A DNA stretch of 64,000 nucleotides from Polytrichum commune. Its lineage: Eukaryota; Streptophyta; Polytrichopsida; Polytrichales; Polytrichaceae. Where the stretch lies: positions 2,666,001 through 2,730,000 of the forward strand of contig OX485809.1 of NCBI GenBank assembly GCA_950295325.1, written 5' to 3'. Below the pieces are notes generated by a model that saw only the letters and a program-made list of their open reading frames with translations, ran no database searches and was not told the DNA's origin. Positions 1 through 64,000 of the stretch are shown one piece after another (within the stretch, counting starts at the first letter, position 1; every line of letters begins with the position of its first letter). The translations under genes and the position numbers were made by a program.

Positions 1-1015
1 TGTTTCAAATTTCTAAGACTTGTGGATATCACTTGGAGCCTTGTATAGTGAGGACATAATATGGTACTTAAGAGCTTGGAAGTTGGATTGTTACCTTTGG
101 CTACTAGTAAGGAATAAAGGGTCATTCTCTTGGTTTGAACATAACATTATTTAGCCTCCCATCTATTTGCGGTGGGCCCACGTATTTGTCTAACTTGGGG
201 GGGAGGGGGAATTTCTTCCTATGTTCGGGGAAAACCGACGGCTAGTTCATTATCAACCGATGGATTTTCCCTCATGGCCGGTTCAAATTTCCAACCATCG
301 GATGGCAATCCGACTGTAATTTCAATCCTCCGGCAATTAGCCGATGGACTAGAAAATGTCCCGGAAATGTAGCCGATTCTTCTTGTGAGTTACTGGATTT
401 TAGCCGGAAGCATCTAGAGCGCTATTTGTCTGGGGCATCTGATGATGCACTTGAGGAAGTGTGAGGCCAAAACCACCCCCCTTAGGCGTCCTAGTCCGGG
501 TGATGGTGTTGAGAATCACATGTATTGTTCGTATCGAAAGAATGATCTCTTTGCATCCCGAGGCATACATGTCATTTTGAATCACTTTGTTTATTAGTAG
601 TGACCTCTTGGCTTGTGACCGAATTGGCCTTCTCAAGAGTCCAACCGGCGGCCTTGGCAACACAAGCTCTTAAGGATATCCCCCTTTGGCCTTTGATTAT
701 TCTCTTCGTTACTTGACCATTGCTAGAGTCTTCCGCTTTCTCCATCTTTTTATAAGTGATCGATTTTCTACCAAAAAGGATGTAAGTGTTGAAAAACACT
801 CCCTTAATGGTTAGACACGCCCCCACACAATTGCCTTGCGGCCACCCTTAATTCTAACTATACTAAAAGTCCTAACTACTTTCTCATGGCTAATTAAGGT
901 TTAAAAGAATCTAATGTGATAGATGCTAGAATATGTTTGCGCCTTATTGATTAGTGCCAACTTCAAGTAGCATTTGTAACCTTTTAATTTAACTAGCTTA
1001 TAGCCTCGGCGCTCC
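1..1015. other. Intergenic DNA, no gene seen
   Basis: No reading frame here looks like a real protein. Between about 230 and 410 the sequence is locally rich in CCG/CGG-containing words (ccgatgg, ccggca) that recur around 2380-2560, so this may be decayed repeat sequence. I recognise no family. Confidence 0.5.
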
Positions 1016-1386
1016 AGGGCCTTAGCCCAGACCTTGGTGCTGCAAAGGCTTAGCCCAGACTTCGGTGCTGCCAGGTTTAACCCAGACTTCGGAGTTGCCA
1101 AGGCTTAGCCCAGACTTAGGTGATCCAGGGCTTAGCCCAGACTTCGGAGCTGCCAGGCTTAACCCTGACTTCGATGCTGCAAGGCTTAGCCCAGACCTCG
1201 GTGATCCAGGGCTTAGCCCAGACTTCGGAGCTGCCAGGCTTAACCCAGACTTCGGTGCTGCAAGGCTTAACCCAGACTTCGGAGCTGCCAAGGCTTAGCC
1301 CAGACTTAGGTGATCCAGGGCTTAGCCCAGACCTTGGTGCTGCAAGGCTTAGCCCATACTTCGGTGATCTAGGGCTTAGCCCAACC
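1016..1386. repeat. 27-bp minisatellite, about 14 copies
   Basis: A tandem array of a unit of about 27 bp built on ggcttagcccagacttcgg followed by a variable tail (gtgctgcaa, gtgatcca or gagctgcca). The three tail types are interspersed, which suggests a higher-order unit of two or three monomers. Because 27 is a multiple of three, both strands show accidental open frames with repeating peptides; these are not genes. Confidence 0.9.
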
Positions 1387-1558
1387 GAACTAAAATCTAC
1401 CACAATCCACCTAATCACCTAGTTAGTCAAAGGCTCACATGCGAGCCTTTCAACTACACACTAAATGTAATCCTCTCAAGATGCTTAATCGGACAATGGA
1501 TAACTCTTTTAGTCTTTGACTAATAAACTAACTAATTAACTAACAACACTAACTAATC

Positions 1559-1710
1559 TACACACGTGGTTCCAAGCTCTAAGAGCTCACCTCCTTGAGG
1601 GAACTAGAGAGAGAGCTTAACTCCTTCACTTCACTAAAAACTAATCAACCCACACACGTGGCTCAAGCTCTAAGAGCTCACCTCCTTGAGAGGACTAGAT
1701 GGAGAGAGAG
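1559..1710. repeat. Short direct duplication (two copies of about 55 bp)
   Basis: The stretch acacacgtgg...ctctaagagctcacctccttgag followed by a GA-rich tail occurs at about 1559-1616 and again at 1652-1708 with few differences. It is a local duplication next to the purine-rich repeat at 1700-1775. Confidence 0.75.
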
Positions 1711-1775
1711 GAAAATGAGAGAGAAAACACCTTAAGTAGCAAAGAGGGAGAGAGGGAGAGAGGGAGAAAGAGGTG
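1701..1775. repeat. GA/GAGGGAGA purine-rich low-complexity tract
   Basis: Runs of gagaga and of gagggaga units. Simple sequence only. Confidence 0.85.
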
Positions 1776-1799
1776 AGGATAGGGTGAGAGGATTAGCAC

Positions 1800-3212
1800 C
1801 TCCAATCACAATCCCTTAACCTTCACCTTCAAAGTAGGGACTAATCCCCATCCACTAAGCTTCCTTCTTCCTAAACTACCAAGGTGGATCCAAAAGTGGG
1901 CATTTAACCCGTGGAGCTCACCTTGCTTCACCTTACCCCTTACTCACATAATCAAGGCATTATCCTATTGAACTCAACCCTTGAAATAACCACCCAACAC
2001 ATTCTAAAGCCTAAACTTAAATCCAAACCACACTTCACTCTTTTTATGTTTTGTGAATAATCATAACACATCAAAGTCAAACTAAAATTGGTTTCAAAGA
2101 GTTAATCACCACATGTGAGCACCATTTTGGGCTCACAGGAAGTACCCTAAACCTTAAACTTTTTGAATTATGCAACCTTTCCATGACCAAATCCAATTGC
2201 TTTATGAAGAATTGGGGGACCCTTGGCCTTCAAGCGGTGAAGGCATTGCTAGGTTCAATTCCTGCCAAGGATATTAACTCTTCAAATTTAAAGTTTTGAA
2301 CATGCCTTTCTTTTCACTTATTCAAGATTTTGTACTAAGAAATGATTTCTAATAACTTTTCATACATTAAAAAAAAATAGTGCCGATATGAATTCCATTT
2401 AATTGGATATTGGCCAATGAAAATATGAAAATATAGGCAATTGGCCGATTGATTTTAGAAAAGACCGGCTCTTGCCGATGTAAATTGGAAAAAATCCGAC
2501 CCTTCGTAGCAACTACCGGCAATTAGCCACTAAGGCTTCCAAAACTTCCCGAACTCTGATGGGTGATTATGAATTAAAACTTCCTATATCTGTGAATGTC
2601 ATGGAGAAAAAGAAAAAGAAAACACATGTATCCCGGGGGGTGGACTCTTCATACCATGTACAAGCTAACGTGAGTGTAGAAAGGGGTGTTAGTTGAGGCA
2701 TTAGCATACATAGTCTACACAAAGGAGCAATATTGTTCTTCTCTAGTGTGTACATTCAAAAAGACTATTGAGAAGTTTGAAGTAAAGGTGGATGTACAAA
2801 AGGGGACCTTAAATGTTTAGAGAAAAAGTTTAGTTTCATCTAATTGGCACACTTTCATCCATTGTTGTCATGTAGTCCCCAATAACTACCTTGTCCATCC
2901 TTGGAGGGTTTTGTATATGTCATAAACGTCTGAACATGGTATACATGAAAATGTCACATGGCATGTAAAAATGTCATATATGTTGTTTTCTCAAATGCAA
3001 GAAAGGCCGGCTTAAATTGGTCTTTTAAGACAGTTTTCGCCAAAGTTCAAGTGCATTCCACAAGACTAGAGACTAAGTCAGCCTAATATCACACGTGAAT
3101 ATGACGTTTTCACAAATACTATGTTTCTAGATTTGATTCACGATTTAGTTTATGTGTGTGTAGTGGATGCATTTATCACATTAAATTGAAAATCTTAGTA
3201 TAAATACATGAG
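1800..3212. other. Intergenic DNA with one old inverted repeat partner
   Basis: No gene is visible. About 2693-2764 resembles the reverse complement of about 4515-4586 (shared words include ctctagtgtgtacat), so the two are opposite-strand copies of one dispersed repeat. A G-run followed by tggactcttcat occurs at about 2633 and again near 38238, suggesting another small repeat family. Confidence 0.45.
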
Positions 3213-3950
3213 CTAGAGGGGGGGGGCACTGGCGAAATTGTAGAAAACCATGTGCGAGAAAATGTAAGGTGGACTTTATTCAAGACACATAATTTTACAC
3301 TTTTCTTAGATATACAATAGCATCCTCTAAATATGAATTTGGGAATTATATATAATGTACAATGTGGTTTAAGTTGTGGTATTTTTTTTCTATTTAGATG
3401 TAAAGTAGCATAAATAGAATTAAGTCTAGATTTTTTAATTTATAGGTTCAACATATATCATTTGCCATTAGTAGCATTGGATGAGAAATAGGCAAAATAT
3501 ATGTGGACATGTGGATGGATTAGTTGAAACGGTTGCTTTTGAATAAAAAGTACCATCATCCAACAATGAAAGGGTTGGCTGGGTTATTCAGGGTTTCTTG
3601 GGGTTCAAGAACCATACACAATATGCTAAAGTTTATAGTATGATGATTGTATATGTGTAAAGTGCAGAGTAATATTTGCGTAGTGTAATGTATGCATAGT
3701 GTACCGTATGCGTAATGTACGTGCATATTGTTCACACAAAATTTCTACTACTCATAAATAAGAAAGAGTGATTATGATTGTGCAACTCTCAAATTTATAT
3801 ATAATGATAGGGTGTTAGAAAACACCATCCAATATAAATTTAGCTACTTATAGGGTAGAAATTATTCAACAAAGGAAGGTAAATACCCCCCATTAAATAG
3901 GGGGTTCTCACACGTGTATACATAAATCAAGTGTAGGTGCACCCCCTGTG
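3213..3950. mobile_element. Non-autonomous hAT-like element, G-run family, copy A
   Basis: A 738-bp insertion with imperfect terminal inverted repeats. The left tip is ctagaggggggggg followed by cact; the right tip reads gcaccccctgtg. Both subtermini carry a shared inverted motif (catgtgcgagaa on the left, the complement of acacgtgtgagaa on the right). It is flanked by 8-bp duplications, tacatgag at 3205-3212 and tacacgag at 3951-3958 (one mismatch). A related sequence without the insertion lies at about 30958-31110, which serves as an empty site. Eight-bp duplications are the hallmark of the hAT superfamily. No transposase frame is present, so it would depend on an enzyme encoded elsewhere. 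Confidence 0.8.
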
Positions 3951-4650
3951 TACACGAGCCTATTCTCTAGCCTACCGTTAGTGTGTATGCATTTTTTTCT
4001 TTATAATATTCTCATACATAGGGTTTTAATGAATCATAATCAACCATGCATGGCATGTAGATTTCCGATGAAATGAATTTGATATTAGAGTCTAGGAAGC
4101 TAAAAGGCTCATGGGACTAAAAGCACATCAAAATGGTTTCATACCGGCCAATTCCCTAGAGTGGCAAAGTGTAGTAGCCTCCATGAGATATAGACTAATG
4201 GCAACTTGATGAATTGATTGAAAGAAACACTCCACCCCTAGGACATGTATACGTACTAACAAGATGCTAGAAAATGGACTTATATATTTATACCATTGAG
4301 CTTTCAATTTAATGCAATAAATGCCTCCACACAAAATTTAAATCATGAAGTGAATGTTAGACCTTTATAACATATACGAGTCACTAGGTACTATTACCAT
4401 AAGACAATAAATGAATGAGAACTTAAATGGGATGAAACTAGCACATCTATTGTCAGAATTTACTCTAAACCTTAGGGCCCCGTTTTGTACATCTATCTTT
4501 ACTTCAAAATGCTTGGCAACCTTTTTAGATGTACACACTAGAGGAAAACAACACCTCTCCCTTGTATGCTATGTACGTTGATGCCTTAAATAATACCTTT
4601 TTTTACATTGACATTAGTTTATCCTTAAACTATCTCGAATCTCAAGGTTT

Positions 4651-4961
4651 GGTAGGGAGTTTTGGACCACTTCGGACATTTTATAATGTGTAAGGATTGC
4701 TCAAGTGGTGTCAGAACTCTCCAGTTTAGTGAAATGAAGGTGGGGCATTTGACATCAGCCAAAAGACGACTATTAAAAAAAGATTAAAAAAAACAATGGG
4801 GAGTGTGTGAAGGCACTAAACATTTGATCTCCAAAGTTTTATAAGGAGTTCATTTTCATATAGCCATCTTCCCTTCATTTCACTAAAATTGGGGATTCCG
4901 ACACCACTCGACCACTCCTCAAACAATGCAAAATGTCCAAAGTGGGCCAAAACTCCCTAAC
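4651..4961. mobile_element. Foldback MITE-like element with arms of about 95 bp
   Basis: The left arm (4651-4745) and right arm (about 4872-4961) are inverted copies. The left begins ggtagggagttttgg and continues with a block ending ggacatttt; the complement of the right begins gttagggagttttgg and contains the same block. Both arms also share agtggtgtc and tttagtgaaatgaagg. I see no clean target duplication, so the boundary could be off by some bases and the superfamily is unknown. Confidence 0.65.
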
Positions 4962-6730
4962 TAGCATTTAAGTAAATTTGGATTTATGCATGAATTTTGG
5001 ATGATTCCAACCACCAATATGACATACATTAGATCACAAAACTACACAAATATGATAGTTGGCGAACGTGGAATACAAACATTCAAAGTTGGGGTTGTTG
5101 TGTTGTTGCCTTTGTTGTTGTCATTTAATATTTTTGTCCCCAGAATAGCAAATCCCCTATTACTTTTGGACAAGTGTTTTTTATTTTTTATTATATATAT
5201 ATATATACACATACTGAAATGTCGGTTCCCTACCAAATCATAAGTGTTTGAGACTTTTGAGAACAACAATTCTACAAATTCTCTAAGTTAGAAGCACAAG
5301 AGTTGCAGCTATCCTTTGAATTAGATGCCATTTGTCCCTCGGATGTATAAAGTTTGTACCCATTATAATATTATCATGGCAAGAAGATGCTATTGAAGGC
5401 AATTTAATCGCAGAGGGAGGGTAAGAACCATGACATGGGCCCCCTCATGATTGGGGTATTACTTTTAGGACAAAGGAACCAAGTACTATGTCGCATCGGA
5501 TCTTGACGTTTTAGTATGATTTATTATTATTTAATTAATAAAATTTTAATAGATAAGTAGATAGGTCATAGGACTTATCAAGAAAAATATATCTTATTAT
5601 TAAATAATAACTAAATAAATAATAAATTCTTTATGAAATGAGTAGATAGGTCATAAGACTTGTAAAGAGGTCATAGAATATGTTTGGGCCACATCAATAG
5701 CAATTTCATTATTGAACTGTACATTGGAGGTGAATTATTTCTTGTTTTCCATCCTAGTACCTTGGTGTAAGTGTCACGTGTCCATACATATATATTTTAT
5801 TATGTCCAATTCTTACCTAAACATTCCTTTTTCATGTACCCATGTTATTGTGTAAAGTGGCACATGTTTGGTGTCATACGTAAAGCTATACAATTGGTAT
5901 GCAATACATCTTTAGTTGTATTGGTACATAATTGAATGATAAATGTGAGAAAAAAAATTGGGATCATTTCAATTCATTTTTGTTATCCTTTTCATTCCTT
6001 AATCCTAAGGTCAACAATTCTGGCAGCAACCATTGATAACAATTAAGGAATCAAGATGATATCTTAGATAACCCTAATCCTAAACCCTTAACTTTGTCGT
6101 TGTATTGATTATGAAATATTAAATGTAGGTGTGATCCAAAATATGCTCCACAATACAAATCTAAGCACACCAACTATGTAAAGTTATCTACTTCAGTCTA
6201 GTTTCCGTTAGACACTCATTCTTGGCACCCCAAACGTGAATGGCCCCACATAACATTTTCCAACAACACAACGCAGTTCCCCCTCAGAAAACGATTATTA
6301 AGTAGTGTGACGTTTGTTCATGCAGACCCTAAGAAAATAATTATAGGTTGCTCAAACCTAGTGCAAGGAGTCTCATATTAAGACTAAGCTTTTGGCATCC
6401 CATGGTCATATCACTACACTGTTTATGGTATTCAATGTCAGTTACTATTCGGAATTATGCAATAATATAACAATGTATTGTTAATGTGTATTATTACCAA
6501 GTAAAGATGCTATTGCTATATAGTGTCCAAACAACCAAGACTAAATCTCACTATTCAGCACTTGTTAAAAGCCTAGCAGCGGTTTCAAAACTGCAGTCGG
6601 ATTGCAGTCATCCAGGTCACACCTTCGCAGTTATGGTCTTCAGTTTATTAAGGCCTTTTTCAGAAGACGAATTTACCTTAATATCTATATGTGTACTGCT
6701 GAAGAATTCACTTGGTAGCACTGTACTATT
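4962..6730. other. Intergenic AT-rich DNA, no gene seen
   Basis: Contains an AT-rich stretch at 5510-5650 with two copies of a gtagataggtcata motif, and scattered short repeats such as tatggtattcaatgtca near 6425, which recurs near 40660 and at the hAT insertion site near 12733. No coding region or RNA gene is recognisable. Confidence 0.5.
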
Positions 6731-7299
6731 CACTACACTAAAAAGGAAATAAATTTAGTGTTTGATACACTAAATACGAATGCATACACTAAATATCAAT
6801 AACCCTATGAAAGTAAGTAATTTTAAATGTAAACTCCAACACTAGATATTAACTATGGTAATATGTGGGAGTTACATATCAACTATGTAATTATGGTAAC
6901 TACACTAAATATGATATTTAGTGTTTGATACACTAAATATCACTAACCCTGTGCAAGTAAGTAACATTAAATGCAAACTCAAACACTAAATATCAACTAT
7001 GGTAATATGTGGAAATTACATGCATGAATTTAGTGTTCGTAAGGAGAAGGTTCAATTCCTCATTTCTTGATTTATTGCACGTAGGGATACATGGCTCAGA
7101 CACAGGGCTCTCGAATGCCCTCAACAAACAATCACATGTATTGCACGTGACCTCATATTCATCTCCAACAAAAGAGCGCACAATTTCCATCAACAGAGCA
7201 AATGAACAAGCGCAGTGCACTCTTCTGAGTCTTTGACAAGATTCTGCTCAACCTACACATCTCAGATCGCGAGGGTTTTGGTTGAATGGACACTTAAGT

Positions 7300-7330
<31 letters not shown>

Positions 7331-7823
7331 TTCTTTAAGCAATCAAAGAAGAGTGTTTCAAAGGAAGGGTGGTGGCAATAGCGAAGGTGGCGGTGCATTT
7401 ATGTCTAACACTAATTGTCAAAGAATTGAAAATTAGTGTTGAGCAAGGTAGGGTGGTAACAACACTAAATATAATCAAACACTAAATATCATATTTAATG
7501 TAGATATCAACTACGTAACTAGATATTGACTACATGTATCGATGTAACTATGTAACTAGATATTAACTATGTAACTATGGTAACTAGATATCAACTATGG
7601 TAATATGTGGGAGTCACATGTTATGTGTTAGTAAGGATATGAAGAAATTGCAAGCCTAGTGTTGAAATCCATGCTTCACGGGAAGGGAGGTGGTAGTAGG
7701 GAAGGTAGCGACACATTTATGTCTAACACTGATTGTTAAGGAATTGAAAATTCGTGTTGAGCAGGGTAGGGCGGTAACAACATTAAATATAATCAAACAC
7801 TAAATATCCTTTTTGGTGTAGTT
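6731..7823. mobile_element. CACTA-like non-autonomous element
   Basis: The left end reads cactacactaaaaagg and the complement of the right end reads aactacaccaaaaagg, followed on both sides by a tttagtgtttgat block. The beginning CACTA and the many subterminal copies of aacactaaatatca in both orientations fit the CACTA (CMC) superfamily. The interior has repeated segments (about 6750-6880 and 6905-7025; about 7345-7508 and 7660-7822) and a GA microsatellite, but no transposase. The 3-bp target duplication expected for CACTA is not clear (att on the left, ctt on the right). Confidence 0.6.
7302..7330. repeat. (GA)n microsatellite
   Basis: An uninterrupted GA dinucleotide run inside the CACTA-like element. 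Confidence 0.95.
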
Positions 7824-7884
7824 CTTAGGGTATATCCTTAGGGTCCACATAACAAACACCCGTTGCTTAGTAATGTGGACAAAG

Positions 7885-8095
7885 ACAATGTCCGGGGAGA
7901 TTTTTGGGCATAGTCGGTCAGAGTCCTAGTGCTTACAAGTCCAACTAGTTACATGTTGTGATCTTTTGATTGTTTCCTCATTAAATTTGAGGTATAATCT
8001 ACATATTCCTTGTAAATGATCGGTTATTTTCCTGAAGTCTTGAACTTCAACCAATTATTTCTCAAACTCAACCAGTTCATTTGTAACCACCGGTT
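7885..8095 (+). repeat. Dispersed repeat, copy 1 of 2
   Basis: About 200 bp that aligns in direct orientation with about 25649-25850. Shared landmarks in order are gggagattttggggcat-like, tcctagtg, aagtccaa, ttacatgttg and the near-identical ttttcctgaagtcttgaac block. It may be part of an LTR or other interspersed repeat; no termini were found. Confidence 0.7.
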
Positions 8096-8163
8096 GGTTC
8101 TCTTCGTTCATTAGACAAAGATACCAAATTTTCTCCCTTAGAATCAAAATGTTTGACATATTC

Positions 8164-8947
8164 CTAGACCTCCCCCCCCCCACGGGGGGGTGGGGCACTA
8201 GTGGTATTTTAGAAAGGATGTGTGACAAAATATAGGGTATTTAATATATTTACTATTTATTCAAGGTAAAATTTTGAAGAATTCTATATAAAATATAAGG
8301 AGTGAATTAATGTTGGAAACCAATTATAAAAAATTACCATGCAATATAACATGTGTAAGGGATATCGCATTTTGCTTCATCAAAGAAGATGGAGGGCTCA
8401 ATTTTATTCCTTGGAAGTTTCCTTGCATTAAGGATACTTTGAGCTCCATTATGTTTAAACGTTGACACGAAGGGGTATATTTGAGATAATATTTGATGTT
8501 TGAAATTCGTTTGCAATGTTGTACAAACTCTTGCTATCTTGCAAATGCTGGATAATTGTGTTTCTTAACACACAAAATTTTAAGGTTGCACTCTACTTGC
8601 ATTCTCCATTACAATCTTGTTGGTGTAATTAAATTTCTATTGTGTTTTCTTCTTGCCATACCACAACAATGCAATCCCGTTGTTAAAATGCCAATTCACA
8701 ATGCACCCCCCGCCCTCAGCTAAAAATTAAAGGCTATCAAAAATTTGTAAGAAAAATAGGGTATTTAACGTTGAATGCATTCTAGATTTCTAATTACCAA
8801 TAGGGTATTGAAATTTTCATCTGAGTATATTTTTTTCTACTTTAGGGACTCCTCATTTTAATTCTTAAAGATAATACCCCCCTTGAAAATAAGTGGTTAT
8901 CGCAAGTGTCTCCAAAAATTTACTCTGAGTGGCCCCCCCCTGGGCCA
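8164..8947. mobile_element. hAT-like element, G-run family, copy B (ends approximate)
   Basis: Shares the family pattern of copies A, C and D: a G-run followed by ggggcact and then agaaaggatgtgtgac on the left, and ataccccccttgaaaataa, a cgcaagtgtc block and a C-run on the right. A C-run has been added outside the left G-run, giving a small inverted C/G palindrome at the tip. I could not find a convincing 8-bp duplication, so the ends are approximate. Confidence 0.55.
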
Positions 8948-9642
8948 GACCCCCCTCAACTCCCAACTGATGCTAGATAATGTTATGGGGCTCATGATGA
9001 AACAAACGCTCTCTTTGTCCTTGAGCACTGACTCTACATATAAACACCATAAATATAGTTAATAATTGTTATACATATACACTTATATATATATATGAAT
9101 GATAGGGGACCAACCTAATAATATCTCTATATACTCTTAAAGACTGCCCTCCAAGCTTGTACTCCGAGAGTACCTAGTACGTGCCACGTCGGTGCCAAGA
9201 ATACTAAAGAATATGTGATATTTTTGTTGATTGGGGTGCAATATCTAATGCTTATATATGTAAGGATACATATATATATATATATTCAAGCTCTATTTCG
9301 TGGTACTATGACATTTGTAACTCTTATGAGTTATGACGTTTGTTGAGGTGTCCAAGAAAGGAGGTGCAAACTTTAATATGTAAGCCACATGGGACAACTT
9401 CAATTTGCTAGCGCCAATGTCCATGCCTTGCCTGCCATATCATGATGTGTTGATTCAAGGGTGAACACCAACCCGTATACGAAGTTGAGGGGCTTTGATT
9501 CCATCCGACTTGATGTATTGTATGGATTATAAAATAAAATAAATAAAGGCTTGTGGTACAATCATATACGTATGTGATTGAATTTCACATAGGTATAATG
9601 GATGTCGTTGTTGTCGTCGTTGTAACGGGGGTTTGCTTAGTA

Positions 9643-10053
9643 CTCCCTCCATTTCAAAATAAGAGTTACGTTTGGACATAAACTGTGTTACGAAATAAAA
9701 GTTACATTTTGTGAAATTTCTCTTAAACTTCGCCAAACAAACTGGAATGTTGCCAGAAACAATGTAAATGTTGTTGCTGATGAACTACCAAGTCAAATAA
9801 TAGTTTACACTTGTTTAACAATTGATATTTGGACTTGACGCTGTCGATGCACATCAACACGGTTTTATGTGTGAGATCAATCGGTGTCAATCGTCAATGA
9901 TAGTGAACAAGTGTTACTATGGACACCCCTAGCTCGCCGGAAAGCGCTTAGTGAGAGCTATGCAATGCACGCAGTTTCGTGCTAAAATTGAGAAAAATGA
10001 CCTTAAGCCCACGGATTTTCTAAAACATATTTTTAATTTTGAAACAGAGAGAG
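9643..10053. mobile_element. Stowaway-like MITE (Tc1/mariner type), 411 bp
   Basis: Terminal inverted repeats ctccctccatttcaaaat on the left and the complement ctctctctgtttcaaaat on the right, flanked by TA on both sides (9641-9642 and 10054-10055). The CTCCCTC tip with a TA target site is characteristic of plant Stowaway elements, which are mobilised by mariner-like transposases. A second copy lies at 51452-51671. No internal gene. Confidence 0.8.
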
Positions 10054-11233
10054 TATGAGGTATGTGAGGTATTTGATGGTGCCATACCTTTGTCCTGTGG
10101 GCATTGGATTTGGGGTAGATCGAACAAACACTTAATTCACGTCGGTCTCCTAGGAGACTGAAGTTTCTCTCTCTTCTCTCTCTATTTGATGGTGTTTTTG
10201 GTGTATATTATCAAGCGTTAAAAGTTACTTTGGGGGATGTTGAGGTCTTTGAGTTGTGTTATTAGGCGCTCATGAATCGCTCCTCTGGCACTTGTTGTGA
10301 TGTTGTTGTAAGGGGGGTTAACTATTGAGCCTGTATTTTTCATTGTTTCTATCAGTGGGTTGTGTTTCGAGAATTTTTTTTTTCTTCTCTAGTGTTGTTT
10401 TGGGGTATCAGTCATGGTAGTATGTGAATTCTTTTGAATTTGTAGAGTTATTGTGGGTGCAGGGTTTATGGGTAGTGTGGTTTGGGTCGAGGCACCTAGT
10501 GTGCATAGGATATCTGGTCATAGTCTACTAAGGCATTGGCATGGGAGTTATGACATGTGCATGGGAAAAGCCAATTTGAGCCCAAGGGGCCAATTGGCAT
10601 TGGTTGGGGTGAGAAAAATATTGTGGATTTATTCACATGGAGGGTTTGAACTATTTGGTGTACTACGTTATTGTGTTGAGCTATGTGTAGGCCTTTAAGA
10701 TATTGGTTTGTGCATCTTGATAGGAGGTGCGTCCATGTGTCATGGTTGTTGGTTGGTGCAATTGGGATTTGCGTGGTTTAGTGGGCAATTTTATTTATAT
10801 ATTTATATATTTTGATAATTTTGATATATTGCACATTTCAGAACTTGAATTTTTGGGAGATTTGGACATTGGATGTATAAGGAATTTTCAAAAGGAATTA
10901 TAAAATTTGTGGTTAATTGTTTTTGTTGGAAATCCATTTATCAACGTATGTGAATTTGTGTTTTGCAAGGGTAGTTTCTCTCATTTTTTTGTTCTTTGAT
11001 GACGTATGTGTGTAGGTTTCTATTTTTTCTTTTGTGTGTAGCCATTGTGGGGCCATTTAGCCAGTAGGGTGTTATATGTGTGATGTGAATGTGGGGGGAT
11101 GGGGGTTTCTATGTCTTTGTTGGCCCCCTTTGTTTGCAAGTTCGTTTATTTTTACTTTCCCTATGATTCCGGTGTGTGCTCTAATTTTTGTATCATTATT
11201 TTTTGCTTGGTCTAGTCAATTTGGTAAACTATG

Positions 11234-11572
11234 CTGGGGGGGGGGTAGTCATTGGTTGGAGTAGCAATACACGTGCGAACAAATGATAGGGTATTTTAAA
11301 AACATGGGAGCAAAAAATTATAATTGGGCTTAAGAGTAATATAGGGTATCAAAAATGGCACTGGACATCTTTAAAGTACTATAGGGTATGGAATAATAGG
11401 TAATTTGGAATCATACGTAATGCAAGCCATTTTTCTATTAACCCAAAGTAGAAATTTACATAATGATAGCATGTGAAAAAAAGAAGAGAATTGAAAGTAA
11501 TACCCCCCTATAAAATAATGGTTGTTCGCACCTATATCCTTAACTTTTTAACACACTGCCCCCCCCCCCGAG
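11234..11572. mobile_element. hAT-like element, G-run family, copy C (339 bp)
   Basis: Left tip ctgggggggggg followed by tagtcatt; right tip a C-run ending cgag. Flanked by perfect 8-bp duplications aaactatg (11226-11233 and 11573-11580). Subterminal motifs acacgtgcgaac on the left and gttcgcacc on the right are inverted partners and match copies A and D. It lies inside the minus-strand LINE remnant, so it inserted after that LINE. No coding capacity. Confidence 0.9.
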
Positions 11573-12031
11573 AAACTATGGAGGCTATAAGTACCATGTT
11601 TGGGTGATAGTGTTGTGAGGAAGGATGTTTGATGTGGTTGCATATTAAGTATATGCTATATAAGCTATCTGTAAAGATATGGGTTTCTAATTGTGTGGTT
11701 TGGATGGCCTCGATGGCAAGGAATATTGCATTTAGTTCAGCTCTTAGGGTTGACTATGATGATATTGATTGTGTTGGTGTCTTATCCGGTTGCCGTACAT
11801 GCCCAACATACAACTTCAAGCGTAGTGGTGTAGTGTGTGGGGGCATGGTAGTCCATAGCCTATCCATTTTGAGGATTTGGCGTGTCATGTTGCTCTGAAA
11901 ATGGTAACTCTATTGTAAGTAGGTTGGGTGCATGGTGTGGTGTTGGTTGATCAAGTTTGTGGCTTTGGGTTTTCTTTTAGGGGGTATAATTATGTATCTT
12001 TGGATTAGCCATACTAGTTTAGATTTGAGTG

Positions 12032-12050
12032 ATATATATATATATATATC
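12032..12050. repeat. (AT)n microsatellite
   Basis: A short AT dinucleotide run inside the LINE remnant; it adds an in-frame run of Tyr and Ile codons on the minus strand. Confidence 0.9.
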
Positions 12051-12732
12051 TTCTTTTTTGAGGGGGGGGGATTGGAAGAACTTTGTTATTTGCGGCATGT
12101 GGTTTTGGGAATATTTATTATATAACCACTTTACTTTGTATGTGGTGAGCGTAGCGGTAATGTTGCCTCAGGTGGTCATACATGTGGGTTTCGGTACCTT
12201 GAATTTGAATAGTTGGTTGGTTGGTGCTTATGTCTTTATCTAGGTTGCATTGTTGTGTTCTTTGTGTGAGGTTTGTGATTGTGAGTGATGGTCTTATGAA
12301 CCTTTTATCTTTGGATTGGGTGTGATTCATGCATTCTTCGTATGTCTTTGGTGTACACTGCGTATGCATTTGGTTGATGTGATTGTTGAGTAGGAGTAGG
12401 TTATAGTCTAGTAGTATGTTATCTTGGTGAAAGAAGTTTGGCTTCTTCTCTCCATTCTTGAGTAGTGGCTTGTCGGGTGCTCCATTGGCATGGATAGTAA
12501 TTTTTGCTAGTCTTTTTTGGCGACTGTTTTGGTTTGGGTAATTCTTTGGAATCTTATACAAGCTATGAGTCGTGTTGGTACAATTATTTGTAGTGTGACA
12601 AGCGATATTTATGTAGGGAGTTGTTGTAGATAAATTACTTGATAACAATTATGTTTGTGAAGAATGTACATAATTTAAGGTTTACTTTGAGATCATGCTT
12701 CAAAGTCTTTGATGGAATCATTTGCATTGTTT

Positions 12733-12740
12733 ATGGTATT
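12733..12740. repeat. 8-bp target site duplication (left)
   Basis: atggtatt, repeated exactly at 13900-13907, immediately outside the element ends. Confidence 0.9.
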
Positions 12741-13899
12741 CAGGGTTGTCTATTGTGTCGTGACGGAGGCTAATCTCGGCATAAGGTCGTGCCGTCACGA
12801 CATTATGCCGGATGTTGTCTTTATCCTGACAGACTTGAATTTTGCCAAATTCTGTGCGTAATTACATTACCCCATTTCGGACACGTAGGATGTAAGATGT
12901 CCACGTGTGATGACATGTCAGCAAAGTAGAGGTAAAGTGGGGAAAAAATTACTAGCGCCCATCCTCCCCCGTCCGCCCCGTTCCCCCCCCCCCCCCCGTC
13001 CGCTCCGTTCCCGACCCCGTCCGCCCCCGTTTCCACCCCCGTCCGCTCCGTTCCCGCCCCCGTCCGCCCTGTTTCCGACCCCGTCCGCCCCCGTTTCCAC
13101 CCCCGTCCGCTCCGTTCCCGCCCCCGTCCGCCCTGTTTCCGACCCCGTCCGCCCCCGTTTCCACCCCCGTTCCCGCCCCCGTCCGCACCCGTTCCCCCCC
13201 CCCCCCCCGTCCGCACCCGTTCCCCCGCCCCCGTCCCCCCCCCCGTCCGCCCCGTTCCCCCCCCCCCCGTCCGCTCCGTTCCCGACCCCGTCCGCCCCCG
13301 TTTCCACCCCCGTCCGCTCCGTTCCCGACCCCGTCCGCTCCGTTCCCGCCCCCGTCCGCTCCGTTCCCGCCCCCGTCCGCCCTGTTTCCACCCCCCGTCC
13401 GCCCCCGTTTCCACCCCCCGTCCGCTTCGTTCCCGCCCCCGTTCCCTCCCCCGTTCCCTCCCCCGTTCCCTCCCCCGTTCCCTCCCCCGTTCCCTCCCCC
13501 GTTCCCTCCCCCGTTCCCTCCCCCGTCCGCTCCGTCCCCCCGTTCCCGCCCCCGTTCCCGTTCCCGCCCCCGTTCCCGTTCCCGCCCCCGTTCCCCCCGT
13601 ACCCCCCGTTCCCCCCGTACCCCCACCCCCGTCCGCCCCACACCCTCCTTAGTCATATTTTACTACTTTGATTTTAACAGAATGATAAACAGAATGGCAA
13701 AATGGTTTACCTGGTGCTAGGCATATCCACGTCCACGTCGGCTTTTTCTGCCACATAGGACACCACCTTGGCAAGAAGGTAAGTATTTTACCCACCCTAC
13801 TAGCTTCCCCCTAGGTTGACCCTACGTGGACCCTATTGTGTCGTGACGGAGGGGTCCGTCACGACATGACACGTCATGACGTCGGGATAGACAACCCTG
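12741..13899. mobile_element. Non-autonomous hAT-like element carrying a C-rich minisatellite (1159 bp)
   Basis: Perfect 13-bp terminal inverted repeats (cagggttgtctat at both ends) and perfect flanking 8-bp duplications define a hAT-superfamily insertion. Just inside each end is an inverted motif built on tgtcgtgacgg and its complement ccgtcacgaca, present more than once at each end. These subterminal repeats are where a transposase would be expected to bind. There is no transposase. More than half of the interior is a tandem C-rich array. The element sits in an older dispersed repeat, because the restored flank tttatggtattta resembles sequence near 6425 and 40660. Confidence 0.9.
12960..13640. 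repeat. C-rich (minus strand G-rich) minisatellite
   Basis: Tandem arrays of related units: about 21 bp (ccccgtccgctccgttcccg type), about 12 bp (ccccgttccctc) from roughly 13435 to 13525, and 12-18 bp units with cccgttcccg at the right end. The plus strand is nearly free of A. The minus strand has many closely spaced runs of three or more G and should readily form G-quadruplexes, with i-motifs on the other strand. Long open frames on both strands encode Pro/Arg or Gly/Arg repeats and are artefacts of the array. Confidence 0.95.
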
Positions 13900-13907
13900 A
13901 TGGTATT
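13900..13907. repeat. 8-bp target site duplication (right)
   Basis: atggtatt, partner of 12733-12740. Confidence 0.9.
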
Positions 13908-14094
13908 TAGTGTCATATGCGTAATAGTGTCCCTTACCCTATTTTGAGGCGTACGCTAGGTTGCACTAATAATCAACAATTCAACCATTAGTATCACCTC
14001 ACGGCGCTTGGCATTCAAGTGTGCTTGCTAATATTTTGTCATGAGTATGTTCAATAATCTTTTGAAATGTATGCCTGTGTCAAAGACCATTGTG

Positions 14095-14260
14095 TAACAC
14101 ATGGATCAAAGACCCTGAATTAGTCTAATGAATTAGAATATATCAGCAACCAACCTGGTCTAGCGGATCAATATTTACTACTACCCCTCGGTAAGTATGA
14201 GGAAACCAAACCGTCCAATAGCTATCAAATATGCTCCTATCCTACCCTAAAGGAAACAAA
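14095..14260. repeat. Dispersed repeat also present at 24905-25150 and 28295-28560
   Basis: Three direct copies share the order tcaaagaccc, a short attag/gttag block, gaattggga-like sequence, a taccccc or tacccct block and ggtaagtat or ggtaggt, then aaaccaaa. The family is unknown. Confidence 0.6.
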
Positions 14261-14939
14261 ACCAATCTACGAATAAAAAGACTACATACTCACTATTAGC
14301 AATTGAACAATCCACTACGTGTATGCGTATCACATAAGCTTCCAAGAATTCCTTCCTCTTTTTGGATGCATCTAACTTAGGCGGCTGTTTTTTTCCAAAC
14401 TTTGAATCAACCGCTGATCTTCAAAGAAAAGCCTGGCATGCAGAAAGTTGAAACACCTGAAATTCTTCAAACAAACACAAATCCTTCAAAGTTATTCCTC
14501 CCGGTCTAAATCGAAACAAAACAACATCATCATCCAAGAACATTGGAATACATATCTGGACATACACAGAGTTTTATCACCACCTCACCTCCTTCAAGAT
14601 TGGCAGGAGACTCATCAGCTGTCATCACAGACAAAGTTTTTGTTTTCATTTTGGTTTTGTTTTTCTCCTTCCCCTCTTTCCGACATCAATGAAAAGCAGT
14701 TCACCGGAATTGGTTCATGGTAACTACACTGATTATCCCAACCAGTGAGAGAGAGCCAAGCGTTTGGGAAATCAGTGAAGCTGATACTAATTTTCTTCAC
14801 GCCATGAAATTAGTGCCAACCAAAAGATCTAGGAAGCACTGTATATCTCAGCACTATTCACTGAAAATATTATCCATAGCAGCACTATTCAATAAAAGTA
14901 CCGGCACTCTTCACTAACAAGCATGTGTTTTGCATAGGA

Positions 14940-15150
14940 TTTTTTTTATTACTCTACAAGCACTTGAGAGCATGCACTAATTTTCTTGAGATCTATTGTA
15001 AACGAACATGTATTCATGAATTTAATGTCACTTAGTAAAAATTTCAACCCTCGCCAATTTTGAGACTTGGCAAAATAGTGTGTGCTATGGGAATTCGTAC
15101 CACATGCACTAATTGGGATAATCAATGTACCATGGGGGTGTAGTAAAAAC
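14940..15150 (-). repeat. Dispersed repeat, inverted copy of 25155-25325
   Basis: The reverse complement shares the order attatccca, agtgcatgtggta, a block around aaaattagtg, catgaatacatg and ttgtagagt with 25155-25325 on the plus strand. No gene lies in it. Confidence 0.6.
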
Positions 15151-16229
15151 ATGTGGCATGCCCTCCCATGTTTGTTGTTAATTCATTCAGATTGGACCTC
15201 GTCAAACTACATTGAGGATTATGATCCCAATTGAAAGGCTAAATGTATTGATGTCAGACAATATTTCTATGGGTTTTCACCTTCTCCAATGTCACAAAAT
15301 TTGGTCCAACTTCATTGCATAGAAGATCACAATTGGTAAGGTATGTTAGATCTCACGTATGGGCCACCTTGCGCCATTAGCATGATACGCTCTACCTAAA
15401 TAGATTTTGTAGAGAACCAAGTAGTATTTCCGAGTGCTAAAAAAAACACCTCACCCAAATTTCAACACCCCAAAGTCTTGCATCGGAATTCCTTAATAAG
15501 GTGCTTTGAGTACTTATTGAGATGACCAAATACAGAACCTTAATGTAATGGTGGGGAACATTTGAGTACTTAACACAACAATAGAGGTTACCATAAAAAA
15601 AATTTAAAAGTAAAAATAAAGAAAATCCATTTTACACAACCTTTTGCTACTACTTTTAGGCGTTTGACCAACCAAGCTTTGGTTTTAAGATACCAAAGCT
15701 CTTTTTTGGGCCACTTTACCATGCTTGCACCCAAGAGTCATTTAAAACTTTCTTTAACTAACAATAGTATACATGATCAATGCTTAAAGTGACAGTTGTA
15801 ACGCCATCCACATTGTCATGTCAACCCTCATCGTTGGAATACTTTATAGGCTTCTCCACCCCGCCCACTATCAACAAACTTGAAATCTATCACCATAACT
15901 ACATTCAAAATCTATGAACATTTCACCACTGGTATAACAACAGGTTTCCGTGTTTGATTTTGGATCATCTACCAATGAAACTTTGAACCCTTGTAACTTT
16001 TGCGTAAGAGATGTAAACAAGACAAATTACAGTGCGTTGGAATCCCTTGTCAATTGCTAAACGAGAATCATTTACAGAAGCTTCTCAGAACCAACAATAG
16101 TACATGTTCTCAGCGCTTATTAAAGTGAGCTGTGATGGTAATCTAAGCCTAGTACCACCTAAACCATGTCAACCTTCATGCATCGTTGATATGCTGCTTC
16201 ACGAGCAGCGATCATAACCGAGGTCAAAA
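15151..16229. other. Intergenic DNA, no gene seen
   Basis: About 15740-15850 and 16085-16200 are weakly similar in direct orientation (aacaatagta, a cttaaagtga-like block, catgtcaacc), suggesting an old duplication. Nothing else is recognisable. Confidence 0.4.
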
Positions 16230-16900
16230 GTGTACATGTCAAAGCTTGCATGCGCGCTGACAAAAACTTCAAGAAAGAGAGCAGGAATCTCCTACCCTCC
16301 CACATTGATTATTCTTATCTTCATCATTTCCTGCTGTCGTGGCATAAGATATACATATCCCTGTAAGCCGAAACTGGATGCTTGCTGCTTGTCGCCTTCC
16401 CTCTTTCGAAAAGCTAGTGGGACACAAGTAGTAACATGATTGTGGTCCCTCGCCTGCCAATTCCCCAAAGCCACCCCCTGCAAGGCCATGAACATCGTCC
16501 AGTTTTTACTTTGCCCCATTATTGGCCATCGCATTGATGCTGTCATACATGACGGTGTCGAGCCCCACAATCTACCAGGCTCGGTTTGGTGGTTTCATCG
16601 ATTCACATGTACTGCATACGAGTTTGGAGAACAATTCGATTCGATTCCTGAGCCGACGGTGGCTGTTCACGTGACACACCTTGCGAGCCGCTGCAGGCAT
16701 CGGCCACGGACGTGGCTGGTTGAAAGCTCCTAACGAAGTCAGCATGGAGCTGCAAACTTTTTGCACGAGGACGAGAAGTCAGCGGAGATGACCTTTGCTG
16801 CTACGGTTGCAGTGACGAGGTCCTTCAAAGCGAAGCGGATGCTTGCTTGCTTTGCGTTTCTAAATCTGCGACAACTGGTTGTTGGGGACCAACATCCACT
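16230..16900. other. GC-richer low-repeat block, possible gene relic
   Basis: The base composition is more balanced than in the flanks and open frames of 60-97 codons occur on both strands (for example 16440-16733 plus, 16292-16570 minus). I recognise no protein family in either and see no convincing splice or start context. It could be a decayed gene fragment captured by a transposon. Confidence 0.3.
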
Positions 16901-16905
16901 TGCTA

Positions 16906-17231
16906 ATTAGGGCATGTTCGACGATGCCACCGCCAAAGTTCCCTCCAATTCCTACTGCGAAAAGCCGGTGGAAGAGCTCGTGGAGGATTAGTCCAGTGTT
17001 CAAGATCGAGGCCCTGAGTCATGTGAGTGTCATTTTGAAGGGCTCTCAAATTGCAGCCTTTCAGTTGAAGGGCTGGTTCAAAATCAAGACGTCGATCTAA
17101 GAAGAAAAGGAAATACAAAACTCATATTGAGCTTGTGCATGCATGAATGTTATGATACATGCTTGTAGTACAATGTGAAAAATTAAGAACCAACCATCTA
17201 ACTCCACTTTTTGTAGTGACAATGCCCTAAG
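16906..17231. mobile_element. Possible MITE with short inverted ends
   Basis: The left end ttagggcatgttc and the complement of the right end ttagggcattgtc are inverted partners about 325 bp apart. A GGGCATG-like tip is seen in plant PIF/Harbinger-type MITEs, which duplicate three bases. The flanks here (tta and taa) are not decisive, so the call is tentative. Confidence 0.4.
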
Positions 17232-17317
17232 TTTATTGGTTCTTGTGGTGGGTAGATTATATTGAGGACTTCAAGTGATGTCTTCATTTTCAAATTTGGA
17301 TTAGTCGGACAAACCTT

Positions 17318-17612
17318 AGCCCCTCAATGCCCAAGCAAAACCTCTTCAAAGTTGTTTAAAAGCGGCCATGGAGGAGCTTGTGGAGTTACTACTCAAAGGG
17401 ACCTCAACTCCTAAAGGCCTAAGCGGAATCTCGTCAAATTATGTAAAGAGGCGTGGTGGAAGAGCTCGTGGAGTACTACTCGAAAGGACCTTCATTCATG
17501 AAGGCCCCAGCGAAATCTCTTCAAAATTGTGTAAAGACGTGCATGGATGAGCTTGTGGAGCACTACTTGGAGGGACCTTAATTTCTAAAGGTCCAAGTGA
17601 GATCCCTTCGTA
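17318..17612. repeat. Tandem repeat, three copies of about 89 bp
   Basis: The unit runs from aatctcttcaaa through gtaaag, gagcttgtggag, a ctac.c block, gggacc and aaggcc. The three copies begin at roughly 17325, 17425 and 17515. A related agagctcgtggag word occurs at 16973. The short open frame across it (17368-17550) is an artefact of the repeat. Confidence 0.75.
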
Positions 17613-20600
17613 GTCTAAAAATGTTTATCCCAATTCAACAACTTATATTAGAAAAATATTACTTATGATGGTGGATTTGACCATACGTAAAGTTGGAATG
17701 GTTCACACAAAAGTTCAGCCATCCACGTATCATGACTCCCAAATTCAAATGTATTGACATAAATGTGTACATTGGTTTGATCATACAGAGGCGGTCGCCT
17801 GGACAAAAAAAGTCCTCAGCCTTGAGGGGTTGATATTACATAATGTATTATTGAGCCCATAGAGATTGTTATGGGGGGCTCACTAAAATGCATGAAACAA
17901 ATTGATCAACATACCTTCCACCATATTCAAAGTGAAATTGAAGTGACCCATATCATTAAGTAGCAAGCAATGCACCTAATAAGACTTATGCAAAAGAGCA
18001 TCAATTGCAAGCATTCTCATTTGATTCTCTTCAAACATAGGAGTAGCACTACCTTTGATAAATTACTTAGACAATGTTTAAACTTTTTAGATAGATATCT
18101 TCATGAGGGTAAATTCACTAGTCTTCAATAGAGGCATATACCCGGCATATACAAAGGACAGAGATTCGGATCAATTCGAGTGCATTACATGCATCACTTG
18201 CGCAACATTATTCAGCCGAGTGACTATGTTGGGTGGGGCTAGGAATATATCATGTACGGTGTTAGAATTAAATCTTATAGATCATAGATGCTTGTCAGTT
18301 ACTATATTCAACTTTAAAATTGAGTAAGATTCGGGTGAAACATTTTCACTGAACATTATTAGAATGGAACGGTTGATAGCAGTTGAACAATGTACAATGT
18401 GAATGGATTAAGTACTGGATTTATCAAAGCATAGGTCACTGTGTATATTAGTGTATATAACTTCAGTGTGATGTGCCTTCAACTACAATGGTTTAAAGGA
18501 GTGCAAATCAAGTATCATTTAATGGAGTGTTGGAAGTAAATTAATGCAGTAGTTCAGATGATCACAGTAAACTGAACATTCGCCCACCAGCTTAGCAACC
18601 AAACATTATACATACACTCACTAAAGAACATTTCAGGCATGGTCTTGATTCTGAACGGATGTTTATGGGATGGTCTTGAATCTTGATGAATGTGTTGTGT
18701 TAGAGAAGTTAGATGGTCTCTTCATGCCTTTGACCATCTCCAACGTATATCCATTTCCCCTCGTTTGAGAATTGAAATAGGTAAAATTTGAGCCATTTTG
18801 CATGCAACATGAACGGTGAACCAATGTCGATCAATCAACGTTTAGATATTACATTCCAACTAGAAAACTTTCTTTATATCTTGGGTGTTTTAAAGTGCAG
18901 ATACGAAAGCCTTGCATGCATTGAGAAAGAAAATGCTCTTTGCTTTTTATTTTAACAAGTGATTTAGTTTGTCACCATCATATATGTTAGGATTTAGTTT
19001 TGTCACCCATAACGTTATTAAGTAGTGTGTGTTCGTTCATGTGGGCACCAAGAATATGACCATGGGACTACATTGCTTGATAATGTTATGGCACCGGCAT
19101 TGGGCAAGATTTTAGTTATAGCTATTGAGTGTGAGCCAATTACATTTGAAGTATTTTTGTTTTCTCTACTACCTAAGGTATGTGGTTGTTATTTGGTTTT
19201 GTTTTCATGCTCTCCAGCTTTTATTGTTTAAATTTACACTACAAAATGACGTTGCATTAGTAAATCTACAATGAAGCATATGCAAAAATCAGAACTCCCC
19301 AGCTTTAGTTATGGTTATTGGAAGTGCACGTTTGTTGGTTTCTTTACTAGACACATTGGTCCTCCCAATTGTGTTCACCACTTAGTGTTGAGTAGTTATT
19401 AATGTTTGAAGAGTACATAGTCTGATGTCAAAGAGTAAGCATCAATGTAGTTGAAACCCTACCAAATGGGTGTGAAAGCGGGGAGAACACCATAAAGTTA
19501 CTTGGGGTTTCCGTGTAGAACGTACTAGGTGTTTGATGAACCCAATGTTGAATTATGACTCCGGATCTAGGTTGGTGGCTTGTCGCGGATTATTGCAACC
19601 ATGTTGCGGATTTGCGGGTGATGAATGCAAAATGGTAAATGCAACAAGCGAGCAACTTTACAATCATATCATCAATTCTCATGTCTTGCATAACATCCTT
19701 CAAACGTATGGATCGGTTCGATGACCCTGGAATTTATCATTCATATTCGGTGGGTCTCCAAATAAAATAAAACTATTCATTTATTATTCATACAATTGAA
19801 TTGACACTTGGGAATTTGAGTGGAGTTATATTCATGGCACTATTCATATGAATCACTATCCATCACAGTATTATTCTCTAAAAACAATTATTCACAGCAG
19901 TACTATCACTAAAAAAATACTAACACTATTCAAATTTTTCACATTATTCATACCAACAATGTTCATTATTTGTACCCGCGTCAATTTCTTCCCAAGAAGG
20001 TATGATAGTGGGGGCCCATGTCATATGGTAAATATATAATGGAACACAACCATGCAACTGAATAATGTTATATGTCAAGCAACTTTTGTATATCAACCAC
20101 TCACATGACATTGAGAAGCCTCATGCTCGATAATCCTTTCTAAATAAAGAAATGCCATGTTCGATGGGGATCTTGCCATGTTCCATGGCACCAGGACTTA
20201 GGTTGTCGTCTTTTGAGAAACACATCATGTTTATTCATGTCCTTGGTTGTATTAGGAGTCTCATGCTCATGGTAAGTGACATGTAGAACTTAGCAATGTT
20301 ATGTAGACTTTGCTCCGGTTCTTCTTATATGAATCGAAGAGGTTGATTTAATGTCATTTGCTACAAAGTGGCTGTACTGACTTCATGCTAAGATCAATGC
20401 CTCAACTATTGAATCATTGAGGTTAAAATGTGTAGTTATTATTCTATTTTGGACGGCACAAAACCAATAATTACTATTGCTTGGGTATGAAGAGTATCAT
20501 ACCTTGGTATTAAAACTGGCCATCTTGGAGCACATCCTTATTGATACACTACGGCTATGTTAAAATTTGAAAAGTATGTAAACCCCATAACATGGCTTAG

Positions 20601-20857
20601 CATTAAGCCACTACACCGTGGGGTTGGGGATTTTTGCAAACATGAATTCTTTATTTATGTCGGGTCCCCCTTACAAAAGGAACAAATTTCAGTTTAAGTA
20701 CCGTTCACTATGTGCCTTTGAATCAATGGGTTGCCATATCCGGGACTTGCTTCACCAACAATGCTTTGTATAAAATAAATTATTAGTTTGATTTTGCACT
20801 ACGATTGGACTGCATGTTGAATGTAATTTTTGCAAGGGCCCCATGTGGTGCGGCTTA
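17613..20857. other. Intergenic DNA, no gene seen
   Basis: AT-rich sequence with short open frames only, none with recognisable protein features. A cluster of ctattcac-type words at 19840-19960 recurs loosely near 14850. No RNA gene is seen. Confidence 0.45.
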
Positions 20858-21320
20858 ACATGTTGGGCACGAATGCTAGCTTGGAGTAAACTTTGACCCA
20901 AAAGGGTGACTTAAACCCAAAGGCTTAACCCATATCCCATGGGAACTCCAAGGTTAAGCTACCTGAGGCTAGAACAATACTTGGATGGGTGACCTTCTTA
21001 GCACTTGATTTTGGGTGTACCTCACCACTTATGTTCCACCAACGCTTAGTAGGGGTGTCCAAGTGAACCATATATATTTATGTTTTCAACCAATCATGTA
21101 GCAATCTAGGAGCTTACCCTTGCGGGAGATATGTGCCAGCTAGCTTGTCTGCGCCCGTTTAGGGTGTTCACCTTAAAACGGAGGCAAGAGTCTTTTTAAG
21201 GCCCCTCTGATTCTCATATTGTCCGTTTCGGAATCACATATAGACTTAAACCAACTCGACAATGAAGCACACCATATATAATACACATTGTTGGCAACAT
21301 TGGAGACGTCTTTCTCCATG
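20858..21320 (+). mobile_element. 5S-rRNA-derived repeat, Cassandra-like, copy 1
   Basis: A segment at 20936-21005 aligns with the 3' two thirds of plant 5S rRNA: cccatgggaactcc, then ggttaagc, and a perfect internal control region box ggatgggtgacc at 20983-20994. Downstream sequence (gtgaaccatatat, caatcatg, a ggagat block, ttgtctg, ttcacctt, tgtccgtttcgg, atgaagc.acaccatat) is shared with the copy at 34250-34940, so the mobile unit is at least 450 bp and 5S is only part of it. Cassandra elements carry 5S-like sequence in their LTRs and occur widely in vascular plants; a 5S-derived SINE is the alternative. I see no clear TG/CA ends or target duplication. Confidence 0.7.
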
Positions 21321-21510
21321 ACGACCAAGCAATAAGAGAACATGCTTGCCAACCCCCATTCGATAAACCCCATCTCGAAAGGGTGCAAAGGTGAGGGGTT
21401 AACTACTATTATGTTATGTTATTAACATGAAAATAAATATATTTAAAAAATCTTCATACCCATATATAGTACCCACTGTTTTAATAAAAGAATGGTACCC
21501 ACACAACTCT

Positions 21511-21754
21511 GGAGAGAAGGAAGTATTGTATACGAACGTACCTCCTCTCATCCATCTAGCATGAAAACTTGACTCCCTATAGGATTGTTATCAACATATC
21601 TCCCAAAAGGACCTCGTGTGGACTAATTCAGGATCCTTCGAACTGATTCTAGTGTCAACTCAACCAGGAAAACTGATTCTAGTGTCAACTCAACCTTTGG
21701 ACTACAAACGATTTGCGAGGTTACGCCACTTGTATGTGATAATTCCATCCCTCC
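21511..21754. mobile_element. Palindromic MITE family M, copy 1
   Basis: Family M is about 240 bp with inverted ends of about 45 bp: ggagagagggaattatcg, a tatacgagtgtacctctcat block, then catccaacat. Here the left end is ggagagaagg, a tattgtatacgaacgtacct block and catccatctagcat; the right end matches in inverse. The interior shares gacccctatagg-like and tgtcaactcaa words with the copies at 28046, 34589, 26805 and 27300. Confidence 0.65.
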
Positions 21755-22229
21755 CCGGGCCCAACTCCGGGGGGGCGGGGGGGAGCTTCAACCATCGAGT
21801 AACTTCTATTTTCTTCTTCGCAACAAAACACGGGGGTCCGAACTTTTTGACCACATGAAAGCCGGGTCCCTTGCGCCACAACCACTAGCAAATTAAAGGG
21901 GGGAGGGAGGGAGCTAGGCTAGGGTAACTTCTAAGACACAAGTGGCCAGCAGTTTGTACGCACAACTACAATGGCGGCGAAGAATCAAAGACTTAACAAG
22001 CAAACCAATGTCTCATGTGCTATTATTCAACTGCCCCCACCCCTCCCGGTATCTTTTTAGTTGACCCGAACACTTGAGAAGCCCATGCTTGGACCTCGGA
22101 AGCCAATGGTGAGTTGCTGGGTGGCCACCAAGTGAAGAGATTGTCAAGAGCTTTGTTAGAAAAACTATTCCTCAATCAAATCCAAGTTGAGGAGGTTTGT
22201 GAACCTAGCTTATTTCTGACACATTACTA

Positions 22230-22733
22230 AGGGCCGCTTCACACACGAGCCGAGAGCCGTGACCGTGAAGTTGTGAGAGCCCAAAAGAAAGTGTCCAAAG
22301 GTTGTTCCATAGAATCGTCAAAGTCGTGTAGCGTGGTCATGGATCTTCAAGTGTAGTGTGAAGTCATATGTGGCCGGGCCCTCAACCAAATGTTGTTTCA
22401 GTGAATTTTTATTCAAGTGGGTCCTCACGCATGATAAAATAAAAGAAACCAAGAGTTGTGAGCATTCGGAGTGCCATAGTCTCCCGGTTTGATGGTAGGC
22501 CTACGGTCTCCAAGAGATGGTTTTTGAAAATAATCCAAGTGACCATGAAACATGATCCATTTGGTGCCACGTAGGAATCCATGTGGACTTTACATCTATC
22601 TTGCCTTCACATACTCCGTTGGTCCCTCAAGTGTGGTGTGAAGCGAACTTGAACCAGCTCCGCCTTTTCCACCAATGAGAGTGCTTGAAGTGTGATGGTC
22701 ACGGGCTCTCAGTCACGTGTGGGAAGTGGCCCT
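22230..22733. mobile_element. TIR element of 504 bp with agggcc ends
   Basis: The left end agggccgcttcacacacg and the complement of the right end agggccacttcccacacg are inverted partners, and both continue into gagagcc.gtgacc. A partial inverted copy lies at 28858-29115. No target duplication is clear and there is no gene inside. Confidence 0.65.
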
Positions 22734-24142
22734 AATGCCCAGTTGGCTTGTACGATGGGAAAACATAAAAGGGCTCAGTAGCAATGAATGGCTGATGTGC
22801 CTTGGCTAGTTGACTTCAACTTGAGCGTAGTTTTCAAGTTTGTTTATTAGAGGACAGTCAACGGAGTCGACGTGGTTCTAATCTAACCCAGGGCCCATAT
22901 CGAGGATGCAAACTTGGCTTCAATGGCACTTCCTGCTCAAACTAACAATAAGTTCAATTTTTTTAACACTTTTGTGCGACATCTTCGGGTTCATGGTGGG
23001 CCTCTTGAACTTTTGAGGGTTAGTATGATGCTTAGATGACATGTTATGGGTTGACATATCCGACGAATAAGTTGAAAAAGTGATGGTCTTAATCTTTCAC
23101 CATGTGTCTTACTCGTTGACTTATGTCTCGAGGGTAGACTAGTAGTTTTGGGATTCCCTTATTAATGTAGAGTCAACTGATAGTCCACCTACACCTACTG
23201 GATGTGGACCACCAATGAATGGGTTCTACCGACACTAGTTACATCCTCTGGCTCTCACTAACCAAAGTGAAGCTAAAAGTGGCCCCACGCCATTAAGTGT
23301 GACCATGCGATGAGTGCACATGGTTCTATTCTAATGATGTCCATATTGAGGATCCATGGGTCAACATTTTCTAATAACAACAACAACAACAACAACAATG
23401 ATCTTTTACACCTTTGCATGGCATCTCCATGTCTATGGTAGGATTCCTGGATCTTTAGGGGTGAAGAAGATCCGCATTCATCCGCTGACTAAAGTCTCAC
23501 ACCATATATATACAATCCTAGTGTATATATATATCACCATTGTTACATATAATTTTGTGTTTCACTGCCTTGTTGTGGTAGCTCTTGTTGAATATAATTT
23601 GAACTATCAAGAGTATAGTCAAATGAACACACATGTTTATTTTCTACCCTTTCATGTATTGAGGGGTCCTTTGGGTCTCTAACATTTTCAGTCAAAGTTA
23701 ATAATAAGTAACCTTACTAACACTTTTTATGACATTTTGCATAACATTACGTAGTAATGCTAGTAGGGTACCCTTTGAGTACCCACAATATTACCTCAAC
23801 AAGAAGGGAAAAGTTTGCAAAGCAAGGTTGAATGAATGGGGAATTAATTAATTAAATAAAAAAATTCAAAAATTCAAAAAGGTGTTCAACATAGATCCAA
23901 TGTGGATTTCAGAAGACTTTTTCAAAATGTACAACTATCTTTTTGACCCCGCCAATTGTTCCCATTGCTTTAGGTATTTAGATTTGTTTAGATCCTACTT
24001 TAACCTATATTAGAACCTTTACCGCCACTTGACATTAGTATTGTCTTAGAAACCAACATAAGTAATCCTTAGTAGTGAAAGCAATTACCCAACTAGATTA
24101 AAATTAGTTTGAAGAAAACTTAAAGGTAGTGTCACCTTTGCT
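22734..24142. repeat. Intergenic DNA with a locally repeated segment
   Basis: Segments at about 22850-23110, 23300-23700 and 24260-24500 share words in the same order (ggttcta.tctaa, cat.tcgaggat, gtctcacaccat, ttacatataatt.tgtgt), suggesting two or three copies of one repeat. An (AAC)n run lies at 23376-23398. No gene. Confidence 0.5.
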
Positions 24143-24191
24143 CTCAAAAGAGCATCAAACCGGTGCATGCCAGGTTTGATGCTCTTTTGAG
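24143..24191. repeat. Perfect 19-bp hairpin
   Basis: ctcaaaagagcatcaaacc at 24143-24161, an 11-nt loop, then its exact reverse complement ending at 24191. Outside the arms, cacctttg and aaggtcac extend the pairing after a short bulge. It could fold as RNA on either strand. It may be a small-RNA precursor, a transposon tip pair or a chance palindrome. Confidence 0.8.
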
Positions 24192-24904
24192 AAGGTCACT
24201 CTGGGTTGTTAATGTTATATAAGGTCCAACGTAATGAACCTCTTGATCTGTCATGATTAACAAGATTTTTATTAATCTTCTAATTGAAGTCTCCCACCAT
24301 TGAAATTTGCATATCTTATCATCACTCTTACATATAATTGTGTCTTATGGAGCCCACACAATTACTATGAATGAATTTATTAGTTGTCGCAATATTTTGT
24401 GACAATATCCAAATTTGTTACCATAAAAGCACTTCAAATACACCATAATAATAATTGGACATGTTTGCCTACTCTCCATGACAAAGAATTAACAAGAGAA
24501 TATACATGTATCAACGATGGAATATTCCCAACAACTTATGTTTGAAAGCCGAATCTCAAAATGTTCATGTAATGCAACTCTCACATAGACAATCTCCAAA
24601 GTTCAATGGAGGACACATTGTAGCCTGACATGGCTAGAGCAATTGTTCTAAGATTAGAAATGGCAATCAACATGGATTATGAAGAATGTTATGGCAATAA
24701 TTTGTCAAATCTATTAACATATATAAAAAAACTCACTACTTGGCAAATGCAATGTCTCAATTGGTGAACCAAGTGATCAAGCCGTTAACATATATAGATA
24801 TAGCTAGTGAGAGAGAGAGGTTTTTAATAAGATGGTGTGCACGTTGAGAGAAAGAGAGAGAATCATGAATCGTACCAATTGAATTGTCACATCAATTGAC
24901 ATGT

Positions 24905-25325
24905 TATGATAGGATAAATGTTCACAACACTTATCAAGAGGGAAGACATATTGAAGGAGGGGAAGGTGAAGAAGTTGAATTTCTAAATTGTAAAGCTAAT
25001 ATACTATTATATTTACTGAACTAACCTAAATCGGGGTCAAAGACCCCGAGTTAGTGCAATGAACTATAATTGGGATGAATAACCAATGAACCTATAGAGG
25101 TCGGTTTTACCCCCTTGGTAGGTGTTAGGAAATCAAATTGGTCATGATACCTATGAAAGACTACACTAATTATCCCATTAAGTGCATGTGGTATTCATTC
25201 CCGAAATATGCATTATTTTTCCAAATCTAAAAATTAGTGAGGAGTGAAATACATGAATACATGCTCATTTACCATACATTTCAAGATAATTAGTATGTGT
25301 TTTAAGGTCTTTGTAGAGTGCATAA
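24905..25325 (+). repeat. Dispersed repeat copies
   Basis: 24905-25150 is the second copy of the family at 14095-14260 and 28295-28560 (cacaacacttatcaagaggg, gtcaaagaccccgagttagtg, a cccccttggtaggt block). 25155-25325 is the inverted partner of 14940-15150. Confidence 0.6.
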
Positions 25326-25350
25326 CCTGTTTTGGTGAACTCAAAGAGGC

Positions 25351-25392
25351 TTCTTCTTCTTCTTCTTCTTCTTCTTCTTCTTCTTCTTCTTT
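25351..25392. repeat. (CTT)n microsatellite
   Basis: About 14 uninterrupted ttc/ctt units. The poly-Ser open frame across it is an artefact. Confidence 0.95.
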
Positions 25393-25648
25393 TCAGTTAA
25401 CACCATTCAATCATGAAGCATCTACTAACACTCAAAAGTTGAAGAGAGTTGCATTGAGAGCTTCCGATACTTTGACACTTTGGGCTCCCAAAACCCTAGA
25501 TCTTCTAGTGCCTCTAATTTCATAGCGTGTGTAATTTCACTGATTTCCCACCCGCACTATTAGCTTAACCTCACTAGACATGATAATCAATGTACTATGC
25601 GGTTGAAATAGTTGAAAGTATAAGTTCCAAAGAGGGGACCATTGTAGT

Positions 25649-25850
25649 GTCCAGGGAGATTTTGGGGCATAATCTGTTGATATATCCTAGTGTTTCCAAG
25701 TCCAATTAATTACATGTTGACATTTTTTTGGTTTTTCTTTATCAACTCGAGACATATTCCATAGATTCCTCTAAGATGATCGGTAATTTTCCTGAAGTCT
25801 TGAACTTCAACCAGTTACTTCTCAAACTCAACCGGCTCATCTATAAATAC
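25649..25850 (+). repeat. Dispersed repeat, copy 2 of the 7885-8095 family
   Basis: A direct-orientation partner of 7885-8095, with the strongest identity in ttttcctgaagtcttgaac and the following ctcaaactcaacc. Confidence 0.7.
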
Positions 25851-26804
25851 ATTGTTTTTTTCCCAATTAGTGTGGGTCACACTAATTCCCAATTACCCAC
25901 ACTATTCTTAAAAAATATAATTTGAAGTGACCCACTGTAATTTCCAATGCGAAAATTTTATGTGGATTTTTTCTGTCTGCATATTTAGATGAAAATTCAA
26001 GACAAGACAAGTTCTATAAAATCAATGTGAGCCACACTAATTTCCAACCCACACTAATGAGACAAAACAGTGTAGTGGTCGGTTCTCCCTGTTCATTGCC
26101 ATCACATATACACATGAAGTAAACGGTTCTTTTTTCTATTTCCAGTTGGCACTTCAGTCTTAGTCCATTCTTCTGATCTTTGAAGACAAAAGAAAGCGGG
26201 AAATCTGGTAAAAAACATTCACCCAATTTTCGGGCACGTACTTGTTCTTGAGGAGTCAATGACAAAGGTTACTTTAGATGTTGACTTGGTTGAAAGTGGT
26301 CTAAAAGCTGGGTTGACATTGCAGTATTTCTCAAAGGTAGAAAGACTTATGGTGCAAATTTTGGCACATTACACATGGGGGAAAAGGGGGGGGGGGAAAA
26401 AATCCACCCACGTGGGGAGGCACAGAAATCATTCCATTTGTCATTTGCCATTTGCATTTGAAAAAGGCTAAGATTGTTGTTATTGAGTGTCAGTCGGTTG
26501 TTCATATGTTGTAGCTTTGGCGTATTCCGTGTCTCTATTTATCTGGAAGAGTATTGAAGCTCTTCAAAAAACAGATTTAACGAACGTGGACAGCTTGTCT
26601 TCACTTGTTCTCTGAAGAGACCAAGTTCATGAGTGTCGTGTTTTATGTGCCCATAAGTCAACTATAAAGTTTCTACTTAGAGCAAGACTGCGATTTTTCA
26701 TTGCACTTTCAGTGGCACCTACGTACCTACAGTATCAGTTTGCATGGTAAAAATGTAAACAGATATTCGAAACCCTAGTCACTTTTCTTTCAACCATACA
26801 GCAG

Positions 26805-27294
26805 GGAGAGAGGGAATTATCGTATCCATCCAACATGAAGTCTCGACCCTCTATAGGTTTGCCGGTTCATCTCAAAGGAATTTGAGTATACTAAAAACAA
26901 TAAAGAAAGAAAGAAAGAAAGAAATAACCAACGTCGGGCAATCTGACGTGAATTTGAGCCTGTTGGTCCTACCCTGATCAAGAATCCTCGTGCTGCAGGG
27001 TGAGGTTTACTGCCTTCCTTGCAGTGGGTGGGCTCTTGGCATCCTACTTATTTAGCTAGTTTTATTCCGTCAAGTAGAGAGAAGATTTCACAGTGGGAAT
27101 CGAACCGTCAACCATTCCATTCGGAAAATGAGTACATGTCCACTATCACCTAGTTGTTTAGGGTCATCTCGGACCCTTTAAAACTAATTCTGATGTCAAC
27201 TCAAGTAAAAAGAAAAGTAACTTGAGATGGGTGCATATTGTTTCAAGGTTTATATGTTGGATGAATGAGAGGTACACTCGTATATGTAAGCATG

Positions 27295-27300
<6 letters not shown>
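26805..27300. mobile_element. Palindromic MITE family M, copy 2, split by a SINE
   Basis: The left half (26805-26899) starts ggagagagggaattatcg and contains catccaacatgaa and ctataggtttg. The right half (about 27159-27300) has the inverse end, ttggatgaatgagaggtac. The two halves are separated by the SINE at 26900-27158. Confidence 0.6.
26900..27158 (-). mobile_element. tRNA-derived SINE
   Basis: On the minus strand the element starts near 27158 with a pol III type 2 promoter: an A-box-like taggtgatagtgg (27140-27152) and a perfect B box ggttcgattcc (27097-27107). It ends in TTTC repeats and a T-rich tail at 26900-26930. This is the layout of plant tRNA-derived SINEs, which are retrotransposed by LINE enzymes. 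The LINE at 53 kb is a possible partner, but that is speculation. Confidence 0.65.

Positions 27301-27330
<30 letters not shown>
27298..27330. repeat. (GA)n microsatellite
   Basis: A perfect GA run at the junction of two family M elements; it probably expanded from the GAGAG tip of the element. Confidence 0.95.
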
Positions 27331-27335
<5 letters not shown>

Positions 27336-28022
27336 AAGGAGCGTACCTCTCATCCACCCAACACAACCCCCTATAGGTTTGTTGTTGGTTCATTTGAGAA
27401 AACCTTGAGTAGATTCAGTGGGGTCTTTCAAACTAATTCCAATGTCAATTCCCCAGGGAGTGCACTATTCATTAAAACCAAGCATCACGTGCGTGCATGC
27501 CCCTTATTAAAATACCCCTGTATACATTTTATTTTTGCTAAAATCAAGAAATATACTCACAAATCTCATTGCTTCAAAATACATTTCCATACATACACAA
27601 GGGTCCAAAAACAAATACATAAATTGTATATAACATGTGTACAAATGCAAAAATATGGCCCTATTATATGTATAATATCAAATCATAGATTTTTAGTTAT
27701 AAAGTCGTTACTTAGTGGATGAAAAAACACATGATTCTTGGTCCAGGTTTGACTTGAACGCGTAAACGCGTAAATGCGTACTTTACATATATTTTTCTAT
27801 AGCCTCATGTATATCTACTTCTTGCTTAATAGCAATATGTCTCTTGTACGTACATTTTGTACATGCTTGTTTTAAATAATACCCCTTTTGTGCACCCACG
27901 TGTATAAATACAGTACTTGAACAGTGCACTCCCTGGGGTCAATTCAACTAACAAAGCAACCTTCCGGATGCATGCTATTCCAGGACTTTTATGTTGGATG
28001 ATCCTCATGTACAACAATTCCC
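27300..28022. mobile_element. Palindromic MITE family M, copy 3, split by a hAT-like element
   Basis: The left part (27331-27451) has gcgtacctctcatccaccc and ctataggtttgttg; the right part (27938-28022) ends with atgttggatg and aacaattccct. Removing 27452-27937 and one 8-bp duplication restores the family interior (aatgtcaattcaact). Confidence 0.65.
27452..27937. mobile_element. hAT-like element, G-run family relative, copy E (486 bp)
   Basis: Terminal inverted repeats cccagggagtgcactattca and the complement cccagggagtgcactgttca (one mismatch) are flanked by perfect 8-bp duplications gtcaattc (27444-27451 and 27938-27945). The right subterminal region (acccacgtgtataaatac, ataccccttttgtgcac) resembles the right end of copy A and of the element near 38647-39685, linking it to the same family. 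No gene inside. Confidence 0.85.
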
Positions 28023-28045
28023 TAATTACTTCTATACGTAAGCGA

Positions 28046-28287
28046 GGAGAAAGGGAATTATCATATACAAGCGTGCCTCTCATCCATCCAATGTAACATC
28101 TTCACCCCTTGTAAGTTTGTTGCCGATTCATCTCAAATGGCCTCTAGTAGATTAATTAGAGGTCATTAAAACTAATTATGATATCAACTCAACTAAAACA
28201 AAGTGATGTTTGGGTTGTATAGTATTTCACGGATTTTATGTTGGGTGAACGAGAGGTTATGCTTGCATACAACAATTCCCTATCTCC
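28046..28287. mobile_element. Palindromic MITE family M, copy 4 (best intact)
   Basis: 242 bp with inverted ends of about 50 bp: ggagaaagggaattatca, then catatacaagcgtgcctctc and catccatccaatgtaa on the left; the complement of the right end reads ggagatagggaattgttg, then gcaagcataacctctcg and ttcacccaacataa. This is the clearest definition of the family. I see no obvious target duplication. Confidence 0.75.
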
Positions 28288-28294
28288 GATGTGC

Positions 28295-28560
28295 AAGTGA
28301 ATGTTCACAACACCTACTGAGGGAGAGGGCAAACTAGGGGAAGGGAGGGTGAAATCATTGATTACTATTATGAAGCCCATCGGGTTTCCATTTATAGTTA
28401 AATGGCCAATGAAATGCGATCAAAGACCCCAAATTAGCCTCATGAGCTTGAATTGGGATAAACCAACATGCAATTTATAAGAATCAATTTCTACTACTAC
28501 CCCCCTTAGTAGGTATCGAAACCAAACCACCCCTAAGCTTCCTAAGGGGTTGATCACACA
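28295..28560 (+). repeat. Dispersed repeat, third copy
   Basis: Matches 24905-25150 and 14095-14260 (ttcacaacacctactgaggg, gatcaaagaccccaaattag, a taccccccttagtaggt block). Confidence 0.6.
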
Positions 28561-28857
28561 AACCACTTCTGGCATCATTTGTCAACATCTCCAGTTGTGA
28601 TAATGTGAAAAGTGGTGGGCCAACATCCATTTCTCAACATAATCCCCAGCAATTTCACAGCTAGAACCGGACGGAAAGTTTGGTGTGATCGGGGCATGAC
28701 TAGTGTTGAATTGACATCATTTTGAAACTAGTACGAGTTTTCATAAATATTCAAAACAAACCAATATGCGTATGAATTGATTATAAAACTCCTACACTAT
28801 TAAATCGGTGTTGTGCCTGTTAAATTTTAGACATCGGTAACAATCTGGTATGAAATC

Positions 28858-29115
28858 CAAGACTCCGAACGCTCACAACCGTTGGTTCATTCTATCTTAT
28901 CATGTGTGGAGACCCGTATGAATAGACATTCATTGAAATAGCATTTGGTTGAGGGCCCAGTCACATATGACTTCACATTACACTTGAGGATCAGTGACCA
29001 CACTATACATAAGTTTGGAGGTGTCTTAGGACAGCCTTTGGACACTTTCTTTTGGACTCCCACAATCTCATGGTCACGGCTCTTGGCTCGTGTGTGAAGT
29101 GGCCCTATAACTTAG
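28858..29115 (-). repeat. Partial inverted copy of the 22230-22733 element
   Basis: The reverse complement shares the agggccacttcacacacgag tip, gagccgtgacc, aaagaaagtgtccaaagg and gaagtcatatgtg blocks in order with 22230-22490. The other end is missing. Confidence 0.7.
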
Positions 29116-31640
29116 AAGGTCTTCATCAGTTGTTGTTGTAAAGCTCAGATTAGACTGTTGTAAAGTTCAGTGGGAAGAGAGGTTTGCTTGAAGGCTTGTC
29201 AACTCCAATTTCATGGAAACTTGGGCTGGGCCTGGACCTGCATGGCAGTTTGCACGAGCTCCAACGTCAGGATCTAACATTCATTTTATGCCAAACTATT
29301 ACAGTCAATTCATTTGAGAATTGAACTTTCTAGGTCCCAATCATTCCCTACTTTAGGTGAGTCTGTTACGGTCTATGGGTGAATTGATAGTTTGGATTCC
29401 ACAAGAGCCCCAACTTTCATCCCACGAGACTTGTGCCAGATTGGGAAGACCACAAAGGTGGGAGAATGCTTTTCTCATGCCAACCCACCCACTTCGCACT
29501 ATGGGAAACCATTAGTTCACTTCTAATAGATGCTCGTGAAACCCTAAGCTTATTGCAGAGGTGGTCATGAGCTCATCGATTGGAAGGTGAGTGTTTCTCA
29601 CAATGAGCTTGATTGTCAACTTTGAAAGAACAAAATTGGTTCACGTTGTTGCCCATGTTATTAAAGATAGTTGATCTTTGTAATGGGCAGCACCCCAAGC
29701 ATGAAATTTTATTTGCTTCCTCCATCAAGTTTTAACTTAGTGACCTTCTTCGGGTTCAAGAAAACTTTGGAGCATCATTCTCCTTCAAATTGAAACGAAA
29801 TGAAATGAGACTTGGATCTAACTATTCTTAAAACATTAAAGAATCTTCATGCCGAGTGGGACCTTTGAATCCAAGCTTTGAGTAACGTTGAATTGAGCTT
29901 CTTTGGAGCAATTTGGAGCTCTTTTTGAGAATTTGAACCTTTGTGGGAAAACAAGGACCTCATTCCCTCTTTCTCTTAATCTTGTAAAGTCAAAATCACC
30001 ATGGAATCATCATATTGCTATATGTTGTTAGGTTGCCCGACACTAATCTACTGACATTACACACTATTTTGAATATTTGACTATCACAACATGAGATTAA
30101 ACTAATCATTTTGTTACTCTGGTTGTTGTACTGATCAACAAACTATGTTACAAAATGTTTGTGATTTGATCTTTTATTCAAGATAATGTGCATTGTGTAT
30201 GGATAAACAGGCAAGAGCAACCCATGAGGCAACAACATGCATTCTACAATAAGAAGTTTCTTTTCATCTATTATGCTTAATTTTCTTTCACAAATCTTCT
30301 ACTCAAAATGAGTTTTGTATTGTTGCAAAGAACTTAAGAAGATGAATGCAAAGGTATCCTATTTGACATAGTTTACCTCCATATTTTCAGTTGATAATGG
30401 ATAATAAGAGAAAATATAGAAATTCATTATGCATAGGTCCTAGGATATAGTAAGACATTTCTAAACCCTTATGAGATATGAATATTCGTATCTTACATTT
30501 AGATGCCCTATAACATCTTATCATATAATACCTTAATTTCTAATACTCATATTACAACACTTTCATGCTTTATTTATGAACCTTATTAAAAATGTTTGCA
30601 GACTTATTGCAGATACCAGTGTACCCATGCATAGTATTAAACCATACACTTACTCATAAGAGTTTTTTCACCCCCAGAGGTAACCTTAATTGCACAATGT
30701 ACCAGTGTACCCAAAATTTTCCACTATTACAGTAGCACAATGTTTCATTTTTATACATGGAATTAACTTCAGCATGCATGCACTCAATTTTGGTAATATC
30801 TATGTTAAAAAAAAACTCCATTAATAAAGATGTATCATGCATTCAAGCACTGCACATAAGAGACTACTTTCAAGAGTCAATTGTCTCTGGAAAAAGAAAA
30901 AGGAAAAAAATAAGGAAAAAAAAGCAAAAAGTAAAGACTACTTGAGTATAGTAGCTATATGTACCAGAGGCATTTATCACGTTAAGTTGAAAACTTTAGT
31001 ACATGTACATGAGTCCATTTTCTAGTAGCGTACCCTTAGCATGTATACATTTGTTTCTCTCTATAAGTTTCTTGAATACAACAAGTTTGATTTCATTGTC
31101 ACCCATGCATGTTATTAAGGCTTCCAATGAAGAGTCCAATTCCCAAGAACACGCAAGACCCATAACTAAACTTAATGACATGTACGACATACCGACAAGG
31201 GACTAACATTGATAGCAATGGTAGCCGTCCAACGACTCAATTTCACTTACCCATTATTGCAAAATTCCCTGGTATCACCTTTGCACCCTTGAACAAATTT
31301 ATAATATATTTTAGATACCACCCATCTTTATTTTAATTTCTAGAGATAACCATACCTACGGATGCATGCACAACGTTACATAGCAAAGCTAGTGAGTTGC
31401 ATGGGCCAAGAGCCTTGCTGCGAAAATGCTGAAAATATAACGCAACACAGTGAAAACATAAACATTATCGATCTGATCTCGGACAATCATGCTATAAAAA
31501 GAATAAGAATTTTTTTAAGATATGTTTAAGTTGGAAGTGAATCATGATGTTGACTAATGTTATGTGGAACAAAACATGCACAACATAGACCTAAAAACCT
31601 AGTATATACAAGAGGACAAGTGATTACCGGGACACCCTTA
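29116..31640. other. Intergenic DNA; holds a related empty site
   Basis: No gene is seen. About 30958-31110 (tttatcacgttaagttgaaaac, acatgag, ttttctag, gcatgtatacattt) corresponds to the flanks of hAT-like copy A at 3167-3212 and 3951-4000 without the insertion. An A/G-rich stretch lies at 30888-30940. Confidence 0.5.
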
Positions 31641-31891
31641 CACACATGCCACGTTCCCCAAAGCGGATGGCACGGACCTACCAACAAGAGTTACTCGCAT
31701 TGAAAGCAAGCCAGGCCCCAACTAGTATGGAGTTCCCACTACCTATTGCCTCCCAAACCAAGCAAGCAACCGCGCGGTTTTTCGGGCAGCCACAGCAGCT
31801 GCCCGTGGAAAAACCCGATTCGAACGCCGTCGCAGCCAGCGGCCATCCACGTCTACGCAACGTAACCGGCCAAACCCTCAACGAATTTGCT

Positions 31892-31898
31892 TATATAA
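31892..31898 (+). promoter_or_regulatory. TATA box of the GDSL gene (predicted)
   Basis: tatataa lies in a GC-richer upstream region, about 220 bp before the start codon. Transcription would start about 30 bp downstream, near 31925, giving a CT-rich leader with repeated tctcatctcat of about 190 bases, typical of plant 5' UTRs. Confidence 0.55.
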
Positions 31899-32119
31899 GC
31901 TGTTGCAGGATTTGAAGGAAGCATTCAACCCTCCATGTAGGAGAATCACACAACAAAAATCTCGATCCCACTCTCTCATCTCATCTCATCTCAGAGCAAT
32001 CACAGCCCGCAGCTAGCGGGAGAACTCATCTTGGCGGAAATCTGCAAGGATTTGAAGGATTTTTTGGGGGGGTTGAGATCGAGGAGTGGTGAGCTAAGAT
32101 TGAGTTTGGTTGTGTTCTT

Positions 32120-35100
32120 ATGGAGATGAAGAAGGGTGTGAGGGTGATGGAGGCAATTCAGTGTTGTTGCGTCCTCCTCGCCTTGGTGGTGGTGGTGGCT
32201 CAGCTGCCGAGCTCGGTGGTGGCACTCAAGAACTGCAGTCGTCCTGCGATCTACGCGTTCGGGGACTCGCTCACCGATGTGGGAAACAGCATTGCTGCCT
32301 TCCCGGACCAGTTTTACGAGGAGGAGCTGGACACCAAGCTGGAAGCTTACGGTGTGGAGTTTCCCAAGCATGGAGCTGACCGATGGTCCGACGGCAAGCT
32401 CCTTGTCGACTTCCTGGGTAAGTGAAGAATCAAGATCAAGTCCCCAACATTTATGGTTTCCACGCACATTTGCAGTGCCGGTATTTTGTCATACTGTTTT
32501 TGTTTGTGTTTTGATTGAGATCCCAATCAAGTGTCTGTTTGTAGAATGTGTTCTTCCAAGTTCTGCACTCGTTGGAATGGAATTTACACAGGAGGACTTG
32601 CAAACTCGAAATGGTGACCCATGGTTTGAATTTTCTTGTTTTGTTCCTTTTCTTTCGGTGCCATCTGAAGTTGGTCACCTTGAAGAATTTAAAGGTGTTC
32701 ATCTTGCCTCGGTCTGTAACAAGAAGAAACGAAAATTACTTACCTCTTGTCAGCATTTCGAGTTTGGCCACCTTCCTGTCTGGTCCTGTATAAGTCAGCA
32801 AGTGATGCCTCAACGACCTCTAAAATTAGGGGCAGTACGACTAGATCAAATTCTGCAAGCAGCTTTACTATAAAATATCTAATTTAAATAGAAGTCGTCG
32901 ATTTCCCGTCCACTTTGATCCTGAATATCAACTTGTCAATCTGTTCGATTTCGATCGAGTACCCCTTCAGAGTGAAAGAAATACTAGGATTGCAAGTTTG
33001 AAGTAATAGATTCGCAAGTCGTTGCTGCGGTTGATGCACTGGAGGTTTGACAATGCTTGTGTGGAGTGATGATGACCGTTGTGATTCTATCTAGTTCATG
33101 TTAATTGCTTACTCATGTGTGGAGATTATAACAATTTGGCAGAATTCGGGTTCCGAGGAGATCCTAACTACGCCTGGCTGAGGAGTGTGGCTGGCGACTT
33201 TGAGTATGGAACCAACTTCGCTGCTTCGGGAGGAAGCGCACGGAATAGCACCAAGTGGAAACCATTCAATGGATTCAACACCCCTTTCTCCCTTAACATC
33301 CAGCTGGAGTGGCTGGATCGCTACATGGTGCATCTGTTCGACTTCTATCTTCCAGTCACCAGTAAGCCATCTGCAATATCACATCCACTCTGCATGTTTA
33401 CGCACTTAATCTTGTCAATTTTTAAAAAATCAATCCCAAGCTCCATGTCTCACATATATATTCTCCTGCACTTGACACTCATCATCATCATCATCATCAT
33501 TTTAGCTGAAATGTGTCACAAAGGGCAGCCTGCTACCCACTCTTTGCCAATTGCAAGTACAATGAATTGGTGTCAAAAGTCTTTAAAATCACACAATTTC
33601 ATGCAATTCCTAGTGCTGCTGCATTACTCCAGGCTTCCAATATTCTTCACTAACACCAGTGTGGTAGAATCCTGACAGCAGATGCTAGATCTTAGAATCT
33701 GAACCTCACATTTTCCTGCAGTTGGCACACAACATCATATTTATGGCAGAAGTGTGTCTCAAAAGGGCAGGCCATGAATCTCTCTTCCAAGTAAATTGAA
33801 TTGGTGTTGAAAGTCTCTATATTCACATTCATTATGCAATTCCTAGTGCTGCTGCATGACTTAGGCTTTCAATGATGTTCATCCACATATCTATCCTGAC
33901 AGTAGGTTCTAGATCACAGAAACCTAAGAGGCCATGTCACCAAGATTAATACAGTTGTAGCTCTAACACAGCGCAATGATGTGTTATGGCAGCTGTGAAG
34001 GAGACGCTTCCCTCCTTGGCGTCGCTCAACCAGTCCTTGTACATGGTGTATGCTGGCTACCAAGACTACTTCTTCGACTTGTATGACAAGAAGGTCACAC
34101 CGCGACAAGGATTAGACACAGTCCCTGATGTCGTCTCTGCCATCGTTGATCACATTGAGGTAATCCTCAACACATTTCTCTGAGGGGTGGCTTGATTGCT
34201 CATTCCCTGGCCAGGGGTCATAGGTTGTTTACCTATTCATGATGAGCAGCACTGGACCTGGCTCTGGGGTGGACTTGATAGCGCGCATGCAACCTTGAGG
34301 TTCTTTGGAGGACGCACAGTTGATGTTTATAACCCAGATCCTATAGAAATTCTGAGGTTAACCCGCCCAAGGTTGCAATAGTGCTCGGATGGTGACCTTC
34401 CTAGCACCTTCCACCGAATCATAGTGGGGTATATGGATGAACCATATATTTTTTTCAAACAATCATGCGGGCACTAGGACTTGTCCTTGGGGGAGATTAA
34501 GTGTGACCCGGGTTGTCTCTGTCCGTCTGTTCAAGTTGTTCACCTTTAAAAGGAGGGAGTAGTTCTCAAGATTCCTCTACTTTTCCGTGGAGATAAAAAA
34601 TATTGCATGGGAGCGTACTTCTCATTCATTCAACATTAAATCTTGACCCCTACAAGTTTGTGACGGATTCATCTCAAATGACATGAACTGTACTAATTTG
34701 GGGTCTTTAAAGCTAATTTCAGCGTCCAATCGACTAAAACTTGGTAACCTTCGCTTTAAACATTATGTCAGGGCTTGTATGTTGGGTGCATGAGAGGTAC
34801 ACTCGTATCCGATAATTCCCTCTCTCCAATTCTCCTGATGTCTGTTTCGGAATGACATGTGAAATTAGACTAACTTGAAGATGAAGCGACACCATATTTC
34901 ACTCTGGTGGCAACATCATTCAAAGAGTCATCTCTCTAGACTCTCTATTTCTCTTGAGTGAGTTGGAACACATATTTAGATTAGTACAAAGTGATGAGTT
35001 GCAGGAACTTATGATGTTAATTCGACACCCAAGGCTGTCTTCAACGGGCATCCTGGTGTTGCGACCTGGCAAGATTGAGTTAGTTCTTTTATTTTTCTGA

Positions 35101-36450
35101 TGTTTTTCCTCTATTCATTTTGGCGCAGGGACTGATTGCATTGAGACCGGAGTACTTGTTGGTACAAGAGGTGTATGAGATTCTGGTGGTGAATCTGCCA
35201 CCTCTGGGTTGCATACCTGCTCTGCTCACTCTGTACCCTGGGACGCCAGATGCATATAATAGCTATGGCTGTTTGACTGAACTCAACAAAATCACCTCTT
35301 ACCACAACAAGCTGCTCGGAGAAAAGGTTGAGGCCCTCCGGAAGAAATACCCCAAGGTTACCCTCTACTACGGTGATGTGCATGGTGTATACACCGACAT
35401 TCTCAGTGATCCACTCAAATACAGTAAGTCCTCATATCTATAAATGAATATATACAACCTGAACTTCATCTGACGAGATAATTATATAATTATATAATTA
35501 ATAATTTTATTTTCCCCTCGTCTCCTGGCACTTGACCTGCACAGATATTTCATGTACGAGCCATCATTAATGTGACTGCGATGTCAGTAGCCTTATTGGT
35601 GTCAGATTATTGTCAACTTCGTATGAGCTGCTCATGGAGTTCTCTTCATTTCTCACAGAAAGTACCCCCTTTCTGACATTACCCATTAATTATTTTGAGA
35701 AAATGTATAATATTAATCCAGGATTGCACTGTTAAACAACAGGACCTTTAATAAAATCGACCAAAATATAGAAAAGGCACGTGGCCACATTCTGGGCCCA
35801 ATTGGTTTGAATCGGAAATTGTCCCATCTGGTTAGCAGCACATTGTCATTTCAGGACTCAAGTTGGAAGCTGAGATGCAAAAGTAATAAACAGTCAAAAT
35901 GAAGATTCTCTGCCTTTTAACTTGGCATCTGACATAGCTGTTTCTAGTTGTGCTAACTATTGAAATTAGAACAAAGTCTTCTATATTTTGAGCACATAGT
36001 CCAATCTTGTCGTGACACATGTCTTTGTGGTGTCCATTCCATTAGCTTAACTACAAGCCTTACCATATACCACTCAAATACAGGTCCCCGATTAATACAA
36101 AGAGCGACCCATTAGGCTGACATACGTTATATATTTTTAACATGGTTCATGGAATTTTTGACACAGATGTGACGGAGACCTTGAAGGCAGTTTGTGGCTA
36201 TGGCGGAAAATACAACTTCAACACCAAGGTGAAGTGTGGGGAGGTGGGCATAGCTGATGATGGCACATTCTTGAACCTCACCATGATCGACCACACAAGA
36301 GCCGTCCACTACTTGAGCTTTGATGGCATCCATCTCTCCAACACTGCCAACAAGGCCATTGCCAAAGATTTCTTCACTGGCAAACACATCACCCCTGAGG
36401 GCGGCTTCAACTGCTCAGCTGACTTCTCCAGATTCGATGGCAGGACTTAG
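32120..36450 (+). CDS. GDSL esterase/lipase, secreted (five exons, 420 aa)
   Basis: Exons predicted at 32120-32417, 33143-33361, 33993-34159, 35129-35423 and 36167-36450; every intron is GT-AG and the joined frame is open for 420 codons. GDSL (SGNH) enzymes hydrolyse ester bonds of lipids and cell-wall acyl or acetyl groups and are usually secreted. Residues 1 to about 36 form a signal peptide with a hydrophobic core (CCVLLALVVVV). Block I is YAFGDSLTDVGN with nucleophile S50. Block II is NFAASGGSA near residue 128. Block V is FDGIHLS with D379 and H382, completing the triad. Block III, normally GxND, reads GYQD (194-197), with Gln for the oxyanion-hole Asn. The ATG chosen gives the signal peptide; the second Met, at codon 3, would do the same. 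The length fits plant GDSL enzymes. The exact substrate cannot be told. Introns 1-4 lack conserved sequence; intron 3 carries transposons. Confidence 0.85.
34250..34940 (+). mobile_element. 5S-rRNA-derived repeat, Cassandra-like, copy 2 (in GDSL intron 3)
   Basis: 34332-34411 is 5S-like but more decayed than copy 1 (gaggttaac.cgccc, ggatggtgacc with one G lost from the control box). Downstream words match copy 1 in order, up to ctgtttcggaatgacat and gaagcgacaccatat after 34828. It is interrupted at 34589-34827 by a family M MITE. It lies in sense orientation inside the third intron and does not disturb splice sites. Confidence 0.7.
34589..34827. mobile_element. Palindromic MITE family M, copy 5, nested in the 5S-derived repeat
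   Basis: The left end ggagat, a gggagcgtacttctcattcat block and tcaacat; the right end has ttgggtgcatgagaggtac, tcgtatccgataattccc and tctctcc. The uninterrupted 5S-derived copy 1 provides the empty-site comparison. Confidence 0.75.
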
Positions 36451-36760
36451 AACAGAGTCTTTGATTTGTCTCTGGCTTCTATCATGAGGCATTTAAATAT
36501 CCAATCACTACAGCCAGAGCAGCATGGGACTACACTGCTATGATTTGAAGTGGTGGGATTGATCTCACAAGAATTCGTATTGAAGGCAACATTTTTCAGT
36601 ATACTAAGTTAGGTGTGAATAATCTGTTCTGAATTTTTTTTGGAAGTTATGAACGCGTAAACTGCGTCCTCTTTATCTGTACTCATGGGTCTCTTTTCAT
36701 TGCTTTGTAATTATCTATTTTGCAATCAAACTAGGATCCACCCTTGTGAACCAAGGAATG
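36451..36760 (+). other. 3' UTR of the GDSL gene (approximate)
   Basis: AT-rich sequence follows the TAG at 36448-36450. There is no perfect AATAAA close by; degenerate signals such as aataat near 36617 could serve. The end of the transcript is not determined by sequence. Confidence 0.4.
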
Positions 36761-38646
36761 TGGACCTCAAATGACCTCTTCGGTCACTCTTCTTACTTGG
36801 ACATCTATATTTGAGTGGTATATGGCAAAACTTGTAGTTAAAAGCGGACACCACAAAGACACAGAGTATGATGAGTTTGAACTACACGTTCAGAGTATAT
36901 TAACCATTTTGGGTTCAACTGTTATCACAATTGCACAAGCCTATGTAATCACTCAAAGAAAAAGGAAACTTTCAATTCAACTTCTTATTATATTTGCATC
37001 ACAATAGCACCACGTACCTTATCCAAGAATACATGACAATTTCTATTCAAGGTTTACATGAAAACAATGTAGTTTTATGGACAGACTAGAATCAACATTT
37101 TACCAAGACAGAAGTGTCAAAAGTGATTGGGGGTAATATCTGTTTGGTCCGGCAATCATATCACCGACTATCCAGGAAATAAAGGCTCTACTTGACTACT
37201 GAGCAGGATTTGAGAAGTACATGATGACAATTGGAAGTCAAGGTGTTTATGCATGGAGCTGATAATGTATATGCCTTCTGGTTTGGTGATAATGTCACCT
37301 TTGTGGTGCATGGTTCAAGAATTCAGAGCGATTCCCATTCCACGGTGGGTCCACTGATTCAAGCAAAGAATTGCAATCAAACCAACCTTTCTGATGGATC
37401 AATGCCAGAAGCTGAAACTTGAGATAAATGTCCATGACAGGAATGGACTTTGTCGCCACTGTCTGGTGATGGTCGTGCAATTAATTCTACTGTGTTGATC
37501 AGACATGAGCTCGAGATTTTTGCTTTGGCAATTGATGAGTAAACAGTTTGACATGCAAAAAGCCAGAGTAGTTTGTGGAGTCCACAAAACAATCATCCAA
37601 TATTCACACAACAATGATCTTGGGGTTAAATTGTCGATTCCATTGTTCCATTGCTAAGCTCCACCTGCCACTTATCCTAGGCAAGAGAATAGTATGGTCA
37701 AGGGTCAGGATTAAACATCCTTTGATTTTTAGAAAACAACGGACTAACTTTTAGGGTCAGGGCCAAACACCCACCACTTTGAGTTGGGCCCCACCACTAT
37801 TACTCAATTAAAGGGGTCTAGTCAAAACTTGACCCCATGCATTTGTGGTTAATTCGTCTCAAGTGAATCATCCATGTAGACTAATTCTAGGCTTCTAATG
37901 TTAATTCCAAAGTCAAATTGCCCAACCCTCCCCCCCCCTCACCAAAAAAAGAAAAAAAAAGAAGCAGAAGTTATAATATAGTTGATTGCATTGCGTTTTC
38001 ACCACAATAGTGGTGGGTGACAGCTCAAAGAAGTGTCGGGTGCTTGAGCCTTGGTCTAAGTCTTAGTGCCGTGGCAAGGTTTCCATAAAACTTAAGATAG
38101 ATTTTATTTAAAAGGGTGACAAAGCATGAGACTTAGTAATGTAATGTCACCCACCTTTGAGGTGGAATGTCATATACAAGAATTAAATAACTGAAATGTT
38201 TTATCATTCAACTGGAAACAACCAACACACCCGCAAGGGGGGGGGGTGGACTCTTCATTGGAAACCTAACTGACATATGTGGGTGACTATGAAATATAAC
38301 CCTTATGTACAAACTCATAATACCTTATTTAATCTACATAACTAGGTGGAACAATACTCATCCTATATGTAAACTTTGCAAGTCAAAGTCTCATTATATT
38401 CCCCTATGAACACTCACATGAAATTGTACGGGTTATATGTATGTCCCCTCTTGGTGGGTGGAAGCATCATGTTCCTTTGCATCGCGTCTTTGAAGTACAA
38501 TGTACATTGCACTTTAGATAAATCTCCATAATGTACCTCAAACGTACCTCGAACACACACAGTCTTAACATGTTTGACAACGTTATGTAACATGCTTCAA
38601 TCTTCCTCGAATGAATCCAATGACTTGAAGACAAATACAAAAGCTT
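36761..38646. other. Intergenic DNA, no gene seen
   Basis: Short open frames only (for example 36771-37007 and 37231-37422), with no recognisable family. About 37840-37920 shares interior words with MITE family M (gactaattctaggcttctaatgt). G and C runs occur at 37929 and 38236. Confidence 0.4.
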
Positions 38647-39685
38647 ACGAGGTGCACCTTACATTAAAACCATGAATCACATGCGACGCATATTTGAGTA
38701 AAATTAGACCAAGTCCAAGTTCAAAATTATAGCATGATGAATTCTATCATAAGATCATGTGATAGGATTGCATGGTAAGATCCTCTGATGATATATGCAA
38801 CGTTGATTATCATAATATTATAGCAATTTTTTTGGATTGTAATTTCACTATTCAACATTTATTTATGTACATGACATCCTAAAATAGACATTTTTTTTTT
38901 AATCATATTTTAATAACATAAAATTGAAGTAATCACTAAGGATTCACACATCTTCCATAAAATTTGGGTATATCAAAAGTGTATCGAAGGATCCTATTGT
39001 ATGATAGAATCAAAGCAACCAAAAAGTTCACATTTTAAGAGTTATATGTCTAGATTTACTTAAATACATCATGTGCGTTTGCAACATATTCTAGAAACCC
39101 GCTATATAGAAGTTTATTTTTGTAAAATTAATTAATACCCGTACAATTTCAATGATAAAAATACAAGTGACAAAATGGCATATACATAACAAATTACATT
39201 CACATATAGTCGTTAGCATAAGTATACAAATACACTTTTGAATAATAAATAAGTCCTATCGTACGTAAAGTGCAAAACCCTAGCATTCATCAATAAAGTC
39301 GTGGAAGACTTTTCAATCCCCCAGATGTATCTCATAAGCATCTAAGTCCACAGTACATGTCATAGAAGCTCATGCAATCGTTGTTTCAAAGTCCGCCATC
39401 AAATGATCAGTATGGTTGTATGTCCACTTGTTGTTGGTTTCTTTTGGATACCAAGATAAGCCAATCTCCATGTTTGATGGACAATACTAGGTGGACAAGT
39501 ACAAATATGGTCCATTGCTTAAAAGCCCACCATACATGTACATAACTACAAGTTATCATTTGTATAGTATATGCATACATAGTACGACAAAGTTCAAAAG
39601 TAATGACCCCTTTTGTGCACTCACGTAAAGTTATACATGTTTAGAACAATGCATCCCCCCCCCCCCCCTTCCCCCCCTTCAAACT
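38647..39685. mobile_element. Probable hAT-like element related to copy E (about 1.04 kb)
   Basis: The left subterminal cattaaaaccatgaatcac matches copy E (cattaaaaccaagcatcac), and the right subterminal ccccttttgtgcactcacg followed by tagaacaatgcatcccc matches copy E's right end. Repeats caaaagctt at 38638-38646 and 39686-39694 may be the target duplication. The right tip ends in a long C-run followed by extra bases, so the boundaries are tentative. No transposase frame. Confidence 0.5.
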
Positions 39686-39861
39686 CAAAAGCTTCTCAAT
39701 GGTATCAAGCTCACAATCAAATCTCAAATGTGAAATATGACAAAGATTTAAAATTCATATTGAACCACAAACCTTCTCCATGGGCAAGACTTTGAGAACA
39801 AAAGAGGGAGGGGTAAAAAACCATGTTATCACACTCAACACTATTTTTTCTCTGAGACATT

Positions 39862-40346
39862 GGAGTTATCCGTAAAGTAAGCTGGTGTTTTGACAGATTT
39901 TGAGTGCACTATTCACACAAACCCATGGAAACGCAAAGTAAGGCTCTTGAATTCCGGGGCATAATACACAAGGCCAGGGTTTAGGGTCAGAGCTGGTCTG
40001 CTTGTTTTTGGATGAGAGAATCCGCCTATTCGTGGTTGAGGCCGTCATGCGTGCTTGCTGATTTTGGGCGTGCTTCACTACTTACTTAGTCTTGTCTGCA
40101 CCCCTAACAGAATTAGCGAAACAGGGCGACAAAATTAGCACCCTCTGACAAAGCGGCGCTAAATTCCCGGGGCGCGCTCGCAACACAGGAGCAAAAAAAA
40201 AATTTCACCATTTCCAGTCCCTCAAAAGATTTGTGCCTGTGTTTTTTTATAGCTACAGACACCTGCTCCACTTTTAGGACCTGTCACACAATTTTCTCAA
40301 ATCCATGCCCAAAACCCTCTCTTCAGCTCACTTTACGGATAACTCT
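39862..40346. mobile_element. TIR element of 485 bp, ggagttatccg ends
   Basis: The left end ggagttatccgtaaagtaag and the complement of the right end agagttatccgtaaagtgag are nearly perfect inverted repeats; a second block (gttttgacagattttgag and gttttgggcatggatttgag) extends them. Possible 3-bp duplications att lie on both sides, which would suit a PIF/Harbinger-type MITE. The core near 40140-40190 is GC-rich. Confidence 0.6.
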
Positions 40347-41425
40347 ATTTGCCATAGTTTGATTAAGATTATTGGGGGCTAGAAACATTAAAGAGTGGAA
40401 ACCCTAAACCCTTAAAACCACATTTTATACTTAATAACATAATTGTATCCAATGACAAAATTAGACTCGCATTGAATTTTCATCCTTTGAGAAGGGCTTG
40501 TACTGTATAAGTTATCTTTTCTGCTTGAACAAGAAGCACCGACCAAAAGATGGATGAATTGAAGGTCTAGAATAATATTCAGTAATCAATTATGTAGAGG
40601 ATTTGCATTAACATATTTTAGCATGTGTGGTACACTAAACATGATATTTATTGTTATATGGTATTCAATGTCATTATGGTAATTTTTCGGATGACACTTC
40701 TTATGAATAAGTGAACAAATATTGTCATCGATGATTGATGAGTTCATCCATTTGCCAAAACCCTACCTTCTCTTGTCAGCAACTTGTGATGAAATATTAT
40801 CATGGATGATTGAAAATTGGATGAAAAATCACTTGGCAAGTGACAGTAATTACAACACTGTAAATCTATGATCCCCCAAAAAATTTACAAGGAATGACAA
40901 ATAATATTGGGTTAACATTTAGTGTCGGTGACACTATACAGTGGTTTACAATTAAGATTGAGCAAGACAGTTAGAATTGGGGACACTAATTATCATATTT
41001 AGTGTAGTTCCATTTCTAAAAAAAAATTACAGGCAAATATTATATGGATGGATTAGGTCACTATGTTGAGATGGTGATCTAGGAGGGGGTTGGGTAGTAG
41101 CTCTACTAAATAGTCCTATTAGTGTGGATGGAAAATTAGCGTGGGCCATATTAATTTTTTAGTCAAGGTGGAATTACAGTGGATACAAGACATCAAGTCT
41201 TCCCCTAAAACTTCATGAAGACTTCCAACCAACACATTGAATATTAATCCTAACACAAAATTAGCACAAAATAAAATTAATCATCTACACTAATTATCTA
41301 GGAAAACAATTAATGTGGCCCACACTAATTTTCTACTATAATTTGGTGTGGGTTGAAAATTTTGTGAGCCACATTAATTCTCATAATGAGAATTAGCATG
41401 GGCTCTAGAAAATTATTGTTGCCCA
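40347..41425. other. Intergenic DNA with gtgtggg/ccacac inverted words
   Basis: 41118-41410 contains several inverted and direct copies of ttagtgtggg-like and ccacactaatt-like words, also present at 25870-26060. It is probably a decayed MITE cluster. A piece at 40975-41010 resembles the CACTA-like tip. No gene. Confidence 0.45.
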
Positions 41426-42052
41426 CTTGGGGAGGTCGCTGGTGAAAATCATAGAAGAAACGTGCGATAAAAAATAAGGTTAAATATATTCATTGAAGAT
41501 AAATTTTGCAAAAAACGTACGTGTAATATAGGGGGTTTTTTAATAGTGAAACATGTTTACATGTAAAATACCATCACATATAATGGCCTCTTTTATCTAG
41601 TTTGTACATGTAAAATAACGTGGAAACAATTACTAGGGGTAGCAGGTCTAGGGTAGGGTCTATGCTAGTGGATGAAAAGAGGTAATTTTTTTTGTTGAAA
41701 AAGCTTGGATGGATGGCTTTGCAGGTTGGTTGGCTTGAACATTACTAAACCAACGTATCCAATGTGGAGTTAATGTTCTCTACTTACGTGTTGGGAGGGA
41801 AAATTTCAAGTCGTTGTTTGAATTGCAATCTTCTTTTCAATTTTCTTTGGCAATATAAGTAAAGTAGGGTATTTCTAAACAATTCCCCCAAATTTTTATA
41901 ATTAGTGATAGGGTGTATTAAAATACAAGCATTCACCTTTAATTTAAAAAATACCATACCTTATGATCTTTTTCTCAAGGTAATTACCCCTCGATAAATA
42001 AGTCCAGAGCGCACGTGTATGCATTAATATAAGAGGGAGTGACCTCCCCGAG
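41426..42052. mobile_element. hAT-like element, G-run family, copy D (627 bp)
   Basis: The left end cttggggaggtcgct and the complement of the right end ctcggggaggtcact are inverted partners. Perfect 8-bp duplications gttgccca flank it (41418-41425 and 42053-42060). Subterminal motifs acgtgcgataa on the left and gcgcacgtgtatgc on the right match copies A and C. No gene inside. This copy defines the family tip best because the G-runs are short. Confidence 0.9.
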
Positions 42053-42339
42053 GTTGCCCATAGTAATAGGACAATTTTGTGTAGTTGCAACAATTTTAGA
42101 CTACATTTGAAGTCTTGGTGGGCCATTTGGAAATAAGAAGGGATTAATTTCCTACAAATGCAAGACCTTGTAGAAGTTTGATATAGTGCTATGTTATGGC
42201 AGGGGAAACACATAGAAAGAAAGAAAGAAAACTTTGATGTTGCCACCTGTGTGAATTATGGTGTTGTTTCATTTTTGCGTTGGTTTAAGTATGTATATGT
42301 AATCTCAAAATGGGCATTATGAGAATTAGAGGGGCCCCG

Positions 42340-42525
42340 ACAAACAACTACCACCTTTCAAAGTTGAACACCTTGAACAGGTGCAGACAAGCCGGCTAAC
42401 ATCTATCTCTCTCAAGGGCAAGTCCCTAGGTGTCCACATGGTTAGTTGAAAATATTTGGTTCACCTATATACCCCCCCCCCCCCACCAAACTATGATTGG
42501 GTGGATTATATGTGCTAAGATAGGA
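42340..42525 (-). mobile_element. 5S-derived repeat, fragment (copy 3)
   Basis: The reverse complement shares gtgaaccaaatat, ctaggg.cttgcccttg, the gag.gagat block, cggcttgtctgc and aaggtgttcaac with copies 1 and 2, and retains a cttagcac remnant of the 5S tail near 42520. The 5S control box itself is missing. A 15-base C-run has expanded inside it at about 42472. Confidence 0.6.
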
Positions 42526-43083
42526 AAATGGAAAATGATGAAAAAAATGTTGATTTGACTATAATGAGTGGCGTCAATATTGTGCAATATTTTTTAGAGA
42601 TGGAGTAGATGGCCTTATCAACTAAAATGAGCCAATTGGTCCGCTCAATTTAATGTAGGGAACGTGATGGGAACATAATGATTGCCAGTTGATACGAGAA
42701 AATACCCGTTGAGGGTTCTTAAAATACAACTCAACCATTCCAATACACCCACACATGTTTATAAAGCCATGCAAATAATCAATTATAATATGAAAGATCT
42801 CATCAATTGTGACAAAAGGATTGTGCTTACACTCCATGGGTGAATCCCCGTGGATTGTTTGGGACCACCATGCACATTGGACGACTCCCATACATGGAGA
42901 ACATGTTCACAAAATATTACAATGCACATGAAAGTTCACATCAAGAATGCCAATAAAAGTGATAATGTGAACACCCCTAGACAAATGTCAATGTGTGGGG
43001 CTCCCTAATTTATGCTCACATTTATCAAAATTGAGCATCAAACATGATAGTCCGTGTCCACCTTGGGTGCCCACCACGGGAGT

Positions 43084-43353
43084 TCATTCATGGATACCAA
43101 GGATTGAGCAATGCATATTCAATCTATATGCCTTTGTTGATACCCCATCCTCAAATTGATCTCTACCGGTCATATGCTCACCTCTTGTGTATCGATCTAA
43201 ATTATCCTTTGCGAAAAGAATTTGCCTCGTTGGGATGACCACATCGTCATCGGACGAATTCTTCTGTCTTACCCATGATGCCACAACACAATCTAGAGAT
43301 TGACAAGTTGGAGCATATTCCTTGAGCCTTGTCCATCTAAAAGGTTTTGCCAT
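43084..43353 (-). other. Unclassified 89-codon open frame
   Basis: On the minus strand this frame has a balanced, protein-like composition with charged segments (KDNLDRYTRGEHMTGRDQFEDG), unlike the repeat artefacts elsewhere. An in-frame stop lies two codons before the Met. A gggtaag splice-donor-like word occurs inside. I do not recognise the family; a transposon gag or transposase fragment, or a captured exon, is possible. Confidence 0.3.
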
Positions 43354-43656
43354 GTCTCATTCTTCATAACGTTCATCCAAGGTTTTCTTGTTCTTTGTGC
43401 CAAGGACCAGTACATAATACACAATCTCAATGGAATGAGCATGAGGACTGAGATGTGCCAAATTAGGCTTGGAAATCACTCGTCCCATCCAGATTGGATT
43501 AGCACAGTCCTCACTAGGACGTAGTAAGACATAATGGCCGACCCTTATATGTGCACCAAGGCAAAAGCTCTCAGCGGGTCGAGAACTAGCTTGTCCGATA
43601 TAAGCACAGTCAGTGATGTTTTCCTAAAATAGATGCTCATTGTCTACATGTAGGGC

Positions 43657-43929
43657 AACTGCAATGGAGAACCGTGTATATGATATTTAGTGTTTGAATA
43701 TATTTAATATTGTTACCACCCTACCATGCTCAACAATGCTTTCCAATTCCTTGATATTTAGTGTTAGACATAAATGTGTCGCCACCTTCCATATCATCAC
43801 TTCCCTTCTTGTTTGCCTTGACATTTCATTTACATTTAATGTTATTTACTTTCAGAGGGATATTGACATGTAATGTGTGCGTTCGTATTTGTTGTATCAA
43901 ACATTATATATGATTTTTGATGCAGTGCA
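43657..43929 (-). mobile_element. CACTA-like element, inverted deleted copy
   Basis: The reverse complement reads from cactgcatcaaaaatcat, through acatttatgtctaacactaa, a caaggaattggaaa block and ggtagggtggtaacaa to the caaacactaaatatca end, the same order as in 6731-7823, but only about 270 bp remain. Confidence 0.6.
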
Positions 43930-46900
43930 TATAGCTATTTAATGAAAATGGAGTTGACCTTACCAAGCAAAGTAAATTATGTTCTATAATGTCGAAACAA
44001 CATATGGAATGTTCGGATATGCTATCTGTGGAGATTAATAAATTTGATTCGTCCATATGAAATTATTGGATGGCAGGATATCTTAGAGGGCAAATGTTGG
44101 TTAATTACGGAGGGAATTATAATATGTGTGTACATATGATACGAATAAATATGTAATACCATCCGGAGACCATACCATATTGAATGTTCGTTGGTGGACT
44201 TGCAACGGAGCAACTACACATTCAATGTCCGGGAAGGGTATCCGTAAACCCTAAACCCTTTTAGATGGGCACTTCTTAGTTTAGAAGGTGGGGATGTCAA
44301 ACATCAACTTATCCCTTCTCACTTTGGGAGTGACATTCAAGGCCGTCAATATGAAGGTCAAGAAGTGATATACCCAAATTAAGGTTAAGTACGGGTACAT
44401 CATACTCCAATGAGAAGATGGCAATCTCATACACAATAATTGGGGGACATACATAACAACACATACACATTATGACATACAATTATCAAACCTATATCAT
44501 GCTACGATTATTGTGGACATTAAATGATCATATGGGCAACTCCCAATGATGGACATGTCTATGGGTGAAACTTGTTTTAATCATTATACCTATAAGGTAT
44601 TATAATTGTATGAATTCCAAAACAAGCGCCTCCTATGACAACCATTGCGAGCATAATATAGGGTCACTATCGCAACCAATAACCGAACACAATGATCTTT
44701 AGCAAGTGCTCATAATAGGACTACGTTTCCAATCAAGTTGACCGTCGAGCTTACAATGGTTGTTGTTTTTTGAGTGGCTAGTCCAATGAATTTAAATGTC
44801 ATATCATATATTTTAAAGTGGCCACCTTATTAGCCGCACACATCTTACCATATATATATATGTAATATTCATATTGGAAAATGTCCTATATACACCCCAC
44901 ATGGATATGCCCATGTGGGCTATTTACCAAATGAATCATACATCCAATATATTTTGAAGGTGAGCATATCTCACATGACCATTCAGAGGGTTGTTGACAT
45001 GCAGTGTGTGCGTTCGTATTTGTTATATTAATCATTATATATGATTTTTGGTCCAGTGCATATAGCTATTGAATGAGAATGCAGTTGACCTTACCAAACA
45101 AAGTAAATTATGTTCTATAATATTGAAACAACCTATAGAATGTCCGGATAGGCTATTTGTGGAAATTAATATATTTGACCCGTCCATATGAAATGATTGG
45201 ATGGGAGGGTATCTTAGAAGGCAAATGTTGGTTAATTACAGAGGGAATTGTAATATGTGTGTACATATAATATGAATAAACATGCAATACCATCCAGAGA
45301 CCATACCATATTGAGTGTTCGTTGGTGGATTTGCAACGGAGCAACTACACATTCAATATCCGGGGAGGGTATCCATAAACCCTAAACTATAAATCCTAAA
45401 CCCTTTTAGATGGGCACTTCTTAGTTTGAAAGATGGGGATGTCAATATTGACATGAACTTATTCATTATCACTTTGAGAAGACATTCAAGGCTGTCAATA
45501 TGAAGGTCAAGAAGTGACATACCTAAATTAAGGTGAAGTATGGGTACATCAAACTCCAATGAGAAGATGGCAATCTCATACACAATAATTGGGGGACATA
45601 CATTATAACACACACATTATGACACACAATTATCGGACCTAGATCATGCTACGATTGTTGTGAATATTAAATGATCATATGGGCAACTCCCAATGATGGA
45701 CATGTCTACGGGAGAAACTTGTTTTAATCATTAAACTTGTAAGGTATTCTAATTGTATGAATTCCAAAACGAGCGCCTCCTATGACAACTCGCAGACATT
45801 AAGTTCCCCCATACGAACTATAGGGCGTGTCAGATCCGGGCGGGGGCAACTTCCAATGAAATTTTTGAACCCAACCGAAAATTGTTGCCCGCCCCACCCA
45901 ACTTCAAAAAAAATGTTGTCCTTGCATTTTTGAAGGCCGCTTGACTACAACTCCCATATTGAGTGCACTTCACCTTCAAGGTCTAAAATCCAATATATAT
46001 GTGCACTTCCAACAAATAAGTAAACAATTCATTGGGATTTCATTCCGGAAGTGAAACATCAATGAAGCACGTAATTAACTTGGAGGTCAAATAAATTTAT
46101 AAATTCCTTATTAACATTGAGGTTATAATTTTTATGACTTACCATTTGAAATTGTCTTCATCATTCTAAAATGACACTTAAATTTAGTGTGTTGATTTAG
46201 TATGTATTTTTATAATATTTTAATAATGCAATCTACTTTCACAAGTATTCATACACATTTAAACCAATTAAATATAATTAAATATAATTAAGTCTGATTA
46301 ATCCTAATTAAGCCCAAATAAATCTAAAAGTATGCTTACCAAATTAAGTAAGACTAATTAATTATAAAATCTAATTACTATAATTAAATCTAATTAATTA
46401 CAGTAATTAAAGGAATGAATGAATTAAATATAGTAATTACATTAATTAATTAATTAAATCCAGTAATTACATTAATTAATTAACTAATTAAATCCAGTAG
46501 TTACATTAATTTCTTAACTAATTAAATCCAGTAGTTACATTAATTTCTTAATTAATTGTGTATGAATACTTGTGAAAGTAGATGACATTACTAAAATATT
46601 ATAAAATATATATACTAAATCAACACACTAAATTTAAGTATAATTTTAGAATGACAAAAACAATTTCAAATGGTAAGTCATAAAAATTATAACTTCAATG
46701 TTAATAAGGAATTTATAATTTTATTTGACCTCCAAGTTAATTACGTGCTTCATTGATGGTTTCACTTTCGAAATGAAATCCCAATGAATTTCTTATTTAC
46801 TTGTTGGAAGTGCACATATATATTGGATTTTAGACCTTGAAGGTGAAGTGCACTCAATATGGGATTTGTAGTCAAGCGGTTTTCAAGAATGCAAGGGCAA

Positions 46901-47449
46901 TATTTTTTTCAAAGTTGGGCAGGGCGGGCAACAGTTTCATGCCATATATTTTAAAGTGGCCACCTTATTAGCCACACACATCTAACCATATAGCATTAAT
47001 AGGTGTCCATACATATATATAATATTCATATCGGAGCATGTCCTATATACACCCCACATGAACATGCCCACGTGGGCTATTTACCAAATGAACCATACAA
47101 TATATTTTGAAGGTGAACATATCCCACATGTCTATTCAGAGGGTTGTTGATATGTAGTGTGTGCGTTCGTATTTGTTGTATCACAACATTATATATGATC
47201 TTTGGTGCAATGCATATAGCTATTTAATGGGAATGCAGTTGACCTTACTATCCAAAGTAAATTATGTTTTATAATGTCGAAACAACCTATGGAATGTTTG
47301 GGTAGGTTGTTTGTGGTACTGAATATATTTGACCCGTGCATATGAAATGTTTGGATGGGAGGGTATCTTAGAGGGCAAATATTGGTTAATTATGGAGGAA
47401 ATTGTAATATTTGTGTGCATATGATACGAATTAACATGCAATACCATAA
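43855..47449. repeat. Segment repeated three times in direct orientation
   Basis: Copy 1 is about 43855-44650, copy 2 about 44983-45790 with an extra left part from 44797, and copy 3 about 46935-47449. They share in order tgtgtgcgttcgtatttgtt, gtgcatatagctatt, aaagtaaattatgtt, atggaatgtt, ggatgg, atcttagagggcaaat and aataccat. Copies 2 and 3 also share a left block with tcctatatacaccccacatg and tttaccaaatga. Copies 2 and 3 are separated by the foldback element at 45884-46932. Confidence 0.85.
45884..46932. mobile_element. Long-arm foldback element, arms of about 370 bp
   Basis: The left arm (45884-46255) and right arm (about 46555-46932) are reverse complements over most of their length, beginning gttgcccgcccc on the left and ending gggcgggcaac on the right. 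Shared interior blocks include agtgcacttcaccttcaagg, tgaagcacgtaattaactt and tttagtgtgttgattta. The centre (46260-46555) is AT-rich and holds several tandem copies of a unit of about 32 bp with taattaaatccagtagttac. No coding frame. A second gggcgggggcaac word just left of the element (45839-45850) may be the remains of another copy's end. It may be a MULE-like or foldback transposon. Confidence 0.8.
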
Positions 47450-47779
47450 TCAAGTATAGTGCATAAAATTTTCTAAGAGTATTCATACCCATTCAAACTA
47501 TAGTGGATTAGTTGATGCCCTAATTACAATTTACTAGTTTGAATAGTAATCATAGTTTTTTGGTCAACTAGGATTGATTAGACTAAATTAGTTTGAGGGC
47601 CTTATGAACTAAATTTATGCTAGGTTACATTGGTGATTAACTCCAACATAATTGTTTTCACATGACATACCTAACTTGAACATTGGCAAGCAAGTTGTAA
47701 TGACGATTCATGAAGTGATCTTATAGGCCATCTTCCAATGATGACCATTTTTTAAGGTGTATGCCTCACGTACCCTCGT

Positions 47780-48324
47780 ACTATCGCCGTCTCCAATCCG
47801 TCCCTTCGTGTCCCTCCCATCCCTTCGTGGGCGATGGACACCATGTGTCTTCTCCCCCCTCTAACTGTTTTCCCCTTCTTCTCCTTTGCTCCTTCCCTCT
47901 CTCTTTCTCCCTCCCTCCTCCCTTGCTCCCGGCCCCCTCGCTCTCCAGTTCAAATTTAGTGCATTATTCCCTCCCTCCTTACCTTGCTCCCGCTCCCTCC
48001 TCCATCCCTTCCCACTCCCTGGCGCCCTCTACCATCGTCGCCTCCTCCATCGCCAAACCCTCCCAATTCTTCCCTCCTCGCCTCCCTCCCCACTCCCTGG
48101 CACCATCCCACCAGCGCCACACTTCCTCTCCTCCTCCCTCCACACCTCTTCACTCCTTGGAGTCGCACCTCCTCACCTCCCTCTAGCACCTCCTCACTTG
48201 AATTCTTCACCACTCTCAATCCTCCCTCACTCCACTATCCACTATCACTCCTCCTTGACGCCAGTGAACACTCTCACAAGTATTCATACTTCCCTCCAAT
48301 CTTCCTCCATTGCCTCCATTGTTG
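47780..48324 (+). promoter_or_regulatory. Pyrimidine-rich block, possible 5' leader of a broken gene
   Basis: About 540 bp almost free of A/G runs, made of ctccct and cttcct words with two copies of cactccctggc. Open frames over it are Pro/Ser/Leu-rich artefacts. It ends just before a good splice donor (ttg|gtgagt, 48325-48330). CT-rich leaders are common in plant genes and in some retroelements. Confidence 0.45.
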
Positions 48325-49004
48325 GTGAGTTTTCCAATCACTCTTGATACATTCGAAATTTCTTTGAGTTAGGTATTTTGTGTGTTGAATGTGTTGCTAT
48401 TGTGATTGTTTGTGCTTTCTTTGTATGTTTGGCATGATTTTCTGGGTTGCTTGCATGAGGATTGATAGGATTGTGCATTGACATTTTCTACTCGCTTGTC
48501 AATTTCTTGTTTGTTGGTTCTACACTTGAAGTTGCTGAAATTTCTGGCATGTACATTGCTAGTTGATTATTGTGGAAATTTGTGGATGATTCTTTCTAGT
48601 TTCCGATTTCATTTGTCTAGTGAATTGCTAGTTTTAATGAATATCTGAATTGCCTCAATGTTTGAATTTCTTGAATGTTTGAATTGCTTGAATGTGTGAA
48701 GTTCTCAAATGTATGAATTGCTTGAATGTTTGAATTCCTTCAATGAATTGCTAGCCTCATGAGAGTCTGAATATATGTTTGAATGAAGTGCATCAATTGA
48801 TGACCTCAATTGAATGAATCATGAATTGTTGGTGTGCGGATTTGATTGCATTGAAATGATTCACATATGTTTGTTGATTGATATCTTTAATATGTGAACT
48901 TCAATGTATGAATGTCTGACAATTAGTGTTTGTGGTTAATTTTTGTGTAGGAACACGCATTGAAATTCAACAACAATTGCAATGAGCCGACCAAAGAAAA
49001 CTAG
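48325..49004 (+). pseudogene. Probable leader intron and first coding codons of a broken gene or transposon
   Basis: A gtgagt donor at 48325, a T-rich interior with many ttgaatg words, and an acceptor tttttgtgtag ending at about 48950 suggest a 5' UTR intron. The next segment has an ATG at 48982 in good context (gcaatgagc) that begins MSRPKKTS. At about 49008 the sequence switches to a repeat that also occurs inverted at 51915-52094, so the rest of the gene was replaced or lies elsewhere. A short basic start like this would suit a transposase, but it is too short to name. Confidence 0.35.
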
Positions 49005-49007
49005 TGA

Positions 49008-49090
49008 GTTATGCCTGTTTAAACCTTGGCAGTCCAAGGAATCACTCCCAGGCACTGCTGTACCAGGGCGCTGTCCCGGGACAGCGCCCT
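49008..49090 (+). repeat. Left part of a 180-bp repeat, split by an LTR insertion
   Basis: Runs from gttatgcctg through ccttggcag, ggcactgctgtacc and gctgtcccgggacagc. It continues at 51188-51287 after the 2.1-kb insertion, and its intact inverted partner is 51915-52094. It is not coding. Confidence 0.8.
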
Positions 49091-51182
49091 TGTGAGCCAA
49101 ATTTTTGGTCTCTTAGTTCAACTATGAGCAAAGAGACAGTAAGTAGATGAAGTTCATCCAACCGGATGAAGATAGTTGAACTATAGACTAGGGAGTAGTT
49201 AGAACTATAGGCACGGGCTTAGGTGCCCTTAGGTAGTTAAGATAACTATCGTCTTCCTCGCCTCTGTAAGAGGGCAGGCGAGGGAGAGCAAGGCAGACAT
49301 TTCCAGATAATTGTTGAGTGCATTGTAGAACTATAGGCATGTCTCCCTCAGCGCCGTGAACGGGCGAGGTTCATTGTCAAACTATCTTCTGAGTAAAACC
49401 TAGCGATCACCGCAGTGATTGTGGGATGCTGGCTTCTGTTGAAGAATATTGTTATTTTGGATTTTGAGTATATTGAATGGCCGAAGTAGGTCGAACTAAT
49501 TTCTGTTTCAAAAGAGTAATGTGAATTGTGAAACTATTGGTCGAAGTGGCAAGTGTCTGTGTGAGTATGCGAGCAGAGTCAAGTGAGATCGAGTAAACCT
49601 GTGTGTAAAGCAAAATTGATAGGAGGAGTGTAAGAAACTATTATCAATGGTGGTATGTGAAATCTGTTGAGACTAAAGTGAAGAGCAGAGTTGTATGAGT
49701 TCAAAATGTGAGGAGCATTGCGAGAAGAACCGAAAAGCAATTGATCCCAGAAAGGAAGAGGATACGATTGAAACAGAGGGAAGAACGATAAGCGAGAGAG
49801 CAAGTGTGAGGAATTTGAGAGGAATGATGATTCAGAGAAATAAATTCGAAGTGATAACTATTGGCAGAGAGGAAGCGAACATTGTGTAACTATGGTTGGA
49901 ATGAAGAACTTGGAACATAGTTGAGCAAATTGATATTGCAAACCTGGAGGGAGTACAGATTGACTGTATGAATGAACTACTGTTTGGTTGAGAAATGTGT
50001 CCGAGCAGAGAGGTAAATTGAGTAAGAATGGCACCAAGGAAGAGAGAGGGAGTTGAACTATCGTCTAAGGGAATACAGGATGTCACCGAGTAACCTTCCG
50101 ACTACCTGTGAGAGGGGGAAACCGGTTGAGTCGAGAGCTAGCTTGAGTACAGTGTAACTATGGACTATAGTTGAAATCCACAATAGGCTGGGAGAAGCCG
50201 AAAGGCCATGCGTTAGGCCTAGGATTAAACTATAGACTATTGTTGAGGCCTGTGATAGGCATTGTGAGGAAGCCGGGAGGCACTGAGAGGCCAAGAGTCA
50301 GGCCATTGTGTGGAGTGATTATTGTTAACCTGAGGAAGGTAGGGAGAGATTAAATGAATATTGTTCAGCCTTAAGAGAATATAGTTGAAATTTGAACTTA
50401 GGCTGTTAGTGTTGTAATTAAGAAGAATGGAATTTAAGAGGGATCTCAATCAACCGAGGTGATGAGAAATCACTTCTGATCGGTTGATTAGAGAAATTAG
50501 TAAGGATTGTAAGAGGGATCAAGTGTAAGAGGGATAGAATTAACTTTGGTTCATAAATGTTACCTAGGCATAAGTTAATCTAATCTTAATTAAGTTTTAA
50601 TTGATCATTAGTCACGAGGAGAGATCTTTGAGTATGGAATGCGATTTAATCCTTTCAACCATTGTCTTGTGTGTTACCTTGGTTGTTGTTGTTGTAGGTT
50701 GTGCAGGGCGACCAAGACTATAGCTTGACTGTTAAGCTTTGTTAATTGCACAAGTTGTGAGTAATGATTAAATCCGGAGATAAGGAATAAACAAATGTTT
50801 TGTATTGGAATTAACATTGACCAAGTAATAAAGGAATTGCCTTGAATTGAAGATGCATTGGCCAATGATTACCAAAGACAATTGTGATACTCAAAGACTA
50901 TTGTTCTCGAAAGACTATTGTTATACAAAATCTCATGACGAGATGGTTACTACTGAGATTGACACACATACCCTACTGAATGAGATACAATGAGAGGAAA
51001 TCAAGAGAGAGAAAGAGAGTGAAAGACATACCAATCATGTTTTAGAGTGAAGATAGCAACCCTTTGGTCTAATTAATGAACTATGAAGTGACAAATGCCT
51101 GTAATAGACACCAATTAAGTCTTCTTTGAGAGTCTGTGCCCTGGGTTTTGGGTTATTTAAGTGAGAGCAAAAACTAACTACA
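49091..51182. mobile_element. Probable solo LTR (2092 bp, TG...CA, 5-bp duplication)
   Basis: Begins tgtgagcc and ends actaca, flanked by gccct at 49086-49090 and 51183-51187. The insertion interrupts a repeat whose unbroken copy at 51915-52094 shows the pre-insertion junction. TG...CA ends with a 5-bp duplication are diagnostic of LTR retrotransposon integration. I see no second LTR, primer-binding site or gag-pol frame, so a solo LTR from unequal recombination fits best. The interior has many aactata motifs. Orientation is not established. Confidence 0.7.
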
Positions 51183-51187
51183 GCCCT

Positions 51188-51287
51188 ACTCAAATTGCCA
51201 TAACTCCTAACTCACACCTCCGATTGAGGTGTTTTTGAGCATTCTAGAATCAACACGCCATGAGCTACGCATAGCTATGGCCTTACC
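51188..51287 (+). repeat. Right part of the split 180-bp repeat
   Basis: Contains ccataactcctaactcacacc, a ttgagcattctagaatca block and catgagctacgcatagc; partner of 51915-52020 in inverse. Confidence 0.8.
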
Positions 51288-51451
51288 TTCATGCTATAAT
51301 TATTTTGGTAGTTCTTGATTATTTATTTTGAAAATTTTGGGTGATAAATGAGTAGTTTCAATCCTTGACCCGTATTTGAGAAGAAGGTGCACCAAATCCA
51401 AGAAATGTCTGGTATTGTGAATAGCCATGGATTGGCATGAGCAAAGTAATA

Positions 51452-51671
51452 CTCCCTCTGTTTCAAAATAAAATTGTGGTTTCTATTTCAGTGCGGGATT
51501 AAGAACAGTGACCGGATTTGAACCACAATGCGCTTTTTAACCAAAATTGGGAGTTGCCGAAAAGTTGCCGACGTCTCTGTCATGCCCGGAGGAGGTCCGT
51601 AACGAAACCATGGTTTTATTCTGGCACGGAGTTTATGCAGAAACCATGGTTTTATTGTGAAACAGAGGGAG
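51452..51671. mobile_element. Stowaway-like MITE, copy 2 (220 bp)
   Basis: Terminal inverted repeats ctccctctgtttcaaaataaaa and the complement ctccctctgtttcacaataaaa (one mismatch) with TA on both sides (51450-51451, 51672-51673). An internal second copy of aaaccatggttttatt lies next to the right end. Its ends are better preserved than at 9643-10053, so it is probably younger. Confidence 0.9.
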
Positions 51672-51914
51672 TAAGTTACAATTATAGTCTTTCATAGCAA
51701 AGGACAAAGCCTCACGGTTCTACCGTTTTCTTGTTTATAATTTGTCGCGCACCTCTCCATGAGGAGTGCCCAAAACACCATGGGCACAAGGGGGACCCCG
51801 GAGTGACACCCGGGACTTGTGGCGCCGTTGGTGAGAGGGCCCAAGTGATCCTAGTGTGGGCGAGGGCCCGGGCGTTGGAAACGCCTCCCACCCACGGAGA
51901 CTAGGAGGCACAAG

Positions 51915-52094
51915 GGTAAGGCCATGAGCTATGCCTAGCTCATGGCGTGGTGATTCTAGAATGCTCAAGAACACCTCGGAGGTGTGAGCTAGGAGTTATG
52001 GCATTTTGAGTGGGGCGCTGTCCCGGGACAACGCCTTGGTACAGCAGTGCCTAGGAGTGATTCCCGGGACTGCCAAGGTTCAAACATGCATAAC
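51915..52094 (-). repeat. Intact inverted copy of the 180-bp repeat
   Basis: The reverse complement reads gttatgcatg, ccttggcagtcccggg, ctgtaccaaggcg, gggacagcgccccactc and ccataactcctagctcac. It lacks the LTR found in the plus-strand copy and so provides the empty site. Confidence 0.8.
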
Positions 52095-53183
52095 TTCGTC
52101 AATACTTGCCTGAATGGGGCAAGTGAGGAGTCCATCGGCATCTACGTGAAGCGTAAATGAAGATGGAGTGGTTGCTTGTTAGCATCAGACATCATACAAG
52201 GAAGTTATGATGGTTTGAAGCTGCTGGGGGCTTCTAGGCCCAGCGGCTAAAGGAAAATGTCTACTTGGCCCCAACTCTTGGTAGAGAGAGAAAAGGTTTC
52301 TTGACGGTGGGATAGGGGCCCCGCGTAGAATCATAGAGGCTTATATGGGCGAGGTGGTGTGGCCTCACCCACCCGAGGCCGAACGGCACGGCCTCCATGG
52401 GCATTGGCCCAATGTGAGGCCATAGTTGCTTAGCATGGTTCAGGTTGTTGTAGTGTTGCTCCGGCAACGCGATGATCAACATAAGATTGGACTTCCATGG
52501 ATGGAAGTCCACATCTAGGAATGGATTACCGATTAAGGGGTGAGTCCCGAAAGCAAAGTAGGAGGGTTGATTCCCCTCTTATGAACTATAAGGTCCGGGG
52601 TAGGAGGAGCAAACCATTAGCATGGCGTTATGCGAAGGGTTAGCACTCGTAACCTTTGCTAGAAAGGGAAATTGGCAAGATTTTTAAGGGGACTAGCAAG
52701 GGTTGCGACACAAAGTGGTTAGGAAATTTGCTCTTGAAACAAAGAAGTTGATGCATAGTCTCTGTCCTCCAAACAGAGCCAAAAAACTCAAAGTGGTTTT
52801 AGACTCATGGCACACATGTAAGGGAGTCTGATGTCTACAAGGGTATTGTTAAGAATGCTATGAGGGTATGTGGACACTACTAACTATGTGTTAGGCTCCC
52901 ACAACTCGTAATCCATTTACTTGAGTTGGTTATTAATCATAATTGATTACTCAACCAAGAGCCACATGGTTATTAGAACTTGTCACAATATCATCCATAA
53001 TTCATAGATTTTGTCAATGAGTTGATTGATCGTGTAAGATAATCACTCAAGTACGTGAATGACTTGCTGCCCTCAACTAATAATCCACTCTCCTCTCATT
53101 GCTTATCTAGTTCATATCCAGAGGATACCAAATCTCATTGACAACACACAACAATTCGTTTAGAGTCTTCGATTCTCTTTAGT
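52095..53183. other. GC-richer intergenic DNA, then the LINE 5' leader
   Basis: 52100-52750 has balanced composition, a perfect 10-bp hairpin (tggacttcca with its complement around 52488-52511) and an unclassified 83-codon minus frame at 52261-52512. 52750-53183 is AT-rich and probably includes the LINE 5' UTR, but its start is not marked by any duplication I can see. Confidence 0.4.
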
Positions 53184-56100
53184 ATGGATTCTAATTCATC
53201 GATACTGAGACTGAGTTCCGGCGGGGGCTCCGCGATGGGCGGACCAAGCTCAGACACAGTGGTAGACACAAACAACAGATCGCTAGCAGACTGCCGAAGG
53301 CAGCAACAAGGAGGCCACAGCGACCCCCGATTGACCAACACATTGCAGACAGACAGCAACCCAAGCAGTAAATCGTTCGTAGACTGCCGAAGGCAGCATC
53401 ACGGAGACCACAGAGACCCCCGAGTGAACAACACATCGCAGATACTGAGATCTAACCGAACACCTGCATGCCGAAATGAGCAAAACAGACACCCTCCAAC
53501 AGACACCCGATGCTGCACTGATCGACACCAAATCACTACAACATATTTACATCAAGAAGAAGGGCCCGATGAAGAACCTACACAAGACAAGAAGCCGCAA
53601 CCAGATCCAAGCACGGAAGGTAGAAGAAGGAAGCCACCGCAAACTATCAACACTAGGGTTTCCTCCCTGTTTATTCAATGGGTGCTTATCAACACCATTA
53701 CAATGTGCACATCTGCACACCTCACTGCCCTCTCAATCCCCCTCCACACTCTCCACTCACAAAGCTACATCCCACCCAAGCTACCACCCGAAGTCTACCC
53801 ACCAAGCTCTTCTCTCTCCACACCCACTTCAACAAACCACAACCCACCAATACCACACCTCTCACTCCAGCATTGCTCTACATCTCTACTCCACAATGTA
53901 AATCCCCACACCGATCCGCTCCCACAAGCCGAGAGCTCGCCCGCGCCAATGGCACCCACACAGCACCACCACACAACAGTAAGTATAAAAACTTGCACCT
54001 ACCAGCAATCAACTACATACTCCAACACAACCCAAAAATCCCACTCCACAACAATTATAAGCTTACCTCCGAAAAGAAGATGCCGATCCCGCACTCCACA
54101 CGCGATTGCCCGCTCGCTCCCTCCATACCAGCACCCTACGACCACGTACATCCCCCACCCACCACACAGAAAAGTATCCCCCACACAGACAAGCCGCCGA
54201 ACACATCATACTGCCCTCAAGCTTCCCCTCCCACACACCCAGATCCAACACACCCCCACAAGCAACCCACACTCACTTACCCCAAAAACAGACAATCCCA
54301 ACCCCAGCCCCAATGCACGCCGACCCCCTGACCCCCACTTGCACCCACCAGCTCCCGAACGGCACCCAATCCAGGATCGCCTCCCCCAAAAATACAAGCG
54401 CCAGAACACTCTCCAAGCACGATCCAGCCACGATACCCACTCAGACAAAGCAGACCCCCAACTTAGCCCCCTCCCTCTACACCACTTCACAAAAATACAC
54501 AACAATAGCAACAACAGACAGGCAATCACCTCCCCCCTAAACCTCACCCTCTACCCAACACAATACCTTCAAATACCACCCCAAACTCCATCTCTCAACA
54601 CCCACAACTCACCTCTCCACACTCACACCTCCTCCCTCTCACAACACCCTCCAATGGCCGCCCACACTACCTCCTTCCCCACTGACCAGGATAGAACTAG
54701 ACATGCGACACAGGACCAACAGGATCGCCCACACAACGCCCCCACTGCAGAATTCGAAGCCGCAGCTCCAGGGCAGGTAGTCGAAGGACGTATGGAGCAG
54801 AGCGAAGACGGCTACAGAACCAGGGGCCCAACCAGGAGCGAGAAGCCGACCCCGAAGTCGACACCGAAGGCGGACATGTCGACAGGAGCCTCCCAGGGCA
54901 CCGGGAAAACGGGCCAGCGGAGGGACGGAGGCAGAGACCGTCCCAACCAGCAAGGCCCCGGACCTGCCACACGGGCCCAACTCCGAACCAGTTCACTCAG
55001 CAGCAGAGCCCGAACAGAGACCAGCAGAAGAAGCATTGGGAGACGGAGGGCCCTAATCCAAACATATAGTGATGAGGAGGACGACCCAGCTGCTCCACTA
55101 GCCAACCAACTAGCACCACTAAGGGTACAAGCCACACCTTCTCATGATTTAGACATAGACATGCAACTTGTGGATGTGTCCCCCGAACACGGCGGTAGCT
55201 CACTTCACTTCTCCACTTCGCATGATGACTCCCGAGCCGCACCCCACCAAGCCGTCATGTCTATCTCTCAACTAGATGCTATCAATTTAGCGGATAACAC
55301 ACTTACACCTCCCACTAGGAAGGAGCTCGCCATAGACACCCAAAGTGCCAAGAGAAGGAGGAGCGAGGCGGGAAGGCAAGCTACCCACACCAACACCAAC
55401 TCAACTCCGTGCACGAAGTCCAAGGAAGACATTCCAAGCATCGACATCGTTGCACACATGTGGCTCGGTTTCTCCATACATGAGGACATGGCCATGAAGG
55501 AAGGTAAAGAAATCATCCGTGAACACCGCACCAACGAAGAATTTGCACAACTTGGGACTCCTACAAGGGAAGTCATCGACTTCAAGACACTTCGTAGGGC
55601 ATTTCCAAGGGTACCACAAACTCTATACCCAAATGAGAGGCCGGACGCGGTTCCCGGCAATCACCTCCACTTTACCCAAATCCCGAGGCAAGAGAGAACC
55701 GACCCCATCACCGGCCTCTCCGAAGGCTTCCACATCACAATTCGATACGATCACGGATTCAAAGGCGTCACTAGGCAAGAAGCAAGAGGAGCTTGTGTGG
55801 AGAGGCTTCGCCAAATGGACATCCCACTTGGCACCACCTACTCCAACCCAATTGACATCGGCATCAACGCGGTCACCAAGAATTGGGCGGGGTTCATAAA
55901 GGTACACCTAAAGAACCCACAACTAGATGGTTTGTCACTCCTTAAGGGTAATAGAGCATTTGTCATGCAAATGGAAGATGGAGAGAAAGTGATAGGCAAA
56001 ATAGAAAAAGGTTACGAATTAGCTACTAAAGCCCGCAATCTCCGGTTGCACCTTAAGGGTGAAACCCTCCGTCATGAAAATGCTTCCACCATCTTTGAGT

Positions 56101-57059
56101 GTCTAGTGCAAAATAGTTACTATAATGGACACCAACACGAGTTCATGGGTCTCACAAAACCGGAATTCGATAAGAATTTCGCGTTTCTTACCCTTACAAC
56201 GGAGGAGGCTAGAGATGTGGTCCTCAAGGAAGGCCTTCATTACAACAACGAGAGGTTGCAAGTAAGCATCACCCGCGACCGGACCGGTGCTAACCCCTCG
56301 GAACTCCGAATTAGCACTACTCTAGTAGCTAACAACTTACCACAACGGGAGCCACAAGCCGCCATCACCAAAGCCCTCAAACAAATCTTTGGAGAAGACA
56401 ACATCGTGGGCTTTAGTTTTGGACACAACAATCAAGACATCACCAACAAGCACGCGGGGTGGTGCCACATACAATGCTTAAATACCGCGGTCTACACCGA
56501 GTGGATCCACAAGTCTACCATCATCCTAGGGCGTCGCATCGACTTCATCCCACATCGAGGAAGCATCGACGGATCGGACCCAAACAAGACGGCCATCCGA
56601 CTTGCCCAAGCTCCCGCACGCGAAGCCATCGCCGACAAAATTCAAGCAATGGGTAATGCCACGAACACGAACCCACTTCTCACCGAGAAGTACCTAACAA
56701 CTTCCATAAAGGAACTTGAGGAGAAACTCGATGAGAAGTTTGGAACACTCACTACCTCCATCAACCACCACACGGACCGACGACACGACGCAACCACAAC
56801 AACCCTCACCAATCACTCCAACAACTTGCACGCACTCCTTGGAACAATAGCTCTTGAATTCCAACAATCCAACATTCGAATGCAAGGCATCATCAACGGA
56901 CTCTCCACCGTCGCCCCGGACATGCTCCTTAGAAATGCCCCACCACCAACAGCACACGGCCCGCACACGACCGCCTCACCACTACCACTTCAAGCGCCAC
57001 CGGGCTTCAACGGCAACCCACAAATGTACCATCAAGGATCACACACATTTAATGGATAG
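53184..57059 (+). CDS. LINE ORF1 protein, RRM-type (up to 1291 aa)
   Basis: ORF1 proteins of LINEs bind the element's RNA and form the ribonucleoprotein needed for retrotransposition. Residues 1 to about 490 are Pro/Thr/His/Ser-rich and low-complexity, with an in-frame 93-bp duplication (residues about 34-94, each with DCRRQ). This part may not be translated: it is A/C-rich and other frames are also open. A later Met at 54654 is an alternative start, after which composition becomes normal. A basic segment (SAKRRRSEAGR) precedes the folded part. Residues about 975-1030 (FAFLTLTTEEARDVV) and 1043-1135 (TTLVANNLP, HAGWCHIQC, RRIDFIPH) look like two RRM folds. Residues 1173-1246 are helical (ELEEKLDEKFGTL) and could oligomerise. 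No CCHC zinc knuckle is seen. Its TAG overlaps the ORF2 ATG. Confidence 0.75.
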   Translation: MDSNSSILRLSSGGGSAMGGPSSDTVVDTNNRSLADCRRQQQGGHSDPRLTNTLQTDSNPSSKSFVDCRRQHHGDHRDPRVNNTSQILRSNRTPACRNEQNRHPPTDTRCCTDRHQITTTYLHQEEGPDEEPTQDKKPQPDPSTEGRRRKPPQTINTRVSSLFIQWVLINTITMCTSAHLTALSIPLHTLHSQSYIPPKLPPEVYPPSSSLSTPTSTNHNPPIPHLSLQHCSTSLLHNVNPHTDPLPQAESSPAPMAPTQHHHTTVSIKTCTYQQSTTYSNTTQKSHSTTIISLPPKRRCRSRTPHAIARSLPPYQHPTTTYIPHPPHRKVSPTQTSRRTHHTALKLPLPHTQIQHTPTSNPHSLTPKTDNPNPSPNARRPPDPHLHPPAPERHPIQDRLPQKYKRQNTLQARSSHDTHSDKADPQLSPLPLHHFTKIHNNSNNRQAITSPLNLTLYPTQYLQIPPQTPSLNTHNSPLHTHTSSLSQHPPMAAHTTSFPTDQDRTRHATQDQQDRPHNAPTAEFEAAAPGQVVEGRMEQSEDGYRTRGPTRSEKPTPKSTPKADMSTGASQGTGKTGQRRDGGRDRPNQQGPGPATRAQLRTSSLSSRARTETSRRSIGRRRALIQTYSDEEDDPAAPLANQLAPLRVQATPSHDLDIDMQLVDVSPEHGGSSLHFSTSHDDSRAAPHQAVMSISQLDAINLADNTLTPPTRKELAIDTQSAKRRRSEAGRQATHTNTNSTPCTKSKEDIPSIDIVAHMWLGFSIHEDMAMKEGKEIIREHRTNEEFAQLGTPTREVIDFKTLRRAFPRVPQTLYPNERPDAVPGNHLHFTQIPRQERTDPITGLSEGFHITIRYDHGFKGVTRQEARGACVERLRQMDIPLGTTYSNPIDIGINAVTKNWAGFIKVHLKNPQLDGLSLLKGNRAFVMQMEDGEKVIGKIEKGYELATKARNLRLHLKGETLRHENASTIFECLVQNSYYNGHQHEFMGLTKPEFDKNFAFLTLTTEEARDVVLKEGLHYNNERLQVSITRDRTGANPSELRISTTLVANNLPQREPQAAITKALKQIFGEDNIVGFSFGHNNQDITNKHAGWCHIQCLNTAVYTEWIHKSTIILGRRIDFIPHRGSIDGSDPNKTAIRLAQAPAREAIADKIQAMGNATNTNPLLTEKYLTTSIKELEEKLDEKFGTLTTSINHHTDRRHDATTTTLTNHSNNLHALLGTIALEFQQSNIRMQGIINGLSTVAPDMLLRNAPPPTAHGPHTTASPLPLQAPPGFNGNPQMYHQGSHTFNG
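53289..53474 (+). repeat. In-frame 93-bp tandem duplication in ORF1
   Basis: gactgccgaaggcagca begins at 53289 and again at 53382. The following blocks, cacagcgacccccgattgac and cacagagacccccgagtgaa, match. The period is exactly 31 codons, so the frame is kept. Confidence 0.85.
57052..57059 (+). promoter_or_regulatory. Stop-start overlap between LINE ORF1 and ORF2
   Basis: ATGGATAG: the ORF2 ATG (57052-57054) precedes the ORF1 stop TAG (57057-57059) by two bases, in the +1 frame. Such overlaps permit termination-reinitiation, a mechanism shown for some insect LINEs. An upstream ATG in the ORF2 frame at 56854 exists, but lies within the ORF1 coding region. Confidence 0.6.
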
Positions 57060-58431
57060 TACCCACATAGCATACCATAAATGTTTCATTTATGCTATAT
57101 GTTTTATTTTCTTCTCTTCTCCCAATAAAGCATTCAAGACATTCACACTAGCACAAAGGCTCATAAATATTGTATACACCCTCTTACACTACACTATTAA
57201 CAATAAATATAACAAACTACCACAATCACCACACACAACCAACCCACCCACATACACTAAAAACCATCTACCTTACCACTATAACCTCCTAGAAAAACCC
57301 CACCAAAGGAAGACCTCACACCCCCACCCGAAACCATACCCCTCACTAAGAGGACAAAAACCAACTAGCATCATAATCCTAATATGGCTAGCCTATCTCC
57401 CTACCACCAACCAAACAAACCATATCTATCACCCCCCATATGCCCCCCACCCCCACACCCACATAGATCCCTCACAACACAAATTCCCACCCAACACAAT
57501 ACCATACACAAAACACACACAAAACCATACACATATAATCCCCCGCCCTACCTCAACACACCAAACACCACACTACTATACCAACCCCCACATCGCACAA
57601 CAATCATACACATACACCACACATACAACTAGTCACAAAAGAAGCACCTCGCACACATATCCCACATACAAACACATCCACAATGCATACACTACCCACT
57701 ACAACACATCCCCATCAATCCCCCCAACCAACATGCTAAACCCCATCCACACCCCAACCCACCAATCACAAGACCACCTAAAGAAACTAACAATACCTCG
57801 CCCAACATACCTAATGAACAGATGCCCCCTAGGAAACCACAAATGGTTCCTCCCCCTTATAGGATATATTGTTTTCCTACTACATAACAAAACACTCCCA
57901 CCCCCTAAACAAAACAAGCTAACATCCAACAAGTACCCACAATCACACGCACCTACTCAAACCAAAATATACCACACCTACACCACACTAGTAGTCCTAA
58001 CCATAATAATAACATATACACACACACACACCCTAACCTCGTACAAATCCCCCATACCCACATCATACCACCGCTCTACCCAAATATACAATCACAAATC
58101 CACCATCACTTCCACACACCAAGACCACACACATAACCATAACACACACGACCCCCCAAAATACCAAACCCAACACAAAATAAACACACCAATGCTACCC
58201 ATAATCACCACAAGCCTCATAGGCCACATACAACACATTACACACTTACACCTTAAAACCCCAAAAACAATAAACATACACTATTACAGTTGGAATAACT
58301 CCACACTCATCATCCTAAGTGGAGATGTAAAACCCAATCCGGGCCCACTCGCACACATCCTTGACAACCTTCCTTGCGAATACACACAACGCCAAAAAAA
58401 AATATTTCATACCAAACACAATAACCCTTAA
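57052..58431 (+). CDS. LINE ORF2, N-terminal part, ending in a 2A-like motif
   Basis: 459 codons from the overlapping ATG to a TAA at 58429-58431. The first ~420 residues are Thr/His/Pro/Asn/Tyr-rich with a few hydrophobic stretches (CFIYAICFIFF near the start, FLPLIGYIVFLL, VVLTIIITY); I recognise no domain. Residues 422-432 are LSGDVKPNPGP, a 2A-like sequence preceded by the hydrophobic LII. 2A sequences make the ribosome skip the Gly-Pro bond, so translation would give a 431-residue peptide and a downstream protein starting with Pro. Only 27 residues follow before the stop. The next frame (+1) is open from 58331 and carries the enzymes, so ORF2 is probably one protein in an active copy, broken here by one base near the nine-A run at 58394-58402. 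The coding strand is strongly A/C-rich and G-poor. Confidence 0.65.
   Translation: MDSTHIAYHKCFIYAICFIFFSSPNKAFKTFTLAQRLINIVYTLLHYTINNKYNKLPQSPHTTNPPTYTKNHLPYHYNLLEKPHQRKTSHPHPKPYPSLRGQKPTSIIILIWLAYLPTTNQTNHIYHPPYAPHPHTHIDPSQHKFPPNTIPYTKHTQNHTHIIPRPTSTHQTPHYYTNPHIAQQSYTYTTHTTSHKRSTSHTYPTYKHIHNAYTTHYNTSPSIPPTNMLNPIHTPTHQSQDHLKKLTIPRPTYLMNRCPLGNHKWFLPLIGYIVFLLHNKTLPPPKQNKLTSNKYPQSHAPTQTKIYHTYTTLVVLTIIITYTHTHTLTSYKSPIPTSYHRSTQIYNHKSTITSTHQDHTHNHNTHDPPKYQTQHKINTPMLPIITTSLIGHIQHITHLHLKTPKTINIHYYSWNNSTLIILSGDVKPNPGPLAHILDNLPCEYTQRQKKIFHTKHNNP
58318..58347 (+). other. 2A-like ribosome-skipping motif (SGDVKPNPGP)
   Basis: Codons for S-G-D-V-K-P-N-P-G-P; the skip would be between Gly (58342-58344) and Pro (58345-58347). 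Core residues D, N, P, G and P match the established D-x-E-x-NPGP consensus except that Lys replaces Glu. 2A-like motifs N-terminal to the endonuclease are known in trypanosome and several animal non-LTR elements. Confidence 0.75.
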
Positions 58432-61400
58432 ACATCAATATACCCACCTAGCAGAACTATTTAAACCCTACCTATCTCTCCAGACATATAGCATCCAAAA
58501 TCAAGATTTACCCCACCTACGCAACCAAAGTTTGGCACATGCAACATTCCCCATCCACTTCCAAATCTACGCATTCATCATAACATATAGCCCAATCCCA
58601 CAAACATGTAACCAATTAATGGCCGAAAACATAGATCAAGATTGCCTTACCATCCTACAAAGACTTCAACAACTCCCACCTAGAACATACCTAAGAAAAT
58701 ACCCAATCACCACTCAACCCTCTCATAACATAACACCAACCACCATAATACAAGCATATACACACATTAATGAGAAAATAGCCAAAGGAGAAATACTAAC
58801 CATAACCAATCTACAAACAGAACTACCTAACCTCCCTCAAAAAATAACCCAAGAACTAATCAAATGTACACAACAAGTAAGGGGATACACCCCCAATACA
58901 AACCCTAACACCACTAACCATACACAAACTAATACCACTAGTGAAGCCAACCCCCAAGCCACTACCCTAAGAATCATCACTTGGAATACCGGATGCATCA
59001 GCTCTAGCCTACCCGGCATACAAGAACTCACACGAACATTACATACAGATCCACACATAATACTCATACAAGAAACTAAACTACACAAACTTAAATCCAC
59101 AACATACATCGACCGCAAATTTCAAAACTATAAAATCATTTATAACAACTCCAACAATGAAACACAAACACAAAATAGATACTCAGGACCTACCCAAGCC
59201 CGAGGCGGCATATTGGCCATGATACCCAAAAACATCTACACAAACGAAAATATTACCAAAATACCCACCCCTAGCCCCATATCACCATACCTCCAAATCA
59301 TAGTAATTAATAACAAACCACTCACACCAATAACTATCATAAATATGTATATGCCCACCCACCCTCAAGACACACACCTCATAAGTGAGATACAAAACCA
59401 AATCCAACTCCTAATCACACAACACCCTAACCATCAAGTTATCCTAGCCGGAGACTTTAACCGGGACATACTACTTAAAGGAAGAACATCCAACGGGACA
59501 CACCTCCCCCCTAACCAAAATGACCTCGAATGGGCCCACTTCACAAATAACATAGGCCTTATCACAATCAACAACCAACACAACCACACAAGACAAGGCG
59601 GATTAAACTACACTTCAACAAGCCACATAGATGGCTTTTACTCCAACCTTCCCAACCATAACCACCTAACCTGCTACACACTAGACAAACTCAACCAAAA
59701 TTCCGACCACTACCCGGTCCAACTAAACCTCCACCCAAATAGCATTGTCATCAAAGAACCACACCCCCACACAAGCAATCCCCGAATCACATACCCCATC
59801 CACCCCGCCAACTTACAAAAACTCCAAACAATCTTCATGGAAACACAAAGCCTAACAATAGCCACATTAACAACCACACTACAACAAGAACAACTCACCC
59901 ACACACAATGGGAAAACGCACAAAACACATTTCAAGAAATCATTAATTCCCTTAGTACATGCATTGAGCAAACATGTATGACACACCCCAAACCCCCACT
60001 ACCCAATAGAGTAAAAACGCAAGGTGGATTCCTCCCTAGGACACAACAAAAACTATGGAAACATCAACTAAAAATATACCATGGAGCCCGCAAAGCCATC
60101 CACGCCGCATGTCAGAACCCCCACGCACACCTTCACACCCACCCGAACATCAAAGCCCTACAACTCATAAAAAACATCAATATACCACCTCTCCCCACAA
60201 ACCCCAAGGACCTCACAATATGGATTGAAGAAATAGCCAACATAGGTAAAAAAGCTAAAGATGAAGCCCACAAAATCACCGCCAAACAAACCGCAATAAA
60301 TTGCAAAACTGCCATTACAAAATACAGAGCACTATTAAACATAAAACCCAAAACAATACACAAAAAGATATTCCACCCCACAACTGCTAACTCCCTCGAC
60401 TGCCTAAAAACCCAACAAGGTCACATTCTTACAAACCCCAATGACATAGCCAAAGAGATACACCATATACAACAACTATCATTCCAAAGACAAGCACCCC
60501 TATGCGAAGACCCCACGGATCACCCAGTTACATGCCTATGCGCAGTACGCAAATATCCATGGCATACACACAATGGCATCATATTAGAAAAACGAGGCCC
60601 CCCAAATACACAAATATACAACCACTTCACTCGAGAAACATACGACACATGTATTCGGAGACTAACACGTGGAAAAACCCCCGGACCGGATAACATCCCC
60701 AATGACATAATTAAAATTTTACCATCACAATGGCACGATTTACTCTTCTTATTTTTCAAACAATGTTACAAACAAAAAGAAATACCAACCCACTGGAAGC
60801 ATAGTAAAACCATCCTATTGCACAAAAAAGACGATCCAACCCACATCGCCAACTACCGACCAATCGCCCTAGCCAATACAATATACAAACTCTACACAAG
60901 CACCCTCACAACACTACTCACGAGTTACGGAGAAACACATAGAATATTACATTTTAGTCAAGAGGGATTTAGGCCGCAAAGAAACACCTCAAAACAAATT
61001 CAAATGATCATTGCCACACTAGAAGACGCAAGACTTACCAACAAGGACATATACCTAACCTACATAGATTTCCGTAATGCCTTTGGATCCATTGACCACG
61101 CAAGGCTACTAGCTCTCATGGAAGACCTAGGATACCCTATGGACGCAATCGACATCGTTGGTAATATATACAAAAATTCAACCACCTCTTTTACCGGAAA
61201 CCATTTCGGTTCAACACCACCAATAGAAATTAGCCGTGGGACGATACAAGGGGACACCCTTAGTCCATACTTATTTATCATATTCATCGAACCACTTCTA
61301 AGATGGCTAGAAAAAGATAACTTAGGATACCATTTCAATACGTCATCTACCACATGTACTACAACCGCATACGCGGATGATTTGGCAATAATTACCGACA

Positions 61401-64000
61401 ACATACAACATATACAACCACAAATAAACAAATTACAAAAATTCGCGGAATGGTCATACATGGATCTAAATCTCTCGAAATGCGCAATAACGGGATGCCC
61501 TAATCAATCCAAACTCAAACCAAATACATTCAAAGCATTCATCCAATCACAAAACATCACCTACAAATCCCAAAACTTCCCAACCCTCACACAAAACGAA
61601 CCCTACACATACCTAGGTATACACCTAATACCATCACTTAAATGGAACCTTCAAAAAGAAATCACACTCCAAAAGACCAAACAACAAAGCAAATTATTAA
61701 CCCTCTCCCCGGCAAGCCTCAAACAAAAAATCAAAATCTTGAATACAGTCATCAAACCTCGCATTGCGTACGCATACTACGCCGTCCCTTTCTCTAAACC
61801 CGACATCAAAAAATTGGACAAAATCATTTGCAAACTAACTAAAGATATATGTCACATACCCAAGAGCTCCGCCAATATCCTCACACAACTCTCACATAAA
61901 AACTTCGGTATAAATGTAACCTCACTTCTCCCGGACTACATACATTGTATTGGACAACAACTTATACAAGCCCTTAACGACCCCGGCCAATTAGGTAATA
62001 TATACCAAGGACTAGCCAAATATATATCGGCCAAGTACGGTGGTTCACTACACCTACCTAAACTAAAACAACAAGCATGCACAAGATCACCAATAGCGAG
62101 AACATTATTTCTCCTAGAACGAGAATACGAAATACACGTCACCACCGCAATCCGTGCATTTCCCATCAAAAACACCCCCCTTGAAGAAATATGGAAAAAC
62201 AACCCAACCTATACTAGCCTTACGGACGACTCAAAAAGGAAAACCCAAACATACCTAGACAAACTATATACATACGGCATCACCACAATAACACAAATTC
62301 AAAACAAAGACACTAGGGCCATATTAACTCCCGACGAATTCAAGACCATATATAGACACACACCAAGAACCATCAAAGAGGCACTCCAACAAGCCAAAAT
62401 ATTATTTCCAAACCCACCACCACCCCCCACACCCCAAAGAACCCACCTCGCACTAGAACAACCAATACCCCCTAGCAACACCCAACACCCAAATATACAC
62501 ACACAACACAACCTTGGGAGAGCAATACATACCATAACCCAAGTAAAAACCACTACCAGGAAAGATAAATGGGGGGCCCAAGCTATCCGAAGAACATATC
62601 TATGCCAATGGCAATACACACAAGGATCCACACAACAATGGCGCACAGAAGAAGACCTACTACACCCCGACAACATATTGCTCGATCACAACCTACTTCT
62701 CATCACACAATACCAACGTAAAATATTAGAACAAAAAGCCACCCAACAATACGCCGACCTCCTAAAATCCTCCCAATCAAAAGACAAACGATTTATACAC
62801 CCCCCTCTCAAAATAACTAACCTCACAACATCCACACAAGAGTGCAACCCGGACAAAGATATAATTACCAACAAACCAACCATCCAAATACAAGCCACAA
62901 TATCCAACATCTACGATCAAAAAGGGAATTATATAACCTCCCTAAACACTGAAAGACTACAATGGCTATGGAGCCGCTTCTGTGACAACCACCTCCCACA
63001 CCTCGCCAACTTTCTAAAACCCCCACCACAAGACTTTGAAACCGAAATACTATGGCTTATCCAACGATATATAACCATACTCCCCAAGAAAAACCCCAAA
63101 AACATACTACCAAATAACCTACACCACACCCTACACCCAGACATCACCAAACTACTAATAGAATCATATAAAATTACGCACTCATACTACTCTTCCCCCC
63201 TCACATGCCCTATGCAACTTACACAGTACAATTCACCACATAACCGAGACATACTATTTGGCTCCATGGGACACGCGCAGTCCTCCCGCTGGAGAGGAAT
63301 AGGCCTAGCATTCCCCACGGACCACAACACAACCTTAGAAGCTATTCATTGGGCAAGAATGGCAGCCAAAGAAGACACACATACGCTCACCATTCTAATA
63401 GTTAACCACAAAGACTGGACAACACAACCACTACCACTTAATATTAATGAAGACATCCACATGATTGCAACTATACCACCACACACCATACAATATGCTC
63501 CTACACCGGAATGGCCAAAATACTACCAATACATAGAACCATCGCTCACATCCATAATTTGCGTATCCAACCCCGCACACCTATCGATGAATATACAACC
63601 CCCACAAGAACTACAAAATGTCCTAAAGAAAACATTTAACATACACATAGACACCCATCCCATCAAACTCAACACAAAACCCTATAAAGTCAAATTCTCC
63701 AATTCATGGAACAATGCACCTAAAGCAATCCCCCCGCCAATGCATTCAAACCTCAACACACCACCTCTTCCTATTGAATTTAATCACACCCACCCCCTTA
63801 AATTCCAACCACAAAAATGTACATACACGGACGGATCATTTATCCCACCCACCAAAAATTCCGAAGGACAAATAGAAGGTAACACAGCAGGATCAGGAGT
63901 ATATAGTCCCAACAACAACACCCACATAGCAGAAAGACTACCCGGATACCAAAACATCCTAAGAGCAGAACTCAATGCAATACTCATAGCCATCGAAAAC
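58331..64000 (+). CDS. LINE ORF2 enzyme region: APE endonuclease, reverse transcriptase, RNase H (partial at window end)
   Basis: Open without a stop for about 1,890 codons and cut by the window edge. The APE endonuclease begins near 58973: ITWN at the start, QE of QETK (59069-59074), AGDFNRD (59450) and SDHYPV (59702), the metal-binding and catalytic set. It nicks target DNA for target-primed reverse transcription. The reverse transcriptase spans about 60640-61500: YIDFRNAF (catalytic Asp at 61067), RGTIQGDTLSPYLF (61240-61285) and AYADDLAI (Asp pair at 61376-61381). A long region (61500-63800) follows, with a conserved-looking part at 63280-63660 (HKDWTTQPLP, IPPHTIQY, PEWPKYY) that I cannot assign. 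RNase H begins at 63824 with YTDGS (Asp at 63830) and RAELNAI (Glu at 63968). No frameshift or stop is present, so this copy may be recent. The first residues lack a start codon of their own; translation should come from the 2A frame. Confidence 0.9.
58394..58402 (+). other. Nine-A run at the ORF2 frame discontinuity
   Basis: gcc followed by nine A and tattt. The 2A frame stops 26 bases beyond it, while the enzyme frame is open from 58331. Eight or eleven A would join the frames. It could be a replication or sequencing slip, a disabling mutation, or a slippery site. Confidence 0.6.

Follow-up and report, generated by a model that had tools for sequence, protein, structure and literature searches.

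The window (the whole stretch of 64,000 nucleotides [nt] of Polytrichum commune DNA that was analyzed) ends within an APE-type LINE on the plus strand, in which endonuclease (EN; PF03372/PF14529) and reverse transcriptase (RT; PF00078) domains score above the Pfam cut-offs and an ORF1 frame lies upstream (Table 1). RNase H (PF00075), a domain that defines some LINE clades only, is above cut-off as well, both in this element and in relatives L087 and L088, and the RT of L087, with which a structure search was run, matches the R2 and LINE-1 structures. ORF2 runs out of the window to a stop at about position 65248. Pfam searches returned zero matches at E ≤ 0.01 for ORF1 and no match for the stretch in front of EN termed the D module here; predicted structures of the D and PCIF1-like pieces of the window were uninformative (mean pLDDT of 46.3 and 35.9, respectively). 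Elsewhere in the window, a minus-strand fragment at 12118-12648 resembles, by eye, the post-RT part of the same LINE family, and the region 51183-52016 contains long near-perfect inverted repeats (arms of 51 and 41 nt, 94% and 93%, about 650 to 750 nt apart), perhaps a MITE or foldback element.

Table 1. Features of the LINE at the end of the window (window coordinates)
Feature	Position	Strand	Remarks
ORF1 of LINE	53142..57059	+	stop-to-stop frame, 1305 aa
ATGGATAG, ORF2 ATG (57052) overlapping ORF1 stop (57057-57059)	57052..57059	+	
ORF2 leader, open, ends with NPG of 2A	57052..58344	+	weakly constrained in relatives
Second start-like module in leader (MNRCPLGNHKWF...)	57814..57900	+	aligns with leader starts of other clade-A copies
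2A-like sequence YYSWNNSTLIILSGDVKPNPGP	58282..58347	+	core GDVKPNPGP at 58321-58347
Predicted break in 2A		+	between G (58342-58344) and P (58345-58347)
A9 run, reading-frame break between 2A and EN	58394..58402	+	
Most of D module, frame 2	58391..58963	+	conserved ~190-aa stretch between 2A and EN
APE-type endonuclease, PF03372/PF14529	58976..59719	+	Pfam match
Reverse transcriptase, PF00078	60821..61627	+	Pfam match
PCIF1-like domain, PF12237	63026..63283	+	25.8 bits, below cut-off of 31.1 in window copy
RNase H, PF00075	63815..64000	+	extends beyond window, to ~64234

The PCIF1-like domain (cap m6Am methyltransferase family), which these LINE ORF2s carry between RT and RNase H, exceeds the Pfam cut-off in L087 (residues 1871-1966, 40.4 bits) and L088 (residues 2171-2299, 47.0 bits). 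There were 697 candidates for it in the genome, and all 150 of the 150 scored were above the cut-off. Comparison with PDB entry 6irv gave an E value of 3.1e-4 and aligned the 'NPPF' of PCIF1 to 'HPPN', and the domain probably lacks a standard active site. Searches made for LINEs with a PCIF1-like domain turned up none.

The plus strand encodes LIILSGDVKPNPGP at 58306-58347, and in a six-frame translation of the whole window this is the sole NPGP with the context of a 2A (StopGo) sequence; a second NPGP, at 22885, is without such context. The leader of ORF2 starts with the ATG at 57052, ends with the NPG glycine (58344), and comprises 431 codons, the length given in an earlier note on this DNA. 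The hexapeptide context before the core is LIILSG in the window and LILLSG or LLKCG in relatives, and by-eye comparison places the LIILSG and KCG contexts close to the L-rich StopGo class that ends in (A/S/C)G before D. The core itself, GDVKPNPGP, has K for E at position 14 and so departs from (D/G/C/N)(V/I)ExNPGP. Many motif-bearing sequences are inactive, as a warning in excerpts of PMC11512398 states.

Sites of this type are abundant in the genome (407.8 Mb, seven large contigs). A DNA pattern for GDIxxNPGP gave 420 exact matches genome-wide and one for GDVxxNPGP gave 9 (429 in total), and control patterns, reversed or permuted in codon order, gave 0 matches each, on which grounds chance or composition was rejected as the source of the sites. 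A protein search with the 2A region found at least 149 matches, and since these were spread over all seven large contigs, contamination was rejected. Copy numbers from the protein searches are lower bounds because 150 of 487 candidates were scored with the 2A region and 150 of 1,098 with EN as the anchor. Contig C8 (146,561 bases) carries rbcL, trnR-CCG between rbcL and accD, and two strong PF00148 matches, which we take to be chlB and chlN; the plastids of flowering plants are not known to have chlB, chlN, or trnR-CCG, which places the host among the non-flowering land plants.

The EN-anchored search split the relatives into clade A (about 59% identity and up) and clade B (about 50%). Among the best 150 of the 1,098 candidates, 63 clade-A matches included the EN start, and in 52 of these a 2A was listed within 1.7 kb upstream; the 2A lay 636 to 666 nt from EN in 50 of the 52 and farther away in 2 (minus-strand distances are approximate and assume the match length), and two or more listed 2As were present in 15 of the 63. 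Six of the 11 clade-A matches without a listed 2A were examined as sequence: L068 and L069 each have an NPGP, L067 has NLGP, L070 has NPPP beside EN plus DDIQLNPGP upstream, and L071 and L072 have no 2A site in their sequence. Our early expectation that clade B would be without 2A proved wrong, since each of 14 sampled loci, picked for varied and mostly long frames, has one site (13 NPGP and 1 NLGP); the frame is open from 2A to EN in 13 of the 14, L079 having a stop between them. Forty of the roughly 102 remaining 2A regions were also examined (20 with the highest rank and about 20 with the lowest). The table of 2A cores has 101 rows, of which 2 are false (L003 at 2711 and L069 at 1011), and has L004 on the wrong strand; the search with the GDV pattern identified a GDVQPNPGP site at the place of L004. 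ORF2 frames of 2,625 aa were seen at three loci on three contigs (L087:1361-9238, L073, and C5:35.13 Mb), which suggests recent activity of a clade-B family.

The motif stands out in the pattern of constraint along ORF2, given here as dN/dS values that are pairwise sums without a tree. For clade B (14 copies, 91 pairs; L083 and L088 left out), the distal leader gave 0.76 and 1.02 and the 28 codons beside 2A gave 0.41; the 13 columns ahead of the core had 0.115, the core itself 0.097, and D 0.139, followed by 0.407 for the linker and 0.129 for the start of EN. In clade A (17 copies, with pS near saturation), they were 0.56 and 0.62 in the leader, 0.208 before the core, 0.080 in the core, and 0.352 in D. 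Purifying selection acts on the 2A motif in clade A as well as in clade B. Even in L088, whose leader is unrelated, HIILLRSGDIETNPGP, with the core and the L-rich residues before it, is kept.

The strongest rival to skipping is that GDIxxNPGP is an N-terminal structural motif of the D-EN protein, with the leader as its covalent N-terminal extension. The clade-B values fit this reading, the core being constrained much like D and EN (0.097 versus 0.139 and 0.129), and position 14 is more variable than in viral 2As. The clade-A values do not fit it, with a core (0.080) far more constrained than D (0.352); in ORFs with several 2As, moreover, the upstream ones keep NPGP despite the truncated D that follows them, and the residues conserved are those of the StopGo set (D, V/I, N, P, G, P) in an L-rich context. 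We regard a purely structural motif as unlikely.

The region upstream of the 2A appears to belong to ORF2. Twenty of the 22 clade-A entries scanned have an ATG(A/G)(A/T)TAG with 40 open codons behind it (L003 and L004 gave no match, L004 being on the wrong strand, and L025 was represented by an internal module), and in 11 of the 20, the window included, the TAG of the overlap can be seen to close an upstream frame of 69 codons or more. From this arrangement we infer that the overlap ATGGATAG is likely a termination-reinitiation site; according to the portion of PMC5972666 consulted, the LINE SART1 uses a stop-start overlap for reinitiation. The first 30 or so leader residues are alike across families (M-D/N-S ... 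HKW ... ICC ... YNK), with a dN/dS of 0.53 in this stretch versus 0.77 further on. A similar hydrophobic N terminus follows the overlapping ATG in clade-A copies; a signal-anchor reading was rejected, as the hydrophobic segment beats composition shuffles (P < 0.05) in 7 of 20 leaders only. In the clade-A loci measured, 165 to 423 codons separate the 2A from the likely start. A second start-like module further down the leader, seen in the window and L025, suggests stacked 5' ends.

Stop codons in the leader frame numbered 6 in clade A versus 251 and 202 in the other frames (20 loci, 600 nt upstream of the first 2A) and 22 in clade B versus 183 and 207 (16 loci), a contrast that is inflated because the loci were chosen partly for long frames. 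With few in-frame stops and a high distal dN/dS, the leader looks translated but weakly kept in sequence; since clade-A leaders show some constraint (0.56 to 0.62), they may have a function. The leader of L087 has two ASAYRPRH-containing stretches upstream of its 2A, possibly copies of one module, the first of which would have lost its 2A. An alternative is that the EN-RT protein truly starts at or just after the 2A and that everything upstream is untranslated and open only through its A/C-richness, as might be read from the Met that directly follows NPGP in all 16 aligned clade-B copies and from a dN/dS close to 1 in the distal leader of clade B. Such an initiation is disfavored because constraint at the protein level begins 12 to 13 codons before the core; in addition, frame 0 is poor in stops compared with frames 1 and 2 of the same DNA (among loci selected in part for open frames), clade A has varying residues after NPGP (I, L, P, S, Q, or M), and the overlapping ATG at the ORF1 stop recurs. 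We consider this alternative quite improbable.

The earlier note had placed the motif in frame in ORF2, some 630 nt before the endonuclease. The position agrees with the Pfam endonuclease match, which starts about 630 nt 3' of NPGP; the statement about the frame is true of the family and false of the window copy, where the 2A lies in frame 1 (stop to stop, 56851-58431) and EN-RT-RNase H in frame 2 (from 58331). The frames are separated by a one-base difference in an A run, which is A9 in the window and A8 in L025 (C7:30.67 Mb), a copy that matches the window at 774 of 784 aligned nt and in which a single frame stays open from upstream of the 2A through EN. In L027 the run is interrupted (AAAAGCAA), and 2A and EN share one open frame in L025, L087, L088, and others. 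That near-identical L025 keeps one open frame marks the window copy, on sequence comparison, as a decayed member of an intact family; either mutation or assembly error may account for the A9 break. Programmed frameshifting at A9, which would join the 2A frame to the EN frame and for which the run does sit where the two open frames overlap, was rejected because its relatives are in frame with A8 (L025) or an interrupted run (L027).

Position 14 bears on how well individual sites might work. At the 420 GDI sites, E occupies it in 255, which thus have the core (D/G/C/N)(V/I)ExNPGP, Q or H in 143, and other residues in 22; the sampled clade-B loci (n = 14) have E in 13 and K in 1. GDVK occurs at three sites genome-wide (the window, L025, and the place of L027), so that K is rare. 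In the sections of PMC12846837 consulted, E at this position is almost invariant in viruses, H is >95% active in a natural context, Q was 26 to 56% active in earlier mutant tests, and K is outside the variants flagged, overrepresented, or tested. By these published activities, many of the plant sites should work in skipping, and the window copy, with its K and its broken frame, may have low activity. High activity of the window sequence is doubtful, as the earlier note suspected from K in place of E.

Some ORFs contain more than one 2A. Two or three cores lie in one uninterrupted frame at 11 of the 19 loci L008 to L026, which were chosen in part for visible 2A pairs; L023 has two cores in different frames. 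The 93 exact sites on contig C1 fall into 79 clusters, of which 67 are single sites, 10 are pairs, and 2 are triples. Gaps between neighboring 2As are divisible by three in 29 of 35 cases (C1 to C4, with C2 to C4 covered among the matches listed) and in 18 of 24 distinct gaps (binomial P = 3.6e-5). The stretches between serial 2As consist of truncated or shrunken D modules and new leaders, and some are mosaics of the two clades. The piece that follows the middle 2A of L018 resembles clade B (68.6% over 51 aa, versus 34.3% over 67 aa to clade A), whereas its final D belongs to clade A (60.1% over 198 aa versus 27.0%). L017 shows the opposite order, with a clade-A piece (93.5% over 31 aa) ahead of a final D that resembles clade B (49.5% over 198 aa versus 31.0%). 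Therefore, 5' parts have moved both ways between the clades. None of the 16 clade-B loci read has a second exact 2A core. E at position 14 was found in 1 of 26 tandem versus 53 of 67 single sites on C1 (Fisher P = 1e-11), a difference strongly confounded by clade; E-type tandems exist (L011 and L015), and we do not claim a causal link.

We favor, with a probability of roughly 75%, the reading that the motif is the StopGo/2A element of an APE-type LINE superfamily, at which the leader would be skipped off, and that serial 2As arose by 5' chimerism. Translation of ORF2 would start at the ATG overlapping the ORF1 stop, and ribosomes would read through the open, weakly constrained leader to reach a first 2A and, in some elements, a second or third; every NPG/P would release the nascent chain, with translation continuing at the proline. 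The predicted product is a D module-EN-RT-PCIF1-like-RNase H protein that starts with proline and is free of the leader. In-frame gain of the 5' part of another element (leader, 2A, and truncated D) would create a serial arrangement, the last 2A of which would still yield the normal EN-RT protein. The claim of the earlier note, that a plant LINE has a 2A-like motif ahead of its APE endonuclease, is well supported at the family level (52 of 63 in clade A and 14 of 14, one of them NLGP, in clade B), with purifying selection in both clades and E at 255 of 420 GDI sites; the check that it had proposed, whether other copies lack NPGP, was run on the relatives and did not overturn it.

More tentatively, the 2A might be a built-in 5' adaptor in this plant lineage. 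Because skipping would free EN-RT from anything translated before it, LINEs could swap and stack 5' ends (leader, 2A, and part of D) between distant clades without harm to the enzyme, and the stacks on C1, composed almost wholly of Q/H-type 2As, could compensate for weak sites by placing several of them in series. This is a possibility to which we give somewhat less than even odds. If true, it would account for the fast evolution of the leaders, for mosaic ORFs that hold two or three 2As, and for the in-frame distances between these 2As, and it would mean natural use of StopGo in a plant genetic element and serial use of 2A in a cellular one. It offers a testable reason for the presence of 2A in LINEs, namely, tolerance of 5' mosaicism.

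According to the parts of PMC12846837 consulted, StopGo is widespread among RNA viruses and rare in cellular genes, and no natural use by plant viruses was found; in plants it is treated as a tool in excerpts of PMC12371167. With at least 429 sites, many of which lie in long open frames, this plant genome would bring plants into the natural range of StopGo and would supply many natural variants at position 14 (E, Q, H, and K) and serial arrangements for work on the mechanism and for plant biotechnology. The literature searched, which did not extend to the survey Rao 2025 or to Odon 2013, Luke 2014, and Heras 2006, yielded no report of 2A in a plant retrotransposon, and the use of 2A in plant LINEs seems to be previously undescribed. 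APE-type LINEs with 2A occur in animals (Odon et al. 2013), and the L1Tc/Ingi elements of trypanosomes carry 2A (Heras et al. 2006), both as cited in partial texts of PMC4981915, PMC5972666, and PMC11512398. As far as those texts go, the plant family is like them in being an APE endonuclease-RT element with a D(V/I)ExNPGP-type sequence in an ORF and in having the 2A upstream of the endonuclease; it differs in its land-plant host, in the RNase H and PCIF1-like domains of ORF2, in the many elements with two or three 2As per ORF, and in Q or H for E at position 14 in 143 of 420 GDI sites. With the StopGo/2A sequences of RNA viruses, as covered in the excerpts of PMC12846837, it shares the core (D)(V/I)ExNPGP at 255 GDI sites and an L-rich hexapeptide ending in (A/S/C)G, whereas the window core has K for E and sits in a LINE. 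In sea urchins, the 2As of NLRs and LINEs double as signal sequences, and an urchin 2A sequence was shown to function in plant cells (excerpts of PMC4981915); compared with these, the plant 2A likewise lies beside hydrophobic sequence, but it is internal, 165 to 423 codons from the likely start in clade-A loci. Picornaviruses with multiple 2A(NPGP) sequences, in the part of PMC11512398 consulted, resemble the plant elements in having several 2As serially in one frame; in the plant elements, the pieces between the 2As are instead variable leaders and truncated D modules, and they lie in a retrotransposon.
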